Of a stretch of 64,000 nt of DNA, positions 1-64,000 are shown one piece after another. The notes under the pieces were generated by a model. It was not told the DNA's origin. It was given only the letters and a program-made list of their open reading frames with translations, and did no database searches. Every line of letters starts with the position of its first letter. The first letter of the stretch is position 1. Source of the stretch: Rhodohalobacter sp. 614A (GTDB taxonomy: Bacteria > Bacteroidota > Rhodothermia > Balneolales > Balneolaceae); the NCBI RefSeq assembly GCF_021462415.1, contig NZ_JAKEDS010000001.1:1212273-1276272 (forward strand), written 5' to 3'. The position numbers and the translations under genes are program-made.

Positions 1-387
1 TCCGGTTTACTGATTAATATGACCGGCGCCATGTGGATTGATCCCGCAGCCAGTTTTTTGATTTTGATTGTCATTGTTTACGGTACATGGGGATTATTTA
101 TCGATTCTATTAATCTTGCGTTGGATGCCGTTCCAAAAGATATTGATTACGAAGAAGTGGAACAGTTTTTCCAAAATCATGAAAAGATCGAATCCATCCA
201 TGATCTGCATATCTGGGCGATGAGTACGACCGAGAATGCCCTATCCGTTCACATTATTTTAAATTGTGATAGTTCGGATGATTTCCTGAAAGAACTAAAA
301 GAAGAGCTGAAAGATCATTTCAAGATCCATCATTCTACGATTCAAATAGAGGTTTCGGATTTGAAGGATAGTTTGATGGATGAATGA
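1..387 (+). CDS. Cation diffusion facilitator (CDF) family exporter, C-terminal part
   Basis: This is the 3' end of a gene that begins before the window. The frame is open from base 1, and the ATG at 19 is internal. The visible 128 residues hold a last membrane helix followed by a cytoplasmic domain of about 75 residues. That tail carries the HDLHIW sequence typical of the CzcD/ZitB type, plus alternating beta/alpha segments as in the dimerising metal-sensing domain. CDF proteins export Zn2+, Cd2+ or Co2+ from the cytoplasm using the proton gradient. The gene lies at the edge of the metal-resistance island, which fits that role. Substrate cannot be assigned because the metal-site helices are outside the window. 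Confidence 0.85.
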   Translation, partial: SGLLINMTGAMWIDPAASFLILIVIVYGTWGLFIDSINLALDAVPKDIDYEEVEQFFQNHEKIESIHDLHIWAMSTTENALSVHIILNCDSSDDFLKELKEELKDHFKIHHSTIQIEVSDLKDSLMDE

Positions 388-400
388 TTTTTATCAAGAG

Positions 401-426
401 TAAGGGCAATTCATGAATTGCCCTTA
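401..426. repeat. Perfect palindrome, copy 1 of GGGCAATTCATGAATTGCCC
   Basis: The 20-base core GGGCAATTCATGAATTGCCC is its own reverse complement, and in this copy the symmetry extends to 26 bases (TAA...TTA). The same core recurs at 1741-1760, again just after a plus-strand stop codon and before a minus-strand gene end. It resembles REP-type intergenic palindromes. In RNA it would fold into a hairpin and could slow transcription between the converging genes. Confidence 0.85.
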
Positions 427-459
427 CAGATCGCAATGAATATTTCGGCAACGGGGTTG

Positions 460-524
460 AGTCATCGGATGAGTATTCTGTTTTGAACGTAAACACAAGG
501 CGGTTCACTCAGCCGATGACTTTT
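460..524 (+). terminator. Long hairpin with short T run between CDF and DUF302 genes
   Basis: Arms at 460-473 and 508-521 pair (GTCATCGG followed by TGAG against CTCA followed by CCGATGAC, one mismatch), with a loop of about 34 bases, and TTTT follows on the plus strand. It lies between two converging genes and may end transcription of the CDF gene. The large loop makes this a moderate call. Confidence 0.4.
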
Positions 525-527
525 CGG

Positions 528-914
528 TCAAATTGCTTGAATAACCTTCTCCAATTTAGACTTCACCTCACCGGCAATGTTTCCCAGGTTTGAGTTCTCT
601 ACCGCCTGCATAGACGCAATCGGATTTACTGCAGAAATCTCCACGGTACCATCATCATGCTCTTCCACAATGACGTTGCAGGGTAACATGGTCCCGATTT
701 TATCCTCTGCCTGAAGAGCTTTGTGTGCAAAACCAGGATTGCAGGCACCCAGTATTTTGTACTTTTTGAAATCAACATCCAGCTTCTTCTTGAGTGTTTC
801 TTTCACATCAATTTCTGTCAGCACGCCAAAGCCTTCTTTCTTGAGTTCTTCAGTCGTTTTAGCGATCGCTTCATCAAATGATCCTTTAAATGTTGTGGAT
901 ACGTAGTAACTCAT
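528..914 (-). CDS. DUF302 domain protein
   Basis: This 128-residue protein has no signal peptide and matches the usual length of single-domain DUF302 proteins. Recognisable family features are the opening beta strand (SYYVSTTFKGSFDEAI), the FGVLTEID strand, YKILGACNPGFAHKAL, and the MLPCNVIVEE strand with its conserved Pro-Cys. DUF302 proteins have no firmly established biochemical role. They are often found beside metal, sulfide or redox genes, and this one sits between a CDF exporter and a copper cluster. It starts at an ATG and is transcribed away from the metal-efflux operon. The family call is secure, the function is not. Confidence 0.85.
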   Translation of the reverse strand: MSYYVSTTFKGSFDEAIAKTTEELKKEGFGVLTEIDVKETLKKKLDVDFKKYKILGACNPGFAHKALQAEDKIGTMLPCNVIVEEHDDGTVEISAVNPIASMQAVENSNLGNIAGEVKSKLEKVIQAI

Positions 915-1072
915 ATATCTCCTGTTTTAATTGAAATAACTTTTTATAAAATAATAACATTTATGATCAGAATATGATTTTAGTAAATCGTTATTTCCAA
1001 TCTATAGTATTGTTTACGATTATAAATCATCAAGAAATCATTTTACTCAAACCCGTTTTAAATGATTGATAT

Positions 1073-1735
1073 ATGCTGAAGAAGATCAAAGCTATTTTGA
1101 AAAAAGCCACCCGGAACTCGCCTTCTTTTGATCCGGCAAAATTTAATGACGATGTAGCGATGAAAACGGAATGGAGTCCGTTAAAGGGCGGCGGATCCAA
1201 TTTTCAAACTCATAAACTTGTCCCTGTTGATTACACACGAATGGAATTCAAAGCAACATGGGGTGCCAAGATTTTTAGCCTGATCTTTTTTATGGCTGGT
1301 CTTGCCGTTCCGGTGATATTCCGGATCAATAATAGTCAGGTATTCGGCGGGATTTTCGGATCGGGATTTTTATTCATCGTACTGTTCGGAGCGATTTTTA
1401 TGGTAGCCGGTGGCTGGATGTTTTACAGTTTTGCAAAACCGGTTGTTTTCGATAAAACGAAAGGCATGTACTGGAAAGATTGGAAAGCGCCAACCCGATA
1501 CCTAGCTGAAGGTGATGAAGATGACAGCAGCAGAATAAGCAATATCTATGCCCTTCAAATTATACCCGAATTGGTACGGAGTGATAATAAAAGCTACGTG
1601 AGTTATGAACTCAACCTGATTCTGCGAGATGGCTCCCGGATGAATGTAGTGGATCACGGAAATCCAGTTCAAATGCAGGAGGACGCCCAAAAACTTTCAG
1701 AATTTCTGGGCGTCCCCGTTTGGGATGTAGTCTGA
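1073..1735 (+). CDS. Two-helix membrane protein of unknown function
   Basis: I do not recognise a family. The 220 residues comprise a charged N-terminal stretch of about 65 residues, two hydrophobic segments at roughly 67-85 and 97-122 separated by a short loop, and a soluble C-terminal half. That half contains FAKPVVFDKTKGMYWKDWK and a later beta-rich part (YALQIIPELV, YELNLILRDGSRMNVVDHG). The pattern of a membrane hairpin followed by a PH-like beta domain is reminiscent of DUF3592-like bacterial proteins that report on membrane state, but this is only a structural guess. It is a single gene between two minus-strand genes, ends at the second copy of the 20-base palindrome, and starts at an ATG. 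Confidence 0.75.
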   Translation: MLKKIKAILKKATRNSPSFDPAKFNDDVAMKTEWSPLKGGGSNFQTHKLVPVDYTRMEFKATWGAKIFSLIFFMAGLAVPVIFRINNSQVFGGIFGSGFLFIVLFGAIFMVAGGWMFYSFAKPVVFDKTKGMYWKDWKAPTRYLAEGDEDDSSRISNIYALQIIPELVRSDNKSYVSYELNLILRDGSRMNVVDHGNPVQMQEDAQKLSEFLGVPVWDVV

Positions 1736-1740
1736 AGCGG

Positions 1741-1760
1741 GGGCAATTCATGAATTGCCC
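1741..1760. repeat. Perfect palindrome, copy 2 of GGGCAATTCATGAATTGCCC
   Basis: This is identical in its 20-base core to 404-423, and both copies are followed by TTAC. It lies five bases after the stop codon of the membrane-protein gene, between converging genes, as does the first copy. The similar placement suggests an intergenic repeat family with a terminator-like position. Confidence 0.85.
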
Positions 1761-1790
1761 TTACGAGATGTAGATGAATATTTTCTATAC

Positions 1791-2324
1791 TTATTCCGGT
1801 GTTGGAGCAAATTTCGGTACCGGTCTTGACTCTGCTTCTGCCTGCGTCTCAGCAATTCCGTTTTCTCTGATATCCTTAATCAGCCATTCCATCTCTTTGA
1901 TCTCTTTTCGCTGAGCATCCATAATTTGTTTGGCCAGTTTTTGAACTCTTAGATCTTCAATACCGGCTCGTTCACTGGTCAGAATTGCAATGGAATGATG
2001 CGGAATCATGCCCTCCATATAATCCGTGTCATCAATGGTGGCCTGGCTTCGTGATAACCAGATGGAGCCCATCAGAAGCAGTGCTCCGCCAACAAATATG
2101 GCGATATTCATTTTACTGCTTTTATACATTTGAAGCATAAATGCCAGCATGATGATCATCATGGATCCGCCCATTACCATCGTCATAAACAGGCGTTCTT
2201 CACTGAACCATGCATGGTCTAAGATTTGATAAGAGTTGGTATACATTAAGAGGTACATTGCAATCATCGCCGTAACAATCATTGCAAAAAATTTACCGTA
2301 ACTGTTTCCCTTGTTATTCTCCAT
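1791..2324 (-). CDS. DUF305 family membrane protein
   Basis: The 177-residue protein has three predicted membrane helices (about 12-28, 45-66 and 72-90) followed by a DUF305 helical segment. It carries the family signature of a His pair in MIPHHSIAI (His109-His110) and the ERA...LA..I...Q..EI..M pattern. DUF305 adopts a ferritin-like four-helix fold and is frequent in copper and metal-resistance loci, where a metal-binding or chaperone role is suspected but not proven. It lies downstream of the DUF411 and CopB genes on the same strand, so it may belong to the same transcription unit. It starts at an ATG. Confidence 0.85.
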   Translation of the reverse strand: MENNKGNSYGKFFAMIVTAMIAMYLLMYTNSYQILDHAWFSEERLFMTMVMGGSMMIIMLAFMLQMYKSSKMNIAIFVGGALLLMGSIWLSRSQATIDDTDYMEGMIPHHSIAILTSERAGIEDLRVQKLAKQIMDAQRKEIKEMEWLIKDIRENGIAETQAEAESRPVPKFAPTPE

Positions 2325-2420
2325 TTTTGATAGTCTTTTTGATTACTGAATTGAAATTATCAGAATTCAATTCTTTAAAGGAGAACAAGACCGCAATGTT
2401 CCGATATCAGGTTATAACAG

Positions 2421-2924
2421 CTAATTATGCGTGTTATAAACCGTTACAGTTTCGCCGTCAAAAAGAACAGATTGATAGGTTTCGTCGGATGGCATATCCA
2501 TTCCCGGAGAGTTTTGCGGCATGCCGGGAACGGCAATTCCGGTCACATCTGGCCGCTCTGCTAAAAGTCGTTGAATGTCTTCCACAGGCACATGGCCTTC
2601 CACAACGTAACCGTCCACCACGGCTGTGTGGCACGAGCTGAGTTGATTGGGTACGCCATGCTCTTCTTTTACGCTGTAAACATTCATGGTTTCCTCTGTG
2701 ATGACTTCAACTCCATGATCTTCCAGGTATTTTGCCCAGTTTACGCAACAACCGCAGGTGGGACTATGATACATGGTTAGCGTAACGCCTTCCATATCTA
2801 CATCTGCAGTTTGGCTATTTGGGAATGGAGCGGATGATGAATTATCCTGGAACATGTAGATCCAAAACACGGTACTTGCGATGATAAATACTGCTACCAG
2901 GGAATAAAATACTTTATTGCTCAT
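2421..2924 (-). CDS. DUF411 metal-binding protein, membrane anchored
   Basis: A single N-terminal hydrophobic helix (about 5-25) is followed by a DUF411 domain. The signature SPTCGCC lies at residues 54-60, giving a Cys57/Cys59/Cys60 cluster in a thioredoxin-like setting, with another Cys at 98 in the SSCHTAVV strand and the VEGHVP motif after it. DUF411 proteins are associated with copper resistance and are thought to bind Cu in the periplasm. The Met-rich tail (GMPQNSPGMDM) would suit Cu(I). It lies 72 bases downstream of copB, is probably co-transcribed with it, and likely acts outside the inner membrane as a metal buffer or chaperone. Family membership is clear; the function is inferred. 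Confidence 0.88.
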   Translation of the reverse strand: MSNKVFYSLVAVFIIASTVFWIYMFQDNSSSAPFPNSQTADVDMEGVTLTMYHSPTCGCCVNWAKYLEDHGVEVITEETMNVYSVKEEHGVPNQLSSCHTAVVDGYVVEGHVPVEDIQRLLAERPDVTGIAVPGMPQNSPGMDMPSDETYQSVLFDGETVTVYNTHN

Positions 2925-2996
2925 TGATAAAGATGGTTTGATTTATTCAAAATGTAACCAGAAGGTAATGGATAAATAGCTTAAATGGTTACTCCA

Positions 2997-5045
2997 TTAT
3001 TTTTTCAGTTTAAGGAAACGTGCATTGATCGCAACGATAACGGTACTTAACGACATCAGAACGGCACCAACGGCCGGGCTTAAAATAATCCCCCAGCTGT
3101 ATAAAACACCTGCTGCAAGCGGAATGGTAATCACATTATAACCCGTGGCCCAGATCAGGTTTTGAATCATCTTGCTGTAGGTAGCTTCCGAAAGTTTGAT
3201 GAGATTAACGACATCCTCCGGATTATTCTTCACCAACACAATATCACCCGTTTCAACGGCTACGTCAGAACCGGCGCCAATGGCAATTCCAACATCAGCT
3301 TGTGCAAGGGCGGGGGCATCATTCACACCGTCACCCGTCATAGCCACTCGTTTTCCCTGACCCTGAACCTCTTTCACTTTATCGGCTTTTTCATCGGGCA
3401 AAACTTCTGCGAAAACCTGATCGATATCCAACTCCTTCGCCACATATTCCGCGGTTTGTTTGTTATCGCCGGTCAGCATTACACATTCAAGCCCCATTTC
3501 ATGCAGTGTTTTGATGGCATTTCGTGAAGATTCCCGGATTTTATCACCCAAAGCGATGGCTCCGCAGAGTTCATCATCCATCAAAATAAATACAACCGTT
3601 TTTCCTTGTGATGAAATCTCTTCCACTTCACCTTTTGGGTAATCGATTTCTTGTTCACGAATATATCCGGGACTAACCACCTTCACATTCTTCCCGTCTA
3701 CAACGCCTTCAATTCCCTTTCCGGTGATGGAATTAAATTTCTCCACATCCAACGTTTTTTCAGCTTTTTCCAGAATGCCTTTGGCGATGGGATGTTCTGA
3801 ATTGGTTTCAAGGGAAGCGGCGTAGGTTAAAAGTTCATCATCAGAAAATTGATCGTTGAAATTCAGAATATCTGTGACGGAAAAAGTTCCTTCCGTAAGG
3901 GTTCCCGTTTTATCAAAAATGACAGCCTGGAGATTTCGTGCTTGTTCAAATGCGGCACGATTTCGAATCAAAAATCCATTGGTTGCGGCCAAACTCGTGG
4001 AGACAGAAACAACCAGCGGAATAGCCAGTCCAAGGGCGTGCGGACACGTGATTACCATCACCGTAACCGTTCGGTTCATGATGAAACTGATATCCTGACC
4101 GGTAAAAAATGCCCATCCGGAAAAGGTTAATACTCCGGCGGAAATGGCAGTAATGGTTAGCCAAAAAGCGGCTTGATTCGCAAGATCCTGAGTTTTGGAT
4201 TTACTTTCCTGTGCCTGCCTTACAAGATCTACAACTTGCGAGAGAAACGATTCATCGCCCGTTTTCTTGATCTCGATGGTCAGCGATCCTTTTCCATTCA
4301 CGGCTCCCCCGATCACCTCATCATCTTTGGATTTATTGACCGGTTTCGATTCGCCGGTTAACATCGCTTCATTCACACTGGATTCGCCTTTCACTACAAT
4401 GCCATCTGCCGGAACTTTCTCGCCCGGTTTGATGAGAACTTTGTCACCTTTTTGAATCTCTTCCAGCGGCACATCTTCGGTAGATCCGTCCTGATTAACA
4501 CGGTGTGCTTCTCCCGGTAAAAGTTCTGCCAGTTCTTCAAGGGCAGCTGAGGCGCTCAAAACAGATCGCATCTCCACCCAATGGCCCAGCAGCATAATTC
4601 CAACCAAGGTGGAAAGTTCCCAGTAGAGTAAGTGACCATCAAACCCAAAAACCACGGCCGTACTGTATACATAGGCAACGGTGATCGCCAGGCCAATGAG
4701 TGTCATCATTCCGGGTTGTTTGTCTTTGATTTCATCCATCAAGCCTTTTAAAAATGGCCAGCCGCCAAAGAAATAGACCACCGTTGAGAAAGCGGCAAGA
4801 ATCCAGGAATCACCGGTAAACTGCCAGTCCACGCCCAGAAATTCCTGGATCATGGGGGAGAGAGCAAGAATAGGAACGGTAAGTGCCAAAACCCACCAAA
4901 ACCGGAATTTAAAATCCTCTACCATCATTTTATGGTGCGCCCGGTGGTCATGATGTTTATGCCCCTCGTGTTCTTTATGCTGATGACCGTCATGATTATT
5001 ATGATTATGCTGATGTTTATCGTGATGATGATCTTCGTGATTCAT
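2997..5045 (-). CDS. copB: CPH-type copper-translocating P1B ATPase, CopB-like
   Basis: At 682 residues this is a heavy-metal P-type ATPase. The first 40 residues are extremely His-rich and replace the usual CxxC metal-binding domains. The core motifs are TGES (230-233, actuator), CPH (334-336, membrane metal site), DKTGT with phosphorylated Asp378, the SEHP motif (416-419) and GDGVND (571-576). The CPH motif together with the His-rich N-terminus defines the CopB/P1B-3 class, which exports Cu(II) or Ag from the cytoplasm. The gene sits between cusB and DUF411 on the same strand, 34 bases beyond the cusB stop codon, so it is likely co-transcribed with the efflux pump. No regulator is adjacent. 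Confidence 0.93.
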   Translation of the reverse strand: MNHEDHHHDKHQHNHNNHDGHQHKEHEGHKHHDHRAHHKMMVEDFKFRFWWVLALTVPILALSPMIQEFLGVDWQFTGDSWILAAFSTVVYFFGGWPFLKGLMDEIKDKQPGMMTLIGLAITVAYVYSTAVVFGFDGHLLYWELSTLVGIMLLGHWVEMRSVLSASAALEELAELLPGEAHRVNQDGSTEDVPLEEIQKGDKVLIKPGEKVPADGIVVKGESSVNEAMLTGESKPVNKSKDDEVIGGAVNGKGSLTIEIKKTGDESFLSQVVDLVRQAQESKSKTQDLANQAAFWLTITAISAGVLTFSGWAFFTGQDISFIMNRTVTVMVITCPHALGLAIPLVVSVSTSLAATNGFLIRNRAAFEQARNLQAVIFDKTGTLTEGTFSVTDILNFNDQFSDDELLTYAASLETNSEHPIAKGILEKAEKTLDVEKFNSITGKGIEGVVDGKNVKVVSPGYIREQEIDYPKGEVEEISSQGKTVVFILMDDELCGAIALGDKIRESSRNAIKTLHEMGLECVMLTGDNKQTAEYVAKELDIDQVFAEVLPDEKADKVKEVQGQGKRVAMTGDGVNDAPALAQADVGIAIGAGSDVAVETGDIVLVKNNPEDVVNLIKLSEATYSKMIQNLIWATGYNVITIPLAAGVLYSWGIILSPAVGAVLMSLSTVIVAINARFLKLKK

Positions 5046-5079
5046 GGTGTTTATTTATTTGGTATTCGTGATATGGTTT

Positions 5080-6798
5080 TTAAAATGCTTCGACGGTCTC
5101 TCCACAGTTATGCATTTGATTTCCGTAATAGGGGTTTTGAATTCCCTCACTGTCGCTGATCCACAGACTTCCACCTCCATACATCGGGCAGAATTGTTTG
5201 TAGAGAGTTCCTTCATATCCAAATTCTTCTACGGCAGCAACCAGTTCTTCAGACACCTGTTTAAATGCGGCCCGAAGCTCCTCGATGTTGTTCGTCCGAA
5301 TATCTGTAAATGATCGAAGTTGAGTGTTTGCCTCATCGTAATCGTCATTTGCAAGAGCTTCTTTTGTTTCGAGATAAGCCGGCATTACAGATTCGAGGTC
5401 CTGTTGTGAATGAATATTTAAACTCTGTTGCTTCTCAGGTTGCTGGTTTGATTGCATATCCATTTGTTGATGTTGGGAATGATCCTCATTGCTGTTCTGA
5501 TCCATCTGTATACTGCCATGATCATGAGCCGATCGATTTGCACCTGTGCCGGGCTCGCGGTTCATCATGCTCAGTTTATCAGAGAGTTGAGCTGCACTGT
5601 CGATTTTAAAGGTTCCGTTTGTTACAACCTGTTCACCTTCCGACAAACCCGATTCAACTACATAGTAGTTTCCAGCCCGGTTTCCGAGCATTACTTCTTT
5701 TGCTTGAAAGGAAGGTGTTGAAGTATTTGGAATTTGTACATACACAATTGAACGTTTCCCCGTCCACATGATAGCCGATCGTGGGACCATTAAATGAAAT
5801 TCACCAGACACATCTGATTCAACCTCCGCCGTGGCCAACATTCCCGGTTTTAACTGGTTATTTGGATTTTGAACGCGTGCACGGATCGTGGCTGTTCGGG
5901 ATTGATTATCCAGAAATGGATCTACATATATCACCGTGGATTCAAATGAATGGCCGGGCAAGGCTTCAACTGCAAATTGTATTTGATCTCCTTCCTGAAT
6001 GGAAGAAATATTCGATTCAAATGCCTGGAAATCGACCCAAACCGTAGAGAGATCAACAATTCGATAAAGCATTCCTCCTTCCATGACATGATCTTCCCGG
6101 GAAATTGCTAATTCGGAAACGTATCCGCTGACCGGAGAGTAGAAGTCAAGCTCGTTCATGATTTCACCACTCTGCTCTATTTGATTAATCGTGCTTTCCG
6201 GAAATTCCCAAAGCATGAGTTTTCGTCGCGCAGCTTCATACAGGCGGGGATTTTGATTTTTATACTTTGCCGTTTCGAGCAATTCCTGTTGTGCCGCAAT
6301 CAGTTCAGGCGAATAAATCGAGGCCAGACGCTGTCCCTCTCTTACGTATGTGCCGGCATAATCCACATATAGATTCCGGATTCTTCCGGGGAAATGTGCC
6401 GTTACATTAGAAACATTATTCTGGTTTTCTGTGACTTTTCCCGGAAGTGTAAATGTACTGACAGGCTGATCTCTTATGACGGGTGTGGTCTGGATTTCTG
6501 CCAGTTTCATTGAGGCTTGCGTCATTGTCAGTGTATTAGGATCCGCTGCCGATTGTTCGGATTCATCCTCAGCGGGAATCAGCTCCATTCCGCAAATCGG
6601 ACAGTTTCCGGGCTCATTTTGGCGAACCTGCGGATGCATACTACATGTATATACAACATTTCCTTGCTCATCTGTATGAGCCTCTTCAATATGTTCATCC
6701 ATTGGCTGTTCTGTGTCAGTACCTCCAAAAAAGAGGTATCCGAGAAACAAACCGAGAACCAGTAATCCGGCGTAAAGAAGTATGTTTTTTGTATTCAT
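5080..6798 (-). CDS. cusB: CusB-like periplasmic adaptor with heavy-metal-binding and DUF3347 domains
   Basis: The 572-residue membrane-fusion protein of an RND metal pump links inner-membrane CusA to the outer-membrane channel. An N-terminal anchor helix (5-24) is followed by a heavy-metal-binding motif (Cys52, Met54, His55, then CPICGM at 66-71) and the adaptor core with its barrel-sandwich and beta-barrel strands. A His/Met/Gln-rich linker spans about 427-475. The C-terminal segment of about 95 residues resembles DUF3347, with FCPM at 536-539 and a late Cys565. The three potential metal-binding regions suggest delivery of copper or silver to the pump. It lies downstream of the channel gene and upstream of copB. 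Confidence 0.92.
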   Translation of the reverse strand: MNTKNILLYAGLLVLGLFLGYLFFGGTDTEQPMDEHIEEAHTDEQGNVVYTCSMHPQVRQNEPGNCPICGMELIPAEDESEQSAADPNTLTMTQASMKLAEIQTTPVIRDQPVSTFTLPGKVTENQNNVSNVTAHFPGRIRNLYVDYAGTYVREGQRLASIYSPELIAAQQELLETAKYKNQNPRLYEAARRKLMLWEFPESTINQIEQSGEIMNELDFYSPVSGYVSELAISREDHVMEGGMLYRIVDLSTVWVDFQAFESNISSIQEGDQIQFAVEALPGHSFESTVIYVDPFLDNQSRTATIRARVQNPNNQLKPGMLATAEVESDVSGEFHLMVPRSAIMWTGKRSIVYVQIPNTSTPSFQAKEVMLGNRAGNYYVVESGLSEGEQVVTNGTFKIDSAAQLSDKLSMMNREPGTGANRSAHDHGSIQMDQNSNEDHSQHQQMDMQSNQQPEKQQSLNIHSQQDLESVMPAYLETKEALANDDYDEANTQLRSFTDIRTNNIEELRAAFKQVSEELVAAVEEFGYEGTLYKQFCPMYGGGSLWISDSEGIQNPYYGNQMHNCGETVEAF

Positions 6799-6818
6799 GA
6801 TTTTTGGTTTTAGTACTA

Positions 6819-6878
6819 AGTATCAAGTAATAAGTATTGAGAAGTTTCAGACAATCTCGATACTTGCTACTCAATACT
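6819..6878. repeat. Imperfect 24-base inverted repeat between cusC and cusB
   Basis: Arms at 6819-6842 and 6855-6878 pair with five differences, all transitions, so G-U pairs would keep the RNA stem intact. The loop is 12 bases. It fills most of the 90-base gap between the stop codon of the channel gene and the start of cusB. It looks like an intergenic repeat and may also adjust relative expression within the operon. There is no T run, so it is unlikely to be a simple terminator. Confidence 0.6.
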
Positions 6879-6888
6879 GTTTGTCTAT

Positions 6889-8289
6889 TTAAATTTCTTT
6901 TGAATTGATATTGTGTTTTCCGGTCAAATAATCGATGTAGGCTACTGACTTATGCATATCTGCGAGGGCCTGAATGCGGTTCAGTTGATAGTCGAGCAGT
7001 TTTCGTTGCATGCGCAATATTTCTTCAAAATCAGAGCTATCGGTGGAGTAAGCCTGCATCATAATGGTCAAAGCCTGGTTGACCCGCTGAATTTGTGTTT
7101 GATCATACAACTCAAACCGTCGATCTGCATCGTAATAATCTCTTAACGAGGCGTCCAAATCAGTTTCAAGAGAATTTGTTTTCGCTGAGATCTGCATTTG
7201 CGCTGACTGAATATTTTGTTCTGCCTGTTGAACCTGCGCGTTATATTTATTTCTGAACAGGGGAATTCTAAAACTTGCACGTGCAATTAATGCGTCTTTT
7301 CCATTATCAGTCAGTCCGGCCATATCCGTTCGTTCACCTGTAAAGATGTAATCAGCTCCAATCCCGAAGGAGGGTTTTCCACTTTTGACTGCTAATTCCC
7401 TCATCTCTTTGGAGGATTCCTCTTGATATCGAAGTCTGGATAGTGCTGGATTTTCTCGTACTAATTGATTTCTCAAAGATTGAGAATCATCGAATAGAAG
7501 GTCGGCCTGTAACGTATCCGGTGCATGGATTTGAGTATTCTCCGGATGATTGAGCAGTTCTCTGATTTTCTGTTCCAGAACAGATCGGTTATCCCGAAGA
7601 AGAGCCAGTTGTGTTTTCAGATCCTCCTGCTCAATCTGGGCTCGCAACACATCTACCTGTGTAGCCTGATTGGTTTCATATCGCCGAAGGCTAATTTCAA
7701 CCAGCGAATTCAGGATTTCAAGATTTTCTTCCGCGATTTCGATACTTCTATCCAACTCATAAAGATCCAGGAATGCTTTCTCAGTCTGATAAAAAATTCG
7801 ATTCCTGTTTTCCCGGAATGTCTCGAAATAAGCTTTCGATTGGATGGAAGCTATTTCCCGTTTATCCCTCAAAGTTCCAAACCAGGGAAACATTTGGGTG
7901 AGAGAGATACGAGCCTGCTGTGGTCCGAGACGAGTTTCAATCGGACTAACGAAATACGCAAAGGCAATTTCCGGATCAGGCAAAGCCCCCATTTGACTCG
8001 GTTCTTCCAAACTGGCAAGATATTGATGAAAGGCCGAGCGTACCTCAGGATTATTCTCCGCAGCGATTTGTTGATAATCTTCGATGGATTGGCCAATTAG
8101 CGAGACAGGTATTGCCATGAAGAGAGTTAAAAGAACAAACCGCAAAGAATACGGTAAGTTTATTGATAAAAGAACCTTCAAGCGTCCGTGAGGTCCTTGA
8201 AGCGTTCTCTTGTGACGCTTGAAGGACTTGCACTCTGCTTCAGACGCTTCAAGGTCACTTTTAATTATTTGATATTCTTTCGTGTTCAT
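6889..8289 (-). CDS. cusC: TolC-family outer-membrane channel of the copper pump, CusC-like
   Basis: The 466-residue protein belongs to the outer-membrane efflux (TolC) family: a signal-like hydrophobic stretch (about 45-66), then two long coiled-coil halves (for example QTEKAFLDLYELDRS and the later QQAEQNIQSAQMQIS). It would form the channel through the outer membrane for CusA and CusB. The start at 8289 overlaps the cusA stop codon as ATGA, which supports translational coupling and this start. Residues about 12-41 are encoded by a palindromic repeat (8174-8256), so the protein carries a charged N-terminal extension ahead of the signal segment. An internal start past the repeat is possible, although I see no ATG in the right place before residue 58. 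Confidence 0.88.
   Translation of the reverse strand: MNTKEYQIIKSDLEASEAECKSFKRHKRTLQGPHGRLKVLLSINLPYSLRFVLLTLFMAIPVSLIGQSIEDYQQIAAENNPEVRSAFHQYLASLEEPSQMGALPDPEIAFAYFVSPIETRLGPQQARISLTQMFPWFGTLRDKREIASIQSKAYFETFRENRNRIFYQTEKAFLDLYELDRSIEIAEENLEILNSLVEISLRRYETNQATQVDVLRAQIEQEDLKTQLALLRDNRSVLEQKIRELLNHPENTQIHAPDTLQADLLFDDSQSLRNQLVRENPALSRLRYQEESSKEMRELAVKSGKPSFGIGADYIFTGERTDMAGLTDNGKDALIARASFRIPLFRNKYNAQVQQAEQNIQSAQMQISAKTNSLETDLDASLRDYYDADRRFELYDQTQIQRVNQALTIMMQAYSTDSSDFEEILRMQRKLLDYQLNRIQALADMHKSVAYIDYLTGKHNINSKEI
8174..8256. repeat. Nested palindromic repeat inside the 5' end of cusC
   Basis: The outer arms ACCTTCAAGCGTC (8174-8186) and GACGCTTCAAGGT (8243-8255) pair with one mismatch. The inner arms TCCTTGAAGCGT (8194-8205) and ACGCTTGAAGGA (8215-8226) also pair with one mismatch. 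The shared CTTCAAGCG word appears four times in alternating orientation. This is the structure of a REP/BIME-like element, yet it lies within the reading frame of the channel gene without breaking it. Confidence 0.75.
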
Positions 8290-11200
8290 TTCACACTCCG
8301 TTTTAGTTGAAATTCTTTCCAGATGAAGTAGAGTACAGGCACCACAAACAGGGTAATGATCTGCAGTAACATGCCGCCTACACTTGGTATCGCCATGGGC
8401 ACCATGATATCGGAACCACGTCCGGTGGATGTTAAAACCGGCAGCAGGGCGAGGATGGTTGTGGCGGTGGTCATAAGCGTCGGGCGGATTCTTCTTGAGC
8501 TCGCTTCAACAACTACTTTCCGTAACTCTTTTGTATTTGAAGGACGCTGTCTGTCATACAGTTGATCGAGATAAGTGGCCATTACCACACCGCCGTCTGC
8601 CGCAATTCCAAAGAGGGCGATGAATCCGACCCACACAGCCACACTTAGATTTACGGTTCCCATCTGAAAGACATCTCTCAGGTTTTGTCCGAATAATTCG
8701 AAGTTTAAAAACCATCCCTGGCTGTAAAGCCAAATCATCAAAAAACCGCCGGCCCAGGCTACAAAAATGCTGGTAAAAATCATGCCTGTTGTAGCAACAG
8801 ACCGGAATTGGAAGTACATAATCAAGAATATAACGACCAGGGCAATCGGTAAAATAATGCCGAGACGTTTCGCAGCCCGAACCTGATTTTCGTAATTCCC
8901 GGCAAACTCAAAACTGATTCCGGCCGGAACAGTGAGATCACCTGAATCGATTCGATCCTGGATAACAGTCCGCGCATTTTCTACAACTTCTACTTCAGCG
9001 AAGGAGTCCTGTTTATCAAAAATCACATAGCCAACCAGGAAGGTGTCTTCACTTTTGATGGCCTGAGGTCCCTGGCGGTAATCGATCTTAGCAAGTTGTC
9101 CCAATGGGATTTGCGTGCCGGTTTTTGTTGGAACGAGAAGTTCAGAAATCGATTCTGGATCGCCTCTCAACTCGCGGGCAAACCGTACACGGATGGGATA
9201 TCGCTCGCGTCCTTCAACAGAAGTGGAGACGGGCATTCCACCAATTCCGGCTGTTACAAAATGCTGTACATCCTGCATGGAGAGTCCGTACCGTGCCAGT
9301 TCATTTCGGTTCCAGTTTATTTCGAGATAAGGTTTTCCGACAATGCGCTCTGCAAACACAGAAGAAGCATTCACTCCCGGAACCTGCCGAAGGACTTCTT
9401 CCAGTTGAAGTCCGAAGGATTCAATCGTTTGTAGATTATCACCTTTCACTTTTACACCCATAGGTGCGCGCATTCCGGATTGAAGCATCACCAGCCGCGT
9501 TTGAATGGGTTGAAGTTTTGGCGCAGAAGTAGTCCCCGGAATTCGGGAGGCTTCAACAATTTCATTCCAGATATCGTCGGGTGACTGAATATCATCACGC
9601 CATTGGCGATAGTATTCTCCGCCGGAATCCGGAATTAATTCTCCATTTTCATCGCGGACAAATTCATCATTGTCATCCACCCGATAGCGAATTCGCCGGC
9701 CGTTTTCGTTTGTTTTATATTCTGATGTATACAAGATTACATTTTCAAACATCGAGATGGGAGCGGGGTCGAGAGCAGAGTTCGTGCGTCCCATTTTGCC
9801 CACCACAGTTTCCACTTCTGGAATGGAAGCGACTGACATATCAATTTTTTGCATGACATCCATGGCTTCTTCAACCCCGGCATGAGGCATGGTTGTGGGC
9901 ATCAGCAGGAAAGCTCCTTCATCCAAAGCGGGCATAAATTCTTCGCCCAAACCCGGGAATGTATTTGTTGCAGAGGACCAGAGGGAGGTCGTTCGAATGT
10001 TCACGCCAACCGTATCAAATCCGGTTGCTACAAATCCAAACACGGAGGCAAATCCCAGCCAGATCATCATCCCCAAAACAACAAACGTTGTTGGGATGGC
10101 AAGAAAAGCTTTTTTATGATCCAGGCACCAGATAATCAGTTTTTGATAATAGGTGATGATGAGCCAGAAACTGAAGAGAATGGTACCAATTAAGAATATG
10201 ATAAAAATCATATTTCCGGCAAAAGAAACAGATGGGCCAAATGGAAGCCAGTATTCAGTTAAAAGCCAGGTGACGACCACTACTGCAAGAATGTTATTCA
10301 ACAGTGGAACTCTATTCTGATAATTCTCATCTAAAAAGAGAGAAGCTCCGTTGATCAAACCAAAACCTAAAATCAGAAATCCAGCCCAGCCCGAAAGGGT
10401 AAGCATCAAAAGAAATCCACCCGCTACAAGCAATCCATTCCAGCCTATTTTGATTTTTCGGCTGTTAATTTTAAACCCAAAAAACCAGTGGGCAAAAGGA
10501 GGAATGAGGGTAATTGCAATGATGATGGATGAGATCAGGGCAAATGTTTTGGTATAGGCCAGCGGTTTGAAAAGTTTTCCCTCGGCGGCGATCATGGTAA
10601 AGACCGGCAGAAAACTGACAATCGTAGTGGTTACGGCTGTAATCACAGCAGACGCAACTTCAACTGTGGCGTTGTAAATCACTTCGAGGAGTGATTCATC
10701 CTCATTCATATCCTCCATATGGCGGAGCATATTTTCAGACAGAATTACACCCATATCCACAATGGTACCGATGGCAATCGCAATTCCGGAAAGTGCCACA
10801 ATATTGGCATCCACTCCGAAATATTTCATGCCGATAAAGCACATCAAAACCGCGAGTGGAAGCATGGTGGAGATCAAAATGGAAGTCCGAAGATTCAGAA
10901 CCATGATGACAATCACGATAATAGTAATCAAGATTTCGAGAGTGAGGGCTTCCTCCAGGGTTCCGAGCGTTTCGCCAATCAGTTCAGACCGGTCGTAAAA
11001 AGGAACAATGGTTACTTTTGAGGTGGTTCCGTCGGACAACGTCTTGGATGGAAGGCCGGATGAAATTTCATCAATTTTGTTTTTTACATTGTCAATTACC
11101 TGCTGGGGATTGGCATTTTGGCGTGCAACTACCACGCCACCAACAGCTTCAGCTCCCGCTTTATCCAGAGCACCACGTCGTTGTGCGGGGCCCATCGTGA

Positions 11201-12044
11201 CGAAAGCCACATCCTGGATTCGAATGGGCGTGTTATCCACCACTTTTACAACGGCCGATTCCAGGTCGTCGATATTTTTGATATAACCCAGTCCGCGGAC
11301 GAGGTATTCGGCGTTGTTCAACTCAAGCGTTCGGGCACCTGTTTCCACATTACTTTTGCGAACGGCTTCAAAAACGTCTGCAAGAGTGACGTTATAAACC
11401 TTCATTTTATTGGGATCCACATCCACCTGGTATTCGCGAACGAAACCGCCAATGGATGAGACCTCTGCCACTCCCTGTGCACCAGAAAGTCCATATCCCA
11501 CATAAAAATCCTGGATGGATCGGAGTTCCTGAGGATCCCAGCCGCCGGTTGGATTTCCGTTTTCGTCACGGCCTTCAAGCGTGTACCAATACACCTGACC
11601 GAGAGCAGTAGCATCAGGTCCCAATGCCGGTTGAACATTGCCAGGAAGTGTGCCTGCGGGAAGTGCATTTATTTTTTCGAGGATGCGTGAGCGGCTCCAG
11701 TAAAATTCCACATCCTCTTCAAAAATCACATAGATGCTGGAGAGCCCTGTCATAGATGTACTTCGAACCGTTCGAACGCCGGGCACGGTTAAAAGTTGAG
11801 TTGTAAGCGGATACGTAATTTGATCTTCCACATCCTGCGGTGATTGTCCCGGCCATTCGGTATAAACAATTTGTTGGTTTTCGCCGAGGTTTGGAATGGC
11901 ATCCACCGGAACCGGATCGCGCGGGATGGAATTGAGATTCCAGTCAAATGGAGCTGTGGCAATTCCCCATCCGGTTAGTACCAGCAAAAGCAGTACAGCC
12001 ACAAGTTTATTTTCAAGAAAAAAACGAATGATTGAATTCGTCAT
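8286..12044 (-). CDS. cusA: CusA/CzcA family heavy-metal RND efflux pump
   Basis: This is the inner-membrane, proton-driven pump of the tripartite copper/silver exporter. It has the RND layout: a first helix (8-26), a large periplasmic domain, a transmembrane block, a second periplasmic domain and final helices with GIAADGGVVMATYLDQL and PTLMTTATTILALLP. At 1252 residues it is about 200 longer than the 1047-residue E. coli CusA. Two insertions account for this: a hydrophobic stretch around residues 530-650 with several extra helices between the two halves, and an acidic loop near 775-815. Met residues in MLQSGMRAPMGVKV fit the Met-based copper relay. It is probably the first pump gene of the operon and is coupled to cusC by a 4-base overlap. 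Confidence 0.93.
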   Translation of the reverse strand: MTNSIIRFFLENKLVAVLLLLVLTGWGIATAPFDWNLNSIPRDPVPVDAIPNLGENQQIVYTEWPGQSPQDVEDQITYPLTTQLLTVPGVRTVRSTSMTGLSSIYVIFEEDVEFYWSRSRILEKINALPAGTLPGNVQPALGPDATALGQVYWYTLEGRDENGNPTGGWDPQELRSIQDFYVGYGLSGAQGVAEVSSIGGFVREYQVDVDPNKMKVYNVTLADVFEAVRKSNVETGARTLELNNAEYLVRGLGYIKNIDDLESAVVKVVDNTPIRIQDVAFVTMGPAQRRGALDKAGAEAVGGVVVARQNANPQQVIDNVKNKIDEISSGLPSKTLSDGTTSKVTIVPFYDRSELIGETLGTLEEALTLEILITIIVIVIMVLNLRTSILISTMLPLAVLMCFIGMKYFGVDANIVALSGIAIAIGTIVDMGVILSENMLRHMEDMNEDESLLEVIYNATVEVASAVITAVTTTIVSFLPVFTMIAAEGKLFKPLAYTKTFALISSIIIAITLIPPFAHWFFGFKINSRKIKIGWNGLLVAGGFLLMLTLSGWAGFLILGFGLINGASLFLDENYQNRVPLLNNILAVVVVTWLLTEYWLPFGPSVSFAGNMIFIIFLIGTILFSFWLIITYYQKLIIWCLDHKKAFLAIPTTFVVLGMMIWLGFASVFGFVATGFDTVGVNIRTTSLWSSATNTFPGLGEEFMPALDEGAFLLMPTTMPHAGVEEAMDVMQKIDMSVASIPEVETVVGKMGRTNSALDPAPISMFENVILYTSEYKTNENGRRIRYRVDDNDEFVRDENGELIPDSGGEYYRQWRDDIQSPDDIWNEIVEASRIPGTTSAPKLQPIQTRLVMLQSGMRAPMGVKVKGDNLQTIESFGLQLEEVLRQVPGVNASSVFAERIVGKPYLEINWNRNELARYGLSMQDVQHFVTAGIGGMPVSTSVEGRERYPIRVRFARELRGDPESISELLVPTKTGTQIPLGQLAKIDYRQGPQAIKSEDTFLVGYVIFDKQDSFAEVEVVENARTVIQDRIDSGDLTVPAGISFEFAGNYENQVRAAKRLGIILPIALVVIFLIMYFQFRSVATTGMIFTSIFVAWAGGFLMIWLYSQGWFLNFELFGQNLRDVFQMGTVNLSVAVWVGFIALFGIAADGGVVMATYLDQLYDRQRPSNTKELRKVVVEASSRRIRPTLMTTATTILALLPVLTSTGRGSDIMVPMAIPSVGGMLLQIITLFVVPVLYFIWKEFQLKRSVK

Positions 12045-12329
12045 GAGAGTTTAAACCCATTCTTTGCCTTCCTTTTCTGCCTGATCACAGACCGAAAAAG
12101 AAAGAGTTCATAAAAAATTTGAATTCGGTTTTAAAAATGAGATCGGGAGAGGTTTTGATAAACTCACCGTGAGAAGGAAACAGAACCAATCAATAAAAGA
12201 ATGTGATAAATATGCCTGGAATGGCTTAACGAGGCTTGTTACACCGTCACACGCATAAAACGCGTATCATTTGGTATCAAAGTCTCAGAGTGTTCTGCAA
12301 TCAGTCTCTACTCAAAAGAAATAGAAAGG
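12045..12329. other. Intergenic region upstream of cusA, probable promoter zone
   Basis: These 285 non-coding bases separate the secreted metal-binding protein gene from cusA, both on the minus strand. I see no clear terminator, no convincing promoter match and no obvious operator palindrome. A metal-responsive promoter for the pump operon most likely lies here, but the sequence does not show it. Confidence 0.3.
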
Positions 12330-12758
12330 CTATTTCAAAAAAGTATCGTAGAGAAGGTAAAGAGGAGGATCATCCGGATTTGAATGGGCAAAGTAAGCTT
12401 TGTGGAGAAATTCATCCGGGGAGATGAGCCTGAAATTGAATCCGGTTGGAGATAAAATAATTCCGGAAGTACTGGACTTGGGTATTCTGAATTGATTATC
12501 AGAAGGTGCTTCATTTACCGGACAGGCACAAATTGTACCGTTGTCGCAGTCGTGACTTGTTGAGGCATCGGAATGTGGAATTGTATCAAGCGTGCAGCAG
12601 TCATGAGAATCGCCCATCATTTCGTGATGGTGCATATCCGTCATGCAGAAATCCACGAGATGTTTGGCCTGCAATGCAGAAGGAAGCAGTATTGCTACAA
12701 GCAGGGCAGCAGTAAGGACTCTTGTTAAAAATCGATATTTGGCAGATTTTATTTCCAC
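12330..12758 (-). CDS. Small secreted His/Cys-rich protein of the copper locus
   Basis: The 142-residue protein has an N-terminal signal segment (about 10-30, ending near LPSALQA). A cluster of likely metal ligands follows: MTDMHHHEMM, HDCCTLD, HSDAS.SHDCD and ICACP. The C-terminus ends with DPPLYLLYDTFLK. The arrangement recalls the small Bacteroidota proteins nicknamed HYC_CC_PP that sit beside copper exporters; that assignment is from memory of the pattern. It probably binds copper in the periplasm. The start is a GTG at 12758, since no ATG occurs before the signal segment. It precedes the Cus genes on the same strand with a 285-base gap. Confidence 0.7.
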   Translation of the reverse strand: MEIKSAKYRFLTRVLTAALLVAILLPSALQAKHLVDFCMTDMHHHEMMGDSHDCCTLDTIPHSDASTSHDCDNGTICACPVNEAPSDNQFRIPKSSTSGIILSPTGFNFRLISPDEFLHKAYFAHSNPDDPPLYLLYDTFLK

Positions 12759-12815
12759 AGATTAAAAAACTACGAAAAAAATCAGAACTAAGTTCAAAAG
12801 TATGTCAAAACTTTT

Positions 12816-12995
12816 TTAAAAAGAGGGTGTGGTTTTATGACAAAAGACCCATCCCAAAATAGAAATGATCAAACCCAATGTTGTAGAAATTCCCGCAATT
12901 AGTTGACTCCGGCCGGTTTCTGTAAAAAAAGCCATTACAATTCCGACAATTACAAGTATGATACCCAAATATAAAAGCAAGTTTGTATTTTTCAT
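12816..12995 (-). CDS. Small two-helix membrane protein
   Basis: This is a 59-residue hypothetical protein starting at the ATG at 12995 (MKNTNLLLYLG). A longer TTG-initiated version would add a Phe/Lys-rich tail that looks untranslated. It contains two hydrophobic helices (about 5-22 and 30-50) joined by TETGRSQLIAG, and ends CHKTTPSF. No family is recognised. It is a single gene upstream of the copper cluster, and its base composition is AT-rich. Small double-helix proteins like this are common near stress genes, but nothing here assigns a function. Confidence 0.55.
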   Translation of the reverse strand: MKNTNLLLYLGIILVIVGIVMAFFTETGRSQLIAGISTTLGLIISILGWVFCHKTTPSF

Positions 12996-13179
12996 GAATG
13001 GTTTATTGAATAAAAAGTTATTTAAAAGAATATATTTTTTTCTAAAAAACAATTTGCCGGATGAAGAGGCTTCTCAATTGCCATCGACCACTTAGTAGAC
13101 AGCAATAAAATTCTGATCAATTTTTTAGGCGGAGTAACGGTACAATTACTCTGAAAATCATTAGTGATTTTTTCGTAAA

Positions 13180-13947
13180 TCAATGACTCATCGTCTCTTC
13201 TTCAAGAAGTTCTTCTAATGTTGGTTGCATGGCGTCTGCCCAAAGCCGGTATCCATATTCGTTGGGATGAAGGAGGTCGGGCATGATTTCTTCTGACAAA
13301 ACCCCATTCTCATCCAAAAAAGTATCGTTTATATTGAGAAAATGAATATGGTCGCCGTCTGCATAATTTTCAATTTTTTGATTGATTTCATTGTTTAGCT
13401 GACGGAGTTCACCATCGGGAGAAGCTTCACGCGGGAAGATGGCCAACAGCAAAATTTTTGTCTCCGGAAGCCGATCCGTTATCTCATCCAAAATCATTTC
13501 GATACCTTTAGCCGTACATGCAGCCGGGTCCTGCCGATGGCCGGTGTTGTTCGTTCCAATCATCAAAATTGCCAGCTCGGGATTGATCCCCTCAAGTTCA
13601 CCGTGTTCAAACCGCCACAACACATTCTCCGTTCGATCGCCACTAAAGCCAATATTATATCCACCATAATCCGCATAATATTCTTCCCAGACTTCTTTGC
13701 CGGTGTTCTCCCAACCGTGTGTGATCGAGTTTCCAATAAACAGCAACCGGGCATTTTCCCGTCCTTCTTCGGTCAGTTTGGCTTCGTGCCGGGGCATCCA
13801 CCACTCCACGGCCCATTCTTCCTGAAGGGTTGCAGGAGTGAGGGCGAGGGCATCATCAGAACAGGTTTGGGCGTCTGATTCCCCGCAAGCAATAAATAGA
13901 ATTGGTAAAAGAAAAATCGTTAATGATTTCGAAAAAAAGTTCTTCAT
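13180..13947 (-). CDS. SGNH/GDSL-family hydrolase, lipoprotein
   Basis: The 255-residue protein has a lipoprotein signal (LFIAC, Cys21). The SGNH blocks are present: IGNSITHGW with the nucleophile Ser74, GFSGDR, the GTNNTG block with its Asn, and the C-terminal DLLHPNEYG giving the catalytic Asp and His. The closest type is the platelet-activating-factor acetylhydrolase beta-like subgroup, which contains esterases and sugar deacetylases. As a lipoprotein it would act in the periplasm or on the cell surface, probably on carbohydrate acetyl esters. It is a single gene starting at an ATG. The substrate cannot be read from the sequence. Confidence 0.9.
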   Translation of the reverse strand: MKNFFSKSLTIFLLPILFIACGESDAQTCSDDALALTPATLQEEWAVEWWMPRHEAKLTEEGRENARLLFIGNSITHGWENTGKEVWEEYYADYGGYNIGFSGDRTENVLWRFEHGELEGINPELAILMIGTNNTGHRQDPAACTAKGIEMILDEITDRLPETKILLLAIFPREASPDGELRQLNNEINQKIENYADGDHIHFLNINDTFLDENGVLSEEIMPDLLHPNEYGYRLWADAMQPTLEELLEEETMSH

Positions 13948-14095
13948 TTTAAAACCCGCTTATCAACAGAAGTGTAGTTGTTTTAGTGATTATTTGAATC
14001 ACAAAAGATTCATTTCATTCTATAAATGTATCTAAATAAAGTTGTAAAGTGTAGCGGGATTTTGGGATTGGAAGAGGAGCTTTACAATCACCATC

Positions 14096-14145
14096 AAATA
14101 AAAAAACCGGCAATGAATACCCGAAAGTGAGCATCATTGCCGGTT
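14096..14145 (-). terminator. Rho-independent terminator of the OmpA-like gene
   Basis: A perfect 12-base stem (AACCGGCAATGA at 14105-14116 with TCATTGCCGGTT at 14134-14145) has a 17-base loop. On the minus strand it is followed by a run of seven T. It lies just after the stop codon of the OmpA-family gene. Confidence 0.9.
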
Positions 14146-14176
14146 GCTGGGGTAACAGCGATATATCGACCTGTTC

Positions 14177-14851
14177 TTACTGTGCTTCTTCGAGTTCTTC
14201 GATATAATCGTCACTTGCATAAACAGCTACTTCAATACGCCGGTTTTCCTGGCGCCCGGCTTCCGTGTCGTTATCAGCAATAGGCTCTGTTTCGCCCATT
14301 CCTTCAACTTGTATTCTTGATCTGGCGATTCCTTGTGTGCCCATAAACGTAGCAGCCACTGCGGCACGCCGTTCACTTAAATTTTGATTGTAATTTTCAT
14401 CTCCAACAGAGTCGGTATGCCCAACAATCAGGAGTTCGGTGTTGTCATCTTCTCCCATAATTTCTGCCAGTTGCTTGAGATTTTCCATGGCTTCGGGACG
14501 AAGTTTGGCTGAATCAAAATCGAATAAAAGTCCGGAATCGAAACTTACAGCAATACCCTCTTCAACACGTTGAATTTCAGCACCTTCAAGATTCCTCTCA
14601 AGCTCGGCAGCTTTCTTGTCCATTTGCCGGCCAATGATGGCACCAACCGTACCACCCACGGCAGCTCCTGCAAGGGCACCGGCGGCTGTATTACCAAGAG
14701 TTTTACCAATTACCGCCCCTGCTGCTGCTCCGGCTCCACCGCCAATAACACCGCCTTTAGCAGTTTTACTCCATTCTGTACATCCGGAAAATAAAAGTGA
14801 TACAGACAGAATGAGCGAAATAATTACCGATGTTTTTGATATTCGATACAT
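14177..14851 (-). CDS. OmpA-family lipoprotein with glycine-zipper domain
   Basis: The 224-residue protein has a lipoprotein signal ending at LLFSGC (Cys24). A glycine-zipper region follows at about 33-72 (GGVIGGGAGAAAGAVIG, then GALAGAAVGGTVGAIIG), which can insert into or pack against membrane. The C-terminal OmpA-like peptidoglycan-binding domain contains FDFDSAKLRPEA, VGHTDSVGDENYNQNLSERRA and ENRRIEVAVY. The layout equals that of E. coli YiaD. It anchors the outer membrane to peptidoglycan. It is monocistronic, with a strong terminator immediately downstream and an ATG start. Confidence 0.92.
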   Translation of the reverse strand: MYRISKTSVIISLILSVSLLFSGCTEWSKTAKGGVIGGGAGAAAGAVIGKTLGNTAAGALAGAAVGGTVGAIIGRQMDKKAAELERNLEGAEIQRVEEGIAVSFDSGLLFDFDSAKLRPEAMENLKQLAEIMGEDDNTELLIVGHTDSVGDENYNQNLSERRAAVAATFMGTQGIARSRIQVEGMGETEPIADNDTEAGRQENRRIEVAVYASDDYIEELEEAQ

Positions 14852-15029
14852 AGTTTTCTTTTCATTTTTTGATTGTCTTTCAACCTATAAACTGAAGATT
14901 ACCAGATTTGTTTCTATTTCTGACAGGGCTGGGCATCACATAAACATGTGATTTTTAAAATTTTGAAAAACAAGTGGCAGCGAAGAGGGTTTTCAATGGT
15001 AACTGTATTTGAATCGAAAACTAAAATGA

Positions 15030-15356
15030 ATGGCAGCCATGAGAAAATTTCTACTAAAATTCGCAGTTTTAATCGTATTCGGGTGCAGCTGGACCGGATG
15101 CATGGTTTCCGGCGGACTTGTCATTCACCCCGAGCCTGTCGTTATCGGGGATGCCCCACGAAAAGGGAAGTATGAAAAAAAGCGGGGCAGAGAATATAGA
15201 AGAGGACATTACAAGATACCTCCAGGCCATATGCCTCCTCCCGGTAAATGCAGAATTTGGTATTATGACAGGCCTCCGGGTCACCAGCCACCGCCGGTTT
15301 CCTGCCACCGATTGGGGCGACGAATTCCCCATGGAGCAGTTGTAATTCGCGGATAG
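15030..15356 (+). CDS. Small Pro/Gly/His-rich lipoprotein
   Basis: The protein has 108 residues from the ATG at 15030; the next ATG at 15039 (MRKFLLKF) gives a better signal peptide and is an equally likely start. A hydrophobic segment leads to two candidate lipidation cysteines, in VFGC and WTGC. The mature part is basic and then carries a Pro-rich repeat: PPGHMPPPGKCRIWYYD and PPGHQPPPVSC. Similar short proteins with PPGH..PPG.CR motifs occur in Bacteroidota-type genomes as uncharacterised envelope proteins. It is a single gene between divergent and convergent neighbours. The function is unknown. Confidence 0.65.
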   Translation: MAAMRKFLLKFAVLIVFGCSWTGCMVSGGLVIHPEPVVIGDAPRKGKYEKKRGREYRRGHYKIPPGHMPPPGKCRIWYYDRPPGHQPPPVSCHRLGRRIPHGAVVIRG

Positions 15357-15372
15357 TTTAGGAGAAGTTTAA

Positions 15373-15753
15373 CTAAAGAACCCATTTGCTAAAACTGATT
15401 CCCGCCCAGACCGCACCCATTCCGGTGATAACCTGGAATCCCAAATAGATCATGCTTTTTTGAATGGAAAGGGTTGCAACCTCGAAACCTTCCAGGCTAA
15501 AAGAAGAAAATGTCGTAAATCCCCCAAGAAGGCCTACAATTAAAAAAAGCTTGATTGTATTATCCATCAAACCTTTTTCCTGGAGAATGGTTGCAGTGGC
15601 TCCAATCAAAAAGCATCCAATAATATTGGCAGCAGTAGTACCGGTAAAAAACCAGTTTTGGCTGATAAGCTTAAGTGTTAATAGTGAAGTGAGATATCGA
15701 AGAACGGATCCAATAGCTCCGCCCAAAGCTATAAAAAGGAGATTGCGAATCAT
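15373..15753 (-). CDS. crcB: Fluoride exporter CrcB/Fluc
   Basis: The 126-residue protein has four predicted helices, the normal length for a Fluc channel subunit. Family motifs are GGAIGSVLRYL near the N-terminus, the asparagine in the second helix (NIIGCFLIG), and the GLLGGFTTFSSFSLE signature whose aromatic and Thr/Ser residues line the fluoride pore. Fluc proteins work as dual-topology dimers that let fluoride leave the cytoplasm. Only one crcB is seen, so a homodimer is expected. No fluoride riboswitch could be recognised upstream, but a terminator-like hairpin lies in the leader region. Confidence 0.95.
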   Translation of the reverse strand: MIRNLLFIALGGAIGSVLRYLTSLLTLKLISQNWFFTGTTAANIIGCFLIGATATILQEKGLMDNTIKLFLIVGLLGGFTTFSSFSLEGFEVATLSIQKSMIYLGFQVITGMGAVWAGISFSKWVL

Positions 15754-15798
15754 GTTTCTGAATTAATTACCTACGTAATATAGGCTCAATCACAACAT

Positions 15799-15824
15799 AA
15801 AAAAAGCTGCCCGGTTTGGGGCAT
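15799..15824 (-). terminator. Terminator-like hairpin in the leader of crcB
   Basis: On the minus strand TGCCC and GGGCA pair around a six-base loop (CAAACC), followed by GC and then seven T. No minus-strand gene lies upstream, so the element would act within the crcB leader or end a short RNA. The stem is only five base pairs. Confidence 0.35.
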
Positions 15825-15950
15825 CATATTTATTAAAAACTAAAAAGATTGGTCTGGATTTCTTCTCCAGGCAGTTCTGAAATTCCAGGCAACAGTCTGC
15901 CAGTTCCTTTACTAAGTCAGTAATATTAGTGTTGCCAAGGTTTTACGATT

Positions 15951-16010
15951 TTTGTGCCAAATCTTTTTCGTGTTGTTTTTTTTGTATCAAATGCTTTACG
16001 TGTTGTCAGA
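15951..16010. repeat. Imperfect tandem duplication, 30-base period
   Basis: Unit 1 (15951-15980) and unit 2 (15981-16010) match at 21 of the first 26 positions, sharing TTTGT, CAAAT, TTT and CGTGTTG blocks. The duplication lies about 110-165 bases upstream of the probable DUF3095 start and could be a pair of protein-binding sites. Confidence 0.5.
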
Positions 16011-16117
16011 CCTGTCATAACCAATGAGAAATAGATGTGATTCAAACTTTTTGAGAGTGAATATGGTTGGGTATTCATGTACCCGGTGTAATCAAAATGT
16101 TATCACTTCTTTATTCA

Positions 16118-17299
16118 ATGACTGTTATAGACGATTTTAATAATCAGGTTCAGGAGATTGCAGATTTCCGCCAAGTTGCAGATTATGAGTTATATACACC
16201 GGCGCCTGAGGATTGGTGGATTATAGTCGGAGATATTCGAGGGTCAACAGAAGCGATCAAAAGAGGCAAGTATAAAGAGGTAAATATGGCTGGTGCCACT
16301 ATCATAGCAGCTATTTCAAATCTGTTTAAAGAAGACGGACATCTTCCATATACGTTTGGAGGTGATGGAGCTTTTTTGGTTGTACCGAATAAAAACCTGT
16401 CTGAGGTGAGAAAAGCACTTGGATTTTGCAAAACAGCCATCCGGGAAAGCTTTGGATTAGATATGAGAGCCGGCCTGGTTTCCATAAAAGAAGTGCGCAA
16501 TGCCGGATTTGATTTAAAAATTGCAAGGCTGAAACTGTCAGATTCGATGAGCCAGGCCCTTTTTTGGGGAGAGGGTCTTTCTTACGCCGAGTCTTTGATT
16601 AAAGAAAGGAATTTATCGGGTGATGAAACCGATCCTGTTGATGATGAATATAGAGCCAATCTTGAGGGACTTGAGTGCAGATGGCATGAAATACCTCCAA
16701 CCAGTGAAGAAATTACTTCATATATCATTAAAGCAGAGGGCGGTACGGATGATGAAAAATCGGAAATATATGCAGATTGTTTAGAGCGAATAGAAGAGGT
16801 GTATGGTGCTATAAACGATCGGAATCCGGTGACGATGGGGAAGCTAAACCTTACAAAAAGCTGGAATAAACTTAGTACGGAATGGAAGATCAGGACATGG
16901 AAGCCAACAATAAGACGCCAAATGATCTATGCGCTAAAATTAGTGTTTGAAGCATTTGCGGGCACATTTCTTATGGAGAAAAAAATATCAACAAAACATG
17001 TACATTGGGGAGAATATAAAGCAGACGCCATCACCCATGTCGATTTTCGGAAGTTTGACGATGGCCTCCGGTTTGTTGCTTCTGGAACAAAAGCCGAAAG
17101 AGATGAAGTGGAAACCTATTTAAACCAAATGTTTACGGACGGGAAGTTGAATTTTGGAGTACATAGTTCAAAAAGCCTGATCATTACTTGTTACGTTTCA
17201 AATCATGAGAAGGAACATATACACTTTGTTGATGGTATTGATGGGGGTTACGCGATGGCATCAAAAAAAATGAAGCAACAAAAAAAAATTTCTGTATAA
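16118..17299 (+). CDS. DUF3095 family protein with nucleotidyl-cyclase-like N-terminal domain
   Basis: The start was chosen at the ATG at 16118 (MTVIDDFNNQVQ), because family members begin about 30 residues before the first cyclase motif; upstream ATG (16097) and TTG (16067) codons are in frame. The protein has 393 residues. The N-terminal half resembles class III adenylate cyclases: VGDIRGST (39-44) and YTFGGDGAFLVVP (79-90) place two Asp residues where the metal ligands sit. The C-terminal half has the DUF3095 block (VDFRKFDDGLRF, FGVHSSKSLIITC, HIHFVDGIDGGYA). The family is uncharacterised; cyclase activity is only inferred. A GAF/histidine-kinase-like gene follows 79 bases downstream. Confidence 0.8.
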   Translation: MTVIDDFNNQVQEIADFRQVADYELYTPAPEDWWIIVGDIRGSTEAIKRGKYKEVNMAGATIIAAISNLFKEDGHLPYTFGGDGAFLVVPNKNLSEVRKALGFCKTAIRESFGLDMRAGLVSIKEVRNAGFDLKIARLKLSDSMSQALFWGEGLSYAESLIKERNLSGDETDPVDDEYRANLEGLECRWHEIPPTSEEITSYIIKAEGGTDDEKSEIYADCLERIEEVYGAINDRNPVTMGKLNLTKSWNKLSTEWKIRTWKPTIRRQMIYALKLVFEAFAGTFLMEKKISTKHVHWGEYKADAITHVDFRKFDDGLRFVASGTKAERDEVETYLNQMFTDGKLNFGVHSSKSLIITCYVSNHEKEHIHFVDGIDGGYAMASKKMKQQKKISV

Positions 17300-17378
17300 T
17301 TTAATTAAATATACAACGGTGTCTTTTTCACTTACTTTTTTTAAGTGATTATTGCTTTAATCATGACTGCTGAAATCA

Positions 17379-18551
17379 ATGGATCACAATTTACTAAATG
17401 ATCAGCAATACAGAGAAAAAGTTGATCTGCTTTTAGAATTGATTGGGAATATTAACTCGAACCTCGAGTTAAAAAGTGTGCTGTTACATATCATTGAAGC
17501 CGCAATGAAAATAACAGACAGTGAAGCCAGTTCTGTGTATTTATTAGACGAAACCAAGAATGAGTTAATTTTAACTGTGCCCACGGGGCCCATCAGCGAG
17601 AAAATACATGGAAGACGATTTCCGGTAACGAATGGAATTGCCGGGTGGGTGGCCAGAAACTCAGAATCCCAGATTGTAAATGATGTCTCGAAAGATGATC
17701 GTTTTTATGGAGATTTCGAGCCCGAAATTTTTACTACACGAAATATACTTTGCGTGCCTTTAAAGAATCAGTCGGAGGAGGTAATTGGAGTATTACAGGC
17801 ATTAAATAAAAAAGAAGACGCCCAGTTTGATGAGAGTGAAATTTCCCTTTTCCAGGTATTGGCCCACCAGGCAGCAATTGCTATTACCAACGCCCGGTTA
17901 CTTGAAGAACGAAAAACGCTTCTGAGTGAAATTCATCATCGGGTAAAAAACAATATGGCCATTATTTCCGGGATGATTCATATCCAGGCTTATAATGAAA
18001 AGGACGAGGCTATACAAAATAAACTCCTCAATAGCGTTACAAGGATTTCAAGTATGGCAACGGTTCATGAGCAATTGTATGAGGCGCATAGTTTTTCCAG
18101 CCTGGATTTTGCCGAAAACCTGGAAAAATTGATTGCCAATATTATTGATACGGTAGATTTTCATCGGGATATTTCCACGGTATTTCAGTGTGATAAAGTG
18201 ATGCTTAACGTCAACCAATCTATTCCCTGTTCATTGATTGTGAGTGAAATCATTTTTCATTTGTTAAAATTTGGTTTTCAGGATACAGAACATCCGGAGA
18301 TTCAAATTCGCTTATCAGAAAATGCGGATAATGAAACCATCATCCTGGATATTGAAGATAACGGCAGGCAAACCGACCGATACTTTTCTGATGTACATAA
18401 AGATGGACACGATTCAGGATTTCAGCTTATCGAGGTTCTGTGCAAACAATTAGAAGCAAAATGTGATTATAGAACCAAATCCGACAAAAATATTCGTACA
18501 CTGAGGTTTCGGCGATCAGATAAAGCCGGATCGGCAAATAAGTTCCTGTAA
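17379..18551 (+). CDS. GAF-domain histidine-kinase-like protein with degenerate ATPase domain
   Basis: The 390-residue soluble protein has a GAF domain (about 25-170), then a HisKA_2-type dimerisation segment with LLSEIHHRVKNN (His186/His187) and a HATPase-like domain (about 275-380). The phosphoacceptor box is intact. The ATP-binding part is eroded: the N-box, normally NE..TN..KH, reads SE..FH..KF (289-298), and the glycine-rich G1 and G2 boxes are DNGRQ and SGFQLI. Mg-ATP binding is therefore doubtful. It probably forms a signalling pair with the upstream DUF3095 protein, with GAF sensing a small ligand. No response regulator is adjacent. Confidence 0.82.
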   Translation: MDHNLLNDQQYREKVDLLLELIGNINSNLELKSVLLHIIEAAMKITDSEASSVYLLDETKNELILTVPTGPISEKIHGRRFPVTNGIAGWVARNSESQIVNDVSKDDRFYGDFEPEIFTTRNILCVPLKNQSEEVIGVLQALNKKEDAQFDESEISLFQVLAHQAAIAITNARLLEERKTLLSEIHHRVKNNMAIISGMIHIQAYNEKDEAIQNKLLNSVTRISSMATVHEQLYEAHSFSSLDFAENLEKLIANIIDTVDFHRDISTVFQCDKVMLNVNQSIPCSLIVSEIIFHLLKFGFQDTEHPEIQIRLSENADNETIILDIEDNGRQTDRYFSDVHKDGHDSGFQLIEVLCKQLEAKCDYRTKSDKNIRTLRFRRSDKAGSANKFL

Positions 18552-18847
18552 TAACAACCGGGGCCTACAGTGTGAGCAAAATTCCTGCATTAAACCCCGG
18601 ATATAGAATCTGCTCATCAAACGCTCATCTGTTATAATTTTCAATGCCAAGAATGCGGTCAGCAATAAATAGGCAGAAAGAGTCCGTTCTTATTTTCATA
18701 AATGACGGAAAAATTTCTTTTCTTTGATTTGATCAATCAACCCAGAAAGATTTTAATCTAATTGAATTCTCCGGTTGTATATATGATTCTTGCTGACAAC
18801 CCGTTTTTTATTTGTAAAAATATTCTATAAGCAGGTTTAACCATGTT

Positions 18848-19522
18848 ATGTTGAAAAAGTTATTCGCAGCCTTCTTGTTCCTCTTGCCGGTTTTTGGACC
18901 GGGCTTTCTCATGGCTCAAAATGAAGACGGATTTGCCATTGCCCGTGTGCAATACCGGGGTGGCGGTGATTGGTACAACGTGCCATCTTCACTCACTAAT
19001 CTTATTGGATATACAAAGCAGCAGGTGCCGATTAATATCCGGTCTACCTACGATGATGTTCAACTCGGCAGCCGCGATATTTTTGATTATCCTTTTTTGT
19101 TTATGACGGGCCACGGAAACATCGCTGTGAATGATGCCGAAATGGAAAACCTACGGGAATATCTTGAGAACGGCGGATTTCTTTATGTGGATGACGATTA
19201 CGGGATGGACCAATACGTTCGCGAAATTCTGCAAAATATTTTCCCCGATGAGCGATTTTTTGAACTTCCGGCGGATCACCCGATCTACAGCAACGTCTTT
19301 AATTTTCCAGACGGTCGACCACCCAAAGTTCACGAACACGATGGGAAAACTCCCCAGGCGTTTGCTGTCTACCGAAACGGGCGAATGGTTCTGCTGTATA
19401 CATACGAATCCAATCCATCGGACGGCTGGGCGTACGACGAATTCGACAATCCCCAGGAAGTAACCGACGCCGCACTTCAGTTTGGTGTGAATTTACTGGT
19501 GTATGCGTTTACAAATCCGTGA
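18848..19522 (+). CDS. DUF4159 domain protein, exported
   Basis: The 224-residue protein has a signal peptide of about 23 residues (cut near FLMAQN). The mature part is a single DUF4159 domain: FAIARVQYRGGGDWYNVP, then FDYPFLFMTGHG, the LREYLENGGFLYVDDDYG block, and a C-terminal DAALQFGVNLLVYAFTNP. The fold resembles the class I glutamine amidotransferase-like domain seen in ThuA-type proteins, but catalytic activity has not been shown. DUF4159 genes often lie with MoxR/vWA (Bat-like) clusters; here the Bat genes are 40 kb away. It is a single gene preceded by 296 bases without a recognised element, and starts at an ATG. Confidence 0.88.
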   Translation: MLKKLFAAFLFLLPVFGPGFLMAQNEDGFAIARVQYRGGGDWYNVPSSLTNLIGYTKQQVPINIRSTYDDVQLGSRDIFDYPFLFMTGHGNIAVNDAEMENLREYLENGGFLYVDDDYGMDQYVREILQNIFPDERFFELPADHPIYSNVFNFPDGRPPKVHEHDGKTPQAFAVYRNGRMVLLYTYESNPSDGWAYDEFDNPQEVTDAALQFGVNLLVYAFTNP

Positions 19523-19624
19523 GGAGAAGCCGGTGAATGATTTCTCACGCTCAAACAAGCTATTGATAAATCGACAGTATAGATCTAGATCTGCCAATCG
19601 TATAGAAAATATGGTCTGTCGAGA

Positions 19625-21190
19625 TCAAACAAATAGAATTACCATCAACGCGTAGCTAATGACAGCCAGGATTCCTGCCACAAGCGCGAGCGGGAATTGT
19701 GTGGTGACGTGGTCCATCAAATCACATCCGGTGGATAATGAGCTTAGAATGGTCGTATCGGAAATGGGAGAACACTGATCGCCAAATACGGCTCCGCCAA
19801 TAACGGCAGAAAAGCAGAGAGTGAGAAAAAACGGATCAGGTACAACTGCCCAGGCAAGCGGAACGGCCACCGGAAAAACCACCGCATAAGTTCCCCAGGA
19901 TGTTCCCGTTGAGAATGCAATGATCATACAGAGCACCATTAAAACCCCGGGCAGGAAAGCGGGCATCACAAGATCACCCAAGATAGAAACCACATAGGGT
20001 GCGGTGCCAACGGCGTCTGCCACGGATTTAAGAGTGACTGCCAACGCTAAAATAATAGCCCCGATAGTAACTCCTTTACAGCCGTCGATAAATCCGTCAA
20101 TGGCTTCTTGCAGTTTCATTCCTTTGGCCATGGCAATGCCCAACCCCACAAGCACGGCCAGTACAAATGCCTCGGCAATGAGAAGGGTCGGGTCTTCTCT
20201 GTGGCCCAAGAAAAAGTAGGTAACCGCAAACGGAATAATGGCTACGCCAAGTAAAGCGCCGATTGGGCCAAAAAAATCAATCAAGCCGGGATTATAATCC
20301 TCCGGAATTTTCTTTTGGGTGAGCTCTGCAGCGGCCATCGGAGTTGCATTGGAATGATCGAGAGGGCCGCCTTCCCGTGCTCTTTTGATCGCCGCACGCA
20401 TTTTTTTGCCAGGCACCCATGGGAGCTTGTCCCAGGCAAAAAGGAGAGTGATGAAGATGGCAAATATTGCATAGAAGTTGTATTTAATGGCATCAAAAAA
20501 GAAGATGACGCCATCCATGGGGTCAGAAAATATGGGCAAAGTTCCGACTACCAGTCCGCTTACATAAAAAGGCCACACATTAAAGGGAATCAGTGTTGCA
20601 GCGGGTGACGCCGTAGAGTCGACCATATAGGCCAGCTCTTCGTGTGAAACTTTGTGTTTGTCTGATACCGGCCGTACGGTAGCTCCCGTCAGAACCGTAC
20701 TAATCGTTCCGCCCTGGTGGAAAATGAGCCCCATAAACCAGGTAAAAAACTTTGCTGATTTTGGTCCGCGAACCATTTTCTTACTGGCCCAGGTTGCAAA
20801 TACTTCGGCTCCACCGGTTCGGGTCCAGATACCAATCAATCCTCCAAGCGCCCAAAGATAAACCAGCAAAATCAGGGCGAAACTTTCGGTGCCAATGGAC
20901 GGAATCAAAAAACCTTGAACAATATTCACTTCCCCCGAAATCACTCCACCCAAACAAATCCCGATAAAAAGAGCACTCACTACTTCGCGTGTCCAGAAAG
21001 CCAGAACGATGGCAACAAGTGGAGGCATGATAGACCATAAACCATAATGGCCGTCCTGTTCAGGGAATTTATCATAATAGCCGAGGTAAAATCCGGCAAT
21101 AATCAGGGCAATGAAAAATCCGGTATAGATCCGGCGCCTGTTCTTGGCGTCTCCAAATCGGCTTTGAATGTAATTTTCGGTTTGAGTCAT
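19625..21190 (-). CDS. nhaC: NhaC-family Na+/H+ antiporter
   Basis: The 521-residue protein has about twelve hydrophobic segments. Family motifs are MVDSTASPAATLIPFNVWPFYVSG, STGTSWGTYAVVFPVAVPLAW, and the GDQCSPISDTTILSSLSTGCD signature near residue 470. It exchanges sodium for protons, or in related members malate/lactate, at the inner membrane and helps with sodium and pH homeostasis, plausible for a marine or halophilic organism. The gene is monocistronic, converges with the DUF4159 gene, and starts at an ATG. Assignment to NhaC rather than to a carboxylate-coupled relative rests on overall motif similarity. Confidence 0.85.
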   Translation of the reverse strand: MTQTENYIQSRFGDAKNRRRIYTGFFIALIIAGFYLGYYDKFPEQDGHYGLWSIMPPLVAIVLAFWTREVVSALFIGICLGGVISGEVNIVQGFLIPSIGTESFALILLVYLWALGGLIGIWTRTGGAEVFATWASKKMVRGPKSAKFFTWFMGLIFHQGGTISTVLTGATVRPVSDKHKVSHEELAYMVDSTASPAATLIPFNVWPFYVSGLVVGTLPIFSDPMDGVIFFFDAIKYNFYAIFAIFITLLFAWDKLPWVPGKKMRAAIKRAREGGPLDHSNATPMAAAELTQKKIPEDYNPGLIDFFGPIGALLGVAIIPFAVTYFFLGHREDPTLLIAEAFVLAVLVGLGIAMAKGMKLQEAIDGFIDGCKGVTIGAIILALAVTLKSVADAVGTAPYVVSILGDLVMPAFLPGVLMVLCMIIAFSTGTSWGTYAVVFPVAVPLAWAVVPDPFFLTLCFSAVIGGAVFGDQCSPISDTTILSSLSTGCDLMDHVTTQFPLALVAGILAVISYALMVILFV

Positions 21191-21448
21191 TGAACGGTCT
21201 GTGAGAATTCAGTGAGCGGGAGAATGTACAGGTAGATAGCAAATGTAACGACCTGTTATAAAAGCTGGCAGCTTCATTGATCTCCGCCACAAGAGAAGGG
21301 ATTCGTTGGACATTGTCAATAGTTTTAAAAGGATTTTCAATATTTGGTCTCACCCCCAATATTTTAATCGTCATTCAAAGCGAAATGATTATTTTGATAG
21401 ATATGTTAGGTCAACCAATAAATCGGATACAACAGGTAAATTGAGTTT

Positions 21449-23797
21449 ATGAGTGATCTTCGGCGGGAATTGGGATTTTGGGATGCATTGACGATTGGTG
21501 CCGGTACCATGATTGGCGCTGGAATATTTCTTTTAGCGGGAATTGCACTGGAGATTTCAGGGCCGGCTGCTGTGTTTGCTTACCTTGTATCCGGCATTGT
21601 TTGTATGATTACGGCTTCCAGCGCTGCTGAATTGGCAACCGGAATGCCAACATCCGGCGGCGACTACTTTTTTGTGTCACGGTCTTTAGGCCCGGCTTTT
21701 GGAGCAATTTCAGGTGTGGGAATTTGGCTGAGCCTGACATTTGCCATTGCATTTTACCTGTATGGGTTGGGGGAATATCTATCCCAATTTCTGCCTCTCA
21801 CGGCATTTTGGGGAGCGGCTATCGGCGGCGTGTTGCTGGTGATACTAAACATTGTAGGTGCGAAAGAATCCGGACGCACGCAGGTAGTTGTGGTTTTGCT
21901 TTTATTTGTGATTCTTGGCGCCTTCAGCTTTCTCGGCATTTTTTACATCAACCCAAATAACTTTACGCCTTTTATGCCATTTGGCATAGAGTCCATTTCT
22001 GCAACTACAGCCCTGGTTTTTGTCTCTTTCCTGGGATTTGTAAAAATTGCGGCCGTTGCCGAAGAGATCAAAGAACCCTCAAAAAATTTACCACGTGCCC
22101 TGATTGGGTCCGTAGCGGTGGTCACGGTTCTCTACATGATAATTTTGATCGTAATTGCAGGAATGTTCACGCAGGAAACCATCATCAATGTCCGTGATCC
22201 GTTGACCACAGCGGCGAGAACGATTCTGGGTAGTCCCGGTGCTATTGCCATTATTTTTGCAGGACTCCTTGCAACACTTTCATCCGCAAATGCCAGTATT
22301 CTAGCATCATCCAGGATTAATCTTGCTATGGCGCGCGACCGTATGATTCCCAACTGGCTGAGCGCCATCCACGAAAAACTTCTCACTCCCTACCGGGCCA
22401 TTCTTCTCACCGGTGTGTTAGCCCTGGCTTTTCTATTTCTGGAAAGCCTGGAGGATCTTGCTAAAATTGCCAGTGTTCTGCAATTGTATAGTTATGCCGC
22501 TTTAAATATAGGCTGCATTGTTTTACGGGCGGCCAACCCGGACTGGTACAAACCGACATATCGAACGCCGGGCACTCCGTGGCTGCAGGTTTTTGCATCG
22601 CTGGGCTGTTTAGTGATTATTATTTATTCGGGAACCTTTGCGCAGATTGCCGTTGTCGTGCTGATTGTTGCAAGCCTTGCCTGGTATGTGGTTTGGGGAA
22701 GAAACAAAGTTGAATTTGATCATGCCCTGCCGCTATTCAGGGAAAAGTGGAATGAACACGGGATGAAAGTCTTTTCATTGCCTACAGAACGCCATATTAG
22801 TGAAGAGGAAGAATGGGCGCCGGCTGTTCGGTCACTTAACTCCACAAAACCACGGCATGTTGTAGCCGCCCTTGCAAATCCCGCTACTGAAGGCGACCTG
22901 CTCCGGCTTAGCCAGTTGATCGCCACCGGTACAAAAGAGGGTGGGAAAGTAACCGGGCTTGGTATGATTCGCGTTCCGTTGCAAACACCTATCGCTACGA
23001 TTCGAAGAAAACTGAATGAAAAGACTACTGTGCGGGAGAGTATCGCTGAAATTGCCGAGCAATCCCGTCAGGAGAAAGAAGTGGGAGACAAAGAATCCGC
23101 TACACAATTGGCAAGAACAACGTTTGAATCTGTTTCCGAGGCCGCTCACGATATTTTCCAGGGGCTTGTAAATGAAACCGAACAGCGAAAGGCCGATATG
23201 CTTTTGATGGGCTGGCAGGGTGGTTTTAGTGTCGGGAGAATTTATAATACTCCCGTTCAGAAAATCATCAAAACGGCAAGAACAGATGTTGGTGTGTTGA
23301 AAGACCGGGGATTAAAAGATATCAAATCGATTGTTCTGCCTTGGGGAGGTGGCTTGCACGCGTGGCTGGGGCTTGAAGTGGGAATCAGAATTGCACGGTT
23401 TTTGGATGCAGAATTAAAGGTACTGCGGTTGGTGAAGCCGGGTGTGGATTTAGAAACCGAACGGGAAGAATTGGCCAAGTCTATTGAAGAATTAACAGAA
23501 GGATTTGACAGGTTCAGGATTGATGTTCGCGAATCAGAAGAGGTATCGAATGGTATTATTCGTGAATTTGAAGAGAATGAGCATGACCTTGTGATTATCG
23601 GTGCATCTCATGAATGGAGAATCAAAAATGTGTTATTTGGAACCATTCCTGATGTTATCGCCGACCGTGCTCCATGCTCTGTTCTGATGGTCCGTCGTTA
23701 TGTTACCGAAGACTGGAAACTGAAAGCCAGCGAAGGCCTGAAACGAATGAAAGAACAGCTGGGCCTGAGTACCTCGCCCGATACCACCGGAGAGTAG
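21449..23797 (+). CDS. APC-family amino-acid permease fused to two universal-stress-protein domains
   Basis: The 782-residue protein has an N-terminal transporter of about twelve helices (1-430) with the APC opening motif GAGTMIGAGIFLLAG, the helix-6 region FLGFVKIAAVAEEIKEPSKNLPRA, and SSANASILASSRINLAMARD. The cytoplasmic tail of about 330 residues contains two Usp-like domains. The second keeps an ATP-site-like pattern (IIGASHEWRIKNVLFGTIPD followed by CSVLMVRR). Such fusions occur in several bacteria and archaea; adenine-nucleotide sensing by the tail may gate transport, but that is inference. The substrate is probably an amino acid or other cationic metabolite. It is divergent from nhaC. 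Confidence 0.88.
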   Translation: MSDLRRELGFWDALTIGAGTMIGAGIFLLAGIALEISGPAAVFAYLVSGIVCMITASSAAELATGMPTSGGDYFFVSRSLGPAFGAISGVGIWLSLTFAIAFYLYGLGEYLSQFLPLTAFWGAAIGGVLLVILNIVGAKESGRTQVVVVLLLFVILGAFSFLGIFYINPNNFTPFMPFGIESISATTALVFVSFLGFVKIAAVAEEIKEPSKNLPRALIGSVAVVTVLYMIILIVIAGMFTQETIINVRDPLTTAARTILGSPGAIAIIFAGLLATLSSANASILASSRINLAMARDRMIPNWLSAIHEKLLTPYRAILLTGVLALAFLFLESLEDLAKIASVLQLYSYAALNIGCIVLRAANPDWYKPTYRTPGTPWLQVFASLGCLVIIIYSGTFAQIAVVVLIVASLAWYVVWGRNKVEFDHALPLFREKWNEHGMKVFSLPTERHISEEEEWAPAVRSLNSTKPRHVVAALANPATEGDLLRLSQLIATGTKEGGKVTGLGMIRVPLQTPIATIRRKLNEKTTVRESIAEIAEQSRQEKEVGDKESATQLARTTFESVSEAAHDIFQGLVNETEQRKADMLLMGWQGGFSVGRIYNTPVQKIIKTARTDVGVLKDRGLKDIKSIVLPWGGGLHAWLGLEVGIRIARFLDAELKVLRLVKPGVDLETEREELAKSIEELTEGFDRFRIDVRESEEVSNGIIREFEENEHDLVIIGASHEWRIKNVLFGTIPDVIADRAPCSVLMVRRYVTEDWKLKASEGLKRMKEQLGLSTSPDTTGE

Positions 23798-24005
23798 TGA
23801 ACATTCTTCCTTCAAAGTTGGATGAATCCTCAAAGTTGATGGATGGGGTTGTTCCAAACTGGTGAATGAGTTTTTTTCTTTGCTATCATTATCCATCTTC
23901 ATCAACACACCTCAAAAAATTCTGGACAGACACATGAATAGGGGTCCGGTCTGATTTGTAATTGCCTTTCTGAAACAGCCTCCTGTAAACGTCGTACCAA
24001 ACTTT

Positions 24006-24734
24006 ATGGATAACCTATCTCAAAAAGATGTAGACTGGCTGCTGGATCTCCATAAAAAAGACCGGCATAGAAGACGTTCTCAAAAAGGCCATCCCGAACT
24101 CAGAAAATTGTTCATTTGGTCGCTCGTCATTTTTTTTGGCATTATCGGGCTGATGATTCTTCCATTCTACCTGCTGGTACGCACCTCCATTTTCCTGAAT
24201 TTAGAATACGGTTACGGCGGCTGGATTTCATTGGGTGGTGGAATTGTCGTATCTGTTTTGCTTCTGTTAACGTATCTGCTTTTCCTGTTTCAAAAAATTA
24301 AAAACCGGAAAAAGAGGTTTCAGTTTAGCCTGGGTGGGGCCGGCGCAATGGTGTTTGGTTTCTGTCTGTTTTCTCTATTCTATCTTTCAAGCGTTAATGC
24401 CAAAAGTGACGAAATCAGAAATGTATACCGGTCCATGCATCCCATCTTACGCGTCGCGATATCAATAGTAACACTTGCAGACAGCGATCTTGTAATTACA
24501 GATATTGAACGGGTATTGAGCGATTACGGGGCGATGGGGCTTCCTGTAAATCCCCATTCGTTACATTATCGCCAGGACGAAACCGGCTATGTGCATGCGA
24601 TTGATCTTCGGACCCGCGGACGCACCGAAATACGGAATTTATTGTTGCAAGCTTCTCTTGAAATGATGGGATTTCAAACTCTGCGGCATGTCGGTACGGC
24701 GGATCATTTGCATGTGGAGTTAATGGTTCGGTGA
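24006..24734 (+). CDS. Membrane protein with possible M15-peptidase-like C-terminal domain
   Basis: The 242-residue protein has three hydrophobic segments (about 33-55, 67-90 and 103-126) after a basic N-terminus. The C-terminal domain (about 130-242) ends with a pattern recalling Hedgehog/M15-type zinc peptidases: NPHSLHYRQD (His184, His187), VHAIDL (His197, Asp200) and DHLHVEL (His234, His236). In M15 enzymes SxHxxGxAxD and a final HxH-like motif bind zinc. Here the first motif would carry an insertion of about six residues, so the match is partial. It could be a membrane-tethered peptidoglycan or peptide hydrolase, or a catalytically altered relative. It is a single gene starting at an ATG. 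Confidence 0.6.
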   Translation: MDNLSQKDVDWLLDLHKKDRHRRRSQKGHPELRKLFIWSLVIFFGIIGLMILPFYLLVRTSIFLNLEYGYGGWISLGGGIVVSVLLLLTYLLFLFQKIKNRKKRFQFSLGGAGAMVFGFCLFSLFYLSSVNAKSDEIRNVYRSMHPILRVAISIVTLADSDLVITDIERVLSDYGAMGLPVNPHSLHYRQDETGYVHAIDLRTRGRTEIRNLLLQASLEMMGFQTLRHVGTADHLHVELMVR

Positions 24735-24956
24735 GATGTGAAAAATGGAGCAGAAGATTATTATTAGATTTCCATAATCCTTCTCATCTCACTTACAAAA
24801 TCAGATTTCAAAAACTATCTTTTCAACCCATAAAGGTTGTGTGGTATCCCTGCCTTTCTCATTTGAGTTGAGATGATTCAAGGGCAACCTGTACATCAAA
24901 CTGATAATTATTGAACCGGAATCTTTTAGCCTGGTTTGGTAAGAGAGCACTATTAC

Positions 24957-26411
24957 ATGCGTTTTAGTCGATTATTTCACCCAATAAGGCCGGATAATGT
25001 TGTCGCCTTTCGCATTTTGTTTGGCAGTATTATGCTGTGGGAAGTCTATCGTTATTTTTCCTATGGTTGGATTCATGATTACTGGATAGAGCCACTCGTG
25101 AATTTTAAATATGGCGGATTCTTCTGGATACAACCACTCGCGGGCGATGGCATGTATTATCTTTTTTTCGTGCTTGGCGCTCTCAGTTTATTCATTATTG
25201 CAGGGTTTTTGTACCGAGCAAGTACCGTACTTTTCTTCGTTCTGTTTACCTACACATTTTTACTGGAGCAGGGCCGGTATCTCAATCATTTTTACCTGGT
25301 TATACTTCTCAGCTTCCTGATGATGTTTATTCCCGCCCATCGCACGTTTTCGGTGGATGTTTGGCTTTTTCCAAAACTTCGCCGGAAATGGATTCCGGCC
25401 TGGACTCTGATGCTGCTTCAGTTCCAGATAGGTGCGGTCTATTTTTTTGGTGGAATTGCAAAGATAAATGCCGATTGGCTTTCCGGTTCTCCGATGGATT
25501 TATGGCTTCCGGGGACGGATTTTCCACTGGTTGGGCAATATTTCGATATACCTGCAGTCACTTTATTTATCAGCTATGCGGGCCTTTTACTTGATTTGCT
25601 GGCACTGCCATTGTTGATGTTTCGCAAAACTCGTCCGTGGATGGCGCTTGCACTCCTGTTCTTTCATTTGAGTAATGACCGACTTTTTTCAATCGGAATA
25701 TTTCCCTGGTTTATGATTGGGGTGTTGGTCATCTATTTACCGTCCTCCTGGCCACGGCAATTTTGGGCGTATCTCAAAGAAATGAATTCAGTCCGATTGA
25801 AATTAGCGGTCGTTATTACTTCACTTACAGGTGGTTTTTTGGCTCTGTTTTTTCATCAGGCATTTCACTTGGTTCCTTTGCTTTATGGTTTATTAATCAC
25901 TCCTATCTTGTTTTGGGATTTTCATAAGAATCCTGCTGATGAGAATATGGTTCAACATGAGAACCAGCCTGCCCATTCAAACCTTGTACTTGCGGGTTTA
26001 GGGGTTTGGGTTTTCTTACAAATTGTTATTCCTCTCAGGCATTATGTAATTCCCGGAAACCCCAGTTGGACTGAAGAAGGCCATCGGTTTGCCTGGCACA
26101 TGAAGCTGCGGTCAAAATCATGCGAACAGGATTTTTTTATAGCAGATTCAAAATCGTTTAAAAAAAAGCCATTGGATATTGATGAAGGGCCGCTGCAATC
26201 CTGGCAGTATAATGATATGATAGGGAGGCCGCAGCTTATTGCACAATACGCCAAGATGCTAAGCACAGCTTTTGATGGCAAGCCGATATATGCTGAGGTA
26301 AGATGTTCTCTTAACGGAGGCCCTTGGCGGCCGTTGATAGATCCTGATGTAGATTTGTCGAATGTCAGCTTTCATGACTGGAAACGCAATGATTGGATTA
26401 TTGCGTATTAA
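24957..26411 (+). CDS. HTTM-domain protein, vitamin-K-dependent gamma-carboxylase-like
   Basis: The ATG at 24957 (MRFSRLFHPIRPDN) was preferred over an upstream TTG. The 484-residue membrane protein has at least eight hydrophobic segments in its first 340 residues and a soluble tail of about 115. HTTM-family motifs include FRILFGSIMLWEVYRY, the YFFGGIAKINADWL block with Lys169 at the position of the catalytic lysine of human GGCX, and HLSNDRLFSIGIFPW. In animals the enzyme couples vitamin K hydroquinone oxidation to glutamate carboxylation; bacterial relatives are little studied and may act as quinol epoxidases. The stop codon overlaps that of the converging DUF1206 gene in TTAA. The substrate is unknown. 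Confidence 0.82.
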   Translation: MRFSRLFHPIRPDNVVAFRILFGSIMLWEVYRYFSYGWIHDYWIEPLVNFKYGGFFWIQPLAGDGMYYLFFVLGALSLFIIAGFLYRASTVLFFVLFTYTFLLEQGRYLNHFYLVILLSFLMMFIPAHRTFSVDVWLFPKLRRKWIPAWTLMLLQFQIGAVYFFGGIAKINADWLSGSPMDLWLPGTDFPLVGQYFDIPAVTLFISYAGLLLDLLALPLLMFRKTRPWMALALLFFHLSNDRLFSIGIFPWFMIGVLVIYLPSSWPRQFWAYLKEMNSVRLKLAVVITSLTGGFLALFFHQAFHLVPLLYGLLITPILFWDFHKNPADENMVQHENQPAHSNLVLAGLGVWVFLQIVIPLRHYVIPGNPSWTEEGHRFAWHMKLRSKSCEQDFFIADSKSFKKKPLDIDEGPLQSWQYNDMIGRPQLIAQYAKMLSTAFDGKPIYAEVRCSLNGGPWRPLIDPDVDLSNVSFHDWKRNDWIIAY

Positions 26412-27223
26412 TCGAAGGGTTTCCCATCATACACTTTGTGATAATAAGAGAGGACTAAAAGATAAAGCCCGTAAATAATGAGTCCGCCTGCGGTAATCCC
26501 TAAAATCCAGATGCCAAAAGGTTGATCACGCAGGGCATTGAGAGCTTCAGCGAGTCCGCCAGCTTCCTCGGCATCAAAAGTGGAAGCCGCGCGATATAAC
26601 AGGTAAGCCACCATACAATAAACGATTCCCCAGGAAAAAATGCCGATTCTACCCAGCCAGCGCAAAAGAATTTTCTCGGGATTGCTCATGTTTTTGGAAT
26701 CGAAGCTGTAGTCAAAACTGGCAACAACTGCGGAATAGAACTGGTAAAAACCTCCAACTAAAACGGACACGGCAATCAAAATAACCAGCCATTTTCCAAA
26801 AGGGAGTTCCAAAATGCGGCCAATCCATACTTCCGTGCTTTCATCACTGCTTTGCGCCTGAAGGCCGCGGAGAATTTGCCAGGCTGCATACGAAAGGGAT
26901 ATGTAGAGACATCCAATCGAAAAATCAACGACTCGAAACAACTTGACAAAAAGTGTGTCGTCCCGGTTTTCGGGATCAAAAATAGCCTGAACGATCCGCC
27001 AGATTGCATGTGCCAGCAGTCCGATTATGATTGCTATCAGAAGAACCGATCCAAAGGGCCGGTAAATAATTTCCTGAAGGGCCTGGGTTGTTCCGGGCGC
27101 TTCTCCTCCCATTCCAATTGCGGTCTGCATGGTTAGAAGGCCGACCAGAAAGTAGACCACTCCCTTGGCTACATAACCGGTGCGGGCAATTGCGGCAATA
27201 ACCGTTGTTTTTTCTGGCATCAT
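26408..27223 (-). CDS. DUF1206 membrane protein
   Basis: The 271-residue protein has six hydrophobic helices arranged as three repeats of a two-helix unit. Each unit opens with a similar segment: IARTGYVAKGVVYFLVG, then VVDFSIGCLYISLSYAA and LGRIGIFSWGIVYCMVAY. This threefold repeat and the length are diagnostic of DUF1206 (about 260-280 residues). The function of the family is unknown. Its end overlaps the HTTM gene by 4 bases on the opposite strand. It starts at either of two adjacent ATG codons (27223 or 27220). Confidence 0.88.
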   Translation of the reverse strand: MMPEKTTVIAAIARTGYVAKGVVYFLVGLLTMQTAIGMGGEAPGTTQALQEIIYRPFGSVLLIAIIIGLLAHAIWRIVQAIFDPENRDDTLFVKLFRVVDFSIGCLYISLSYAAWQILRGLQAQSSDESTEVWIGRILELPFGKWLVILIAVSVLVGGFYQFYSAVVASFDYSFDSKNMSNPEKILLRWLGRIGIFSWGIVYCMVAYLLYRAASTFDAEEAGGLAEALNALRDQPFGIWILGITAGGLIIYGLYLLVLSYYHKVYDGKPFD

Positions 27224-27327
27224 ACACGCTATTAATTAGAAGAAATGGGTGAGCGTCAATCCATTCGGAAGGTACAGTAAATAATGGAACAGACAAGAGA
27301 ATTATTAGAGAAAAGGGAAGAAAAACT

Positions 27328-27960
27328 CTAACACGGTATACACCTCACGAAGAAGAAATTCCACCACCGATAACCCCACGTTTCTTTTTCAAGGATATTG
27401 AAATCATTTTCTTGTAATAAGATCTTCATTTCATCCAGCGAGCGGCTGTTAATATTTTCAGGTGAGAGCCAACTAATGAGCGTGCTGGCAATTTTGAAAG
27501 ATCCGGTACGGTTCCAGTCCAGTATCCAAAGGTTACCGCCGGGCTTTAACATTCGCCGAAAATGACGGAGTACATCTCCCTGATGAGTATAATAGTGAAA
27601 AGAATTCAGGCAGATGATTTGAGAAAATGTGTTGTCATCAAAAGGCAGTTGCTCACAAAACCGCCCATAGAATTCAATATCATCATTATACCGAAGCCGG
27701 TACTTTGCCCGCTCCAGCATTTTTGAAGAGGGGTCGTTCAAAACAAGTCTCTTAAATGATGTATGTTTTTTGAGGATTTCCTGAGCCAGTAAGCCGGTTC
27801 CGGCGCTGGAATCAAGAATCTCATCTTTTTGCGTAAGCTGAAGCCTGGACAGTAATTTCTCGTGGGTATGCTTCAGGTACGATTGATATTGCTTATCGTA
27901 CCTTTCGGCCAGCTTGTCGTAGTAATTTACGGTATTTGATGCGGCAGAATTGATGGGTTT
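27328..27960 (-). CDS. Class I SAM-dependent methyltransferase lacking a normal start codon
   Basis: The reading frame is open from 27960 (directly after an in-frame TAA at 27963-27961) to the TAG at 27328. Translation gives a complete methyltransferase: an N-terminal NYYDKLAERYDKQYQSYL helix, motif I LDSSAGTGLLA, LVLNDPSSKMLERA, FDDNTFSQIICLNSFHYY, and MLKPGGNLWILDWNRTG. However, no ATG or GTG, and no TTG before 27741, lies ahead of motif I. A start at TTG 27741 would remove the cofactor-binding half. An ATC at 27954 or a CTG at 27912 could serve, or the start codon may have been lost by mutation. The substrate is unknown. It is a single gene. Confidence 0.65.
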   Translation of the reverse strand, partial: KPINSAASNTVNYYDKLAERYDKQYQSYLKHTHEKLLSRLQLTQKDEILDSSAGTGLLAQEILKKHTSFKRLVLNDPSSKMLERAKYRLRYNDDIEFYGRFCEQLPFDDNTFSQIICLNSFHYYTHQGDVLRHFRRMLKPGGNLWILDWNRTGSFKIASTLISWLSPENINSRSLDEMKILLQENDFNILEKETWGYRWWNFFFVRCIPC

Positions 27961-28028
27961 TTAAGCTTTAATTCCTGATGATTTAAACCTAAACGAATAC
28001 AACCCACATTTCTTTTGAAGAATTTCAA

Positions 28029-29081
28029 TCAGCCATTAAACAATTCCAGCAATTCTGTAGCTGCCTTGAACGAACTGATTTTTCCCTCTTCGACCTCTTT
28101 CTCTTTTGTGGGTAGTTCTTTTTTAACCGCCGGATGATGAAAAAGTTTCTCTTTTAATTGATATTGGATGGATTCGTACATCCAGTAAACAGCCTGCTCT
28201 TTCCGGTTGGCTTCAAAATAACCATTCTCTTTTGTGAGGGTTAGATAGTCCTGAATTTTTTCCCACAGTTCTTTCAGCCCAATTTCTTCAAGAGCTGAAC
28301 AGGTCAATACGGGCGGTTCCCAGCCGGACTCGGGCGCCGGGAATAGCGAGAGCGCATTTTTATATTCCTGACGCGCCTGATTGGCTTTATTGATATTTTT
28401 TTGATCGGCCTTGTTGATGGCAATTAAATCCGCCATTTCCATAATTCCCCGTTTAATACCTTGTAACTCATCTCCGGCGCCGGCCAGCATCAACAGAAGA
28501 AAGAAGTCCACCATGGATTGAACCGTTGTTTCAGACTGACCCACGCCGACCGTTTCCACAAAAATGGTGTCAAATCCGGCGGCTTCGCAGAGAAGAATGG
28601 TTTCGCGGGTTTTCCTGGCTACACCGCCCAAAGTCCCTCCCGATGGTGAAGGACGAATATAAGCCCGCTCGTGAGCAGAGAGCCAAGGCATCCGGGTTTT
28701 GTCTCCCAAAATACTTCCCCTGGAACGGCTGCTGCTGGGATCAATGGTAAGAACTGCAAGCTTTCGTCCATTGTTCAAAAGAAGCTTTCCGAGCGATTCT
28801 ATAAACGTGCTTTTCCCTACGCCAGGAACACCCGTAATGCCAATACGAACAGAATTTCCGGTATCTGCGAGGCACTCTTCCAGGACTTCTTCGCCCAGTT
28901 CCCGATACTCCGCGCGAGTGCTTTCAATCAAGGTAATGGCTTGAGATAAGACCGTACGATTTCCCGCCCTGATCCCATCTATATATTCTTGTTTGCCTCT
29001 TATCGAAGAGCTTTTTGATTTAAAATTCGGGTTGATGGAATCGGTAAATACTGGTTTAGATTTTTTGTCAGTTTTTGGCAT
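28029..29081 (-). CDS. meaB: Methylmalonyl-CoA mutase-associated GTPase MeaB
   Basis: The 350-residue P-loop GTPase of the MeaB/ArgK family protects and reloads the B12 cofactor of methylmalonyl-CoA mutase. Visible motifs are Walker A GVPGVGKST (84-92), the DPSSSRSRGSILGDKTRM switch region characteristic of MeaB, the FVETVGVGQSE block, and NKAD for guanine recognition. Length is typical. The two mutase subunits lie 3.4 kb away on the same strand, separated by plus-strand genes and terC, so meaB is not in their operon although they form one pathway. It starts at an ATG. Confidence 0.95.
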   Translation of the reverse strand: MPKTDKKSKPVFTDSINPNFKSKSSSIRGKQEYIDGIRAGNRTVLSQAITLIESTRAEYRELGEEVLEECLADTGNSVRIGITGVPGVGKSTFIESLGKLLLNNGRKLAVLTIDPSSSRSRGSILGDKTRMPWLSAHERAYIRPSPSGGTLGGVARKTRETILLCEAAGFDTIFVETVGVGQSETTVQSMVDFFLLLMLAGAGDELQGIKRGIMEMADLIAINKADQKNINKANQARQEYKNALSLFPAPESGWEPPVLTCSALEEIGLKELWEKIQDYLTLTKENGYFEANRKEQAVYWMYESIQYQLKEKLFHHPAVKKELPTKEKEVEEGKISSFKAATELLELFNG

Positions 29082-29220
29082 GAAAAAACAAGTAATTTGG
29101 AATCGTCAGATATCTTCAATAATTAAAAATAGTAATACAGCGGGTTGATATGAACTCCCTTTCAGATATGAAAGTTAAAACAATTATGAGAGTTATACTT
29201 ATAATAACCATCGCTAAAAA

Positions 29221-29694
29221 ATGAAAAGCATTGAAAAATCAGTTGTAGTTTCATCCATAAAATCTGCTGCATTCAATCGATTTGTAAATGAGCTAAACGA
29301 GTGGTGGCCGAGGGAGTACACCTGGTCTCAGGATACTCTTAAGGAAATTCGAATGGATGCAAAAAAAGGAGGTCTGTGTACGGAAATAGGTCCATACGGC
29401 TTTCGGTGTGATTGGGGACGGATAACCAAATTTAAAGAGAATGAAAGGATTGATTTTAAATGGCAAATTAGTTCAAAGCGCGAACCCGTCCCAAATCCAA
29501 ATCGTGCAAGTCAGGTAGTTGTTGAATTTGATGAAGTGGAGAATGATTCAACAACAGTAAGACTGGAGCATAAAAATTTTGAAAACCATGGGGATGGGGC
29601 AGAAGAGTACATGGCAATGATGGATTCCCCATCCGGATGGGATTATATTTTGAATTGTTATAGAGAATATTGTGAAAGACAGGATAGAAAATGA
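29221..29694 (+). CDS. SRPBCC / AHSA1-like domain protein
   Basis: The 157-residue soluble protein has the START-like helix-grip fold pattern of the AHSA1 group: an opening IEKSVVVSSIKSAAFNRFV segment, then GRITKFKENERIDFKW, VVEFDEVENDSTTVRLEHKNF, and a final long helix in GWDYILNCYREYCERQ. Members bind hydrophobic ligands or assist protein folding. Its stop overlaps the next start as ATGA, so the two genes are translationally coupled, and an App1-type phosphatase follows. The ligand is unknown. It starts at an ATG. Confidence 0.8.
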   Translation: MKSIEKSVVVSSIKSAAFNRFVNELNEWWPREYTWSQDTLKEIRMDAKKGGLCTEIGPYGFRCDWGRITKFKENERIDFKWQISSKREPVPNPNRASQVVVEFDEVENDSTTVRLEHKNFENHGDGAEEYMAMMDSPSGWDYILNCYREYCERQDRK

Positions 29695-30296
29695 TTTTTA
29701 AAAGCTCCGAAATACGATGGTTTACACCACAAAAGGATTTAATCTGGGATTTTTATAAACGTTTGCCCGAATCCGGAGAAGGGACAAGAGAATCGGACCG
29801 AACCGATTATTACCTGATGTCCGGCACGATCAATACCGGTATAAAAATCCGGGAAGGAAATCACGAACTGAAAGTGAAATGTGCGGAAGATGAGGAGATG
29901 GAGTTCGGAATGATGGAACATTGGATAAAGTGGAGCACATCAGAAGAGAAGAACATCCTCAATACCATTGATAAAAAAATGATGGGAGATTGGATCGCCG
30001 TCAAAAAGAAACGGTTTAAAAAAAGTTATGAAATCGCAGATCAGAGTACATTGAGGTCAGTTCAGGGAGAATTTGTAGATGAAGGCTGCGGCGCAGAATT
30101 TACGGAAATTCACCTGGAAGAACTGGATCAGACACTCTACACCTTTGGATTTGAGGCATTTAGCTCCGGTAACAAGCAAAAGGAGAATCTGCTGGCTGCA
30201 CTGAATATTTTGGAAGTTGACTTTCTTGAACTGAAAGAACTGGATTCGTACGGATATCCCCAGTTGCTGCACAAGCTGAACGGAGAACAGGTATAG
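29691..30296 (+). CDS. Conserved-looking protein of unknown function, between SRPBCC and App1 genes
   Basis: This 201-residue soluble protein is not confidently recognised. Its strands alternate charged residues (SSEIRWF, TGIKIREGNHELKVKC, AVKKKRFKKSYEI, GAEFTEIHLEEL, LYTFGFEAFS), a look shared with tunnel-barrel (CYTH/TTM) proteins that bind polyphosphate or organic phosphates. The canonical ExExK motif is absent; SEIRW near residue 6 is the nearest thing to it. It overlaps the SRPBCC gene by 4 bases and lies 18 bases before the App1 gene, so the three form an operon. A phosphate-related role is a guess from context. Confidence 0.65.
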   Translation: MIFKSSEIRWFTPQKDLIWDFYKRLPESGEGTRESDRTDYYLMSGTINTGIKIREGNHELKVKCAEDEEMEFGMMEHWIKWSTSEEKNILNTIDKKMMGDWIAVKKKRFKKSYEIADQSTLRSVQGEFVDEGCGAEFTEIHLEELDQTLYTFGFEAFSSGNKQKENLLAALNILEVDFLELKELDSYGYPQLLHKLNGEQV

Positions 30297-30314
30297 AAAT
30301 CCCAAAGTAAGAAT

Positions 30315-31364
30315 ATGCTGAAAGATCTGATTATTAAAGCAGAGCTGGGATACGACAAGCTGAAGTACCGGGTAAAAAACAAACTGGATCTTTATAACGA
30401 TGTTATCATTTTTCCATACCGGGGATTTGGAAATGAAAAGGAGGCGTTTCTGAGAGGCCGCATTCTTGAAAAAGAAGAGATTATTCATGGGGGGAAAGTG
30501 GTTCCGAATACGCTTTACTACAACCTGAAAAAAACCTGGAAACGGTATGCCAGTGATGAAATTCCGGGCGTAGGTGTTAAGGGAACTCTAAACGGGGTGG
30601 AAGCGAATTCTATCAGTGACGACGAGGGATATTTTGATCTGCATTTCAAGAACCTGCATGCGGCAAATTTGGAAGATGGCTGGTATAATGTGGATCTCGA
30701 AATCACACAAATGCCGGTTGATCTAAGCTTTGAATCCAAAACTACCGGCGAGGTACTTATCTCCAAACAATCCCATTCGTTTGGCATTATTTCAGACATT
30801 GACGATACGATCATTCATACCGATATCATCAATAAAATCCAGATGGTTTTGAATACCATTCGCTACGATTCAGAAAACCGGGTGGCTTTTGAAGGTGTTC
30901 CTGAATTGTATCGCGAGTTGACTCAAACTCATAAAAACCCGCTCCTGTTTGTATCGGGAAGTTCATACAATCTGTATGAAATGCTGGATACGTTTTGCAG
31001 GTTGAATAACATTCCGAAAGCGCCGTTTGTGCTGAGGGATTTGGGAATCGGCCCAAGCCAGTGGATCAAAGAGAGTTCGCATTCGTTCAAAACACGAAAT
31101 ATTGAGATGATTTTGGATGTGTACGACAAACTTCCATTCATTTTAATTGGCGACAGTGGAGAGGAAGACCCCGAAATCTATCTCGATATTCACAAAAAAT
31201 ACCCCGGCCGGGTAATGGCCATTTACATACGTCATGTCCATTCTGATGCCCGAAAAAAAGAAATCAGAGAAATGACGAAAGACTTGGATATTCCTTTTCT
31301 GTTGATGAAAGACTCTCACGAAGCGCTGGAACACGCGAAGAGTATGGGGTGGATACAGGAATGA
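30315..31364 (+). CDS. App1-family phosphatase (DUF2183)
   Basis: The 349-residue protein has an N-terminal beta-rich accessory domain (about 25-150) and a C-terminal HAD-like phosphatase domain. The catalytic signature SDIDDTIIHTD places the nucleophile at Asp161 and the general acid at Asp163. FVSGSSYNLYEML supplies the Ser/Thr motif, and FILIGDSGEEDPEIY the terminal acidic motif. This is the DUF2183 domain of yeast App1, a phosphatidate phosphatase; bacterial members probably act on lipid or other phosphomonoesters. It is the last gene of the SRPBCC operon and is followed at once by a palindromic repeat that may serve as terminator. Confidence 0.88.
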   Translation: MLKDLIIKAELGYDKLKYRVKNKLDLYNDVIIFPYRGFGNEKEAFLRGRILEKEEIIHGGKVVPNTLYYNLKKTWKRYASDEIPGVGVKGTLNGVEANSISDDEGYFDLHFKNLHAANLEDGWYNVDLEITQMPVDLSFESKTTGEVLISKQSHSFGIISDIDDTIIHTDIINKIQMVLNTIRYDSENRVAFEGVPELYRELTQTHKNPLLFVSGSSYNLYEMLDTFCRLNNIPKAPFVLRDLGIGPSQWIKESSHSFKTRNIEMILDVYDKLPFILIGDSGEEDPEIYLDIHKKYPGRVMAIYIRHVHSDARKKEIREMTKDLDIPFLLMKDSHEALEHAKSMGWIQE

Positions 31365-31382
31365 TAGAAAGTGTAAATTCAG

Positions 31383-31494
31383 GTCATTGCGAGGGAGCTT
31401 GCGACCGTGGCAATCCCCGAGCATGATTACAAGCGACACCCCCTATAAAGGTTTGGAGATCGCCGCGTCCTGAAAAATCAGGACACGCGATGAC
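31383..31494. repeat. 112-base inverted-end repeat, GTCATTGCGAGG family, copy 1
   Basis: The left end is GTCATTGCGAGGG and the right end is CGCGATGAC, nearly complementary. The interior holds GACC.TGGCAATCCCC and GGAGATCGCCGCGTCCTG. A second element with the same ends and interior words lies at 56589-56703. The size and terminal inverted repeats resemble a short non-autonomous element or a composite REP. It fills the space between the converging App1 and TerC genes. Confidence 0.75.
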
Positions 31495-31499
31495 ATTAT

Positions 31500-32258
31500 T
31501 TAGTCCGTCGCCCCATCCTCAAATCGTTTCCTCAACTTCACAGGTTCGGTTGCATCTTTTTTCTTGCGGATTTTCATGTTGACAATTTCCACCATCAGCG
31601 AGAAGAACACGGCAAAGTAGATGTAGCCTTTGGGTACGTGGATTTCAAACGCTTCAATCATCAACATAAATCCAATCAAAATGAGGAAGGAGAGGGCCAG
31701 AACTTCCAGTGTGGGATGTTTTTTGATGAAGCTGCTGATTTTTCCGGCAAATGCAATCATGACCCCGATTGCAATCGTTACGGCAATAATCATCAGCATC
31801 AATTCTTCAGTTAAACCGATGGCGGTTAAAATACTGTCGAACGAGAAAATCACATCTAAAGCTACAATCTGGAAAATGACCTGGCCAAATGTAGCGAGTT
31901 CTTTTTTGCCTTTTTCGTCATGTTCTCCCTCCATTTTATGGTGAATTTCAACCGTACTTTTAAAAATCAGGAAGACTCCACCAACGAAAAGAATTAAATC
32001 GCGAATACTGATTTCTTGTCCAAATACGGAAAAGAGCGGTTCGGTAAATCCAATAATCCAGCTAATGCTAAGCAGCATCAAAATCCGGAATACAAGAGCC
32101 AGAACCAATCCTGTCGTTCGTGCTTTTTTCTGCTGATGAACCGGCAATTTGTTCGATACGATAGAGATAAAAATGATGTTGTCGACCCCAAGAACTATCT
32201 CAAGAAAGGTGAGGGTGAGAAGGGCAATCCAGCTTTCGGCGCTTAAAAATATTTCCAT
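31500..32258 (-). CDS. TerC family integral membrane protein
   Basis: The 252-residue protein has about seven hydrophobic segments. TerC motifs are LEIVLGVDNIIFISIVSNKLP near the start and the matching LDVIFSFDSILTAIGLTEE in the second half; the acidic residues within these helices are thought to bind metal ions. The C-terminus is basic and cytoplasmic. TerC proteins are linked to tellurite resistance and, in better-studied cases, to manganese handling during protein export. The gene stands alone between the mutase operon and the App1 operon and starts at an ATG. Confidence 0.9.
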   Translation of the reverse strand: MEIFLSAESWIALLTLTFLEIVLGVDNIIFISIVSNKLPVHQQKKARTTGLVLALVFRILMLLSISWIIGFTEPLFSVFGQEISIRDLILFVGGVFLIFKSTVEIHHKMEGEHDEKGKKELATFGQVIFQIVALDVIFSFDSILTAIGLTEELMLMIIAVTIAIGVMIAFAGKISSFIKKHPTLEVLALSFLILIGFMLMIEAFEIHVPKGYIYFAVFFSLMVEIVNMKIRKKKDATEPVKLRKRFEDGATD

Positions 32259-32407
32259 GTGGGATCTCTATCTTAAATTCTTGTGTCTCTTCAAGTTTGG
32301 GCAAGATAGTGATTGAGATCGATTTTTACAGCAAAGTGTTCCCCACCCTTAAAATACTTTTTGAAGTATGCCGGGATTGATGCAGAGTACACGGTGAGAA
32401 ATAACCA

Positions 32408-32451
32408 GCAAAGATCGCCAAGAAAATTTAGTGGATCCTGGCGGTCTTTGC
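32408..32451 (-). terminator. Hairpin downstream of methylmalonyl-CoA mutase large subunit
   Basis: GCAAAGATCGCCA (32408-32420) pairs with TGGCGGTCTTTGC (32439-32451) with one G-U-type difference, around an 18-base loop. It begins eight bases beyond the mutase stop codon on the minus strand. No T run follows, so it may protect the mRNA 3' end or be a repeat rather than a true intrinsic terminator. Confidence 0.5.
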
Positions 32452-32458
32452 GGTTTTA

Positions 32459-34603
32459 CTAAGCGACAATTTCTCTGTTCAACATCAGCTTTAAGATTTT
32501 TTTCGCCGCTTCGGGAATGACGGTTCCCGGCCCAAATACTGCAGCTACTCCATTATCATAAAGATATTGGTAATCTTGGTTTGGAATCACACCACCAACT
32601 ATGACCATGATATCATCACGACCATATTTTTTAAGTTCTGCAAGAACATTTGGTACAAGTGTTTTATGGCCGGCTGCCAGGCTGGATACTCCCAGGATAT
32701 GCACGTCATTTTCTACAGCTTGTTTGGCGGCTTCCTCTGGAGTTTGGAACAGCGGACCAATGTCCACATCAAAACCCAGATCGGCGAAGCTGGTGGATAT
32801 GACTTTAGCACCGCGGTCGTGGCCGTCTTGTCCCATTTTGGCAACCATGATTCGCGGTCGCCGTCCTTCTTGTTCTTCAAACTGGTCGGCCAGTTTTCGG
32901 GCTTCATCAAATGCTTTATCTTTTTTCATTTCAGATGAATATACTCCGGAGATTGATTTAATGGTTGCCTGGTACCGTCCGAATTCTTTTTCCATCGCCA
33001 TAGAGATTTCTCCGAGCGAGGCACGTTTTCGGGCAGCATCAACAGCAAGTTCAAGAAGATTGCCATTACCGGTTTTAGAAGATTCAGCAATAGCTTCTAA
33101 CGCTTGTTGAACGTCATCCTCGTTTCTTTCAGCCCGTAATTTTCGGAGCCGTTCGATCTGAGAATTCCGAACTTTTTCGTTATCCACTTCCAGAATATCA
33201 ATCGGTTCTTCTTTTTGCAACCGATATTTATTCACGCCAACAATCGTCTCTTTACCACTGTCGATTCGGGCCTGTTTTCTGGCGGATGCTTCTTCAATCC
33301 GCATCTTCGGAATTCCGGTTTGAATTGCTTTTGCCATTCCGCCAAGCTTTTCAACCTCTTCAATTAACTCAAGAGCGCGCCGTGCAAGCTGATCGGTTAA
33401 ATACTCCACATAATAGGAGCCGGCCCAGGGATCAATGGATTTGGTGATTCCGGTTTCTTCCTGTAAAACAAGCTGTGTATTTCTGGCGATTCGGGCTGAG
33501 AAATCCGTTGGCAGCGCAATTGCTTCATCCAACGCATTGGTATGGAGGGATTGGGTGTGCCCGAGTGCGGCCGCCATCGCCTCGATGGCGGTTCTGGCCA
33601 CATTGTTAAACGGATCCTGCTCGGTTAAACTATAACCGGAAGTTTGGCTGTGCGTTCGCAGTGAAAGCGACTTCGGATTTTTCGGGTTGAACTGTTTCAT
33701 CAGTTTTGCCCAAAGCAATCGGCCGGCGCGCATTTTTGCGATTTCCATAAAATGGTTCATTCCAATAGCCCAGAAGAACGAAATACGCGGTGCAAAGTCA
33801 TCAATGCTTAAACCGGCTTTGATGCCGCGCCGCACGTATTCCAGGCCATCCGCCAGTGTATAAGCCAATTCAATATCGGCCGTGGCTCCGGCCTCCTGCA
33901 TGTGATAACCGCTCACACTAATGGAGTTGAAGCGAGGCATTTTTTGGGATGTATATTCAAAAATATCTCCAATAATTCGCATAGACGGTTCCGGCGGATA
34001 GATGTACGTATTCCGCACCATGAACTCTTTCAGGATATCATTCTGAATGGTACCACTCAGTTTTTCGGTCGGCACACCCTGTTCTTCGGCCGCAACGATA
34101 TAAAATGCCATGATTGGAATCACGGCTCCATTCATCGTCATGGAAACCGACATCTCATCCAGCGGAATCTGGTCAAACAGGATTTTCATATCCAGAATAG
34201 AATCGATGGCCACACCGGCTTTACCTACATCGCCGGTTACACGCGGGTGATCGGAATCATATCCACGATGAGTGGCCAAATCAAACGCAACGGAAAGGCC
34301 TTTTTGGCCGGCAGCCAAATTTCTTCGATAAAAAGCGTTGGACTCCTCAGCCGTTGAAAATCCGGCGTACTGACGAATCGTCCACGGACGCATGGTGTAC
34401 ATCGTGGAGTATGGTCCGCGCAAATAAGGCGGAATGCCGGCGGCGAAATCCAAATGCTGAATCGATTCAATATCATCTGCAGTGAACCGATGTTTTACCG
34501 GGATGTGTTCCGGTGTTTCCCAAGCCTTCTGTTTCGTAGTTGAAGTACTCTCCTGTGTTCCGTTCGGTTTATACGGGATTTTTGAAAAATCAGGTCGTCT
34601 CAT
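32459..34603 (-). CDS. mutB: Methylmalonyl-CoA mutase, large (catalytic) subunit
   Basis: The ATG at 34603 is preceded by GGAGG at good spacing and overlaps the mutA end by 14 bases; an upstream TTG is less likely. The 714-residue protein has an N-terminal (beta/alpha)8 barrel binding the CoA ester ([22 protein letters not shown] is typical). The C-terminal B12 domain carries the DxHxxG motif in [10 protein letters not shown], whose His (about residue 595) is the lower cobalt ligand, plus GVSSLAAGH and VGGVIP. It converts (R)-methylmalonyl-CoA to succinyl-CoA in propionate, odd-chain fatty-acid and branched amino-acid breakdown. It is co-transcribed with mutA. Confidence 0.96.
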
Positions 34604-36578
34604 GTTTTTCCTCCATTTCAAACAGGTTGTTTTGGATATCCAGCAGCATGGCTGGGATGTTCATGCCTTTATAAATAAAGATATCCATACCTGCTTTGCG
34701 GTATTTCTCTTCGTTGTCGCCCGGATGCCCGGCCAGGATACAAATTCCTTTTTTGGAAAATGCATTGCAGAATGGTTCAATCAGCTCTTCATACTCTTTG
34801 TCTGAACTACAGAGTACAAAGATGTCTGCATTTCCGGTTTCAATTTTTTCAGCGGCTTCATCAACCGAATCATAACCATTGGGGTGGTCCATTTTAAAAC
34901 CGCCACAGCCCAGGGTGTTGTGCGAGAAGGTGGCACGGGCGTTTCGCCATCTTACATCGCCAACAGGAACCAGGTGAACCACAGGCTCAATTCCGGTTTC
35001 TTTAGTGAGTGATTTTGTTCGGAGCCGGATTTCACCAAAGACAGACCCAAGGTTTGTCTCCTCAACCGTTTGATAAAGAACTTTTTTCGGTTTCAGCATC
35101 GTTTGGATTACATCGCCAACTGTGGCTCCTTTTTTGAAGGATTTTTGCAATGCCTTGATGAGGCTTCCGTTTGTTTGTTTAAACTCAAAATCGGTCAGTT
35201 CAAGCGAGTCTGCAAATGACGGCGGATTCAACGTCACCGGCAGATCTTCTTCTGCATTCGCATAGTAATTGGTTCCAACCAGAACTTTTTTTCCTCGATT
35301 TACAGCATCTTCGCGTTCTTTTTTAGATCGGTTGATCACTTCCTGGATGGATCCGTTTTTAAGACTCTGTATCAAGCCGCCTTCTTTCTCAATGGTTTGA
35401 AAATACTCCCACGCTTCTTTGGCGATGGAGGAAGTCAGGTTTTCGATGTAGTACGAACCGGCAGATGGATCAGCCACTTTACCAAGATGAGATTCATCCC
35501 TCAAAATGTATTGCACATTTCGGGCAATGCGTCTGGAGAAATCGCCGGGGGTAGATTCGAGAACATCATAAGGATGAACCATCAGTTGATCCACACCTCC
35601 CAAAACAGCCGACATCGATTCGGTAATGGTTCGAATCAGATTATTATGCCGATCGGTAAGGGTCTTGTTTATTTTTGATGTTTCTGCAATCACCGTTAGT
35701 TGCGGCAGATTCTCAAATCCATATGCCTTTATCAATTGATCCCAAAGTATTCGAACAGCCCGGAATTTGGCAATTTCGGGGAAATAAAGCGGTCCGGCAG
35801 CGAGGCGTACAAAAATAGCATTCGCCGCGTTTTGCCTGTTTTCCTTGTCAATCAATGACAAGAATTCGCTGACCGTTGCAAGAGCCAGTCCCAACTCCTG
35901 TACAATGGTTGCGCCAGAGCGGTGATAAAAAAGTCCGTCGGCACAAAGTGTTTTATAATTTTTCTGAGCAGCGAGTTCGTTTACAATCCCTTTCAGTTTC
36001 TTTTTGCCAAGTGGCATACGTCCGCGTTCGGCGACATATGTAAATGGATCGAAAATAAACTTGGGATTTGTAAACTCATTCGGATGATTTTTCAACATTG
36101 CTACAAGTGCGGGAGTAGTCATTCCCGAGTCAAATGTAAATTCAACGCTGTCCACATCAAATCCATCTACAAGCTGATCAAGATCAACCTCTTTTTGGAT
36201 TTGTGTTCCGTGCATATCTCCACCGAGATTTCCCGATTTCCAGGACGATTTCGATTGAATAAAGAAAGCCCCACAACCCTTGTGGATTGCTTTTTTAATA
36301 AATTTGTTTGCCTCTTCAGGAGATGTTTCATAAATGGGAGCACAGCATGTCCATCCGGTTTTGCTGAGGATGGTGTCTTTAGCATTATGCTCCAGGTTTT
36401 GCAGGTCTTCTCTCATGTAGAAAGGAGCAGTAGTGAAACCTTCGCGGGAGTCCCAAAATAATCTGGCCTTATAGTCGGCCCCTTTCAGATCTTTTGTGAT
36501 CTGTTCTTCCCACTCGATTTTACGTACAGGCTCAAAATCCCACAACCTCTTTTTTTGTCCGTTTTTATTGGTTGTCAT
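34590..36578 (-). CDS. mutA: Methylmalonyl-CoA mutase, small subunit
   Basis: The 662-residue homolog of the catalytic subunit has the same barrel and B12-like domain layout. It lacks the DxHxxG cobalt-binding motif, as expected for the structural subunit of the heterodimeric enzyme. Recognisable parts are [38 protein letters not shown], and the degenerate C-terminal domain ([16 protein letters not shown]). It is the first gene of the mutAB operon, starts at an ATG, and diverges from an acyl-CoA dehydrogenase gene across 358 bases. No epimerase gene is in this window. Confidence 0.94.
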
Positions 36579-36936
36579 GGTATTTCTGTCTTAAATGAAC
36601 CTTATTATTAAAAATAATCAGACCCGGCTTTATTCCCTAACAAATTGAGTGATTCATTTGGGTAAAAGCGCTTTCAAATACATATATTTTAGAGATAATT
36701 CTCAATTAAAGTTGACGTGCCAATCATTCCCAAAACAATTCTGCATAAGATGCCTTTTTGAAGAATTCTTATGTTGAAGGGATTGTTAAAAAATGGTTCA
36801 GATATTAAATAACGCAAGTTCGATAGAAATTCATTGAGCATTGTCGATGCGAAGGATTTCATTACTTTATTCTTTTTTAAATCGAACTTATGTTAAATAG
36901 AAAGGCAGGATTTCGGATTTAAAATGTAAAGAGATT
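36579..36936. other. 358-base divergent promoter region between mutA and acyl-CoA dehydrogenase
   Basis: The stretch is AT-rich and non-coding in all frames I could follow. It must contain the promoters of both diverging genes. There is a short symmetrical GAGATAATTCTC near 36692-36703, but no strong operator-like palindrome, riboswitch or repeat. Confidence 0.4.
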
Positions 36937-38103
36937 ATGACGGAGAATAGAACAACTTCAAATCCATTGACACAACTAACCGAAGACGAGCAGATGCTGA
37001 AAGATGCGGCTGCGGAATTTGCGGATACGGTGATTCATCCAAAAGTTCAGGAGATGGATGAGAAAGCAAAGCTCGATCCCGAACTTATCCGGCTCTTTTT
37101 TGAAATGGGATTTATGGGAATAGAAATTCCTGAGAAGTACGAAGGTGGTGGCGGTACATTTTTTATGAGTATTGTAGCCATCGAGCAAATTTCCAGGGTA
37201 GACGCCTCCGTTGGCGTTTTTATGGATGTACAAAATACACTGGTAAACAATGCCATTCTGAGATGGGGCTCGGATGAAATCAAAGAACGTTTTTTGCCAC
37301 AATTAGCCACCGAAAAAGTAGGGGCGTACTGCCTTTCGGAAGCGGGTTCGGGCAGTGATGCTTTCGCGCTGAAATGCTCTGCAAAAGAAGACGGCGATTC
37401 ATACATCCTGAACGGCACCAAGCTTTGGATTACCAATGCCAATGAAGCCGATATTTTCCTGGTATTCGCGAATATCAATCCGGAGGTGGGATACAAAGGA
37501 ATTACCTGTTTTATTGTTGAAAGGGGAATGGCCGGATTTTCCATATCAAAAAAAGAGGATAAACTTGGAATTCGGGCCAGCTCAACTTGCGGACTGACAT
37601 TTGAAGACGTGAGAGTTCCGAAAGAAAATATTCTCGGGGAAGTTGGAAAAGGATACAAAGTGGCTATCGAAACCCTGAATGAGGGACGAATTGGAATTGG
37701 GGCACAAATGATTGGAATTGCCCAGGCTGCATACGATGCGGCGATCAGTTATACCAAAGAACGTCAACAGTTTGGGCAATCCATTTCTGAATTCCAGGGC
37801 GTTCAGTTTCAGCTTGCAAAGATGGCAACCGAATTGGAGATGGCCCGCCTGCTGGTATATAACGCTGCAAGGCTCAAAGAAGCAGGAAAACCTTTTCTGA
37901 AAGAGGCGGCCATGGCAAAATATTACAGTTCCGAAGTGGCAGAGAAAGTCAGTTCTATGGCTATAGATCTTTATGGCGGCTATGGATATGTGAGGGAATA
38001 TCCCGTGGAAAAATATTACAGAGATTCGAAAATCGGGAAGATCTACGAAGGTACGTCGAATATGCAACTTCAGACGATATCCAAAATTATTTTGAAGGAA
38101 TGA
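36937..38103 (+). CDS. Acyl-CoA dehydrogenase
   Basis: The 388-residue FAD enzyme removes two hydrogens from acyl-CoA esters in the cytoplasm and passes the electrons to ETF. Diagnostic parts are YCLSEAGSGSDAFALKCSA (substrate/FAD site), KLWITNANEADIFLVFA, the TLNEGRIGIGAQMIGIAQAA helix, and DLYGGYGYVREYPVEKYYRDSKIGKIYEGTSN near the C-terminus. In this last block the Glu of IYEGTSN is the usual catalytic base of the short- and medium-chain type. Divergence from the mutase operon suggests a role in branched-chain amino-acid or short fatty-acid breakdown. It starts at an ATG. Confidence 0.94.
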   Translation: MTENRTTSNPLTQLTEDEQMLKDAAAEFADTVIHPKVQEMDEKAKLDPELIRLFFEMGFMGIEIPEKYEGGGGTFFMSIVAIEQISRVDASVGVFMDVQNTLVNNAILRWGSDEIKERFLPQLATEKVGAYCLSEAGSGSDAFALKCSAKEDGDSYILNGTKLWITNANEADIFLVFANINPEVGYKGITCFIVERGMAGFSISKKEDKLGIRASSTCGLTFEDVRVPKENILGEVGKGYKVAIETLNEGRIGIGAQMIGIAQAAYDAAISYTKERQQFGQSISEFQGVQFQLAKMATELEMARLLVYNAARLKEAGKPFLKEAAMAKYYSSEVAEKVSSMAIDLYGGYGYVREYPVEKYYRDSKIGKIYEGTSNMQLQTISKIILKE

Positions 38104-38239
38104 ATTTTTTTGGAATGATTTGCAATCATATCGATGTTCGTAACATGTTTACGTTTCAATATGCCTTATTAAGATGGGAAAACGGGCTTTTACGATACGT
38201 TTCAAGGCATTTTTAAGTATAAAAACCACAACCAAGACA

Positions 38240-39505
38240 ATGAGAAATTTTCAGGAATTTTTGAAATCAAACAGTAAAGACGAAGAATCGTACAAAAAAC
38301 TCATCGAATTTGTACAGGGCCTCGTTGAGGAGAGAGATAACGCAAAAGAACAACTGGATTTATTAGAGAGTGCGGTTCGCAGTGATTACGATTCGGTTTT
38401 GATTACCACTCTCGAACTTGATAAACCCGGTCCTAAAATTGTATATGTGAATGACGGTTTTACCCGAATGACCGGTTACACAAAAGAAGAAGTGATTGGC
38501 AAAACCCCGCGAATTCTTCAGGGGCCAAAAACCGATCGTAAAGTTTTAGATACGCTTAAGAAGCGTCTCAGGGAAGGGCAATCATTTTTTGGCCACACCG
38601 TGAATTACCGAAAAGACGGGACAGAATTTATTATTCAATGGGACATCCATCCGCTTACGAACGAAGAGGGAGAAGTTACACATTGGGTGTCGTATCAGCA
38701 TGATATTACCGAGCGTAAACGGTCGGAAAGAAAAGTGATGGACTCTCAGATAGAGTTCGACAGCCTTGACGAGGAGTCGAAGAAGACACTGATTGATATT
38801 GATGAGCAGGGCAATATTATCACATCCAACAAAGCCTTCCGGGATCTGATTGGGTATGACGACGAAGAACTTAAAAAGAGTAAAATCTGGGATCTTTTGG
38901 CGGATGAGCAGGTCGAAACTTTCAAGCATAAATTTGACCAATTTAAGCCGAGTGATTTTGAAGGGGCTGTGTATGAACTGAATATCGTAAATAAGAAAGG
39001 CAATTCTGTGGAGGTTCAGGTAAGAACACGCCTTCTCGAAATTGATGACCAGAAAGTGGTACGGACTTCATTCGAGAATAAATCACTCCAGAAGCGAATT
39101 ATGGCCATGTTGAATAAACGGAATGAATCGTATCGAAAAATGTATGATTCAACAAAAGATTTCCGATACAAACTGGTACAGACCAGTGGTGGCGATTTTG
39201 TTTTTGATTATGTATCGGACTCTTTTATAAAGATTACCGGCGTTTCTGCCAAGCAGGCCGAAGGTACACCGATTGGTGATTTTGTTCACAAAGATGATAT
39301 TGAAAAAGTGGAAGCACATCTTAAAAACATTCTGCAGGGAAAGCCGAATACAGAGCAATACCGCATCAAGAGAAAAGATGGCAGCTATTCAGAAGTGATT
39401 GATTATGCCAAACCGGTTTGGGACGTTGAGAATGCGAATGTTGAAGCCGTGAAGGGATCAATCTCTACTCAGATTTCTTCGGCAAAAAAAACGACTAAAA
39501 ACTGA
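38240..39505 (+). CDS. Triple-PAS sensory protein without output domain
   Basis: The start was taken at ATG 38240 (MRNFQEFLKSN); an upstream ATG at 38174 would add a basic, non-family-like stretch. The protein has 421 residues: an N-terminal coiled coil, then three PAS domains (about 44-163, 175-285 and 308-410). The first resembles LOV domains (NDGFTRMTGYTKEEVIGKTPRILQGPKTD), but the flavin-reactive Cys of NCRFLQ is replaced by TPRILQ, so blue-light photochemistry is not expected. No kinase, cyclase or DNA-binding domain is present. It may be a partner-protein sensor. sufE follows after 51 bases, possibly without functional connection. Confidence 0.8.
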   Translation: MRNFQEFLKSNSKDEESYKKLIEFVQGLVEERDNAKEQLDLLESAVRSDYDSVLITTLELDKPGPKIVYVNDGFTRMTGYTKEEVIGKTPRILQGPKTDRKVLDTLKKRLREGQSFFGHTVNYRKDGTEFIIQWDIHPLTNEEGEVTHWVSYQHDITERKRSERKVMDSQIEFDSLDEESKKTLIDIDEQGNIITSNKAFRDLIGYDDEELKKSKIWDLLADEQVETFKHKFDQFKPSDFEGAVYELNIVNKKGNSVEVQVRTRLLEIDDQKVVRTSFENKSLQKRIMAMLNKRNESYRKMYDSTKDFRYKLVQTSGGDFVFDYVSDSFIKITGVSAKQAEGTPIGDFVHKDDIEKVEAHLKNILQGKPNTEQYRIKRKDGSYSEVIDYAKPVWDVENANVEAVKGSISTQISSAKKTTKN

Positions 39506-39556
39506 TCTTTTTCGTTAACGGTTCGAAACCTGTCGAAAGAATTCTTACTTTAAGGC

Positions 39557-39991
39557 ATGACTATACAAGAAAAACAGGATCGGATTGTAAGACAATTTGA
39601 ATTATTGGGTGATTGGCCCGAGCGATACAAGTACATCATCAAGCTTGGGCAAAAGCTCGACCCACTGGATGACAAGCATAAAGTGGAGGAAAATCTTGTG
39701 CGGGGATGTCAGTCCCAGGTATGGCTTGTTACCGAGCTGGATCATGATAAGATAATTTTTAAAGCCGACAGCGATGCAGCCATTACCAAAGGCTTGGTGG
39801 CGATGCTTGTGAATTTCTATTCCGGCGAAACTCCGGATGCGATTCTTCAAACGGACCCTGAATTTATCGAAAAGATCGGTATGCAGCAGCATCTTTCGCC
39901 AACTCGTTCAAACGGTTTGGCTTCGATGGTAAAGCAGATGAAGATCTATGCGATGGCTTATAAAAGCAAGATTAGTCAATCTGTACAGTAA
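39557..39991 (+). CDS. sufE: SufE family sulfur-acceptor protein
   Basis: At 144 residues this is the usual length. The active cysteine lies in VRGCQSQVWL (Cys51), the characteristic SufE motif. Other matches are the N-terminal IVRQFELLGDWPERYKYIIKLG helix and the later ALLVNFYSGETPD-like segment. SufE accepts sulfur from the desulfurase SufS and passes it to SufB for iron-sulfur cluster assembly in the cytoplasm. No sufS, sufB or sufC lies nearby, so the main suf operon is elsewhere. It starts at an ATG. Confidence 0.94.
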   Translation: MTIQEKQDRIVRQFELLGDWPERYKYIIKLGQKLDPLDDKHKVEENLVRGCQSQVWLVTELDHDKIIFKADSDAAITKGLVAMLVNFYSGETPDAILQTDPEFIEKIGMQQHLSPTRSNGLASMVKQMKIYAMAYKSKISQSVQ

Positions 39992-40083
39992 TTCACTTTG
40001 AATTTGTGTAAACTCTACACGTTTCAATTTGTTAATATTAAGGTGAAAGGGGCTTCCCAAACAAAAATCAGATAAGTTCCATT

Positions 40084-40707
40084 ATGAATAAAAAAGTTAT
40101 ACAAACAGTAGCATTCGTTGCCTTTATCGGGGTGGCTATCACGGCACTTTATTATGGTGGCGTTTTCGGTAATTCCAATGGCCAGTCTGAGGCGAGTAAT
40201 GCTCAGCGCGTAGCTCAAAAAGTAGAAATTCTGAAGTATAGTGATTACCAGTGTCCGGCATGCAAGGCGTATGTTCCTATTGAGAATCAACTGAAAGCCG
40301 AGTATGGTGATATGGTTGAATTGGAGTATCGTTATTTCCCACTTCAGGGACATCAGTTTTCCGATCTTGCAGCACGTTCAGCTGAAGCAGCTAATCAACA
40401 AGGTAAGTTCCAGGAGATGCACAATCTGATTTTTCAATACCAAGAGCAATGGTCGCAAGGCGGGGCAGAGGAATACTTTTTTGATTTTGCCGAGCAGATT
40501 GGCCTCGATATGGAACAATTTGAAGAAGATCTCGAATCGGATGAAGTGGCTGAGACAGTGAATAGGCAGCGCCAGGAAGGAATACGGCGAACGGTCAACT
40601 CTACGCCTACATATTTCCTGAACGGACAGAAATTGCGGCAGAATCCACGTTCGTACGACCAGTTCAAAGCAATTGTAGAACTGTATATGTACCGGTCGGA
40701 AGGCTAA
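40084..40707 (+). CDS. DsbA-like thioredoxin-fold oxidoreductase, membrane anchored
   Basis: The 207-residue protein has an N-terminal membrane anchor (about 5-24), then a DsbA/thioredoxin_4 domain with a CPAC active site (Cys57, Cys60), an inserted helical part, and the cis-proline loop NSTPTYFLNGQ. This is the Bdb-type arrangement. It probably forms or isomerises disulfides in the periplasm. A clear intrinsic terminator follows. It is monocistronic, with an ATG start. Its redox partner is not in this window. Confidence 0.9.
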   Translation: MNKKVIQTVAFVAFIGVAITALYYGGVFGNSNGQSEASNAQRVAQKVEILKYSDYQCPACKAYVPIENQLKAEYGDMVELEYRYFPLQGHQFSDLAARSAEAANQQGKFQEMHNLIFQYQEQWSQGGAEEYFFDFAEQIGLDMEQFEEDLESDEVAETVNRQRQEGIRRTVNSTPTYFLNGQKLRQNPRSYDQFKAIVELYMYRSEG

Positions 40708-40714
40708 TATTTAT

Positions 40715-40770
40715 TGAATATCGAACAAGGAATGTTGAATTCAGAAATGGTTCATCATTCATAATTCTTT
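40715..40770. repeat. TTGAAT/GTTGAA heptamer-rich intergenic repeat
   Basis: After the DsbA-like gene the sequence reads as variants of TTGAATATTGAACAAGGAAT and GTTCATCATTCATAATTC. Related words recur at 41390-41412 and, inverted, at 41481-41528. This is a degenerate intergenic repeat made of about seven-base units, placed just before the terminator hairpin. Confidence 0.5.
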
Positions 40771-40775
40771 ATACT

Positions 40776-40808
40776 CAATCCGAAGCTCTGCTTCGGATTG
40801 TCTTTTTT
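40776..40808 (+). terminator. Rho-independent terminator of the DsbA-like gene
   Basis: A perfect 11-base stem (CAATCCGAAGC at 40776-40786, GCTTCGGATTG at 40790-40800) with a TCT loop is followed by TCTTTTTT. It lies 69 bases after the stop codon and only about 20 bases before the next gene. Confidence 0.93.
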
Positions 40809-40828
40809 AGAGACATAATCTCCTCTAT

Positions 40829-41377
40829 ATGATTTACGAATTTCTAAAAAAATCTCCCCAATTTGATGATTCTGTTTTTGTGGCTCCAAGTGCCGATATC
40901 ATCGGGGATGTGACTATTGGCCGCGAAAGTTCCATCTGGTTTAATGTTACCATTCGGGGGGATGTTAACTGGATTGAGATTGGAGAAAAAAGCAATGTTC
41001 AGGATAACACCTGCATTCACGTCACAAATCAAACCGGCCCTACAAAATTGGGCGATTTGGTTACCATTGGCCATAATGCGATGATTCACGCCTGTACCAT
41101 TCATGATCGGGTTTTGGTTGGAATTCAGTCTACTATTCTGGATGATGTGATTGTGGAATCGGATGTGATGATTGCGGCCGGAAGCCTTGTGCCGCCCGGC
41201 AAGCGGTTAGAATCCGGCTTTTTATATATGGGAACGCCGGCAAGGAAAGCAAGAGAACTTACGGATGAGGAACTCAGGCACATCGTTAAAAATGCTGAGA
41301 ATTACGTGAAGTACCAGCGAACCTATCGGCAGGTGGACAAGTACGACGAAAATCCTTTCTATAAAGCCAAAGGCTAA
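40829..41377 (+). CDS. Gamma-class carbonic anhydrase family protein
   Basis: The 182-residue left-handed beta-helix protein has hexapeptide repeats through about residue 150. The three zinc/iron-binding histidines of gamma carbonic anhydrases are present: His64 in TCIHV, and His82 and His87 in IGHNAMIHACTI. The C-terminal helix is ...RHIVKNAENYVKYQRTYR. It is of the YrdA/CaiE type; many members show weak or redox-regulated carbonic anhydrase activity and others may act on acyl-CoA. It starts at an ATG closely after the preceding terminator and is cytoplasmic. Confidence 0.88.
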   Translation: MIYEFLKKSPQFDDSVFVAPSADIIGDVTIGRESSIWFNVTIRGDVNWIEIGEKSNVQDNTCIHVTNQTGPTKLGDLVTIGHNAMIHACTIHDRVLVGIQSTILDDVIVESDVMIAAGSLVPPGKRLESGFLYMGTPARKARELTDEELRHIVKNAENYVKYQRTYRQVDKYDENPFYKAKG

Positions 41378-41389
41378 TTTTAATTATAG

Positions 41390-41530
41390 ATTTTGAATGT
41401 TGAATTAGGAATCGTCATTGCGATAATATTGCAGAAACTTGTAAAGTAAATTGTGCTTTGCATTAGTCGTACAGACACTTCATTGCACATTCAATATTCA
41501 ACACTCAACATTCTTCATTCAAAATTCCAA
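41390..41530. repeat. Inverted TTGAATGTTGAA-type repeat before hemW
   Basis: The left part TTTTGAATGTTGAATTAGGAA (41391-41411) and the right part ATTCAATATTCAACACTCAACATTC (41484-41508 region) are inverted relatives built of the same seven-base words as at 40715-40770. The right arm reads open in the hemW frame and produces a spurious upstream extension (HCTFNIQHSTFFIQNSK). Confidence 0.55.
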
Positions 41531-41531
41531 A

Positions 41532-42674
41532 GTGTCCGGAATTTACATTCACATACCGTTTTGCAAACAAGCTTGTAGCTATTGTGATTTTTATTTTTTG
41601 ACCCGCGGCGAACTCCGACAGCCTTTTGTTGATGCGCTTGTCTCGGAAATTCAGTCTTACAAGGACTCCAAATTTGCCAAAGAATCCGTTCAAACGATTT
41701 ATTTGGGCGGCGGCACTCCATCACTCCTGAATGAAAAACAACTGGAGAGTATTTTTGAATCGCTTCACGAAGTATTTCTGGTTGATCCTGTTGAAGTAAC
41801 AATGGAACTCAATCCGGATGATGTGACTCCGGAGTATCTCTCCATGATCCGGGATTTGGGAGTGAACCGTGCCAGTATGGGGGTTCAGTCTTTTGATAAA
41901 AAAATACTGGAATTTATGCACCGGGCACACAATCCCGGGGAAGCCATTCATGCCCTGGAAGCTCTTCAGAAAACAGGTTTCCCGTCATTTACGGCTGATT
42001 TGATTTACGGAAATCCGGGACAATCGGCGGCAAAACTGAAGCGTGATATTGATCAACTGCTATCTTTTGATCCCCCGCATATTTCTGCTTATTCATTAAC
42101 CATTGAACCAAAAACTCGGCTGGGCAAACAAGTTGAACTTGGACGGATCAACCCGCCGGATGATGATCGTGTTTCGGAGCATTTCGACCTGGTGCGAAGT
42201 GAACTCCAAAAAGCGGGACTTGAGCAATATGAAGTCAGTAACTTTGCAAAGCCGGGGAAGGAAGCGGTTCATAACAGTAATTACTGGAATCATGAAAATT
42301 ATATAGGACTGGGCCCATCCGCTCATTCTTTTTGGCGGGATAAAGAAGGCGCAAAACGATGGCTGAATCAGGCGAATCTGAAAAACTATTTGAATAATCC
42401 GTCGGGAAGTTATCGTGAAGAGGAAGAAAATTTATCCCCAAAAACACTTGGTGAAGAAAGAATTATGCTGGGACTGCGAACCAAATGGGGAGTATCAGAG
42501 AAGAATTTAGAAGAAATGTATGACTATCGCTTTTCTGATAAGCAACGAAAATGGATCGAAAAGCAGATCAAAAAAAGTTTTTTTGAACGAGAAAATGATG
42601 TCTTCAGAATGACGGCCGAAGGGTTAAAAATTTCCGATCATTTGGTTGTTGATTTACTTGCTTTGGGTGAATAA
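41532..42674 (+). CDS. hemW: HemW, heme chaperone / radical SAM protein
   Basis: The GTG at 41532 was chosen as start because the family begins with SGIYIHIPFCKQACSYC; upstream in-frame sequence back to 41451 is repeat DNA. The protein has 380 residues. The radical SAM cluster motif is CKQACSYC (Cys11, Cys15, Cys18), followed by GGGTPSLL, the ELNPDDVTPEYL strand and GVNRASMGVQSFD. The SNYWNHENYIGLGPSAHS block is typical of HemW rather than true coproporphyrinogen oxidase HemN. HemW binds heme and is thought to deliver it to respiratory proteins. It is cytoplasmic or membrane-associated. Confidence 0.93.
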   Translation: MSGIYIHIPFCKQACSYCDFYFLTRGELRQPFVDALVSEIQSYKDSKFAKESVQTIYLGGGTPSLLNEKQLESIFESLHEVFLVDPVEVTMELNPDDVTPEYLSMIRDLGVNRASMGVQSFDKKILEFMHRAHNPGEAIHALEALQKTGFPSFTADLIYGNPGQSAAKLKRDIDQLLSFDPPHISAYSLTIEPKTRLGKQVELGRINPPDDDRVSEHFDLVRSELQKAGLEQYEVSNFAKPGKEAVHNSNYWNHENYIGLGPSAHSFWRDKEGAKRWLNQANLKNYLNNPSGSYREEEENLSPKTLGEERIMLGLRTKWGVSEKNLEEMYDYRFSDKQRKWIEKQIKKSFFERENDVFRMTAEGLKISDHLVVDLLALGE

Positions 42675-42811
42675 AAGTTGATTTCAATCGAATCAATTTA
42701 TTGCCGGACTTGAATACTATTAAAATTTTTTAAATATATAAGGGATTCCGCTGCACCAAAGAATCAAAAGAGAAGTGAGAGAATCCCAACCCCAAACAAG
42801 TTTCCTTAGCC

Positions 42812-43447
42812 ATGACTCCACCCAACGACCAAGCCATTTCGCAACCGCAAAAAGAATTCTTTGACGATGCATCTTTTAGAACGCTGTACGGAGGAGTGGT
42901 GGTAACCTGGGTAGCAACCAGTGCCATTTCCGATGTCTGGGGCGATATAGATCTGAAAGTCCTGGGGTTTACAATTGCCATCCTTGTAGCACTAATCGGT
43001 TTTTTTCTGAGTGATCAAAGAACTTTAAAAAAACTGGTGATAGCACCTTTTAACGGGCTCCTGATTTATTTGACCATTATGGGCGGTACTTCTTTTCTTC
43101 CCGCTGATATTGATGATCGTGATCCCGCAACGGCAACCGATACAACCCAAACGGCAATCGTTGAGGATGTCGAAACGGAATCTGGAAGCAGATCCGCATT
43201 TCTTAAAGCGTGGAATCCGAATGCGAACCTTGTACAGGAAGCGACCCAGTTAAAACAAGAAAATACAAAGCTCCAGGTTGAGACGAGAGAGCTGGCCGAA
43301 GTAAATCAGGTTTATGAACAGAAACTGGATTCCACTCGTCAGGTCATTCAAACCATTCAACTATCACCGGCGGTCAGAGAAAGTTTACTGAGAAATCTGG
43401 ACGTAAACAGAAACGCCACACTGATGAGGCCTGCCTTCAATCAGTAA
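42812..43447 (+). CDS. Membrane protein with C-terminal coiled coil
   Basis: This 211-residue protein of unknown family has three short hydrophobic segments between about 27 and 93 (YGGVVVTWVATSAI, VLGFTIAILVALIGFFLS, LVIAPFNGLLIYLTIM), an acidic Thr-rich linker, and a coiled coil at about 140-185 (EATQLKQENTKLQVETRELAEVNQVYEQKL). Its stop codon directly abuts the stop codon of the converging metalloprotease gene with no base between. Structure suggests a membrane-tethered scaffold or spacer; no function is assignable. It starts at an ATG. Confidence 0.75.
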   Translation: MTPPNDQAISQPQKEFFDDASFRTLYGGVVVTWVATSAISDVWGDIDLKVLGFTIAILVALIGFFLSDQRTLKKLVIAPFNGLLIYLTIMGGTSFLPADIDDRDPATATDTTQTAIVEDVETESGSRSAFLKAWNPNANLVQEATQLKQENTKLQVETRELAEVNQVYEQKLDSTRQVIQTIQLSPAVRESLLRNLDVNRNATLMRPAFNQ

Positions 43448-45265
43448 CTATTTAATAAGAACCATTTTTTTGGTTGAGACGGTTTGATCTGTAATAATCC
43501 TGTAAAAATACACGCCGGATGCAAGATCAGACGCGTCGAACTGAATGGTGTGGAATCCGCGATTTAAACGGTCGTCGATCAGCGTAGAAATTTGTCTGCC
43601 GATCCGGTCATACACTTCTACTTTCACTCGTTTGGCTTCACTCAAAGAAAACCGGATGTTTGTAACCGGGTTAAATGGATTTGGATAATTTTGGGTAATA
43701 GTATCCTCATCCGGAATAGTCGATGTAACCGTAAGATTATACGTTCCGCTACTGTCTCTGTGGGTATTTACAACTGCAATTCGAATATCCGTGAGATTGT
43801 CCCAGCTCCACGTCGTTTGAAGGGCCTGGGATTTTGAATTGGGATTTGCGATAAACTGGGTATCAATTTCCCCATTCCTGAAAAACCCAATCACACCTAA
43901 ACCAACACCGTTTACGGTAGCATCGAGGAGAAAAGTGGGTTGTCCGGGAATAATGTTGGACGGTATCACGTGAATGTAGTTTGCCGCTTTTGCAAGAATC
44001 AGTTGATTGGTGAGACTGTCTGGCGGCTGAAAAAGTGTTTCTATAAATCTTGAGGAGGGATAATTTTCTTTTTCCTGGAAACCAAATTTGGGGATCATGA
44101 AATCAGGTCCGGCCGTCATATGCCAGAGGTGATTATTAATATGTTCCTGAGGGAATGTTTGATTATTTGCAATTAAAACCCGCTCTATGGCATCTAAATA
44201 GGAGATGAAATCTTCGTTGTCCTGTTTATTCAAATAATCGGCCCGAATCTCTTTCCAAACATCAACCCAAAACTGCATGCCATACGATTCGGCAAAATAA
44301 AGTGCCCAGGTTATATGATTATAAGAACCGGGAATGGGGCTATTGGGACTGCCAAATATGGATGAGCTGTGGGGAGAGTTTTGATCCCAGTCATCATCCG
44401 CGCTATTAAAGTTCATGATGTAATTGTAGTAGTCATTTACATCGTCAAAAACCACTTCCTCCATTAATGTAGCATCCATCTCAATCCATACAGCGTTTCC
44501 GGAATCTCCCTTCCAACGGTTGTTTGTGTATTGAATAGCGTGTTTCACTTCATGAGCAATCGTTGCATAAAGAGCCCCGGTTTGATCTCCTTCGGGATGT
44601 GTATTTCCCGGGAAACCTCCGAAATCATTATGGATGTTAATAGTTGTGGTTGAACCGGAAGCCCGTGTGGTGCCATAAAATTGAAAATTTTGGAAGTAAA
44701 TCACATACGGTTCGTCCTTAAGAAAATCCATAAAACCGAGTTCGAGCACTTCATAACGGTAGGAAGAATCAGCCGCAAATGCAGCTTTTTCAATATAATC
44801 GGGGACGCCGCTGTTATCCAGATCCTCAAGCGGCACTGCATCCAGTCCGGTGGTTTCGTAATAAAGAATAAAATTTCCTGAAGGAGAAGTATGACTACGG
44901 GTTTCGGCGGAGGTTTCAACAGAAAGAAGAGTTTCAATTTCTGAAACCGTGGCCGGATTCATTTGATCTTTCATTTGCTCGTACTCTGCAAGAACAGGCG
45001 TCAAACATTTAATAAGTTGATCGGAAGATGTACGAAAGCGCGTATCCAGCCGTTCGGGTTTAAAACCGGCATAAATGGATTGAAGCAGTGCCTCTTCTTT
45101 TGAAATATTACCGATGGCAACTTCTTTTTGTATAGCTGAAAGTACCGGGTGGTGAGCGGTGGGAAGTATGGGATCGATATGATTTTGTGCAAATAAATTT
45201 GGTCCTCCAAGCGCAAAAGCCAAACATAAAAAAGTCAATAAAATCTGCCGGATGCGGTTGATCAT
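43448..45265 (-). CDS. Secreted MXAN_6640-type metalloprotease with type IX sorting domain
   Basis: The 605-residue protein has a signal peptide (about 1-26, ending NLFAQ). The catalytic domain holds the gluzincin-type zinc motif HEVKH (238-242) preceded by GALYATIA, with the downstream acidic stretch VWIEMDATLMEEVVFDDVNDYY. A beta domain follows, and the last 80 residues are a por/T9SS type A sorting domain (NYPNPFNPVTNIRF, VKVEVYDRIGR, ASGVYFYRI, KKMVLIK). It would pass the outer membrane via type IX secretion and be surface-bound or released. It resembles the MXAN_6640 putative metalloprotease family. It starts at an ATG and its substrate is unknown. Confidence 0.9.
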   Translation of the reverse strand: MINRIRQILLTFLCLAFALGGPNLFAQNHIDPILPTAHHPVLSAIQKEVAIGNISKEEALLQSIYAGFKPERLDTRFRTSSDQLIKCLTPVLAEYEQMKDQMNPATVSEIETLLSVETSAETRSHTSPSGNFILYYETTGLDAVPLEDLDNSGVPDYIEKAAFAADSSYRYEVLELGFMDFLKDEPYVIYFQNFQFYGTTRASGSTTTINIHNDFGGFPGNTHPEGDQTGALYATIAHEVKHAIQYTNNRWKGDSGNAVWIEMDATLMEEVVFDDVNDYYNYIMNFNSADDDWDQNSPHSSSIFGSPNSPIPGSYNHITWALYFAESYGMQFWVDVWKEIRADYLNKQDNEDFISYLDAIERVLIANNQTFPQEHINNHLWHMTAGPDFMIPKFGFQEKENYPSSRFIETLFQPPDSLTNQLILAKAANYIHVIPSNIIPGQPTFLLDATVNGVGLGVIGFFRNGEIDTQFIANPNSKSQALQTTWSWDNLTDIRIAVVNTHRDSSGTYNLTVTSTIPDEDTITQNYPNPFNPVTNIRFSLSEAKRVKVEVYDRIGRQISTLIDDRLNRGFHTIQFDASDLASGVYFYRIITDQTVSTKKMVLIK

Positions 45266-45369
45266 GAATCCCGTTCAGAGAGGGTTTAAAAATTATTTGA
45301 AATCGTCGTAAATTATGAATTCGTGACAGGTTTAACGAATTCTATTTATAAATCGTCTGAATATACAAT

Positions 45370-46332
45370 ATGAAATACGAAGTAATACTTTACTATAATT
45401 TTAGTCCGATTGCTGATCCCGAAATATTTTGTGGAGATCATAAAAAAGAATTAAAGAGACTTGGTCTGAAAGGGCGCGTATATATCGGCAAAGAGGGAAT
45501 TAACGGAACTCTTGGCGGAACTCCCGAGCAAATTGAAAATTACCGGCAATATTTGCGGAAGATCGAGGGATTCGAGAATACCGAATTTAAAACCGACCAA
45601 CATGATGAGATTCCTTTCGCAAAACTGATTTGTAAAGTTCGCGATGAATTGGTGGCCATTCACATGGATGGTCTGAATCCTCAGAATGGAGGAAATTACC
45701 TTGAGCCGGAAGAGTGGCGAAACGTAATGGAAAACGAAGACGATTTTGTAATAATTGACGTTCGGAATAATTACGAATCAAAAGTAGGTCATTTTGAAGG
45801 GGCTATGACCCCGGATGTGGACAATTTTTATGATTTCCCGCAATGGCTGGATGAAGCCGAAAAAAAGATCCCCAAAGACAAGAAAGTATTGATGTACTGC
45901 ACGGGCGGAATTCGTTGCGAAAAATTCTCTGTTTTGATGAAGCAGAAAGGCTGGGATGATGTCAATCAGCTTCACGGCGGAATTCTGCGGTATGCCAAAG
46001 AAGAGGGTGGCGAACATTTTAAAGGCAAATGTTTTGTGTTTGATGACCGGTTAGTCGTTCCGGTGAACAAAGGAGATTTGCAACCCATTGCCCGTTGCGA
46101 AATTACCGGCAAGCCTGCTGACAGCTATATCAACTGCGCCAATATGGAATGCAATAAGTTGTTTGTATGCTCGGAAGAGGGCGCCAAAATCATGGATGGC
46201 TGTTGTAGCGAAGAGTGCAAACAAAGTGAATACAAACGTCCCTTTGATGCAGAAAATGCCTTCCGTCCATTCCGCAAATGGTATAATTATTTTGATGATG
46301 AGTTTAAAGAGCGGGAATTGCAGAAGGAGTAG
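45370..46332 (+). CDS. trhO: tRNA uridine(34) hydroxylase TrhO (rhodanese domain)
   Basis: The 320-residue protein has an N-terminal ferredoxin-like acylphosphatase-type domain (KGRVYIGKEGINGTLGG) and a central rhodanese domain (about 112-215) with the active cysteine in MYCTGGIRCEKFS (Cys177; Cys183 nearby). A Cys-rich C-terminal part (C.NMECNKLFVCSEEGAKIMDGCCSEEC) may bind metal. TrhO (YceA) uses oxygen to make 5-hydroxyuridine at the wobble position of certain tRNAs. Length and layout fit. It is divergent from the metalloprotease gene and starts at an ATG. Confidence 0.93.
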   Translation: MKYEVILYYNFSPIADPEIFCGDHKKELKRLGLKGRVYIGKEGINGTLGGTPEQIENYRQYLRKIEGFENTEFKTDQHDEIPFAKLICKVRDELVAIHMDGLNPQNGGNYLEPEEWRNVMENEDDFVIIDVRNNYESKVGHFEGAMTPDVDNFYDFPQWLDEAEKKIPKDKKVLMYCTGGIRCEKFSVLMKQKGWDDVNQLHGGILRYAKEEGGEHFKGKCFVFDDRLVVPVNKGDLQPIARCEITGKPADSYINCANMECNKLFVCSEEGAKIMDGCCSEECKQSEYKRPFDAENAFRPFRKWYNYFDDEFKERELQKE

Positions 46333-46353
46333 TTTTTAATTGAATAAAAGTGG

Positions 46354-47013
46354 ATGAATGACAAAAAAGAGTATAGTTTTCCAGAGTTATCTCAAATAAA
46401 GAAAGAGTTAAGTTCGAATGTTTATGATTTGTTTTTTAGATGTTTTTTGACGGCTAAATTCGATTTTATCTACGATCAGTTTGAGATTGACTTGTTCTCC
46501 AAAAATCCTTTTAAGGATATTAGATTTAACTTTCCCTATAAAATTTCTATTGAAACTTTTAAAGAAGTCTTAGATGATTATTTAAGAATTAAAAAAAGAT
46601 TCCTCTTTCTAAAAATTTCAGATACTTATCCTATTCATTTAGTTCCACTTGAGAAACTCTCACCGCCACAAAAAACCTTTAAAAACAAAATAAGATCTAT
46701 CTATATTTATAATTCATTAGGTGGAGACGATTTTTACTATTGGTTAAGAGGAGCGAAGCCAGATTTTTATGAGAATAAAAAAGAAATATCTCAGTCAATT
46801 TTAAATGGTTTTAGGAATGCCAAACAAATATATAATAATTTGCTTGCTCAGAATTTTGAGTTCACTTACACAGGAGTTCTGACAAACCCTGTAAGTGATT
46901 TTTCAAAAAAGAATCACAATAAGAATTTTCATCTGAATGACATTTTAGAATTAAAGAATTATTCTCTTGAGCCAGTAATCTTTTTTGGAGGGGGGTTTGG
47001 GCGATCATTTTAG
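46354..47013 (+). CDS. AT-rich orphan protein of unknown function
   Basis: This 219-residue soluble protein is not recognised. It is rich in Phe, Tyr, Lys, Asn and Ile (for example FDFIYDQFEIDLF, KISIETFKEVLDDYLRIKK, NKNFHLNDILELKNY), and the coding DNA is visibly richer in A and T than trhO before it or mdh after it, which points to recent acquisition. No membrane segment, signal or catalytic motif stands out; the last residues GGGFGRSF are unusual. It begins 21 bases after the trhO stop codon on the same strand and may be transcribed with it. Confidence 0.65.
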   Translation: MNDKKEYSFPELSQIKKELSSNVYDLFFRCFLTAKFDFIYDQFEIDLFSKNPFKDIRFNFPYKISIETFKEVLDDYLRIKKRFLFLKISDTYPIHLVPLEKLSPPQKTFKNKIRSIYIYNSLGGDDFYYWLRGAKPDFYENKKEISQSILNGFRNAKQIYNNLLAQNFEFTYTGVLTNPVSDFSKKNHNKNFHLNDILELKNYSLEPVIFFGGGFGRSF

Positions 47014-47069
47014 CTTTGAAATGTATATACCTGAATAATCTTTAAATCGTTCAATCAATCTTTTCCATA

Positions 47070-47105
47070 ATAAAAAAAGCCTCAACCCGGAAACCGGATT
47101 GAGGC
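47070..47105 (-). terminator. Rho-independent terminator of mdh
   Basis: GCCTCAA and TTGAGGC (47079-47085, 47099-47105) enclose an inner CCGG-AAA-CCGG hairpin separated by a single C/A mismatch. On the minus strand seven T follow. It lies 47 bases beyond the mdh stop codon. Confidence 0.92.
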
Positions 47106-47151
47106 ATAAGTGCAAGTAGTGAAGAGCCTTATGTCTTCGTTTATTTGCGGT

Positions 47152-48111
47152 TTATTTATCTTCCATCAGTTTTTTGAATTCGTCCAAAGTGGAACGAACT
47201 GCTTTTTCTGATGAAGTTAAAAGATCCTGTTCTTCATCGTTTAAATCAACCTCAATGATTTCCTTGATTCCGCCATGTCCCAACTTCACAGGCACGCCAA
47301 GAAAGAGATCGTTGATTCCATACTCACCATTTAAACGCACAGCGCACGGAAATATTCGATTTTGATCGAGCATAATGGCTTCAACCATTTGTGCGGCTGC
47401 AGCTCCGGGAGCATACCAGGCTGATGTTCCCATCAGGCCGACAATTTCACCGCCGCCTTTTTTGGTGCGATCTACAATAGCATCGAGTTTCTCTTTATCA
47501 ATGAGTTGGGTAACGGGAATTCCGGCTACTGTGGTGTATCGGGGTAGCGGAACCATTGTATCACCATGGCCGCCCATGAGCAATGCCTGAATATCTTTCG
47601 GGGAGATGTCTAACTCCTGGGCAATGAATGCACGATATCGCGCCGTATCAAGAATACCTGCCATTCCCATCACTTTGGTAGAAGGCAGTCCGCTGGTTTC
47701 GTGTGCAACATAAGCCATCACATCAAGCGGATTGGATACCACAATGATAATGGTATCTGGTGAGTATTTAACCAACTCTTTGGTTACGCTTTCAACAATA
47801 TTGCTATTGATTTCCAACAGGTCGTCCCGGCTCATGCCGGGTTTTCTTGGAATACCGGCGGTAATCACACAGACGTCAGAATCTTTCGTGTCTTCATAAT
47901 CAACGGTTCCGGTTAACCGGGTATCAAAACCGGAAATGGGAGCAGTTTCCCACTGGTCGAGCGCTCGTCCCTTGGATGGATAGAAGGTTTTTTCTCCATC
48001 TTTTCTTTCGATATCAACCATTACAACTTCTTTCGCAAAATCGCGTTCGGCAATAGCAAATGCCACCGTTGAGCCTACATTTCCTCCGGCTCCTACAACA
48101 GTTACTTTCAT
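47152..48111 (-). CDS. mdh: Malate dehydrogenase (LDH-like type)
   Basis: The 319-residue NAD-dependent enzyme of the citric acid cycle interconverts malate and oxaloacetate. Visible motifs are the N-terminal Rossmann GAGGNVGSTVAF, the substrate-binding RKPGMSRDDLLEINS loop with the Arg pattern that distinguishes malate from lactate enzymes, VSNPLDVMAYV, GMAGILDTARYRAFIAQEL, and the catalytic GGHGDTMVP with its His. It is monocistronic, with a strong terminator and an ATG start. Confidence 0.96.
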   Translation of the reverse strand: MKVTVVGAGGNVGSTVAFAIAERDFAKEVVMVDIERKDGEKTFYPSKGRALDQWETAPISGFDTRLTGTVDYEDTKDSDVCVITAGIPRKPGMSRDDLLEINSNIVESVTKELVKYSPDTIIIVVSNPLDVMAYVAHETSGLPSTKVMGMAGILDTARYRAFIAQELDISPKDIQALLMGGHGDTMVPLPRYTTVAGIPVTQLIDKEKLDAIVDRTKKGGGEIVGLMGTSAWYAPGAAAAQMVEAIMLDQNRIFPCAVRLNGEYGINDLFLGVPVKLGHGGIKEIIEVDLNDEEQDLLTSSEKAVRSTLDEFKKLMEDK

Positions 48112-48210
48112 GATTTTATTTCTGATTTAATGAGTGTTTCTATTAAAAATAGTTGGAATCCAAAAATTACAGAATCTCTGTGTTTGTTGAATGAATTCCG
48201 GATTTATGGG

Positions 48211-49080
48211 TTAGTCTTTTCGTTTGTCGTATCCCCACATCAATTTATTTCGCAGTGTTTCAAAATAGTTTTGATCGGGCAATTGTATAAGGTCTACTGA
48301 AAAATCGCTCTGAATAATTTCGATGTCAAGTTTGCTGTTGTGCGGCTGAACAATTCCATCATAAGAAAAAAGAATGTGGTCGAAAGGACCCAAACTTCGC
48401 ACGGTCAGCGGACGGATGCTTGGCAGCACAAGCGGGCGTGTAGTTAACGTATGCGGGTTGATGGGGGTCACCACCATTACCGGTGTGTTTGGCTGAATAA
48501 TGGGCCCGCCGGCAGAAAGATTATACGCCGTTGATCCGGTAGGAGAAGAGATGATCAATCCATCTGCCCAATACCGGTTGATGAGTGAGCCATCATATTC
48601 AACTTCAAGCGTAATCATGGAAGATGTATCCTTTCTCGAAAAGAGAAATTCATTCAGCGCATAATACCGGCTTTCATCTTCTGTGGTGGCCATGAGCATC
48701 TGGCGTTTGTCGAGGAGATATTTTCCATCCACCACGCTTTGCAGCGCATCTTCAATTTGTGAAGGTTGAATATTGGCCATAAAGCCAAGTTTGCCGGTGT
48801 TGATTCCCAACAGCGGTTTATCAATTTCTTTTACCAAATGAGCGGTATGCAACATCGTGCCATCGCCACCCATAGCAATAATGATGTCGGCGTCTTTTAC
48901 CGCTTCCGCTTCATCGGGGGTGATGGAGATAGTTTTACCAACTACAATTTCCGGGAAATGTTGTTTTAGCTTTTGGCTGGCAAAGACTTGAATGTCATTG
49001 GCACGGCACCATTTGATCACTCTTTCGAGCGGATCCTGGATGGAATACTTTTCAGGATTTGCTATGATGCAAAAAGTCAT
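48211..49080 (-). CDS. nadK: NAD kinase
   Basis: The 289-residue cytoplasmic enzyme phosphorylates NAD to NADP. Motifs are GGDGT (71-75, catalytic), GINTGKLGFMANI, the substrate region YWADGLIISSPTGSTAYNLSAGGPII, and VVTPINPHTL. Length is typical. It is the last gene of a three-gene minus-strand operon: its ATG overlaps the stop codon of the preceding solute-binding-protein gene as ATGA, and that gene directly abuts ddl. Confidence 0.95.
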   Translation of the reverse strand: MTFCIIANPEKYSIQDPLERVIKWCRANDIQVFASQKLKQHFPEIVVGKTISITPDEAEAVKDADIIIAMGGDGTMLHTAHLVKEIDKPLLGINTGKLGFMANIQPSQIEDALQSVVDGKYLLDKRQMLMATTEDESRYYALNEFLFSRKDTSSMITLEVEYDGSLINRYWADGLIISSPTGSTAYNLSAGGPIIQPNTPVMVVTPINPHTLTTRPLVLPSIRPLTVRSLGPFDHILFSYDGIVQPHNSKLDIEIIQSDFSVDLIQLPDQNYFETLRNKLMWGYDKRKD

Positions 49081-50567
49081 TGCACGGTTGATTGAGAATT
49101 TTGAACCTCGATTTCATCAATATGCAGAAGCCAGGGCACGGTGGTAGATTCAATTCCGGTAACATAATCCTGGTAGAGGCCAAGGATTTTTGTGTCCACC
49201 CGTAAGAAATAAGAGTCGTCTAACGGCTCCAGCATTTCATTCCACGAACTGCTGTTTTCAGAATAAATAGACGTTTGGTTGGTTGGAACACGAATATCAA
49301 AAAGAACAAGGGATGATTGTGGAATAAAGATAATGTTGTGAAGCTCCGTGAGTAGTTGCCGGGCGTACGAATCTTCCGTAAATGTTGTGTAATACTGTTC
49401 CTGCGGTTCAGCTTCTTCGATAATTTCAAAATCATCTACATTCAGTGTCACCGCACCGCGTATTCCAAAATCTTCATCTGTTAAATAGGCCAGCCTGTTG
49501 ATGAGCCAATCCTGGTTGACCGTAGCCCGTTCGTTAAGATAAAATGCAACAACTCGATTTGCATTATTTTCTGCAAGGCTAAAGTAACTTTCCTGGTTTC
49601 CTTCGTAAGCTGCTTGCAGTTCGCCATCGTCATCTAAAACCTGTTCAGAAATTGCCGGACCGATTTCAGGAATCCAGTCAATTTGACCGGCGGTAAACTG
49701 TTCAAAAAGTTGTGTCTCATCCGCAAAATGAACCAGGTTAATTCTGTTTATGAGAGTAAGCTCAGGCTCTCCATTGGTTCTCCGTTCATCCCTTGAAAGG
49801 ACAATCTGGCCATTATTTTGCACACGATTTAGAAAATACGGTCCGGTGCCGACGGGATTATTTACCAACGGCCGATTGCTGTTATTGATGGCTTCCTGCG
49901 GATAAACAAAGAGATAAGGTGATGCGAGCTTTTTCAGAAAATCCGGATCTTTTTCTGTAAGGATGATCGCGACGGTCTGCCGGTTCAGAACCTGAATGCC
50001 ACCGACGCCATCCAACACGCGTTTACCTGCATCATAAACAGACCGTTGTTCCAGGAAGAAATTCTCATATCCGTTGATACCCATTAACAACTGTGCGGCA
50101 TTTCCCGGGACGTTATTTTTTGCCGTTCGTTCAAAAGCCTGTTTTACATCAGACGCCAACACTCTTCTCCCAACACCAGCGGTAAAAACAGAACTGTTGT
50201 GAAAGTATTTATTCTCATCCAGGGTAAAAACATACTGCAGGCTGTCGTCAGAAATTTCTACTTCACTGGCAATTGCCGGAACTGGATTTCCCTGCCGGTC
50301 CAGCGTATATAATCCCTCATAAATCAAAGACAAGGTTCGCTGAGTGCTGAGATTTTCTGCAAAAAGCGGATCAAAATTAGAAACAGAGTCGATCAGGCCA
50401 ATTGTAATTTCTGTGAATTGTTCATCGACTGAATCCGGTTGAGGGGTTTGCTCGGTAGCAGGCGTTTCTTCAACTACAACGACGGTACTTTTGGAACTGC
50501 TGCAAGCATAGACTACTGTCATCAACGACAGCAAAAGGGCGAGGTTTCTTACATGTTTGATGTTCAT
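49077..50567 (-). CDS. Orphan family 5 solute-binding lipoprotein (peptide/nickel type)
   Basis: The 496-residue protein has a lipobox YAC (Cys22) and a family 5 extracellular solute-binding fold: ITIGLIDSVSNFDPLFAENLSTQRTLSLIYEGLYT at the start, ASDVKQAFERT, NPVGTGPYFLNRV, and INLVHFADETQLFEQFTAGQIDWIP. These proteins bind oligopeptides, Ni or glycans for ABC importers, but no permease or ATPase gene is near. The gene has no base between it and ddl upstream and overlaps nadK by 4 bases, so all three are surely co-transcribed. A cell-wall peptide is a plausible ligand given ddl; this is inference. Confidence 0.88.
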   Translation of the reverse strand: MNIKHVRNLALLLSLMTVVYACSSSKSTVVVVEETPATEQTPQPDSVDEQFTEITIGLIDSVSNFDPLFAENLSTQRTLSLIYEGLYTLDRQGNPVPAIASEVEISDDSLQYVFTLDENKYFHNSSVFTAGVGRRVLASDVKQAFERTAKNNVPGNAAQLLMGINGYENFFLEQRSVYDAGKRVLDGVGGIQVLNRQTVAIILTEKDPDFLKKLASPYLFVYPQEAINNSNRPLVNNPVGTGPYFLNRVQNNGQIVLSRDERRTNGEPELTLINRINLVHFADETQLFEQFTAGQIDWIPEIGPAISEQVLDDDGELQAAYEGNQESYFSLAENNANRVVAFYLNERATVNQDWLINRLAYLTDEDFGIRGAVTLNVDDFEIIEEAEPQEQYYTTFTEDSYARQLLTELHNIIFIPQSSLVLFDIRVPTNQTSIYSENSSSWNEMLEPLDDSYFLRVDTKILGLYQDYVTGIESTTVPWLLHIDEIEVQNSQSTVQ

Positions 50568-51752
50568 CTATTTTTTGCTTTTTAGTCCTTTGATACCTTT
50601 AACAGCTTTCTGGCTTAATAAGTTTGTATCGTAACTTTGAATACGTCTTGCCTTTTGGTTCTGATCTTCCACGGCAATGTCGATAAGTTCTAACAACAAA
50701 TCCGTAAATGAAATACCAGATTCTTTCCATAAATAAAACGAAAATGAGCCGGGTATGGTGTTGATTTCATTGAAGTAAAATTGGTGTGTCTCTTCATTCA
50801 CAAGAAAATCAAGCCGGGCCAGTCCGCTGCAAGAAAGCAGTTTAAAAACTTTGACAGAGGTTTCTTGTATCGCCTTTGTGAGTTCATCCGGAATTTTGGC
50901 GGGAATTTCCCGGTCGGCCGAAGCCATGCCCTTTGCTTCAGCGTCATTCAAATATTTATCCTGGAAAGAGAGAAGTTCTTCTTTGCCAATCGGACGCTCA
51001 CAAACGCTGGTTCTTTGAGCCCGGGAGGACCCTAATACCGAGCAATTAATTTCCATTAGGGGTGTGATCACCGTTTCAACAAGCAAGTGGTCATCATATT
51101 TAAAAGCGGCTTCTACAGCACGAATCAATGATTCCTGATTCATCACAACCTCAACCCCGATACTGCTTCCCAGGTGAACAGGTTTTACAATGACCGGGTA
51201 TTCAAGCGATTCAATTTTGGTTATCAGGGTTGATTGATGATCTACCCAGTCTGGTTCAAAGAAGTCCACACTTTCAGCAACCGGGATTTCATTGGCACGG
51301 CAGATGGTTTTTGCCATCACTTTGTCCATACCGATAGCAGAACCCATAACGCCGCTTCCGGTACATGGGATGTTAAACATTTCACAAGCGCCCTGGAATG
51401 CGCCATTTTCTCCTTTGGATCCGTGGAATCCATCAATCACGGCGAAAATAGGGGTGGTTTTAGGTTTTGAGAAAAATCCGGTTTTTTGCTCAAGAAGAAC
51501 CGGCTGACCAAATTCATTTTGGCCGAATGTACAGGGAGTACAACTGTCTTCGAGTTTTTTTAAATCTTCAAAATTTTTCAGATCGAGTAATGTTTCGCCC
51601 GTCAGCCACCGGCCGTTTTTTGTAAGGTAAAGAGGGGTGATGGAATAGTTCGATTCCTGCAATGCTGCAATGGCTTGATGTGATGTAATGACAGAAACCT
51701 CATGCTCTGGAGACGCACCTCCAAATGCCACTAAAATTGTTTTTTGATCCAT
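50568..51752 (-). CDS. ddl: D-alanine--D-alanine ligase
   Basis: The 394-residue ATP-grasp enzyme makes the D-Ala-D-Ala dipeptide for peptidoglycan in the cytoplasm. Motifs are FGGASPEHEVSVITSHQA near the N-terminus, IDGFHGSKGENGAFQGACEM, YPVIVKPVHLGSSIGVEVV (ATP-grasp), the GLARLDFLVNE metal site and FNEINTIPGSFSFYLW. It is somewhat longer than E. coli Ddl (about 306-364 residues), with the extra residues between the substrate domains. It is first in the ddl - solute-binding protein - nadK operon and starts at an ATG. Confidence 0.95.
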   Translation of the reverse strand: MDQKTILVAFGGASPEHEVSVITSHQAIAALQESNYSITPLYLTKNGRWLTGETLLDLKNFEDLKKLEDSCTPCTFGQNEFGQPVLLEQKTGFFSKPKTTPIFAVIDGFHGSKGENGAFQGACEMFNIPCTGSGVMGSAIGMDKVMAKTICRANEIPVAESVDFFEPDWVDHQSTLITKIESLEYPVIVKPVHLGSSIGVEVVMNQESLIRAVEAAFKYDDHLLVETVITPLMEINCSVLGSSRAQRTSVCERPIGKEELLSFQDKYLNDAEAKGMASADREIPAKIPDELTKAIQETSVKVFKLLSCSGLARLDFLVNEETHQFYFNEINTIPGSFSFYLWKESGISFTDLLLELIDIAVEDQNQKARRIQSYDTNLLSQKAVKGIKGLKSKK

Positions 51753-51810
51753 AAAGAAAAAAGCTTGTATAACTATTTATGATACGAAGTTAGCCCGTCA
51801 ATTGACAACG

Positions 51811-51946
51811 GCAGTAGATAGTTTTAGGTAGATGGTTATAAGTGGTTTGTAGTTAGTTGCCGGTTGTTTGTTGCAGTTGAAGAAGCCGTGAGAAGACTAA
51901 ATCTTAGTTTAATTCTATCTACTTAAAACCATCGACTATTTACTGC
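51811..51946. repeat. Inverted intergenic repeat flanking the DmpA-gene end
   Basis: Arms beginning GCAGTAGATAGTTTTAGGTA (51811-51830) and, inverted, GCAGTAAATAGTCGATGGTT (51946-51927) share GCAGTA.ATAG, GATGGTT and TAGATAG words. The stop codon of the DmpA-type peptidase (51942-51940) lies within the right arm. Similar words recur at 53093-53117 and 53225-53245. Confidence 0.6.
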
Positions 51947-53088
51947 TTCTCCACAGCGTTATACTTTTTCAGAATTTCCATCACTTCGTCAACCGGAAGA
52001 GCTTCTTGTGTGTGGCCATTCCAGCCGGTTATTGTTTCGGCTGCAAAGAGAGAGTTCAGAATGGCTTCTTCTGTTGCTTCTACTGCGGCGAGAAAAAGGG
52101 GAGTCATGGCATCATTTTTTAATTCGGTAATAGAATTTGTGGATTCTCCATTCTGATGAATTCGAACATCTTCGCTGGTTGAAAACGCAATCACATAATC
52201 GCCGCTGCCGTTGGAAGCAAATCCGCCGACTCTCGCTACTCCAAGAAATGCGCGTTTCGCCAGACGCTCAAGATTGCGGGATGTGATGGGCGCATCCGTC
52301 GCAACGATGATCATAATGGAGCCATCCACATCATAAGGCACTTCATTTGCCATGTAATGATTGTTCAGCTCTTTACCGACCGGCGCTCCGTTGATTGTAA
52401 GAATTCCGCCAAAATTGGATTGCACCAAAACGCCAACCGTATATCCGCCTTTATCGCGGGGCAGAACTCTTGATGATGTGCCAATTCCTCCCTTAAATCC
52501 CAGAGCTCTTGTTCCGGTTCCCGCACCAACATTTCCTTCATTCACAGAGCCACTTTTGGCGTTTTCAATGGCGGCATACGCATCATCAATACCCACATTT
52601 CTTTCGCGGATGTTATTCAGCCAGCCGTCATTGGTTTCTCCCACAACCGGATTTACGGATCGCACATTTTCATTTTCAGGTTGATTGAGAACGTAGTCGG
52701 CCACACCGTTTGCCACCGTATGAATACTAAGAGTGTTGGTGAGAGCGATTGGCGTTTCAATTTCACCAAGTTCCCGAACTTGTGTAAATCCAAGTGCCTT
52801 TCCGAATCCGTTTCCTACAAATACTGCTGCCGGAACCCGTTCCCGAAAAATATTTCCATCATGTGGAAGAATGGCTGTCACACCTGTTCGTATATCATCA
52901 CCTTCAATAATGGTTTGATGGCCAACTTTCACACCGGCTACATCTGTGATGGCATTCCACTTACCCGGGGTCAGAATTCCGGTTTCAATACCGAGTTCGC
53001 GTGCTCTCTGTTGATTTTGTGTTTGGGCTGAAGCTGAAATTGTTAGAAAGATCAGAATCAGAAATGTGGAAAAATGTTGATGCTTCAT
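51940..53088 (-). CDS. P1-family (DmpA-like) aminopeptidase, exported
   Basis: The 382-residue protein has a signal peptide (about 1-21, ending ASAQ). It belongs to the DmpA/BapA group of self-cleaving N-terminal nucleophile peptidases: NAITDVAGVKVGHQTI at the start, NVGAGTGTRALGFKGGIGTSSR before the maturation site, and IMIIVATDAPITSRNLERLAKRAFLGVARVGG. Members cleave D-amino-acid amides, beta-peptides or L-peptides. Being exported next to ddl it could act on cell-wall-derived peptides, but no direct evidence shows this. Its stop codon falls inside an intergenic repeat. Confidence 0.9.
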   Translation of the reverse strand: MKHQHFSTFLILIFLTISASAQTQNQQRARELGIETGILTPGKWNAITDVAGVKVGHQTIIEGDDIRTGVTAILPHDGNIFRERVPAAVFVGNGFGKALGFTQVRELGEIETPIALTNTLSIHTVANGVADYVLNQPENENVRSVNPVVGETNDGWLNNIRERNVGIDDAYAAIENAKSGSVNEGNVGAGTGTRALGFKGGIGTSSRVLPRDKGGYTVGVLVQSNFGGILTINGAPVGKELNNHYMANEVPYDVDGSIMIIVATDAPITSRNLERLAKRAFLGVARVGGFASNGSGDYVIAFSTSEDVRIHQNGESTNSITELKNDAMTPLFLAAVEATEEAILNSLFAAETITGWNGHTQEALPVDEVMEILKKYNAVEKQ

Positions 53089-53092
53089 TCTT

Positions 53093-53245
53093 TAAGTAGA
53101 TGGTTTTAGGTAGATAGAAAGGAACTGTAATTGTGTATAATATTCAACAACGCACTCCACACTCCCCCATCCTCAATCCCAAATCATGCAAGTTTCTCGT
53201 TCGTACTTTTATGGACGAAAAACTCTCTACTTAAAACCATCTACC
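53093..53245. repeat. Inverted GTAGATGGTTTTAGGTAGAT-type repeat between DmpA and zinc-ribbon genes
   Basis: The left arm TAAGTAGATGGTTTTAGGTA (53093-53112) and the right arm CTACTTAAAACCATCTACC (53227-53245) are inverted copies. They are relatives of the arms at 51811-51946. The stop codon of the small zinc-ribbon gene (53243-53241) lies in the right arm. Confidence 0.65.
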
Positions 53246-53384
53246 GCTCATAATCACAACTCTCTCCCCGGCAGCACTCATCTACATTAATTCCACAAGA
53301 TGAACACTGGCCATGACCATGAACCCAAACAATCGGCGCATTACTTCCGCAATAGATACATCTTCGCTGATCGGAAGAACTCAT
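53241..53384 (-). CDS. 47-residue zinc-ribbon protein
   Basis: The start was chosen at the ATG at 53384 (MSSSDQRRCIYCG); the longer frame would overlap the end of the MBL gene. Seven cysteines are arranged as C9-x2-C12, C27-x2-C30 and the terminal C37, C38, C43. The first four form a standard two-knuckle zinc ribbon, around APIVWVHGHGQC. It could be a small RNA-, DNA- or protein-binding adaptor; no family is firmly recognised. It is downstream of the MBL hydrolase gene with a gap of 25 bases and is probably co-transcribed with it. Confidence 0.65.
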   Translation of the reverse strand: MSSSDQRRCIYCGSNAPIVWVHGHGQCSSCGINVDECCRGESCDYER

Positions 53385-53409
53385 TTTGCTGACTGAAGAA
53401 GCCGTGTTT

Positions 53410-54303
53410 TTATTCTGCTTCTGTAAGTTCACGATAGGCAACATCTACATTTGCTGAGAGGGAGAGAAAGTCACTCGGACTTACAAAATCAGGAAATTCT
53501 TCAAAAGACTGAATATTTGTGATTTCATCTTTGCTCTTTCCAGCAGTAATTCCTTTTCGGGTGTACTCCATCAGGTGAGAGAAGAAATCGCGTAAATGCA
53601 GAAGGTCTTCACTGCTTCCGGTGACACCGAATTCAGGATTGCCATGTCCAAATATGAAAAGGGTATCTGAATCTGCTTCATCGGCAACTTGTTCAAGAAG
53701 TGGAATCCAGTTGGCAATCATTGCGCCGCCGCCACGGTCGATGTAGGGATAAAGCCGGTTGAACACCAAGTCTCCCATATGGGCGATATTGGCATGTTCA
53801 AACCAGATTACGGAATCTCCTTTTGTATGGCCAGGACCGTAATATTTGGCGTGAATGGTTTCATTTCCTACAGAAAGGTCAAAATCTTCCTCAAAAGTTG
53901 TGTCGGGAACGGTGGGTTGATTCTCTTGACCTTCGGCCGCGATTCGTTGCAAATCCGGTACATTTGCATGGCCGATAATTCGGTATCCATTTTCTGCAAA
54001 GACCGGATTCCCACCGGTATGATCCCCATGATGATGCGTGTTAAACAACACTTTTTCAGGTCCGCCCCCATAACTTGAAATGCCGGAAACAAATTTTTCC
54101 GCAGGATCGGGATATTGGGAATCGATGGCAACAATGGCATCGTCCGTTGTGAGCCAGCCAATGGTCCCGCCCTGCATCGTGAAGATTCCAACGCCGTTTC
54201 TCAGTTCAGTAAACGGAGAATCCTTCGGAAATTTAAGTTTTGGCAGCAATGCCGATCCAGCCGATAGAAATGCAAGTTGTTTGAGAAAATCAGCGCGTTT
54301 CAT
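53410..54303 (-). CDS. MBL-fold metallo-hydrolase
   Basis: The 297-residue protein has the binuclear-zinc motif HHHGDH at 90-95, DAIVAIDSQYPDPAEKF before it, the third His in YYGPGHTKGDSVIWFEHANIAHMGD, and a later FIFGHGNPEFG. The N-terminal MKRADFLKQLAFLSAGSALLP looks like an export signal of the Tat-like type but lacks the twin arginine. Members include beta-lactamase-like and thiol-ester hydrolases; the substrate is not evident. It lies between groES-like and zinc-ribbon genes on the same strand, 13 bases beyond the groES-like stop codon, so these form one operon. It starts at an ATG. Confidence 0.87.
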   Translation of the reverse strand: MKRADFLKQLAFLSAGSALLPKLKFPKDSPFTELRNGVGIFTMQGGTIGWLTTDDAIVAIDSQYPDPAEKFVSGISSYGGGPEKVLFNTHHHGDHTGGNPVFAENGYRIIGHANVPDLQRIAAEGQENQPTVPDTTFEEDFDLSVGNETIHAKYYGPGHTKGDSVIWFEHANIAHMGDLVFNRLYPYIDRGGGAMIANWIPLLEQVADEADSDTLFIFGHGNPEFGVTGSSEDLLHLRDFFSHLMEYTRKGITAGKSKDEITNIQSFEEFPDFVSPSDFLSLSANVDVAYRELTEAE

Positions 54304-54316
54304 AAGATGTAGGTTT

Positions 54317-54694
54317 TTATTCGAGGTGGTGTTCGTCGCGAATCAACAAAAGGATGGCAGCATGCGGAACAATGAGAAACTTTTCATTCTCAAATTCAAT
54401 TTCGTGTGAACGGCTTTTCAGAAAAATGGCCAAATCGCCTTCTTTTGCCTGCATGCCGATATATTTTGGATCGGATGTCTGATCTTTCCACGGTTCATCA
54501 ATTTCCTGCGATGGAATCGGGTAACCGGGGCCGGTTTTAATAATGTACCCGCTCTGGATTTCTTCCTTTTCTTTTACCGTGGCTGGGAGAACAAGTCCGC
54601 TTTTGGTTCGGGTTTCCATATCTCGCGGTTTGATGAGTACCCGATCGCCAATAATGATAAATTTATCAACCGAATTTAAATATTCCTGGATCAT
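54317..54694 (-). CDS. Divergent GroES-like co-chaperone
   Basis: The 125-residue Cpn10-fold protein has GDRVLIKPRDMETRTKSGLVLP at the start and FLIVPHAAILLLIRDE at the end, as in GroES. It is about 28 residues longer than ordinary GroES. The extra residues are at the N-terminus and in the SQEIDEPWKDQTSD section near the roof loop. The mobile loop hydrophobic segment that contacts GroEL is present as SGLVLP. No groEL is adjacent. It may be an accessory co-chaperone. It heads the operon with the MBL and zinc-ribbon genes and starts at an ATG. Confidence 0.85.
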   Translation of the reverse strand: MIQEYLNSVDKFIIIGDRVLIKPRDMETRTKSGLVLPATVKEKEEIQSGYIIKTGPGYPIPSQEIDEPWKDQTSDPKYIGMQAKEGDLAIFLKSRSHEIEFENEKFLIVPHAAILLLIRDEHHLE

Positions 54695-54848
54695 TCAATT
54701 GTTGATTGATTTCATGTTAAAACAATTTTCTAAACAGAAAGTTCGCAAAAAGTGCAGTGAATACAAATTTTATGAAATCCATAACCGTATTGAAAACACG
54801 CGAATCCGGTTGTATACTGTATAGATCCTAACCAAACCAGACTTTCTT

Positions 54849-56588
54849 ATGATTTTTCGAAAACAGCTTCTCTCATTCCTCTTTATTGTCTCAAGTTTTT
54901 CCCTTTTCAATCTCACAGCATTTGCTCAAATCGATCGTGAAGCCGGTCCCCTGAATGTGACGCGTTCGGAAGTAATTGCTGCAAATGGAATGGTGGCGAC
55001 AAGCCATCCTCTGGCAACACAAATTGGCCTCGACATCTTGAAGCAGGGAGGCAACGCTATTGACGCCGCCATTGCCGCAAATGCCGCAACGGGTTTAATG
55101 GAACCAACTGGCAACGGAATTGGAGGAGATCTTTTTGCCATTATCTGGCATGAAGAAAGCGGTCAGTTATATGCTTTAAACGCCAGCGGGCGCTCTCCCA
55201 TGGGGCTTTCGTATGATGAACTTATGGCTGAGCTGGATGAGGTGGGGGCAGAATCGATCCCGTCATACAGTTTACTGTCAGTTTCTGTGCCCGGCGCTGT
55301 AGATGGCTGGTTTGAGCTTCATGAGCGGTTTGGTTCCATTCCGATGAGCGATATTCTGGCGGGAGCCACTCATTACGCTGAAGAGGGTTTTCCCGTAACG
55401 GAAGCCATTTCTGCCGGCTGGCGCAGAAGTGCTCCGTTTTTAAAAGAGCAGCCGGGTGCATTCGAAGAAACATTTACGATTGATGGGGAAGGGCCGGGAA
55501 AAGGTGAAATTTTCAAAAATCCGGATTTGGGAAATACCTTTCGGTTGTTGGCTGAACAGGGCCGCGATGCTTTTTACCGTGGAGAAATTGCCGAAAAAAT
55601 TGATGCTTATATGCGCGAGCATGGAGGATACCTGCGGTATGAAGATTTTGATAAACACCATTCGGACTGGGTAGAACCTGTGACCACAAATTATCGCGGG
55701 TATGATGTGTACCAGGTTGGCGGCAATGTTCAGGGCACGGCTGTTTTGCAGATGCTTAATATCCTGGAAGGATTCGATTTGGCTTCCAAAGGATTTGCCA
55801 GTGCCGAAACTTTGCACCTTCTGATTGAAGCGAAAAAGCTCGCGTTTGAAGACCGGGCAAAACTCTATGCCGATGCCGATTTTCATGAGGTTCCGTATGA
55901 TGTACTTCTTTCCAAAGAATATGCAGCGGAACGCCGGAAATTAATTGGCGAGAGAGCTTTGGCAGATCTTAGTTCCGGCGTAGAGGCACTTGAGGATGGA
56001 GATACCATTTTCTTAACCACAGCCGATAAAGACGGAAATATGGTTTCCCTGATCCAGAGTAATTTTCGGGGAATGGGGACAGGATTTGTAGTTCCTGGAA
56101 CGGGTTTTAGTTTTCAGAATCGGGGAGAGTTATTTTCGCTGGACCCAAATCATCCCAATGTTTATGAGCCGGGCAAACGACCGTTTCACACCATTATTCC
56201 AGGGTTTGTGATGAAAGATGGGAAACCGTTTTTTGCCTACGGAAACATGGGAGGGGCGTATCAGCCAATCGGGCATGTAAGTCTTCTGACCAACATCATC
56301 GACTTTGGGATGAACATTCAACAGGCTGGAGACGCTCTTCGTTGGGATCATTCTGGTTCAACCGAACCTACCGATAACGTTACTGATAACCTGACTGGTC
56401 CGGGACAAGTCAGTATTGAATCTTCGATAGATTATCAGGTAGTAAAGGATCTCAGGGCCCGGGGACACAGAGTGCAAATTGGCGACAGCTTTTTCGGGCG
56501 TTACCAGGGTATCATGAGAGATCATGAAAAAGGAGTCTATTTTGGTGCGTCAGAATCGCGGGTTGATGGCCAGGCAGCAGGTTATTGA
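54849..56588 (+). CDS. ggt: Gamma-glutamyltransferase, exported
   Basis: The 579-residue precursor has a signal peptide (about 1-26, ending FAQI). Family blocks are MVATSHPLATQIGLDILKQGGNAIDAAIAANA, EPTGNGIGGDLFAIIW, and the processing region GDTIFLTTADKDGNMVSLIQS, in which Thr386 takes the position of the N-terminal nucleophile created by self-cleavage. It transfers or hydrolyses gamma-glutamyl groups of glutathione-like thiols in the periplasm. With BshA nearby it may process thiols or peptides, although bacillithiol itself is not a gamma-glutamyl compound. Its stop codon directly touches a 115-base repeat. Confidence 0.94.
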   Translation: MIFRKQLLSFLFIVSSFSLFNLTAFAQIDREAGPLNVTRSEVIAANGMVATSHPLATQIGLDILKQGGNAIDAAIAANAATGLMEPTGNGIGGDLFAIIWHEESGQLYALNASGRSPMGLSYDELMAELDEVGAESIPSYSLLSVSVPGAVDGWFELHERFGSIPMSDILAGATHYAEEGFPVTEAISAGWRRSAPFLKEQPGAFEETFTIDGEGPGKGEIFKNPDLGNTFRLLAEQGRDAFYRGEIAEKIDAYMREHGGYLRYEDFDKHHSDWVEPVTTNYRGYDVYQVGGNVQGTAVLQMLNILEGFDLASKGFASAETLHLLIEAKKLAFEDRAKLYADADFHEVPYDVLLSKEYAAERRKLIGERALADLSSGVEALEDGDTIFLTTADKDGNMVSLIQSNFRGMGTGFVVPGTGFSFQNRGELFSLDPNHPNVYEPGKRPFHTIIPGFVMKDGKPFFAYGNMGGAYQPIGHVSLLTNIIDFGMNIQQAGDALRWDHSGSTEPTDNVTDNLTGPGQVSIESSIDYQVVKDLRARGHRVQIGDSFFGRYQGIMRDHEKGVYFGASESRVDGQAAGY

Positions 56589-56703
56589 GTCATTGCGAGG
56601 AGGAATGGAGTGACGACGCGGCAATCCCCAGCTACTTTGGGGATTGTGTCTAAGGTATGCCTATTCGAGGCTTCTTTACGACATCCGTCGAGATCGCAAT
56701 GAC
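56589..56703. repeat. 115-base inverted-end repeat, GTCATTGCGAGG family, copy 2
   Basis: The left end GTCATTGCGAGG and right end ATCGCAATGAC are inverted. The interior contains GACGACGCGGCAATCCCC and CGTCGAGATCGCAATGAC. It shares ends, size and interior words with 31383-31494. It starts with the base after the ggt stop codon and fills the gap to the DUF4405 gene. Confidence 0.78.
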
Positions 56704-56738
56704 ACTGTTCATGTAATCCCGAAATTGCAGTGAAATTT

Positions 56739-57137
56739 TTACCGCATGGCCTCAACATGTTCGCCATGATGTCCGTGGCCTTCACTGCTTTTTTCTATTG
56801 GGCTGAAGAACGGAGTCAGCAACAAAAAAAGAACAAACAGAATAACCAAAACCGCGATAATACTTCGCGTCTTTGAAATGTGACCACTTCTCGACCTTCC
56901 TTTTACTTTTGTTGTTATCCAGGTCCAGTGCAAAATGAAGTGAATGGCCATCAAAACAAGAAAAGTGAGTGCAATCCAAAAATGAATTTCTCCCCATCCG
57001 TGGCGGTCCATTCCCCAAACTGCAAGTCCTGATGCCGGCGGCATAATCAAATAAATTAAAAATCCTGTAGAAATGAGGCATAAAAACAGGAAAAAGGCGA
57101 CTGTATCAACAACAAAGTTGAGTTCAGGTTTTTTCAT
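56739..57137 (-). CDS. DUF4405 membrane protein
   Basis: The 132-residue protein has three hydrophobic helices (about 9-31, 50-72 and 88-108). Family features are NFVVDTVAFFLFLCLISTGFLIYL, followed by WGEIHFWIALTFLVLMAIHFILHWTWI with histidines spaced as possible heme ligands (His50, His64, His68), similar to cytochrome b561-type proteins. The C-terminus is His-rich (EGHGHHGEHVEAM). DUF4405 proteins are proposed to handle heme or electrons in the membrane; this is not proven. It is a single gene starting at an ATG. Confidence 0.85.
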   Translation of the reverse strand: MKKPELNFVVDTVAFFLFLCLISTGFLIYLIMPPASGLAVWGMDRHGWGEIHFWIALTFLVLMAIHFILHWTWITTKVKGRSRSGHISKTRSIIAVLVILFVLFLLLTPFFSPIEKSSEGHGHHGEHVEAMR

Positions 57138-57243
57138 ATCTCTTCATATAAAATTGGTGAACAAGAAAATGATCTCTCTATTTACAGGGTATAAAACGCC
57201 CGTTAATTTTATATGAAGCTTTTTTACAAAGGAAAGATTGGAG

Positions 57244-58374
57244 CTATAAAGAAGATTTCACTTCATCGTAATAGTCTTCATAAACCGAAACAATTTTATC
57301 CATTTCAAACATCTCGGCACGCTGCCGTGCAGCTTTCGACATTCTTTCCTGCAGCTTTTCATCCGTCAGGATCTCGGTAGCGTGGTTGGCCATGCACTCA
57401 ATATCAGCCAGTTCGCAAAGGTAACCGGTTTCGCCATGAATGTTTACTTCCGGCAAACCACCGATATTTGAGCTGATTACCGGTACACTGCAACTCATGG
57501 CTTCGAGAGCGGCCAGACCAAATGTTTCGCTTCCGGAGGGAATCATAAATAAATCAGAGATGGACAACACTTCCTCAACCTGGTCCTGTTTTCCAAGAAA
57601 CCGAACATGATCGCACATGCCAAGTTCGCGGCATTTATTTTCGGCTTTGGGGCGTTCAGGTCCATCACCTACCATAAGCAGTTTTGCTCTTACCCCGTTT
57701 TCCAGCATTTTTCCAAATGCTGCTACCACATCCGTTACTCTTTTCACTTCCCGGAAATTGGATACATGGGTCACAATTTTCTCACCATCCGGGCAAATAG
57801 CTTTCTTGAAATGTTCTTTTTTTGATTTTTGAAAGCGTTCCAGGTCAATAAAGTTTGGAATGACCTTGATGTCTTTCGTGATATCAAAAAGACGATAGGT
57901 TTCTTCTTTCAGATATTGTGAAACGGCCGTTACCCCATCACTCTGATTGATGGAGAAATCAACAACCTGTTTATAAGTAGGGTCGCTGCCGATCAACGTG
58001 ATATCGGTTCCGTGAAGAGTTGTTATAACCGGTACGTCTTTCGCTTTGCTGTTTAAAATCTGTTTGGCCAAATAGGCGCTTGTTGCATGAGGAATGGCGT
58101 AATGGACGTGAAGTACATCCAGATTTTCATACTGAATAAGGTGTACCATCATGTTGGCGAGTGCCAGATCATATGGTGGATATTCAAAAAGCGGATACGA
58201 ACTCAAATCCACTTCGTGGTAAGCAATATCGGTTCGAAAGGAATCCAGCCGGGCCGGTTTGGCATAGCTGAGAATGTGAAGTTTATGTCCGCGATTAGCC
58301 AAACCTTTGGCAAGCTCTGTGGCTACAACACCGCTACCGCCAAATGTAGGATAACAAACAATTCCAATGTTCAT
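57244..58374 (-). CDS. bshA: N-acetyl-glucosaminyl L-malate synthase BshA
   Basis: The 376-residue GT4-family glycosyltransferase makes GlcNAc-malate, the first step of bacillithiol synthesis. Diagnostic parts are CYPTFGGSGVVATELAKGLANRGH, VLHVHYAIPHATSAYLAKQIL, TTLHGTDITLIGSDPTYK, and IPSGSETFGLAALEAMSC with the catalytic Glu pattern. Length matches B. subtilis BshA. No bshB or bshC is near. Bacillithiol acts as the low-molecular-weight thiol in many Bacteroidota-type organisms and helps in metal and redox defence. It starts at an ATG. Confidence 0.95.
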   Translation of the reverse strand: MNIGIVCYPTFGGSGVVATELAKGLANRGHKLHILSYAKPARLDSFRTDIAYHEVDLSSYPLFEYPPYDLALANMMVHLIQYENLDVLHVHYAIPHATSAYLAKQILNSKAKDVPVITTLHGTDITLIGSDPTYKQVVDFSINQSDGVTAVSQYLKEETYRLFDITKDIKVIPNFIDLERFQKSKKEHFKKAICPDGEKIVTHVSNFREVKRVTDVVAAFGKMLENGVRAKLLMVGDGPERPKAENKCRELGMCDHVRFLGKQDQVEEVLSISDLFMIPSGSETFGLAALEAMSCSVPVISSNIGGLPEVNIHGETGYLCELADIECMANHATEILTDEKLQERMSKAARQRAEMFEMDKIVSVYEDYYDEVKSSL

Positions 58375-58664
58375 GCGAGAAAAAATTAATGGATCATTTC
58401 ATCTGTGATTTCAGATGCCTCATGGTTCGAATCAAAGCAGGTAAAATCAAATAATAGAATCTTTCAAAAATAAGGTATAAACAATTGTAGTGATATACAG
58501 GCGATTAAACATATTTTTAAATTTATATGATAAATTGCCGGTAGTTTCGTTAGTAACCCCGATATAGGATATTACGTTTCTCTGTTTGTAACATTAGGTG
58601 AAAATTCTCAATTCCTTTATATTTAGAACCGTTTTCAATTAACACGTTATTGCTTTAAAAAATT

Positions 58665-59423
58665 ATGGCTGGACATTCTAAATGGGCGAATATTAAACAC
58701 CGGAAGGCTCGCGAAGATGCCAAACGCGCCAAGGCATTCACTAAACACATTCGCGAAATAACGGTTGCTGCACGCGAAGGCGGCGGCGACCCGGATATGA
58801 ATCCGCGTCTTTCCCTGGCAATTGAAAATGCCAAGACAGTGAATCTTCCGAAAGACAATATCGAACGTGCCATTAAGAAAGGTACGGGCGAACTGGACGA
58901 CGGTACCGGAAATTACGAGGAAGTTACGTACGAAGGTTATGGTCCGGGCGGAATTGCCTACTTTGTGGAAGCCACCAGCAATAACCTGAATCGAACCGTA
59001 GGCGAGATTCGCCATCTTTTTACAAAGCACGGCGGTAACCTGGGGACAGATGGCTCCGTTGGTTATATGTTTGATCAGAAAGGCTGCATAAAAGTAAAAA
59101 GTGAAGGTTTGGATGAAGAAGAGTTTATGCTGATAGCAATTGACGCCGGCGCCGATGAAATGGAACTTGAAGATGAATTTTTTGAGCTCATCACATCCAG
59201 AGAAACTCTTTTTGATGTTCGGCAAAAGCTGGAAGATGAAGGGTTTGAAATTGAATCGGCCGAACTGATTCGAATTCCTGCAACCGAAGTAAAAGCTGAT
59301 CCGGATACTGCCCGGAAAAATTTGAAGTTGATGGAGAAATTTGAAGAGAATGACGACGTTTCCAATATTTTCACCAATTTGAAATTGGACGAAGAAACAT
59401 TGGCACTTGCTGAAGAAGAATGA
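58665..59423 (+). CDS. yebC: YebC/PmpR/TACO1 family protein
   Basis: The 252-residue protein has the strongly conserved N-terminus MAGHSKWANIKHRKAREDAKRAKAFTK, RLSLAIENAKTVNLPKDNIERAIKKG, YEGYGPGGIAYFVEATSNNLNRTVGEIRH, and the acidic C-terminal domain. Bacterial members act as DNA-binding regulators or, as shown more recently for relatives, help ribosomes translate proline-rich stretches. It is cytoplasmic. The Bat genes follow 60 bases downstream with a hairpin between them. It starts at an ATG, with 290 bases of AT-rich non-coding DNA upstream in which I recognise nothing specific. Confidence 0.96.
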   Translation: MAGHSKWANIKHRKAREDAKRAKAFTKHIREITVAAREGGGDPDMNPRLSLAIENAKTVNLPKDNIERAIKKGTGELDDGTGNYEEVTYEGYGPGGIAYFVEATSNNLNRTVGEIRHLFTKHGGNLGTDGSVGYMFDQKGCIKVKSEGLDEEEFMLIAIDAGADEMELEDEFFELITSRETLFDVRQKLEDEGFEIESAELIRIPATEVKADPDTARKNLKLMEKFEENDDVSNIFTNLKLDEETLALAEEE

Positions 59424-59438
59424 TAAGTACAATATAAT

Positions 59439-59457
59439 ACTCGGATCATTTCCGAGT
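59439..59457 (+). other. Small hairpin between yebC and batC
   Basis: ACTCGGA (59439-59445) and TCCGAGT (59451-59457) form a perfect 7-base stem with a five-base loop. No T run follows, so it is not a classic terminator; it may stabilise or separate mRNA segments of the yebC-bat unit. Confidence 0.4.
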
Positions 59458-59483
59458 CGTTATAGTATCTGACAAAAAACTGT

Positions 59484-60212
59484 ATGATGAGATATCTAAG
59501 TTTATTGGTACTGGCACTTTTTCTGACGGGCGCTTCCGTTAATGATGCGCGAAAGGCGAATGAAGCATTCGAGAACGGCAATTACGAGCAGGCCGCAGAA
59601 CTGTATCAACGGGCCATAGAAGAAGACCCGGACAATGCCAGGCTGCATTTTAACCTGGCCTCGACATTGCACAAACTAGGCCGAACCGAAGAAGCCATGC
59701 AGGCTTATGATCGGTTTGAGAATCTTACGGAATCGTCCGAAGAACAATCGTACGCCAGCTATAACCAGGGAAATATTCTAACCGAAGAGGATAAGTACAA
59801 AGAGGCTGCCGAATATTACAGGGAAGCACTCAAGAAAAATCCCAATGATCCGGATGCACGCCATAATTATGAATTGGCCCTGCAGCGTCAGCAACAGCAA
59901 GAACAACAGCAGCAAAACCAGGATTCGAATCAGGACCAGGATCAGGAAAACCAGGATCAACAGGAACAACAGCAGGGAAATGACGATCAGAATCAAGACC
60001 AGAACCAGGATCAACAACCTCCAAATAATGGACAGCAGCAAGATCAGCAGGAGCAGGAAGAACAGCGTCAGCCTCAGCCACAACCAACGGAAATGACCCC
60101 CGAAGAAGCGCAAAATATCCTGGACGCTTTAGAACAGCTGGAACGTGAACTGCTCGAAAACATGAAAAAGGAATCGAGTGAAACGCAATCTACAAATGAC
60201 AAAGATTGGTAA
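59484..60212 (+). CDS. batC: BatC-like TPR protein with Gln/Asn-rich tail
   Basis: The 242-residue protein has a signal peptide (about 1-18), then about three TPR units (KANEAFENGNYEQAAELYQRAIEEDP, ARLHFNLASTLHKLGRTEEAMQAYD, ASYNQGNILTEEDKYKEAAEYYREALKKNP). A low-complexity tail (about 135-200) is made of Gln, Asn, Asp and Glu, and a final acidic helix ends the protein. This is BatC of the Bacteroides aerotolerance operon; it is thought to form a periplasmic complex with other Bat proteins. It overlaps batD by 17 bases at the chosen batD start. The tail is low in complexity but uses varied codons, so it is real coding sequence. Confidence 0.88.
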   Translation: MMRYLSLLVLALFLTGASVNDARKANEAFENGNYEQAAELYQRAIEEDPDNARLHFNLASTLHKLGRTEEAMQAYDRFENLTESSEEQSYASYNQGNILTEEDKYKEAAEYYREALKKNPNDPDARHNYELALQRQQQQEQQQQNQDSNQDQDQENQDQQEQQQGNDDQNQDQNQDQQPPNNGQQQDQQEQEEQRQPQPQPTEMTPEEAQNILDALEQLERELLENMKKESSETQSTNDKDW

Positions 60213-61983
60213 TTCGGCTCTGGGCAAGTTCGGCTTTCTCAGCTTTATTTTACTGTTGATACCGCTCGCAAATACTGCAATTGCACAGCAGGATTTTCAG
60301 CTTCAGGCCACCGTTTCAGAAAACAAGATTTTTATTGGCGAGCAATTTAATCTTCATGTGGAAGTTATTGGCACTTCCATGCGGGATGTTTCTCTTCCTC
60401 AACTTCAGGAAATCGATGGAATTGGAATCCTTTCAAGTACACCTTCGAGAAGTTCCAGTATTTCGATTGTAAACGGCCACACCACCACTTCTACAACCTA
60501 CACCTTCGGGTTAATCGCAAGGACTACCGGTTTTTTTACCATTCCTCCCGTGACTATTCAAATTGACGGAGAAGAGTATCGAACGGAGTCTATTGATGTG
60601 GAAGTGATTGAGAAGGGCCAGCTTTCTGAAGATGGCCGTCGCCAACTGCCTGATATCTTTCTGGAAGTGGAAATTGATCAGCAGAATCCGGTTCCAGGTC
60701 AACAGATTATTGCCAGTATAGAGCTTTATTTCAAACAGGGAATTGAAGTGACTTCCTTTCAGCCAAATGCCGGCTGGCGAACGGACGGATTCTGGAAAGA
60801 GGAACTTCAGAACATCCGGCAACCACAGGCCGAATCTGTTATTCTGGAAGGAGTTCGATATCGTACGGCAACCCTGATGCGCTACGCTCTTTTTCCAACC
60901 CGAAGCGGCGAACTGACTCTTTCCGAGTTTCCGTTGAATGTAGGCATTCGTACACAATCATCCCGAAATGATCCGTTTGGAAGTTTCTTTGGATCTGCAG
61001 GCAGCCAGAGGCGGGTTACGCTCGAATCCGAACCTTTGGCAGTAAATGTTCGAAATTTACCGAATGCGCCTTCCGGGCTCCCCATTAATGCCGTGGGTAA
61101 TATGTCGGTAGAAAGAATATTGACGGATGATCATGCAGCTGTTGGAGAAACCCTTGAACTTACAACCCGAATCAGTGGCGAAGGAAATATTCCATTGGTG
61201 AGAAAACCCGAGTACAATTTTCCGGATAATCTGGAACAATATACTCCCCAGGAAAGCAGCAATATTGAGCGGCGCGGTTTAACCATCAGCGGAGAAAAAA
61301 CATTTACAGAGTTACTTTCACCCAGGGCACCGGGAACCTATGAAATTCCGGCCGAGCGTGTGGCCATTTACGATCCTGAAAACAGAAACTATCAATATGT
61401 GGACCTTCCGGCGTTAAAATTTACTGTAGATCCGGGAAATATGGCACAGAATCAATCATCATTTGCCAATGGAATGCGCTTGCAACCTGTTACAGGATTG
61501 GCAGTTTGGCATCAGCCAGCCTCTTCAGCCATCTTCACTAAGGTTTGGTTTTGGCTTTTATTGGTGATTCCATTTGCAGCATTGATCGCAGCGGCACGCA
61601 AGAAACGCCTGTTAATGAAACTCACGACCGATAAGAAGTTTGCAAGGGCACACCGGGCTGAAGAAGTTGCCCGTGAACGGCTCGATTATGCACGCTCGAT
61701 CGTAGATAACGGAGATGCCAAGGAAATTTACAATACGTTACACAAAGCATTGTTTGGATATCTGACCGATAAGTTCGGGCTGCCTGAAGCGGGATTGTCC
61801 GATGCGGAATTGATGAACCACGTGAAGGAAAGTAAAATTCATGAATCGCAGCAAACACAGATCAAGAAAATTCTTGAGAAATGCGCAACTATCAGTTTTG
61901 CACCTTCCGGCGACCGAACCGATTTTAGAAGTGATATCCTCAAAACAGAAAAACTGATTACCGAATTAAATAACCAGCTTTGA
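60196..61983 (+). CDS. batD: BatD family protein
   Basis: The ATG at 60196 gives a normal signal peptide (MTKIGNSALGKFGF..NTAIAQQ); a GTG at 60178 is possible. The protein has 595 residues. The periplasmic part is several beta-sandwich domains (FQLQATVSENKIFIGEQFNLHVEV, DIFLEVEIDQQNPVPGQQIIASIELYF, TLELTTRISGEGNIPLVRKPEYNFP). One membrane helix near 450-468 (VWFWLLLVIPFAALIAA) is followed by a cytoplasmic tail with a helical domain. BatD acts with vWA proteins BatA/BatB in envelope stress tolerance. It overlaps batC upstream and batE downstream. Confidence 0.9.
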   Translation: MTKIGNSALGKFGFLSFILLLIPLANTAIAQQDFQLQATVSENKIFIGEQFNLHVEVIGTSMRDVSLPQLQEIDGIGILSSTPSRSSSISIVNGHTTTSTTYTFGLIARTTGFFTIPPVTIQIDGEEYRTESIDVEVIEKGQLSEDGRRQLPDIFLEVEIDQQNPVPGQQIIASIELYFKQGIEVTSFQPNAGWRTDGFWKEELQNIRQPQAESVILEGVRYRTATLMRYALFPTRSGELTLSEFPLNVGIRTQSSRNDPFGSFFGSAGSQRRVTLESEPLAVNVRNLPNAPSGLPINAVGNMSVERILTDDHAAVGETLELTTRISGEGNIPLVRKPEYNFPDNLEQYTPQESSNIERRGLTISGEKTFTELLSPRAPGTYEIPAERVAIYDPENRNYQYVDLPALKFTVDPGNMAQNQSSFANGMRLQPVTGLAVWHQPASSAIFTKVWFWLLLVIPFAALIAAARKKRLLMKLTTDKKFARAHRAEEVARERLDYARSIVDNGDAKEIYNTLHKALFGYLTDKFGLPEAGLSDAELMNHVKESKIHESQQTQIKKILEKCATISFAPSGDRTDFRSDILKTEKLITELNNQL

Positions 61984-62744
61984 AGAAGTACATTTATTTT
62001 ACTGTTATTATCGGTTTTTCGCTTTTTGGTAGTCAGGTATATGCTCAGCAGTCTTCTTTTGATCAGGCCAATTCTTTTCTTGAAGAAGGGGAATACCAAA
62101 GCGCAATTGAGATTTACCAGTCCATTGAAGAAGGTGGATATCAATCCGGATCTTTGTGGCAAAATATGGGAGTGGCTTATACCCGTCTCGATTCACTTGG
62201 GAAAGCCAAATATTATTTTCTGCGGGCAGCCGAGTACAGCGAAACCGAAGACCAGGCAGAGCAAGCTCTTGCATATGTAAACAATCGGTTTCCGCGACAA
62301 TCTGCGGTTTTACCAACGTTGCCGTGGATTCGTTTTTTCAATTTCCTGTCTGCCAATATTGGCCTCAGGAATCTTGTGTATATCTCGCTTTTCTTTCTTT
62401 ATTTGGGAGTTGCGCTAAAAATCGGTTCATGGTTCAGGCTTGATTTGAAAAAAGCGCTCAACTACTCCGGGTATGGAGCAATTGCTATTTCTGCCGTTCT
62501 CTTTGTTTTTTCGGTCATCATTCAGTACCAGGAAAATCGCTACTCAACCGGTGTGATGGTAGACAATGAAAGTTCCGTTTATGAGCAACCCGATGAAAAT
62601 GCCAGCATCATCAGTACGGCTTACGAAGGATATACAATGCAGATTGATGAAGACGAAAGTGAAGGAGAGTCTGGCTGGAAATACATCCGGCTTGAAAATG
62701 GAATGTATGGCTGGATTCAGGACAACCACATCATGATTTTTTAA
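61980..62744 (+). CDS. batE: BatE-like TPR and SH3-domain membrane protein
   Basis: The 254-residue protein has a signal peptide (MKKYIYFTVIIGFSLFGSQVYAQQ). Its start is the TTG at 61980, which overlaps the batD stop codon; no ATG fits the signal. Two TPR-like units (about 27-95) are followed by two membrane helices (about 122-145 and 157-178) and a C-terminal bacterial SH3 domain (VYEQPDENASIISTAYEGY, WKYIRLENGMYGWIQDNHIMIF). This is the usual BatE layout. The SH3 part may bind cell wall. It is the last gene of the bat operon. Confidence 0.85.
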   Translation: MKKYIYFTVIIGFSLFGSQVYAQQSSFDQANSFLEEGEYQSAIEIYQSIEEGGYQSGSLWQNMGVAYTRLDSLGKAKYYFLRAAEYSETEDQAEQALAYVNNRFPRQSAVLPTLPWIRFFNFLSANIGLRNLVYISLFFLYLGVALKIGSWFRLDLKKALNYSGYGAIAISAVLFVFSVIIQYQENRYSTGVMVDNESSVYEQPDENASIISTAYEGYTMQIDEDESEGESGWKYIRLENGMYGWIQDNHIMIF

Positions 62745-62800
62745 GAGAATAGATCTATTACTATTCAAACGTAAGAAAAAGTTTTTGTCCCGATCTCAAA

Positions 62801-64000
62801 TTATTCCACTACTTCAAACCGTATTTTTCTCTCCCTGGTTTGATCAGATTCCGTGTCTAAAATAGATACCACCAATTCGTATAGGCCGGGATTTAAATCT
62901 GTGGTCTCAATTTCAAGATCTTCATCCACGACCGACTCTTCATTTGTAAAATTCAGAGTGAGAATAAATTCGGTTTGATCGGTATTAACATTTCCCTGTT
63001 CATCAACCGGCAGTATCCTGTAAGTCATTTCGAAGCGGCTGAAACCATCGGCCTGTATGGCTAAATTATACACTTCAAAGTGCAGAAGAAGGGTTTCGCC
63101 GAATGGAATGAGCCTGTTGTTGGCCACTTTAAAATCAAATGGTTCGGTGATTTCGTTGGTGTGATTGTACCCCAAAATCAGATCCGAAACCTCCATCGAG
63201 TCAGGATGACTGACGAGCGGCTCCGGCTGGCGATATTGTTCTTTATTCCACCCCCGCAATGCTGGTGGAAAGGGTGTGTGATAAATGGATTTGGAATCGG
63301 GATCATAATTCATCAATTCAACCGAAACCGCCTGGAATGTTTTTCCTGTATGAGGCTGACGGAATAACGTCGTAGACATTCTTTTCGCTGAGGGGCGTGT
63401 AATGTAGAGAGGCGGCTGATCGCTTCGGCTTAAGGTTTTTTCCCAGGATTCGTCATAGGAGAGGAGAGTGTGAGTCAGTTCATAAAAGGTGTACTCATCA
63501 AGCACATCATATTCTTCATCAATCTCTTCTTTTAGCAGCAGGTTGGTGCCTTGGTTCCGATTGTAATCAATTAAAAAAGCTTCGTGAGCAGAACTTTCTA
63601 CATAGGTTAAAATTTCCGGCTGCAAAGAATCGCCCAGAAGACGGTAATGATAAACCTCCAGTGGAATTTTTGGAATTAGTTCGGCGTAAGTAGATTCCTG
63701 TTGCGGTGCCTGCATGACCTGTTCGTGGATGATCTCTTTGCTTTCGGACTGAAATGCAAGATCCATTCCTTGGAAAGCCTGGATGCCCTGGTCCAGAATT
63801 CTTGTCTGGAGTTCATTCAGCCGGCTGCCAAAAAACGGGTCTACCTGGGCAAGTTGTTCGTAATAAAGAAGTTGCAGAATCAGTGCCGGAGTAATACCCA
63901 CTCTTGTGAACTCAAGTGATTCATCATCTTGATTTTCTTCAGCATAAAAGGCCCTTTCGGGAATAAAATCTTCGAGACTGGTTTGAAGGGTAAACTGATC
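62801..64000 (-). CDS. Partial protein with C-terminal beta-sandwich, N-terminus outside window
   Basis: The frame stays open from the stop codon at 62801 to the end of the window, at least 399 codons, so the gene continues beyond 64000; a GTG at 63901 is in frame but not a likely start. The first part is helical and acidic, the middle has LYITRPSAKRMSTTLFRQPHTGKTFQAVSVELM, and the last 110 residues have an immunoglobulin-like pattern (FGETLLLHFEVYNL, RFEMTYRILPVDEQGNV, LNPGLYELVVSILDTES). That ending resembles the tail of GWxTD-type proteins; the diagnostic motif itself is not visible. Function is unknown. Confidence 0.7.
   Translation of the reverse strand, partial: DQFTLQTSLEDFIPERAFYAEENQDDESLEFTRVGITPALILQLLYYEQLAQVDPFFGSRLNELQTRILDQGIQAFQGMDLAFQSESKEIIHEQVMQAPQQESTYAELIPKIPLEVYHYRLLGDSLQPEILTYVESSAHEAFLIDYNRNQGTNLLLKEEIDEEYDVLDEYTFYELTHTLLSYDESWEKTLSRSDQPPLYITRPSAKRMSTTLFRQPHTGKTFQAVSVELMNYDPDSKSIYHTPFPPALRGWNKEQYRQPEPLVSHPDSMEVSDLILGYNHTNEITEPFDFKVANNRLIPFGETLLLHFEVYNLAIQADGFSRFEMTYRILPVDEQGNVNTDQTEFILTLNFTNEESVVDEDLEIETTDLNPGLYELVVSILDTESDQTRERKIRFEVVE

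Follow-up and report, generated by a model that had tools for sequence, protein, structure and literature searches.

A dispersed REP-like doublet, probably read in frame, in the export-signal leader of a cusC-like gene of Rhodohalobacter

In the window, the 64,000-nucleotide stretch of Rhodohalobacter sp. 614A analyzed here, a cusC-like gene carries a palindromic element between its start codon and its export signal. Our preferred reading, to which we assign a probability of about 0.8, is that the n-region of the CusC signal peptide received one copy of a RAYT-type REP doublet, which is translated from the coupled start, with the mature channel unchanged and the leader tolerant of the addition. 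This reading is based on sequence comparisons, as are the Cus gene names, which were given by resemblance. The features of the locus, in window coordinates, are:

5080..6798, minus strand: cusB-like adaptor gene, downstream of cusC (Pfam HlyD_D23, E 3.2e-66; heavy metal binding domain HMBD, E 7.2e-14)
6889..8289, minus strand: cusC-like outer-membrane efflux gene, 466 aa (Pfam OEP PF02321, E 2e-41)
8089..8154, minus strand: signal-peptide core, 22 codons before residue 68, PYSLRFVLLTLFMAIPVSLIGQ (from the translation; signal peptide assigned by eye)
8166..8264, minus strand: whole REP doublet with the CCTTSAAGCGT words, codons 9-42 of cusC (covariance model)
8171..8208, minus strand: hairpin 2, AGAACGCTTCAAGG ... 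CGCTTGAAGGTTCT (consensus structure; limits by eye)
8212..8258, minus strand: hairpin 1, the first in the cusC reading direction, GTGACCTTGAAG ... CTTCAAGCGTCAC (consensus structure; limits by eye)
8175-8186: word 1, CCTTCAAGCGTC
8195-8205: word 2, CCTTGAAGCGT
8214-8225: word 3, GACGCTTGAAGG
8243-8254: word 4, GACGCTTCAAGG
8286..8289, minus strand: ATGA in which the cusA stop overlaps the cusC start
8286..12044, minus strand: cusA-like RND pump gene, upstream of cusC (Pfam ACR_tran, E 1.9e-172)

The palindrome consists of four CCTTSAAGCGT-type words arranged as nested inverted repeats inside the cusC-like frame (8175-8254), as the first-pass annotation had described, and it lies, as also stated there, between the signal segment and a start codon at 8289 within the ATGA that overlaps the cusA stop. 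The residues given there (about 12-41) were nearly right for the span claimed, which covers codons 12-39; the whole element, as delimited by the covariance model, takes in codons 9-42. With at most one mismatch, CCTTSAAGCGTC occurs five times in the window, four of them within the palindrome (0.31 expected; five reached by 1 of 100 shuffles), and CCTTCAAGCGTC is found exactly five times in the 4.69 Mb genome, twice inside the cusC element, with no occurrence of the reversed control. None of 200 shuffles of the element strand folded as well (z -5.0). An alignment of copies reveals a common plan of hairpin 1, a variable joint and hairpin 2, and the consensus of 15 chosen copies consists of two side-by-side hairpins with CTTGAAG/CTTCAAG stems and a one-base bulge; the window copy alone prefers a nested fold. 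The short imperfect palindrome is conserved as a hairpin: for 7 of the 24 consensus pairs, one or more of these 15 copies have both bases changed with the pairing retained, and the covariation term is small (-0.5 of -16.85 kcal/mol). No Rfam family matched at gathering score in positions 7800-8600. The best covariance-model match in the own genome is the cusC copy (G000:C1:1220438-1220536, minus strand, equivalent to window 8166-8264), and this stretch is probably one copy of a dispersed RAYT-type REP doublet, formed by two imperfect hairpins and about 95-120 bp long.

A search for further copies, proposed together with the suggestion of a REP-like dispersed repeat, was successful both in the genome and in the genus. 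A full-length copy (L002) lies between two ORFs at C2:841220-841331 of the own genome, with partial or rearranged copies at C1:443310 and C1:273518; the profile search did not bear out a 28-base match at C3:510474. Family matches at E<=0.01 were obtained in 13 of the 28 genomes of the genus, own genome included, with 33 match rows in G024, 29 in G012, 18 in G005, 12 in G015 and 4 in the own genome. The covariance model extended the family to 25 of 58 relatives (own genome included), 22 from the same genus and three from outside it (G030, G051 and G053); the own genome has few copies, with nine rows over both strands. Several full-length copies of G024 are found at contig ends (L144, L152, L168 and L192), as if the repeat had broken the assembly, so the copy number in this genome is probably underestimated. 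Tandem copies and copies at contig ends in G024 also raised the possibility of an integron attC site; it was dropped after inspection by eye, as the outer GTT/AAC motifs have the wrong orientation and the array read adjoins a RAYT-like gene.

Copy location was scanned at E<=1e-3 in 67 genus loci holding 78 non-overlapping copies from 11 genomes, leaving out L140 and the weaker own-genome loci L006-L012, together with L001, L013-L017, L175, L182, L183 and L195, which repeated others. The family is dispersed, present in many copies and mainly intergenic: only 7 of the 78 copies overlap, by at least half, an ORF of 150 codons or more (ORFs called without a gene finder), namely the one in cusC, where it spans codons 8-46 of 466, and a further six located at ORF ends: L167, L136, L146, L153, L156 (with an apparently spurious ORF) and the first copy of the L188 array. 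The view that REP-like elements are almost always intergenic is therefore broadly right for this family, although intragenic REPs, some at N-termini, have been published (Di Nocera et al. 2013, PMC3733652). The 48 full-length copies provide 288 frames, of which 34 contain no stop. In L167 (G005:C10:386000-389000, 428-1537), a copy extends an asparaginase-like ORF in frame by about 40 residues at its C-terminus; the own genome has its L002 copy at this site too, past the ORF end.

The family is most likely mobilized by a RAYT of its own, since copies bracket RAYT-like genes in G024, G005 and G015 and occur at 8 of 30 loci found with such a gene against 0 of 30 PF01797 loci, as detailed here. 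In G024, a gene interrupted by an internal stop (L188) lies between a five-copy array and a single additional copy; its two pieces matched the NCBIfam model for REP-associated tyrosine transposases at 0.009 and 1.3e-5; one piece of this broken gene scored better with an unrelated Pfam family than with Y1_Tnp. A search with the second piece retrieved relatives in 27 of 58 genomes, and the element was detected (nhmmer E<=1e-3) in 8 of the 30 loci kept (L226-L232 and L236), or in 7 of 29 without the locus of the query itself. Matches to PF01797 are present in 25 of the 28 genus genomes, and none of the 30 loci kept for them carries the element at nhmmer E<=0.1; generic Y1_Tnp genes were thus rejected as the mobilizer. 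Stop-free genes beside copies were compared with NF047646 (REP_Tyr_transpos), giving E values of 2e-11 in G005, 4.4e-11 in G012 and 4.2e-12 in G015. NF047646 was the best NCBIfam match for all three, but at 43-46 bits against a cut-off of 80, and Pfam Y1_Tnp matched two of them at 0.0033 and 0.0077, below its cut-off, and the third not at all. Putative catalytic motifs were seen by eye in the RAYT-like genes, which may be of the Y1/HUH type. In G005 and G015, the RAYT-like gene has copies on either side. Among the own-genome loci read, none has an intact RAYT next to the exact cusC-element family; a broken RAYT-like gene (L267; G000:C1:759000-761800, 998-1911) has on both sides a sister repeat of similar layout, in which CTGACAG/CTGTCAG replaces CTTCAAG/CTTGAAG.

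The alignment of orthologs, suggested as a way to find genes without the extension, showed that none of the four words is present in the leaders of the two closest orthologs examined, those of G015 and G005. The doublet was therefore probably inserted after the split from these two relatives, the alternative being its loss in both. A conserved extension shared by many genera, with no repeat elsewhere in the genome, does not describe this case: the repeat recurs in this genome and in the genus, and neither of the two closest examined orthologs has the element. In the close loci, the frame is open up to the cusA-coupled start in 24 of 24; as the start search needs an open frame, a stop in the leader would have been recorded as a locus lacking a start, and no such locus occurred. 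The ATGA overlap is present in 16 of the 19 loci read in more detail, including that of the window. Fourteen leaders were taken from the 24, leaving out near copies (L048-L050, L051-L053, L055, L057 and L024) and also L063, and two of the 14, L056 and L023, with leaders of 2-3 codons, were not counted. The remaining 12, one of them from a MAG titled Rhodothermia bacterium, comprise 504 codons with no stop in the cusC frame and with 32 and 34 stops in the other two frames; the product of the shuffle probabilities is about 10^-11.4, a value that overstates the case because some of the 12 loci share ancestry and are not fully independent. More distant cusC-like loci (L025-L047) were kept outside the leader comparison. 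Another 63 loci (L065-L127, for the most part titled Bacteroidota) were compared. In 53 of them, a start that coincides with the cusA stop or lies close to it is followed by a signal peptide of 19-26 codons; the other ten have either longer leaders (L066, L067, L085 and L086) or no coupled start (6 loci). The coupled cusC start thus looks ancestral and in use, with a leader that grew in Balneolaceae, because all 24 close loci are open to this start and 53 of the 63 loci from outside the family have a plain signal peptide there. The leaders differ in sequence and length between lineages, and the only shared feature found is the open frame.

Of the six frames of the cusC copy, a single one is open, and it is the frame used by cusC; ribosomes that begin at the ATGA-coupled start would therefore pass through the element, as the comparison favors. 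The element would add about 34 residues to a part of the precursor expected to be removed on export, and the mature channel would therefore remain unchanged. The dN/dS of mature cusC was 0.049 against G015 and 0.063 against G005, with 0.051 between G015 and G005, neither of which carries the element of the window; for the end of cusA it was 0.043 and 0.037, respectively, and for the 22-codon signal core 0.56. Mature cusC thus appears to be under purifying selection (dN/dS about 0.05), which speaks for a working gene, although this ratio says little about the time since insertion, because synonymous sites are near saturation and most of the divergence may predate the insertion. The open frame and the conserved gene would be compatible with an RPE-like palindrome that is read in frame in a functional gene. 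The first-pass annotation had offered a working signal peptide with a long n-region or re-initiation further in, with possibly lower pump expression; the open frame in the 24 close orthologs and the conserved mature protein favor the former. The leader would tolerate added sequence as long as the frame stays open.

The main competitor is that the element is not translated, CusC starting further in (TTG codon 37 or 49, or another site), in which case an intercistronic hairpin may tune cusC expression. In-frame starts are available at TTG codons 37 and 49 and at ATG codon 58, and in PMC3733652 most REPs at the 5' ends of ORFs of P. putida, C. koseri and S. maltophilia were judged probably non-coding, with the warning that REPs in such places are often extragenic, translation beginning further in. 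However, the absence of stops in the 504 leader codons of 12 loci (with 32 and 34 out of frame), the ATGA coupling in 16 of 19 loci, and the plain signal peptide that follows a start close to or at the cusA stop in 53 of the 63 loci outside Balneolaceae make an untranslated element unlikely. The caution in the REP literature about untranslated palindromes at ORF starts thereby receives a comparative answer, the leader frame being open in all close orthologs read. Less probable still is that the insert has been put to use, its mRNA hairpins or the charged n-region regulating cusC-cusA coupling, for example through ribosome slowing or delayed targeting. The strong fold directly behind a translationally coupled start would fit such a role, and dispersed repeats occupy the same place in two other lineages; however, the leaders vary in sequence and length among lineages, the element is absent from G015 and G005, and the open frame alone is shared, so that we regard regulation as very unlikely. 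That the palindrome arose by chance or grew locally, unrelated to a mobile family, is hardly credible given the full-length homologous copy L002 and the matches in 13 of 28 genus genomes. We thus retain the inserted and translated doublet as the best explanation.

The family resembles the RAYT-associated REPs, BIMEs and REPINs (PMC2817692) in its short, paired imperfect palindromes, which are dispersed, mostly outside long ORFs, and found by RAYT-like genes. It differs from them in that the copy studied here is inside a gene and in that the element consensus lacks a GTAG head and has stems of CTTGAAG/CTTCAAG with a one-base bulge; the unpaired end of GTAG-tagged REPs is absent. The Rickettsia palindromic elements (Ogata et al. 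2000, 2002, as cited in PMC3733652 and PMC2996958) are also in-frame palindromes in seemingly functional genes, and Rickettsia proteins with an N-terminal RPE-1 are expressed (PMC3733652). However, their sequence is different, they sit in many genes, whereas 7 of 78 copies of our family overlap an ORF of at least 150 codons, and the family departs from the CGTC layout of RPE-4 and RPE-6, which are CGTC-tagged according to PMC3733652. CGTC-tagged REPs are described there by an unpaired CGTC or TGTC at the end of an 8-9 bp stem with AT pairs at its opening and a loop of 4-5, and no transposase gene with CGTC units beside it was found in that study. By eye, the G005 leader insert resembles these REPs, whereas the element of the window does not follow the published stem and tag layout (CGTC occurs beside the stem words, with no unpaired tag before an AT-opening stem in the consensus) and RAYT-like genes adjoin its family. 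A literature search on Balneola with repetitive and palindromic as terms found nothing. REPs inside genes have been described before. Within the literature searched, two things appear to be new: this family together with its RAYT-like partner, and the repeated use of a single signal leader.

As for the other Balneolaceae leaders, that of G005 yielded at least 44 match rows within G005, one of them itself (40 of 223 candidates scored); by eye, it looks like a TGTC-tagged REP pair, TGTCATTCTGAA-CTCGA-TTCAGAAT and an inverted partner. Four parts of the leader of Balneola EhC07 recur elsewhere in its genome. The G015 leader gave a single further match in its own genome, which was weak, as were those in G000 and G005. 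The Fodinibius sediminis leader had no second match at E<=0.01 in its own and three other genomes, and the Gracilimonas-type leader matched only itself, its ortholog and, at 71%, a second cusC-like locus of G030. Genome searches thus document dispersed repeats in the cusC leader for three lineages, including that of the window, a recurrence that the first-pass annotation had not anticipated; for others, there is at most a suspicion. Unrelated repeats may have accumulated in sister-lineage leaders because the leader tolerates in-frame additions. We lean slightly towards the view that unrelated mobile palindromes of Balneolaceae have landed repeatedly between the coupled start of cusC and its signal core, where they are kept in frame and join the precursor; export signals would then be partly selfish DNA, with Sec tolerating n-regions of up to about 80 residues. 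Recurrent in-frame invasion of one export-signal leader would be unusual, and signal-peptide n-regions would be places where mobile palindromes can become protein with the mature product untouched.

Words like LTSIFYLLTSN occur in the signal cores of L066, L067 and L085, outside Balneolaceae, and may also be repeat-derived. For the L061 leader, a search of four genomes gave no second match. Palindromic AAGTCCCCTCTTGAGAGGGG-like DNA lies directly before the signal core in the leaders L054, L059, L061 and L062; this part is dispersed in EhC07, with three matches in the genome of the window, and reads in the same frame as KSP(L/F)E, with RG a few residues on.
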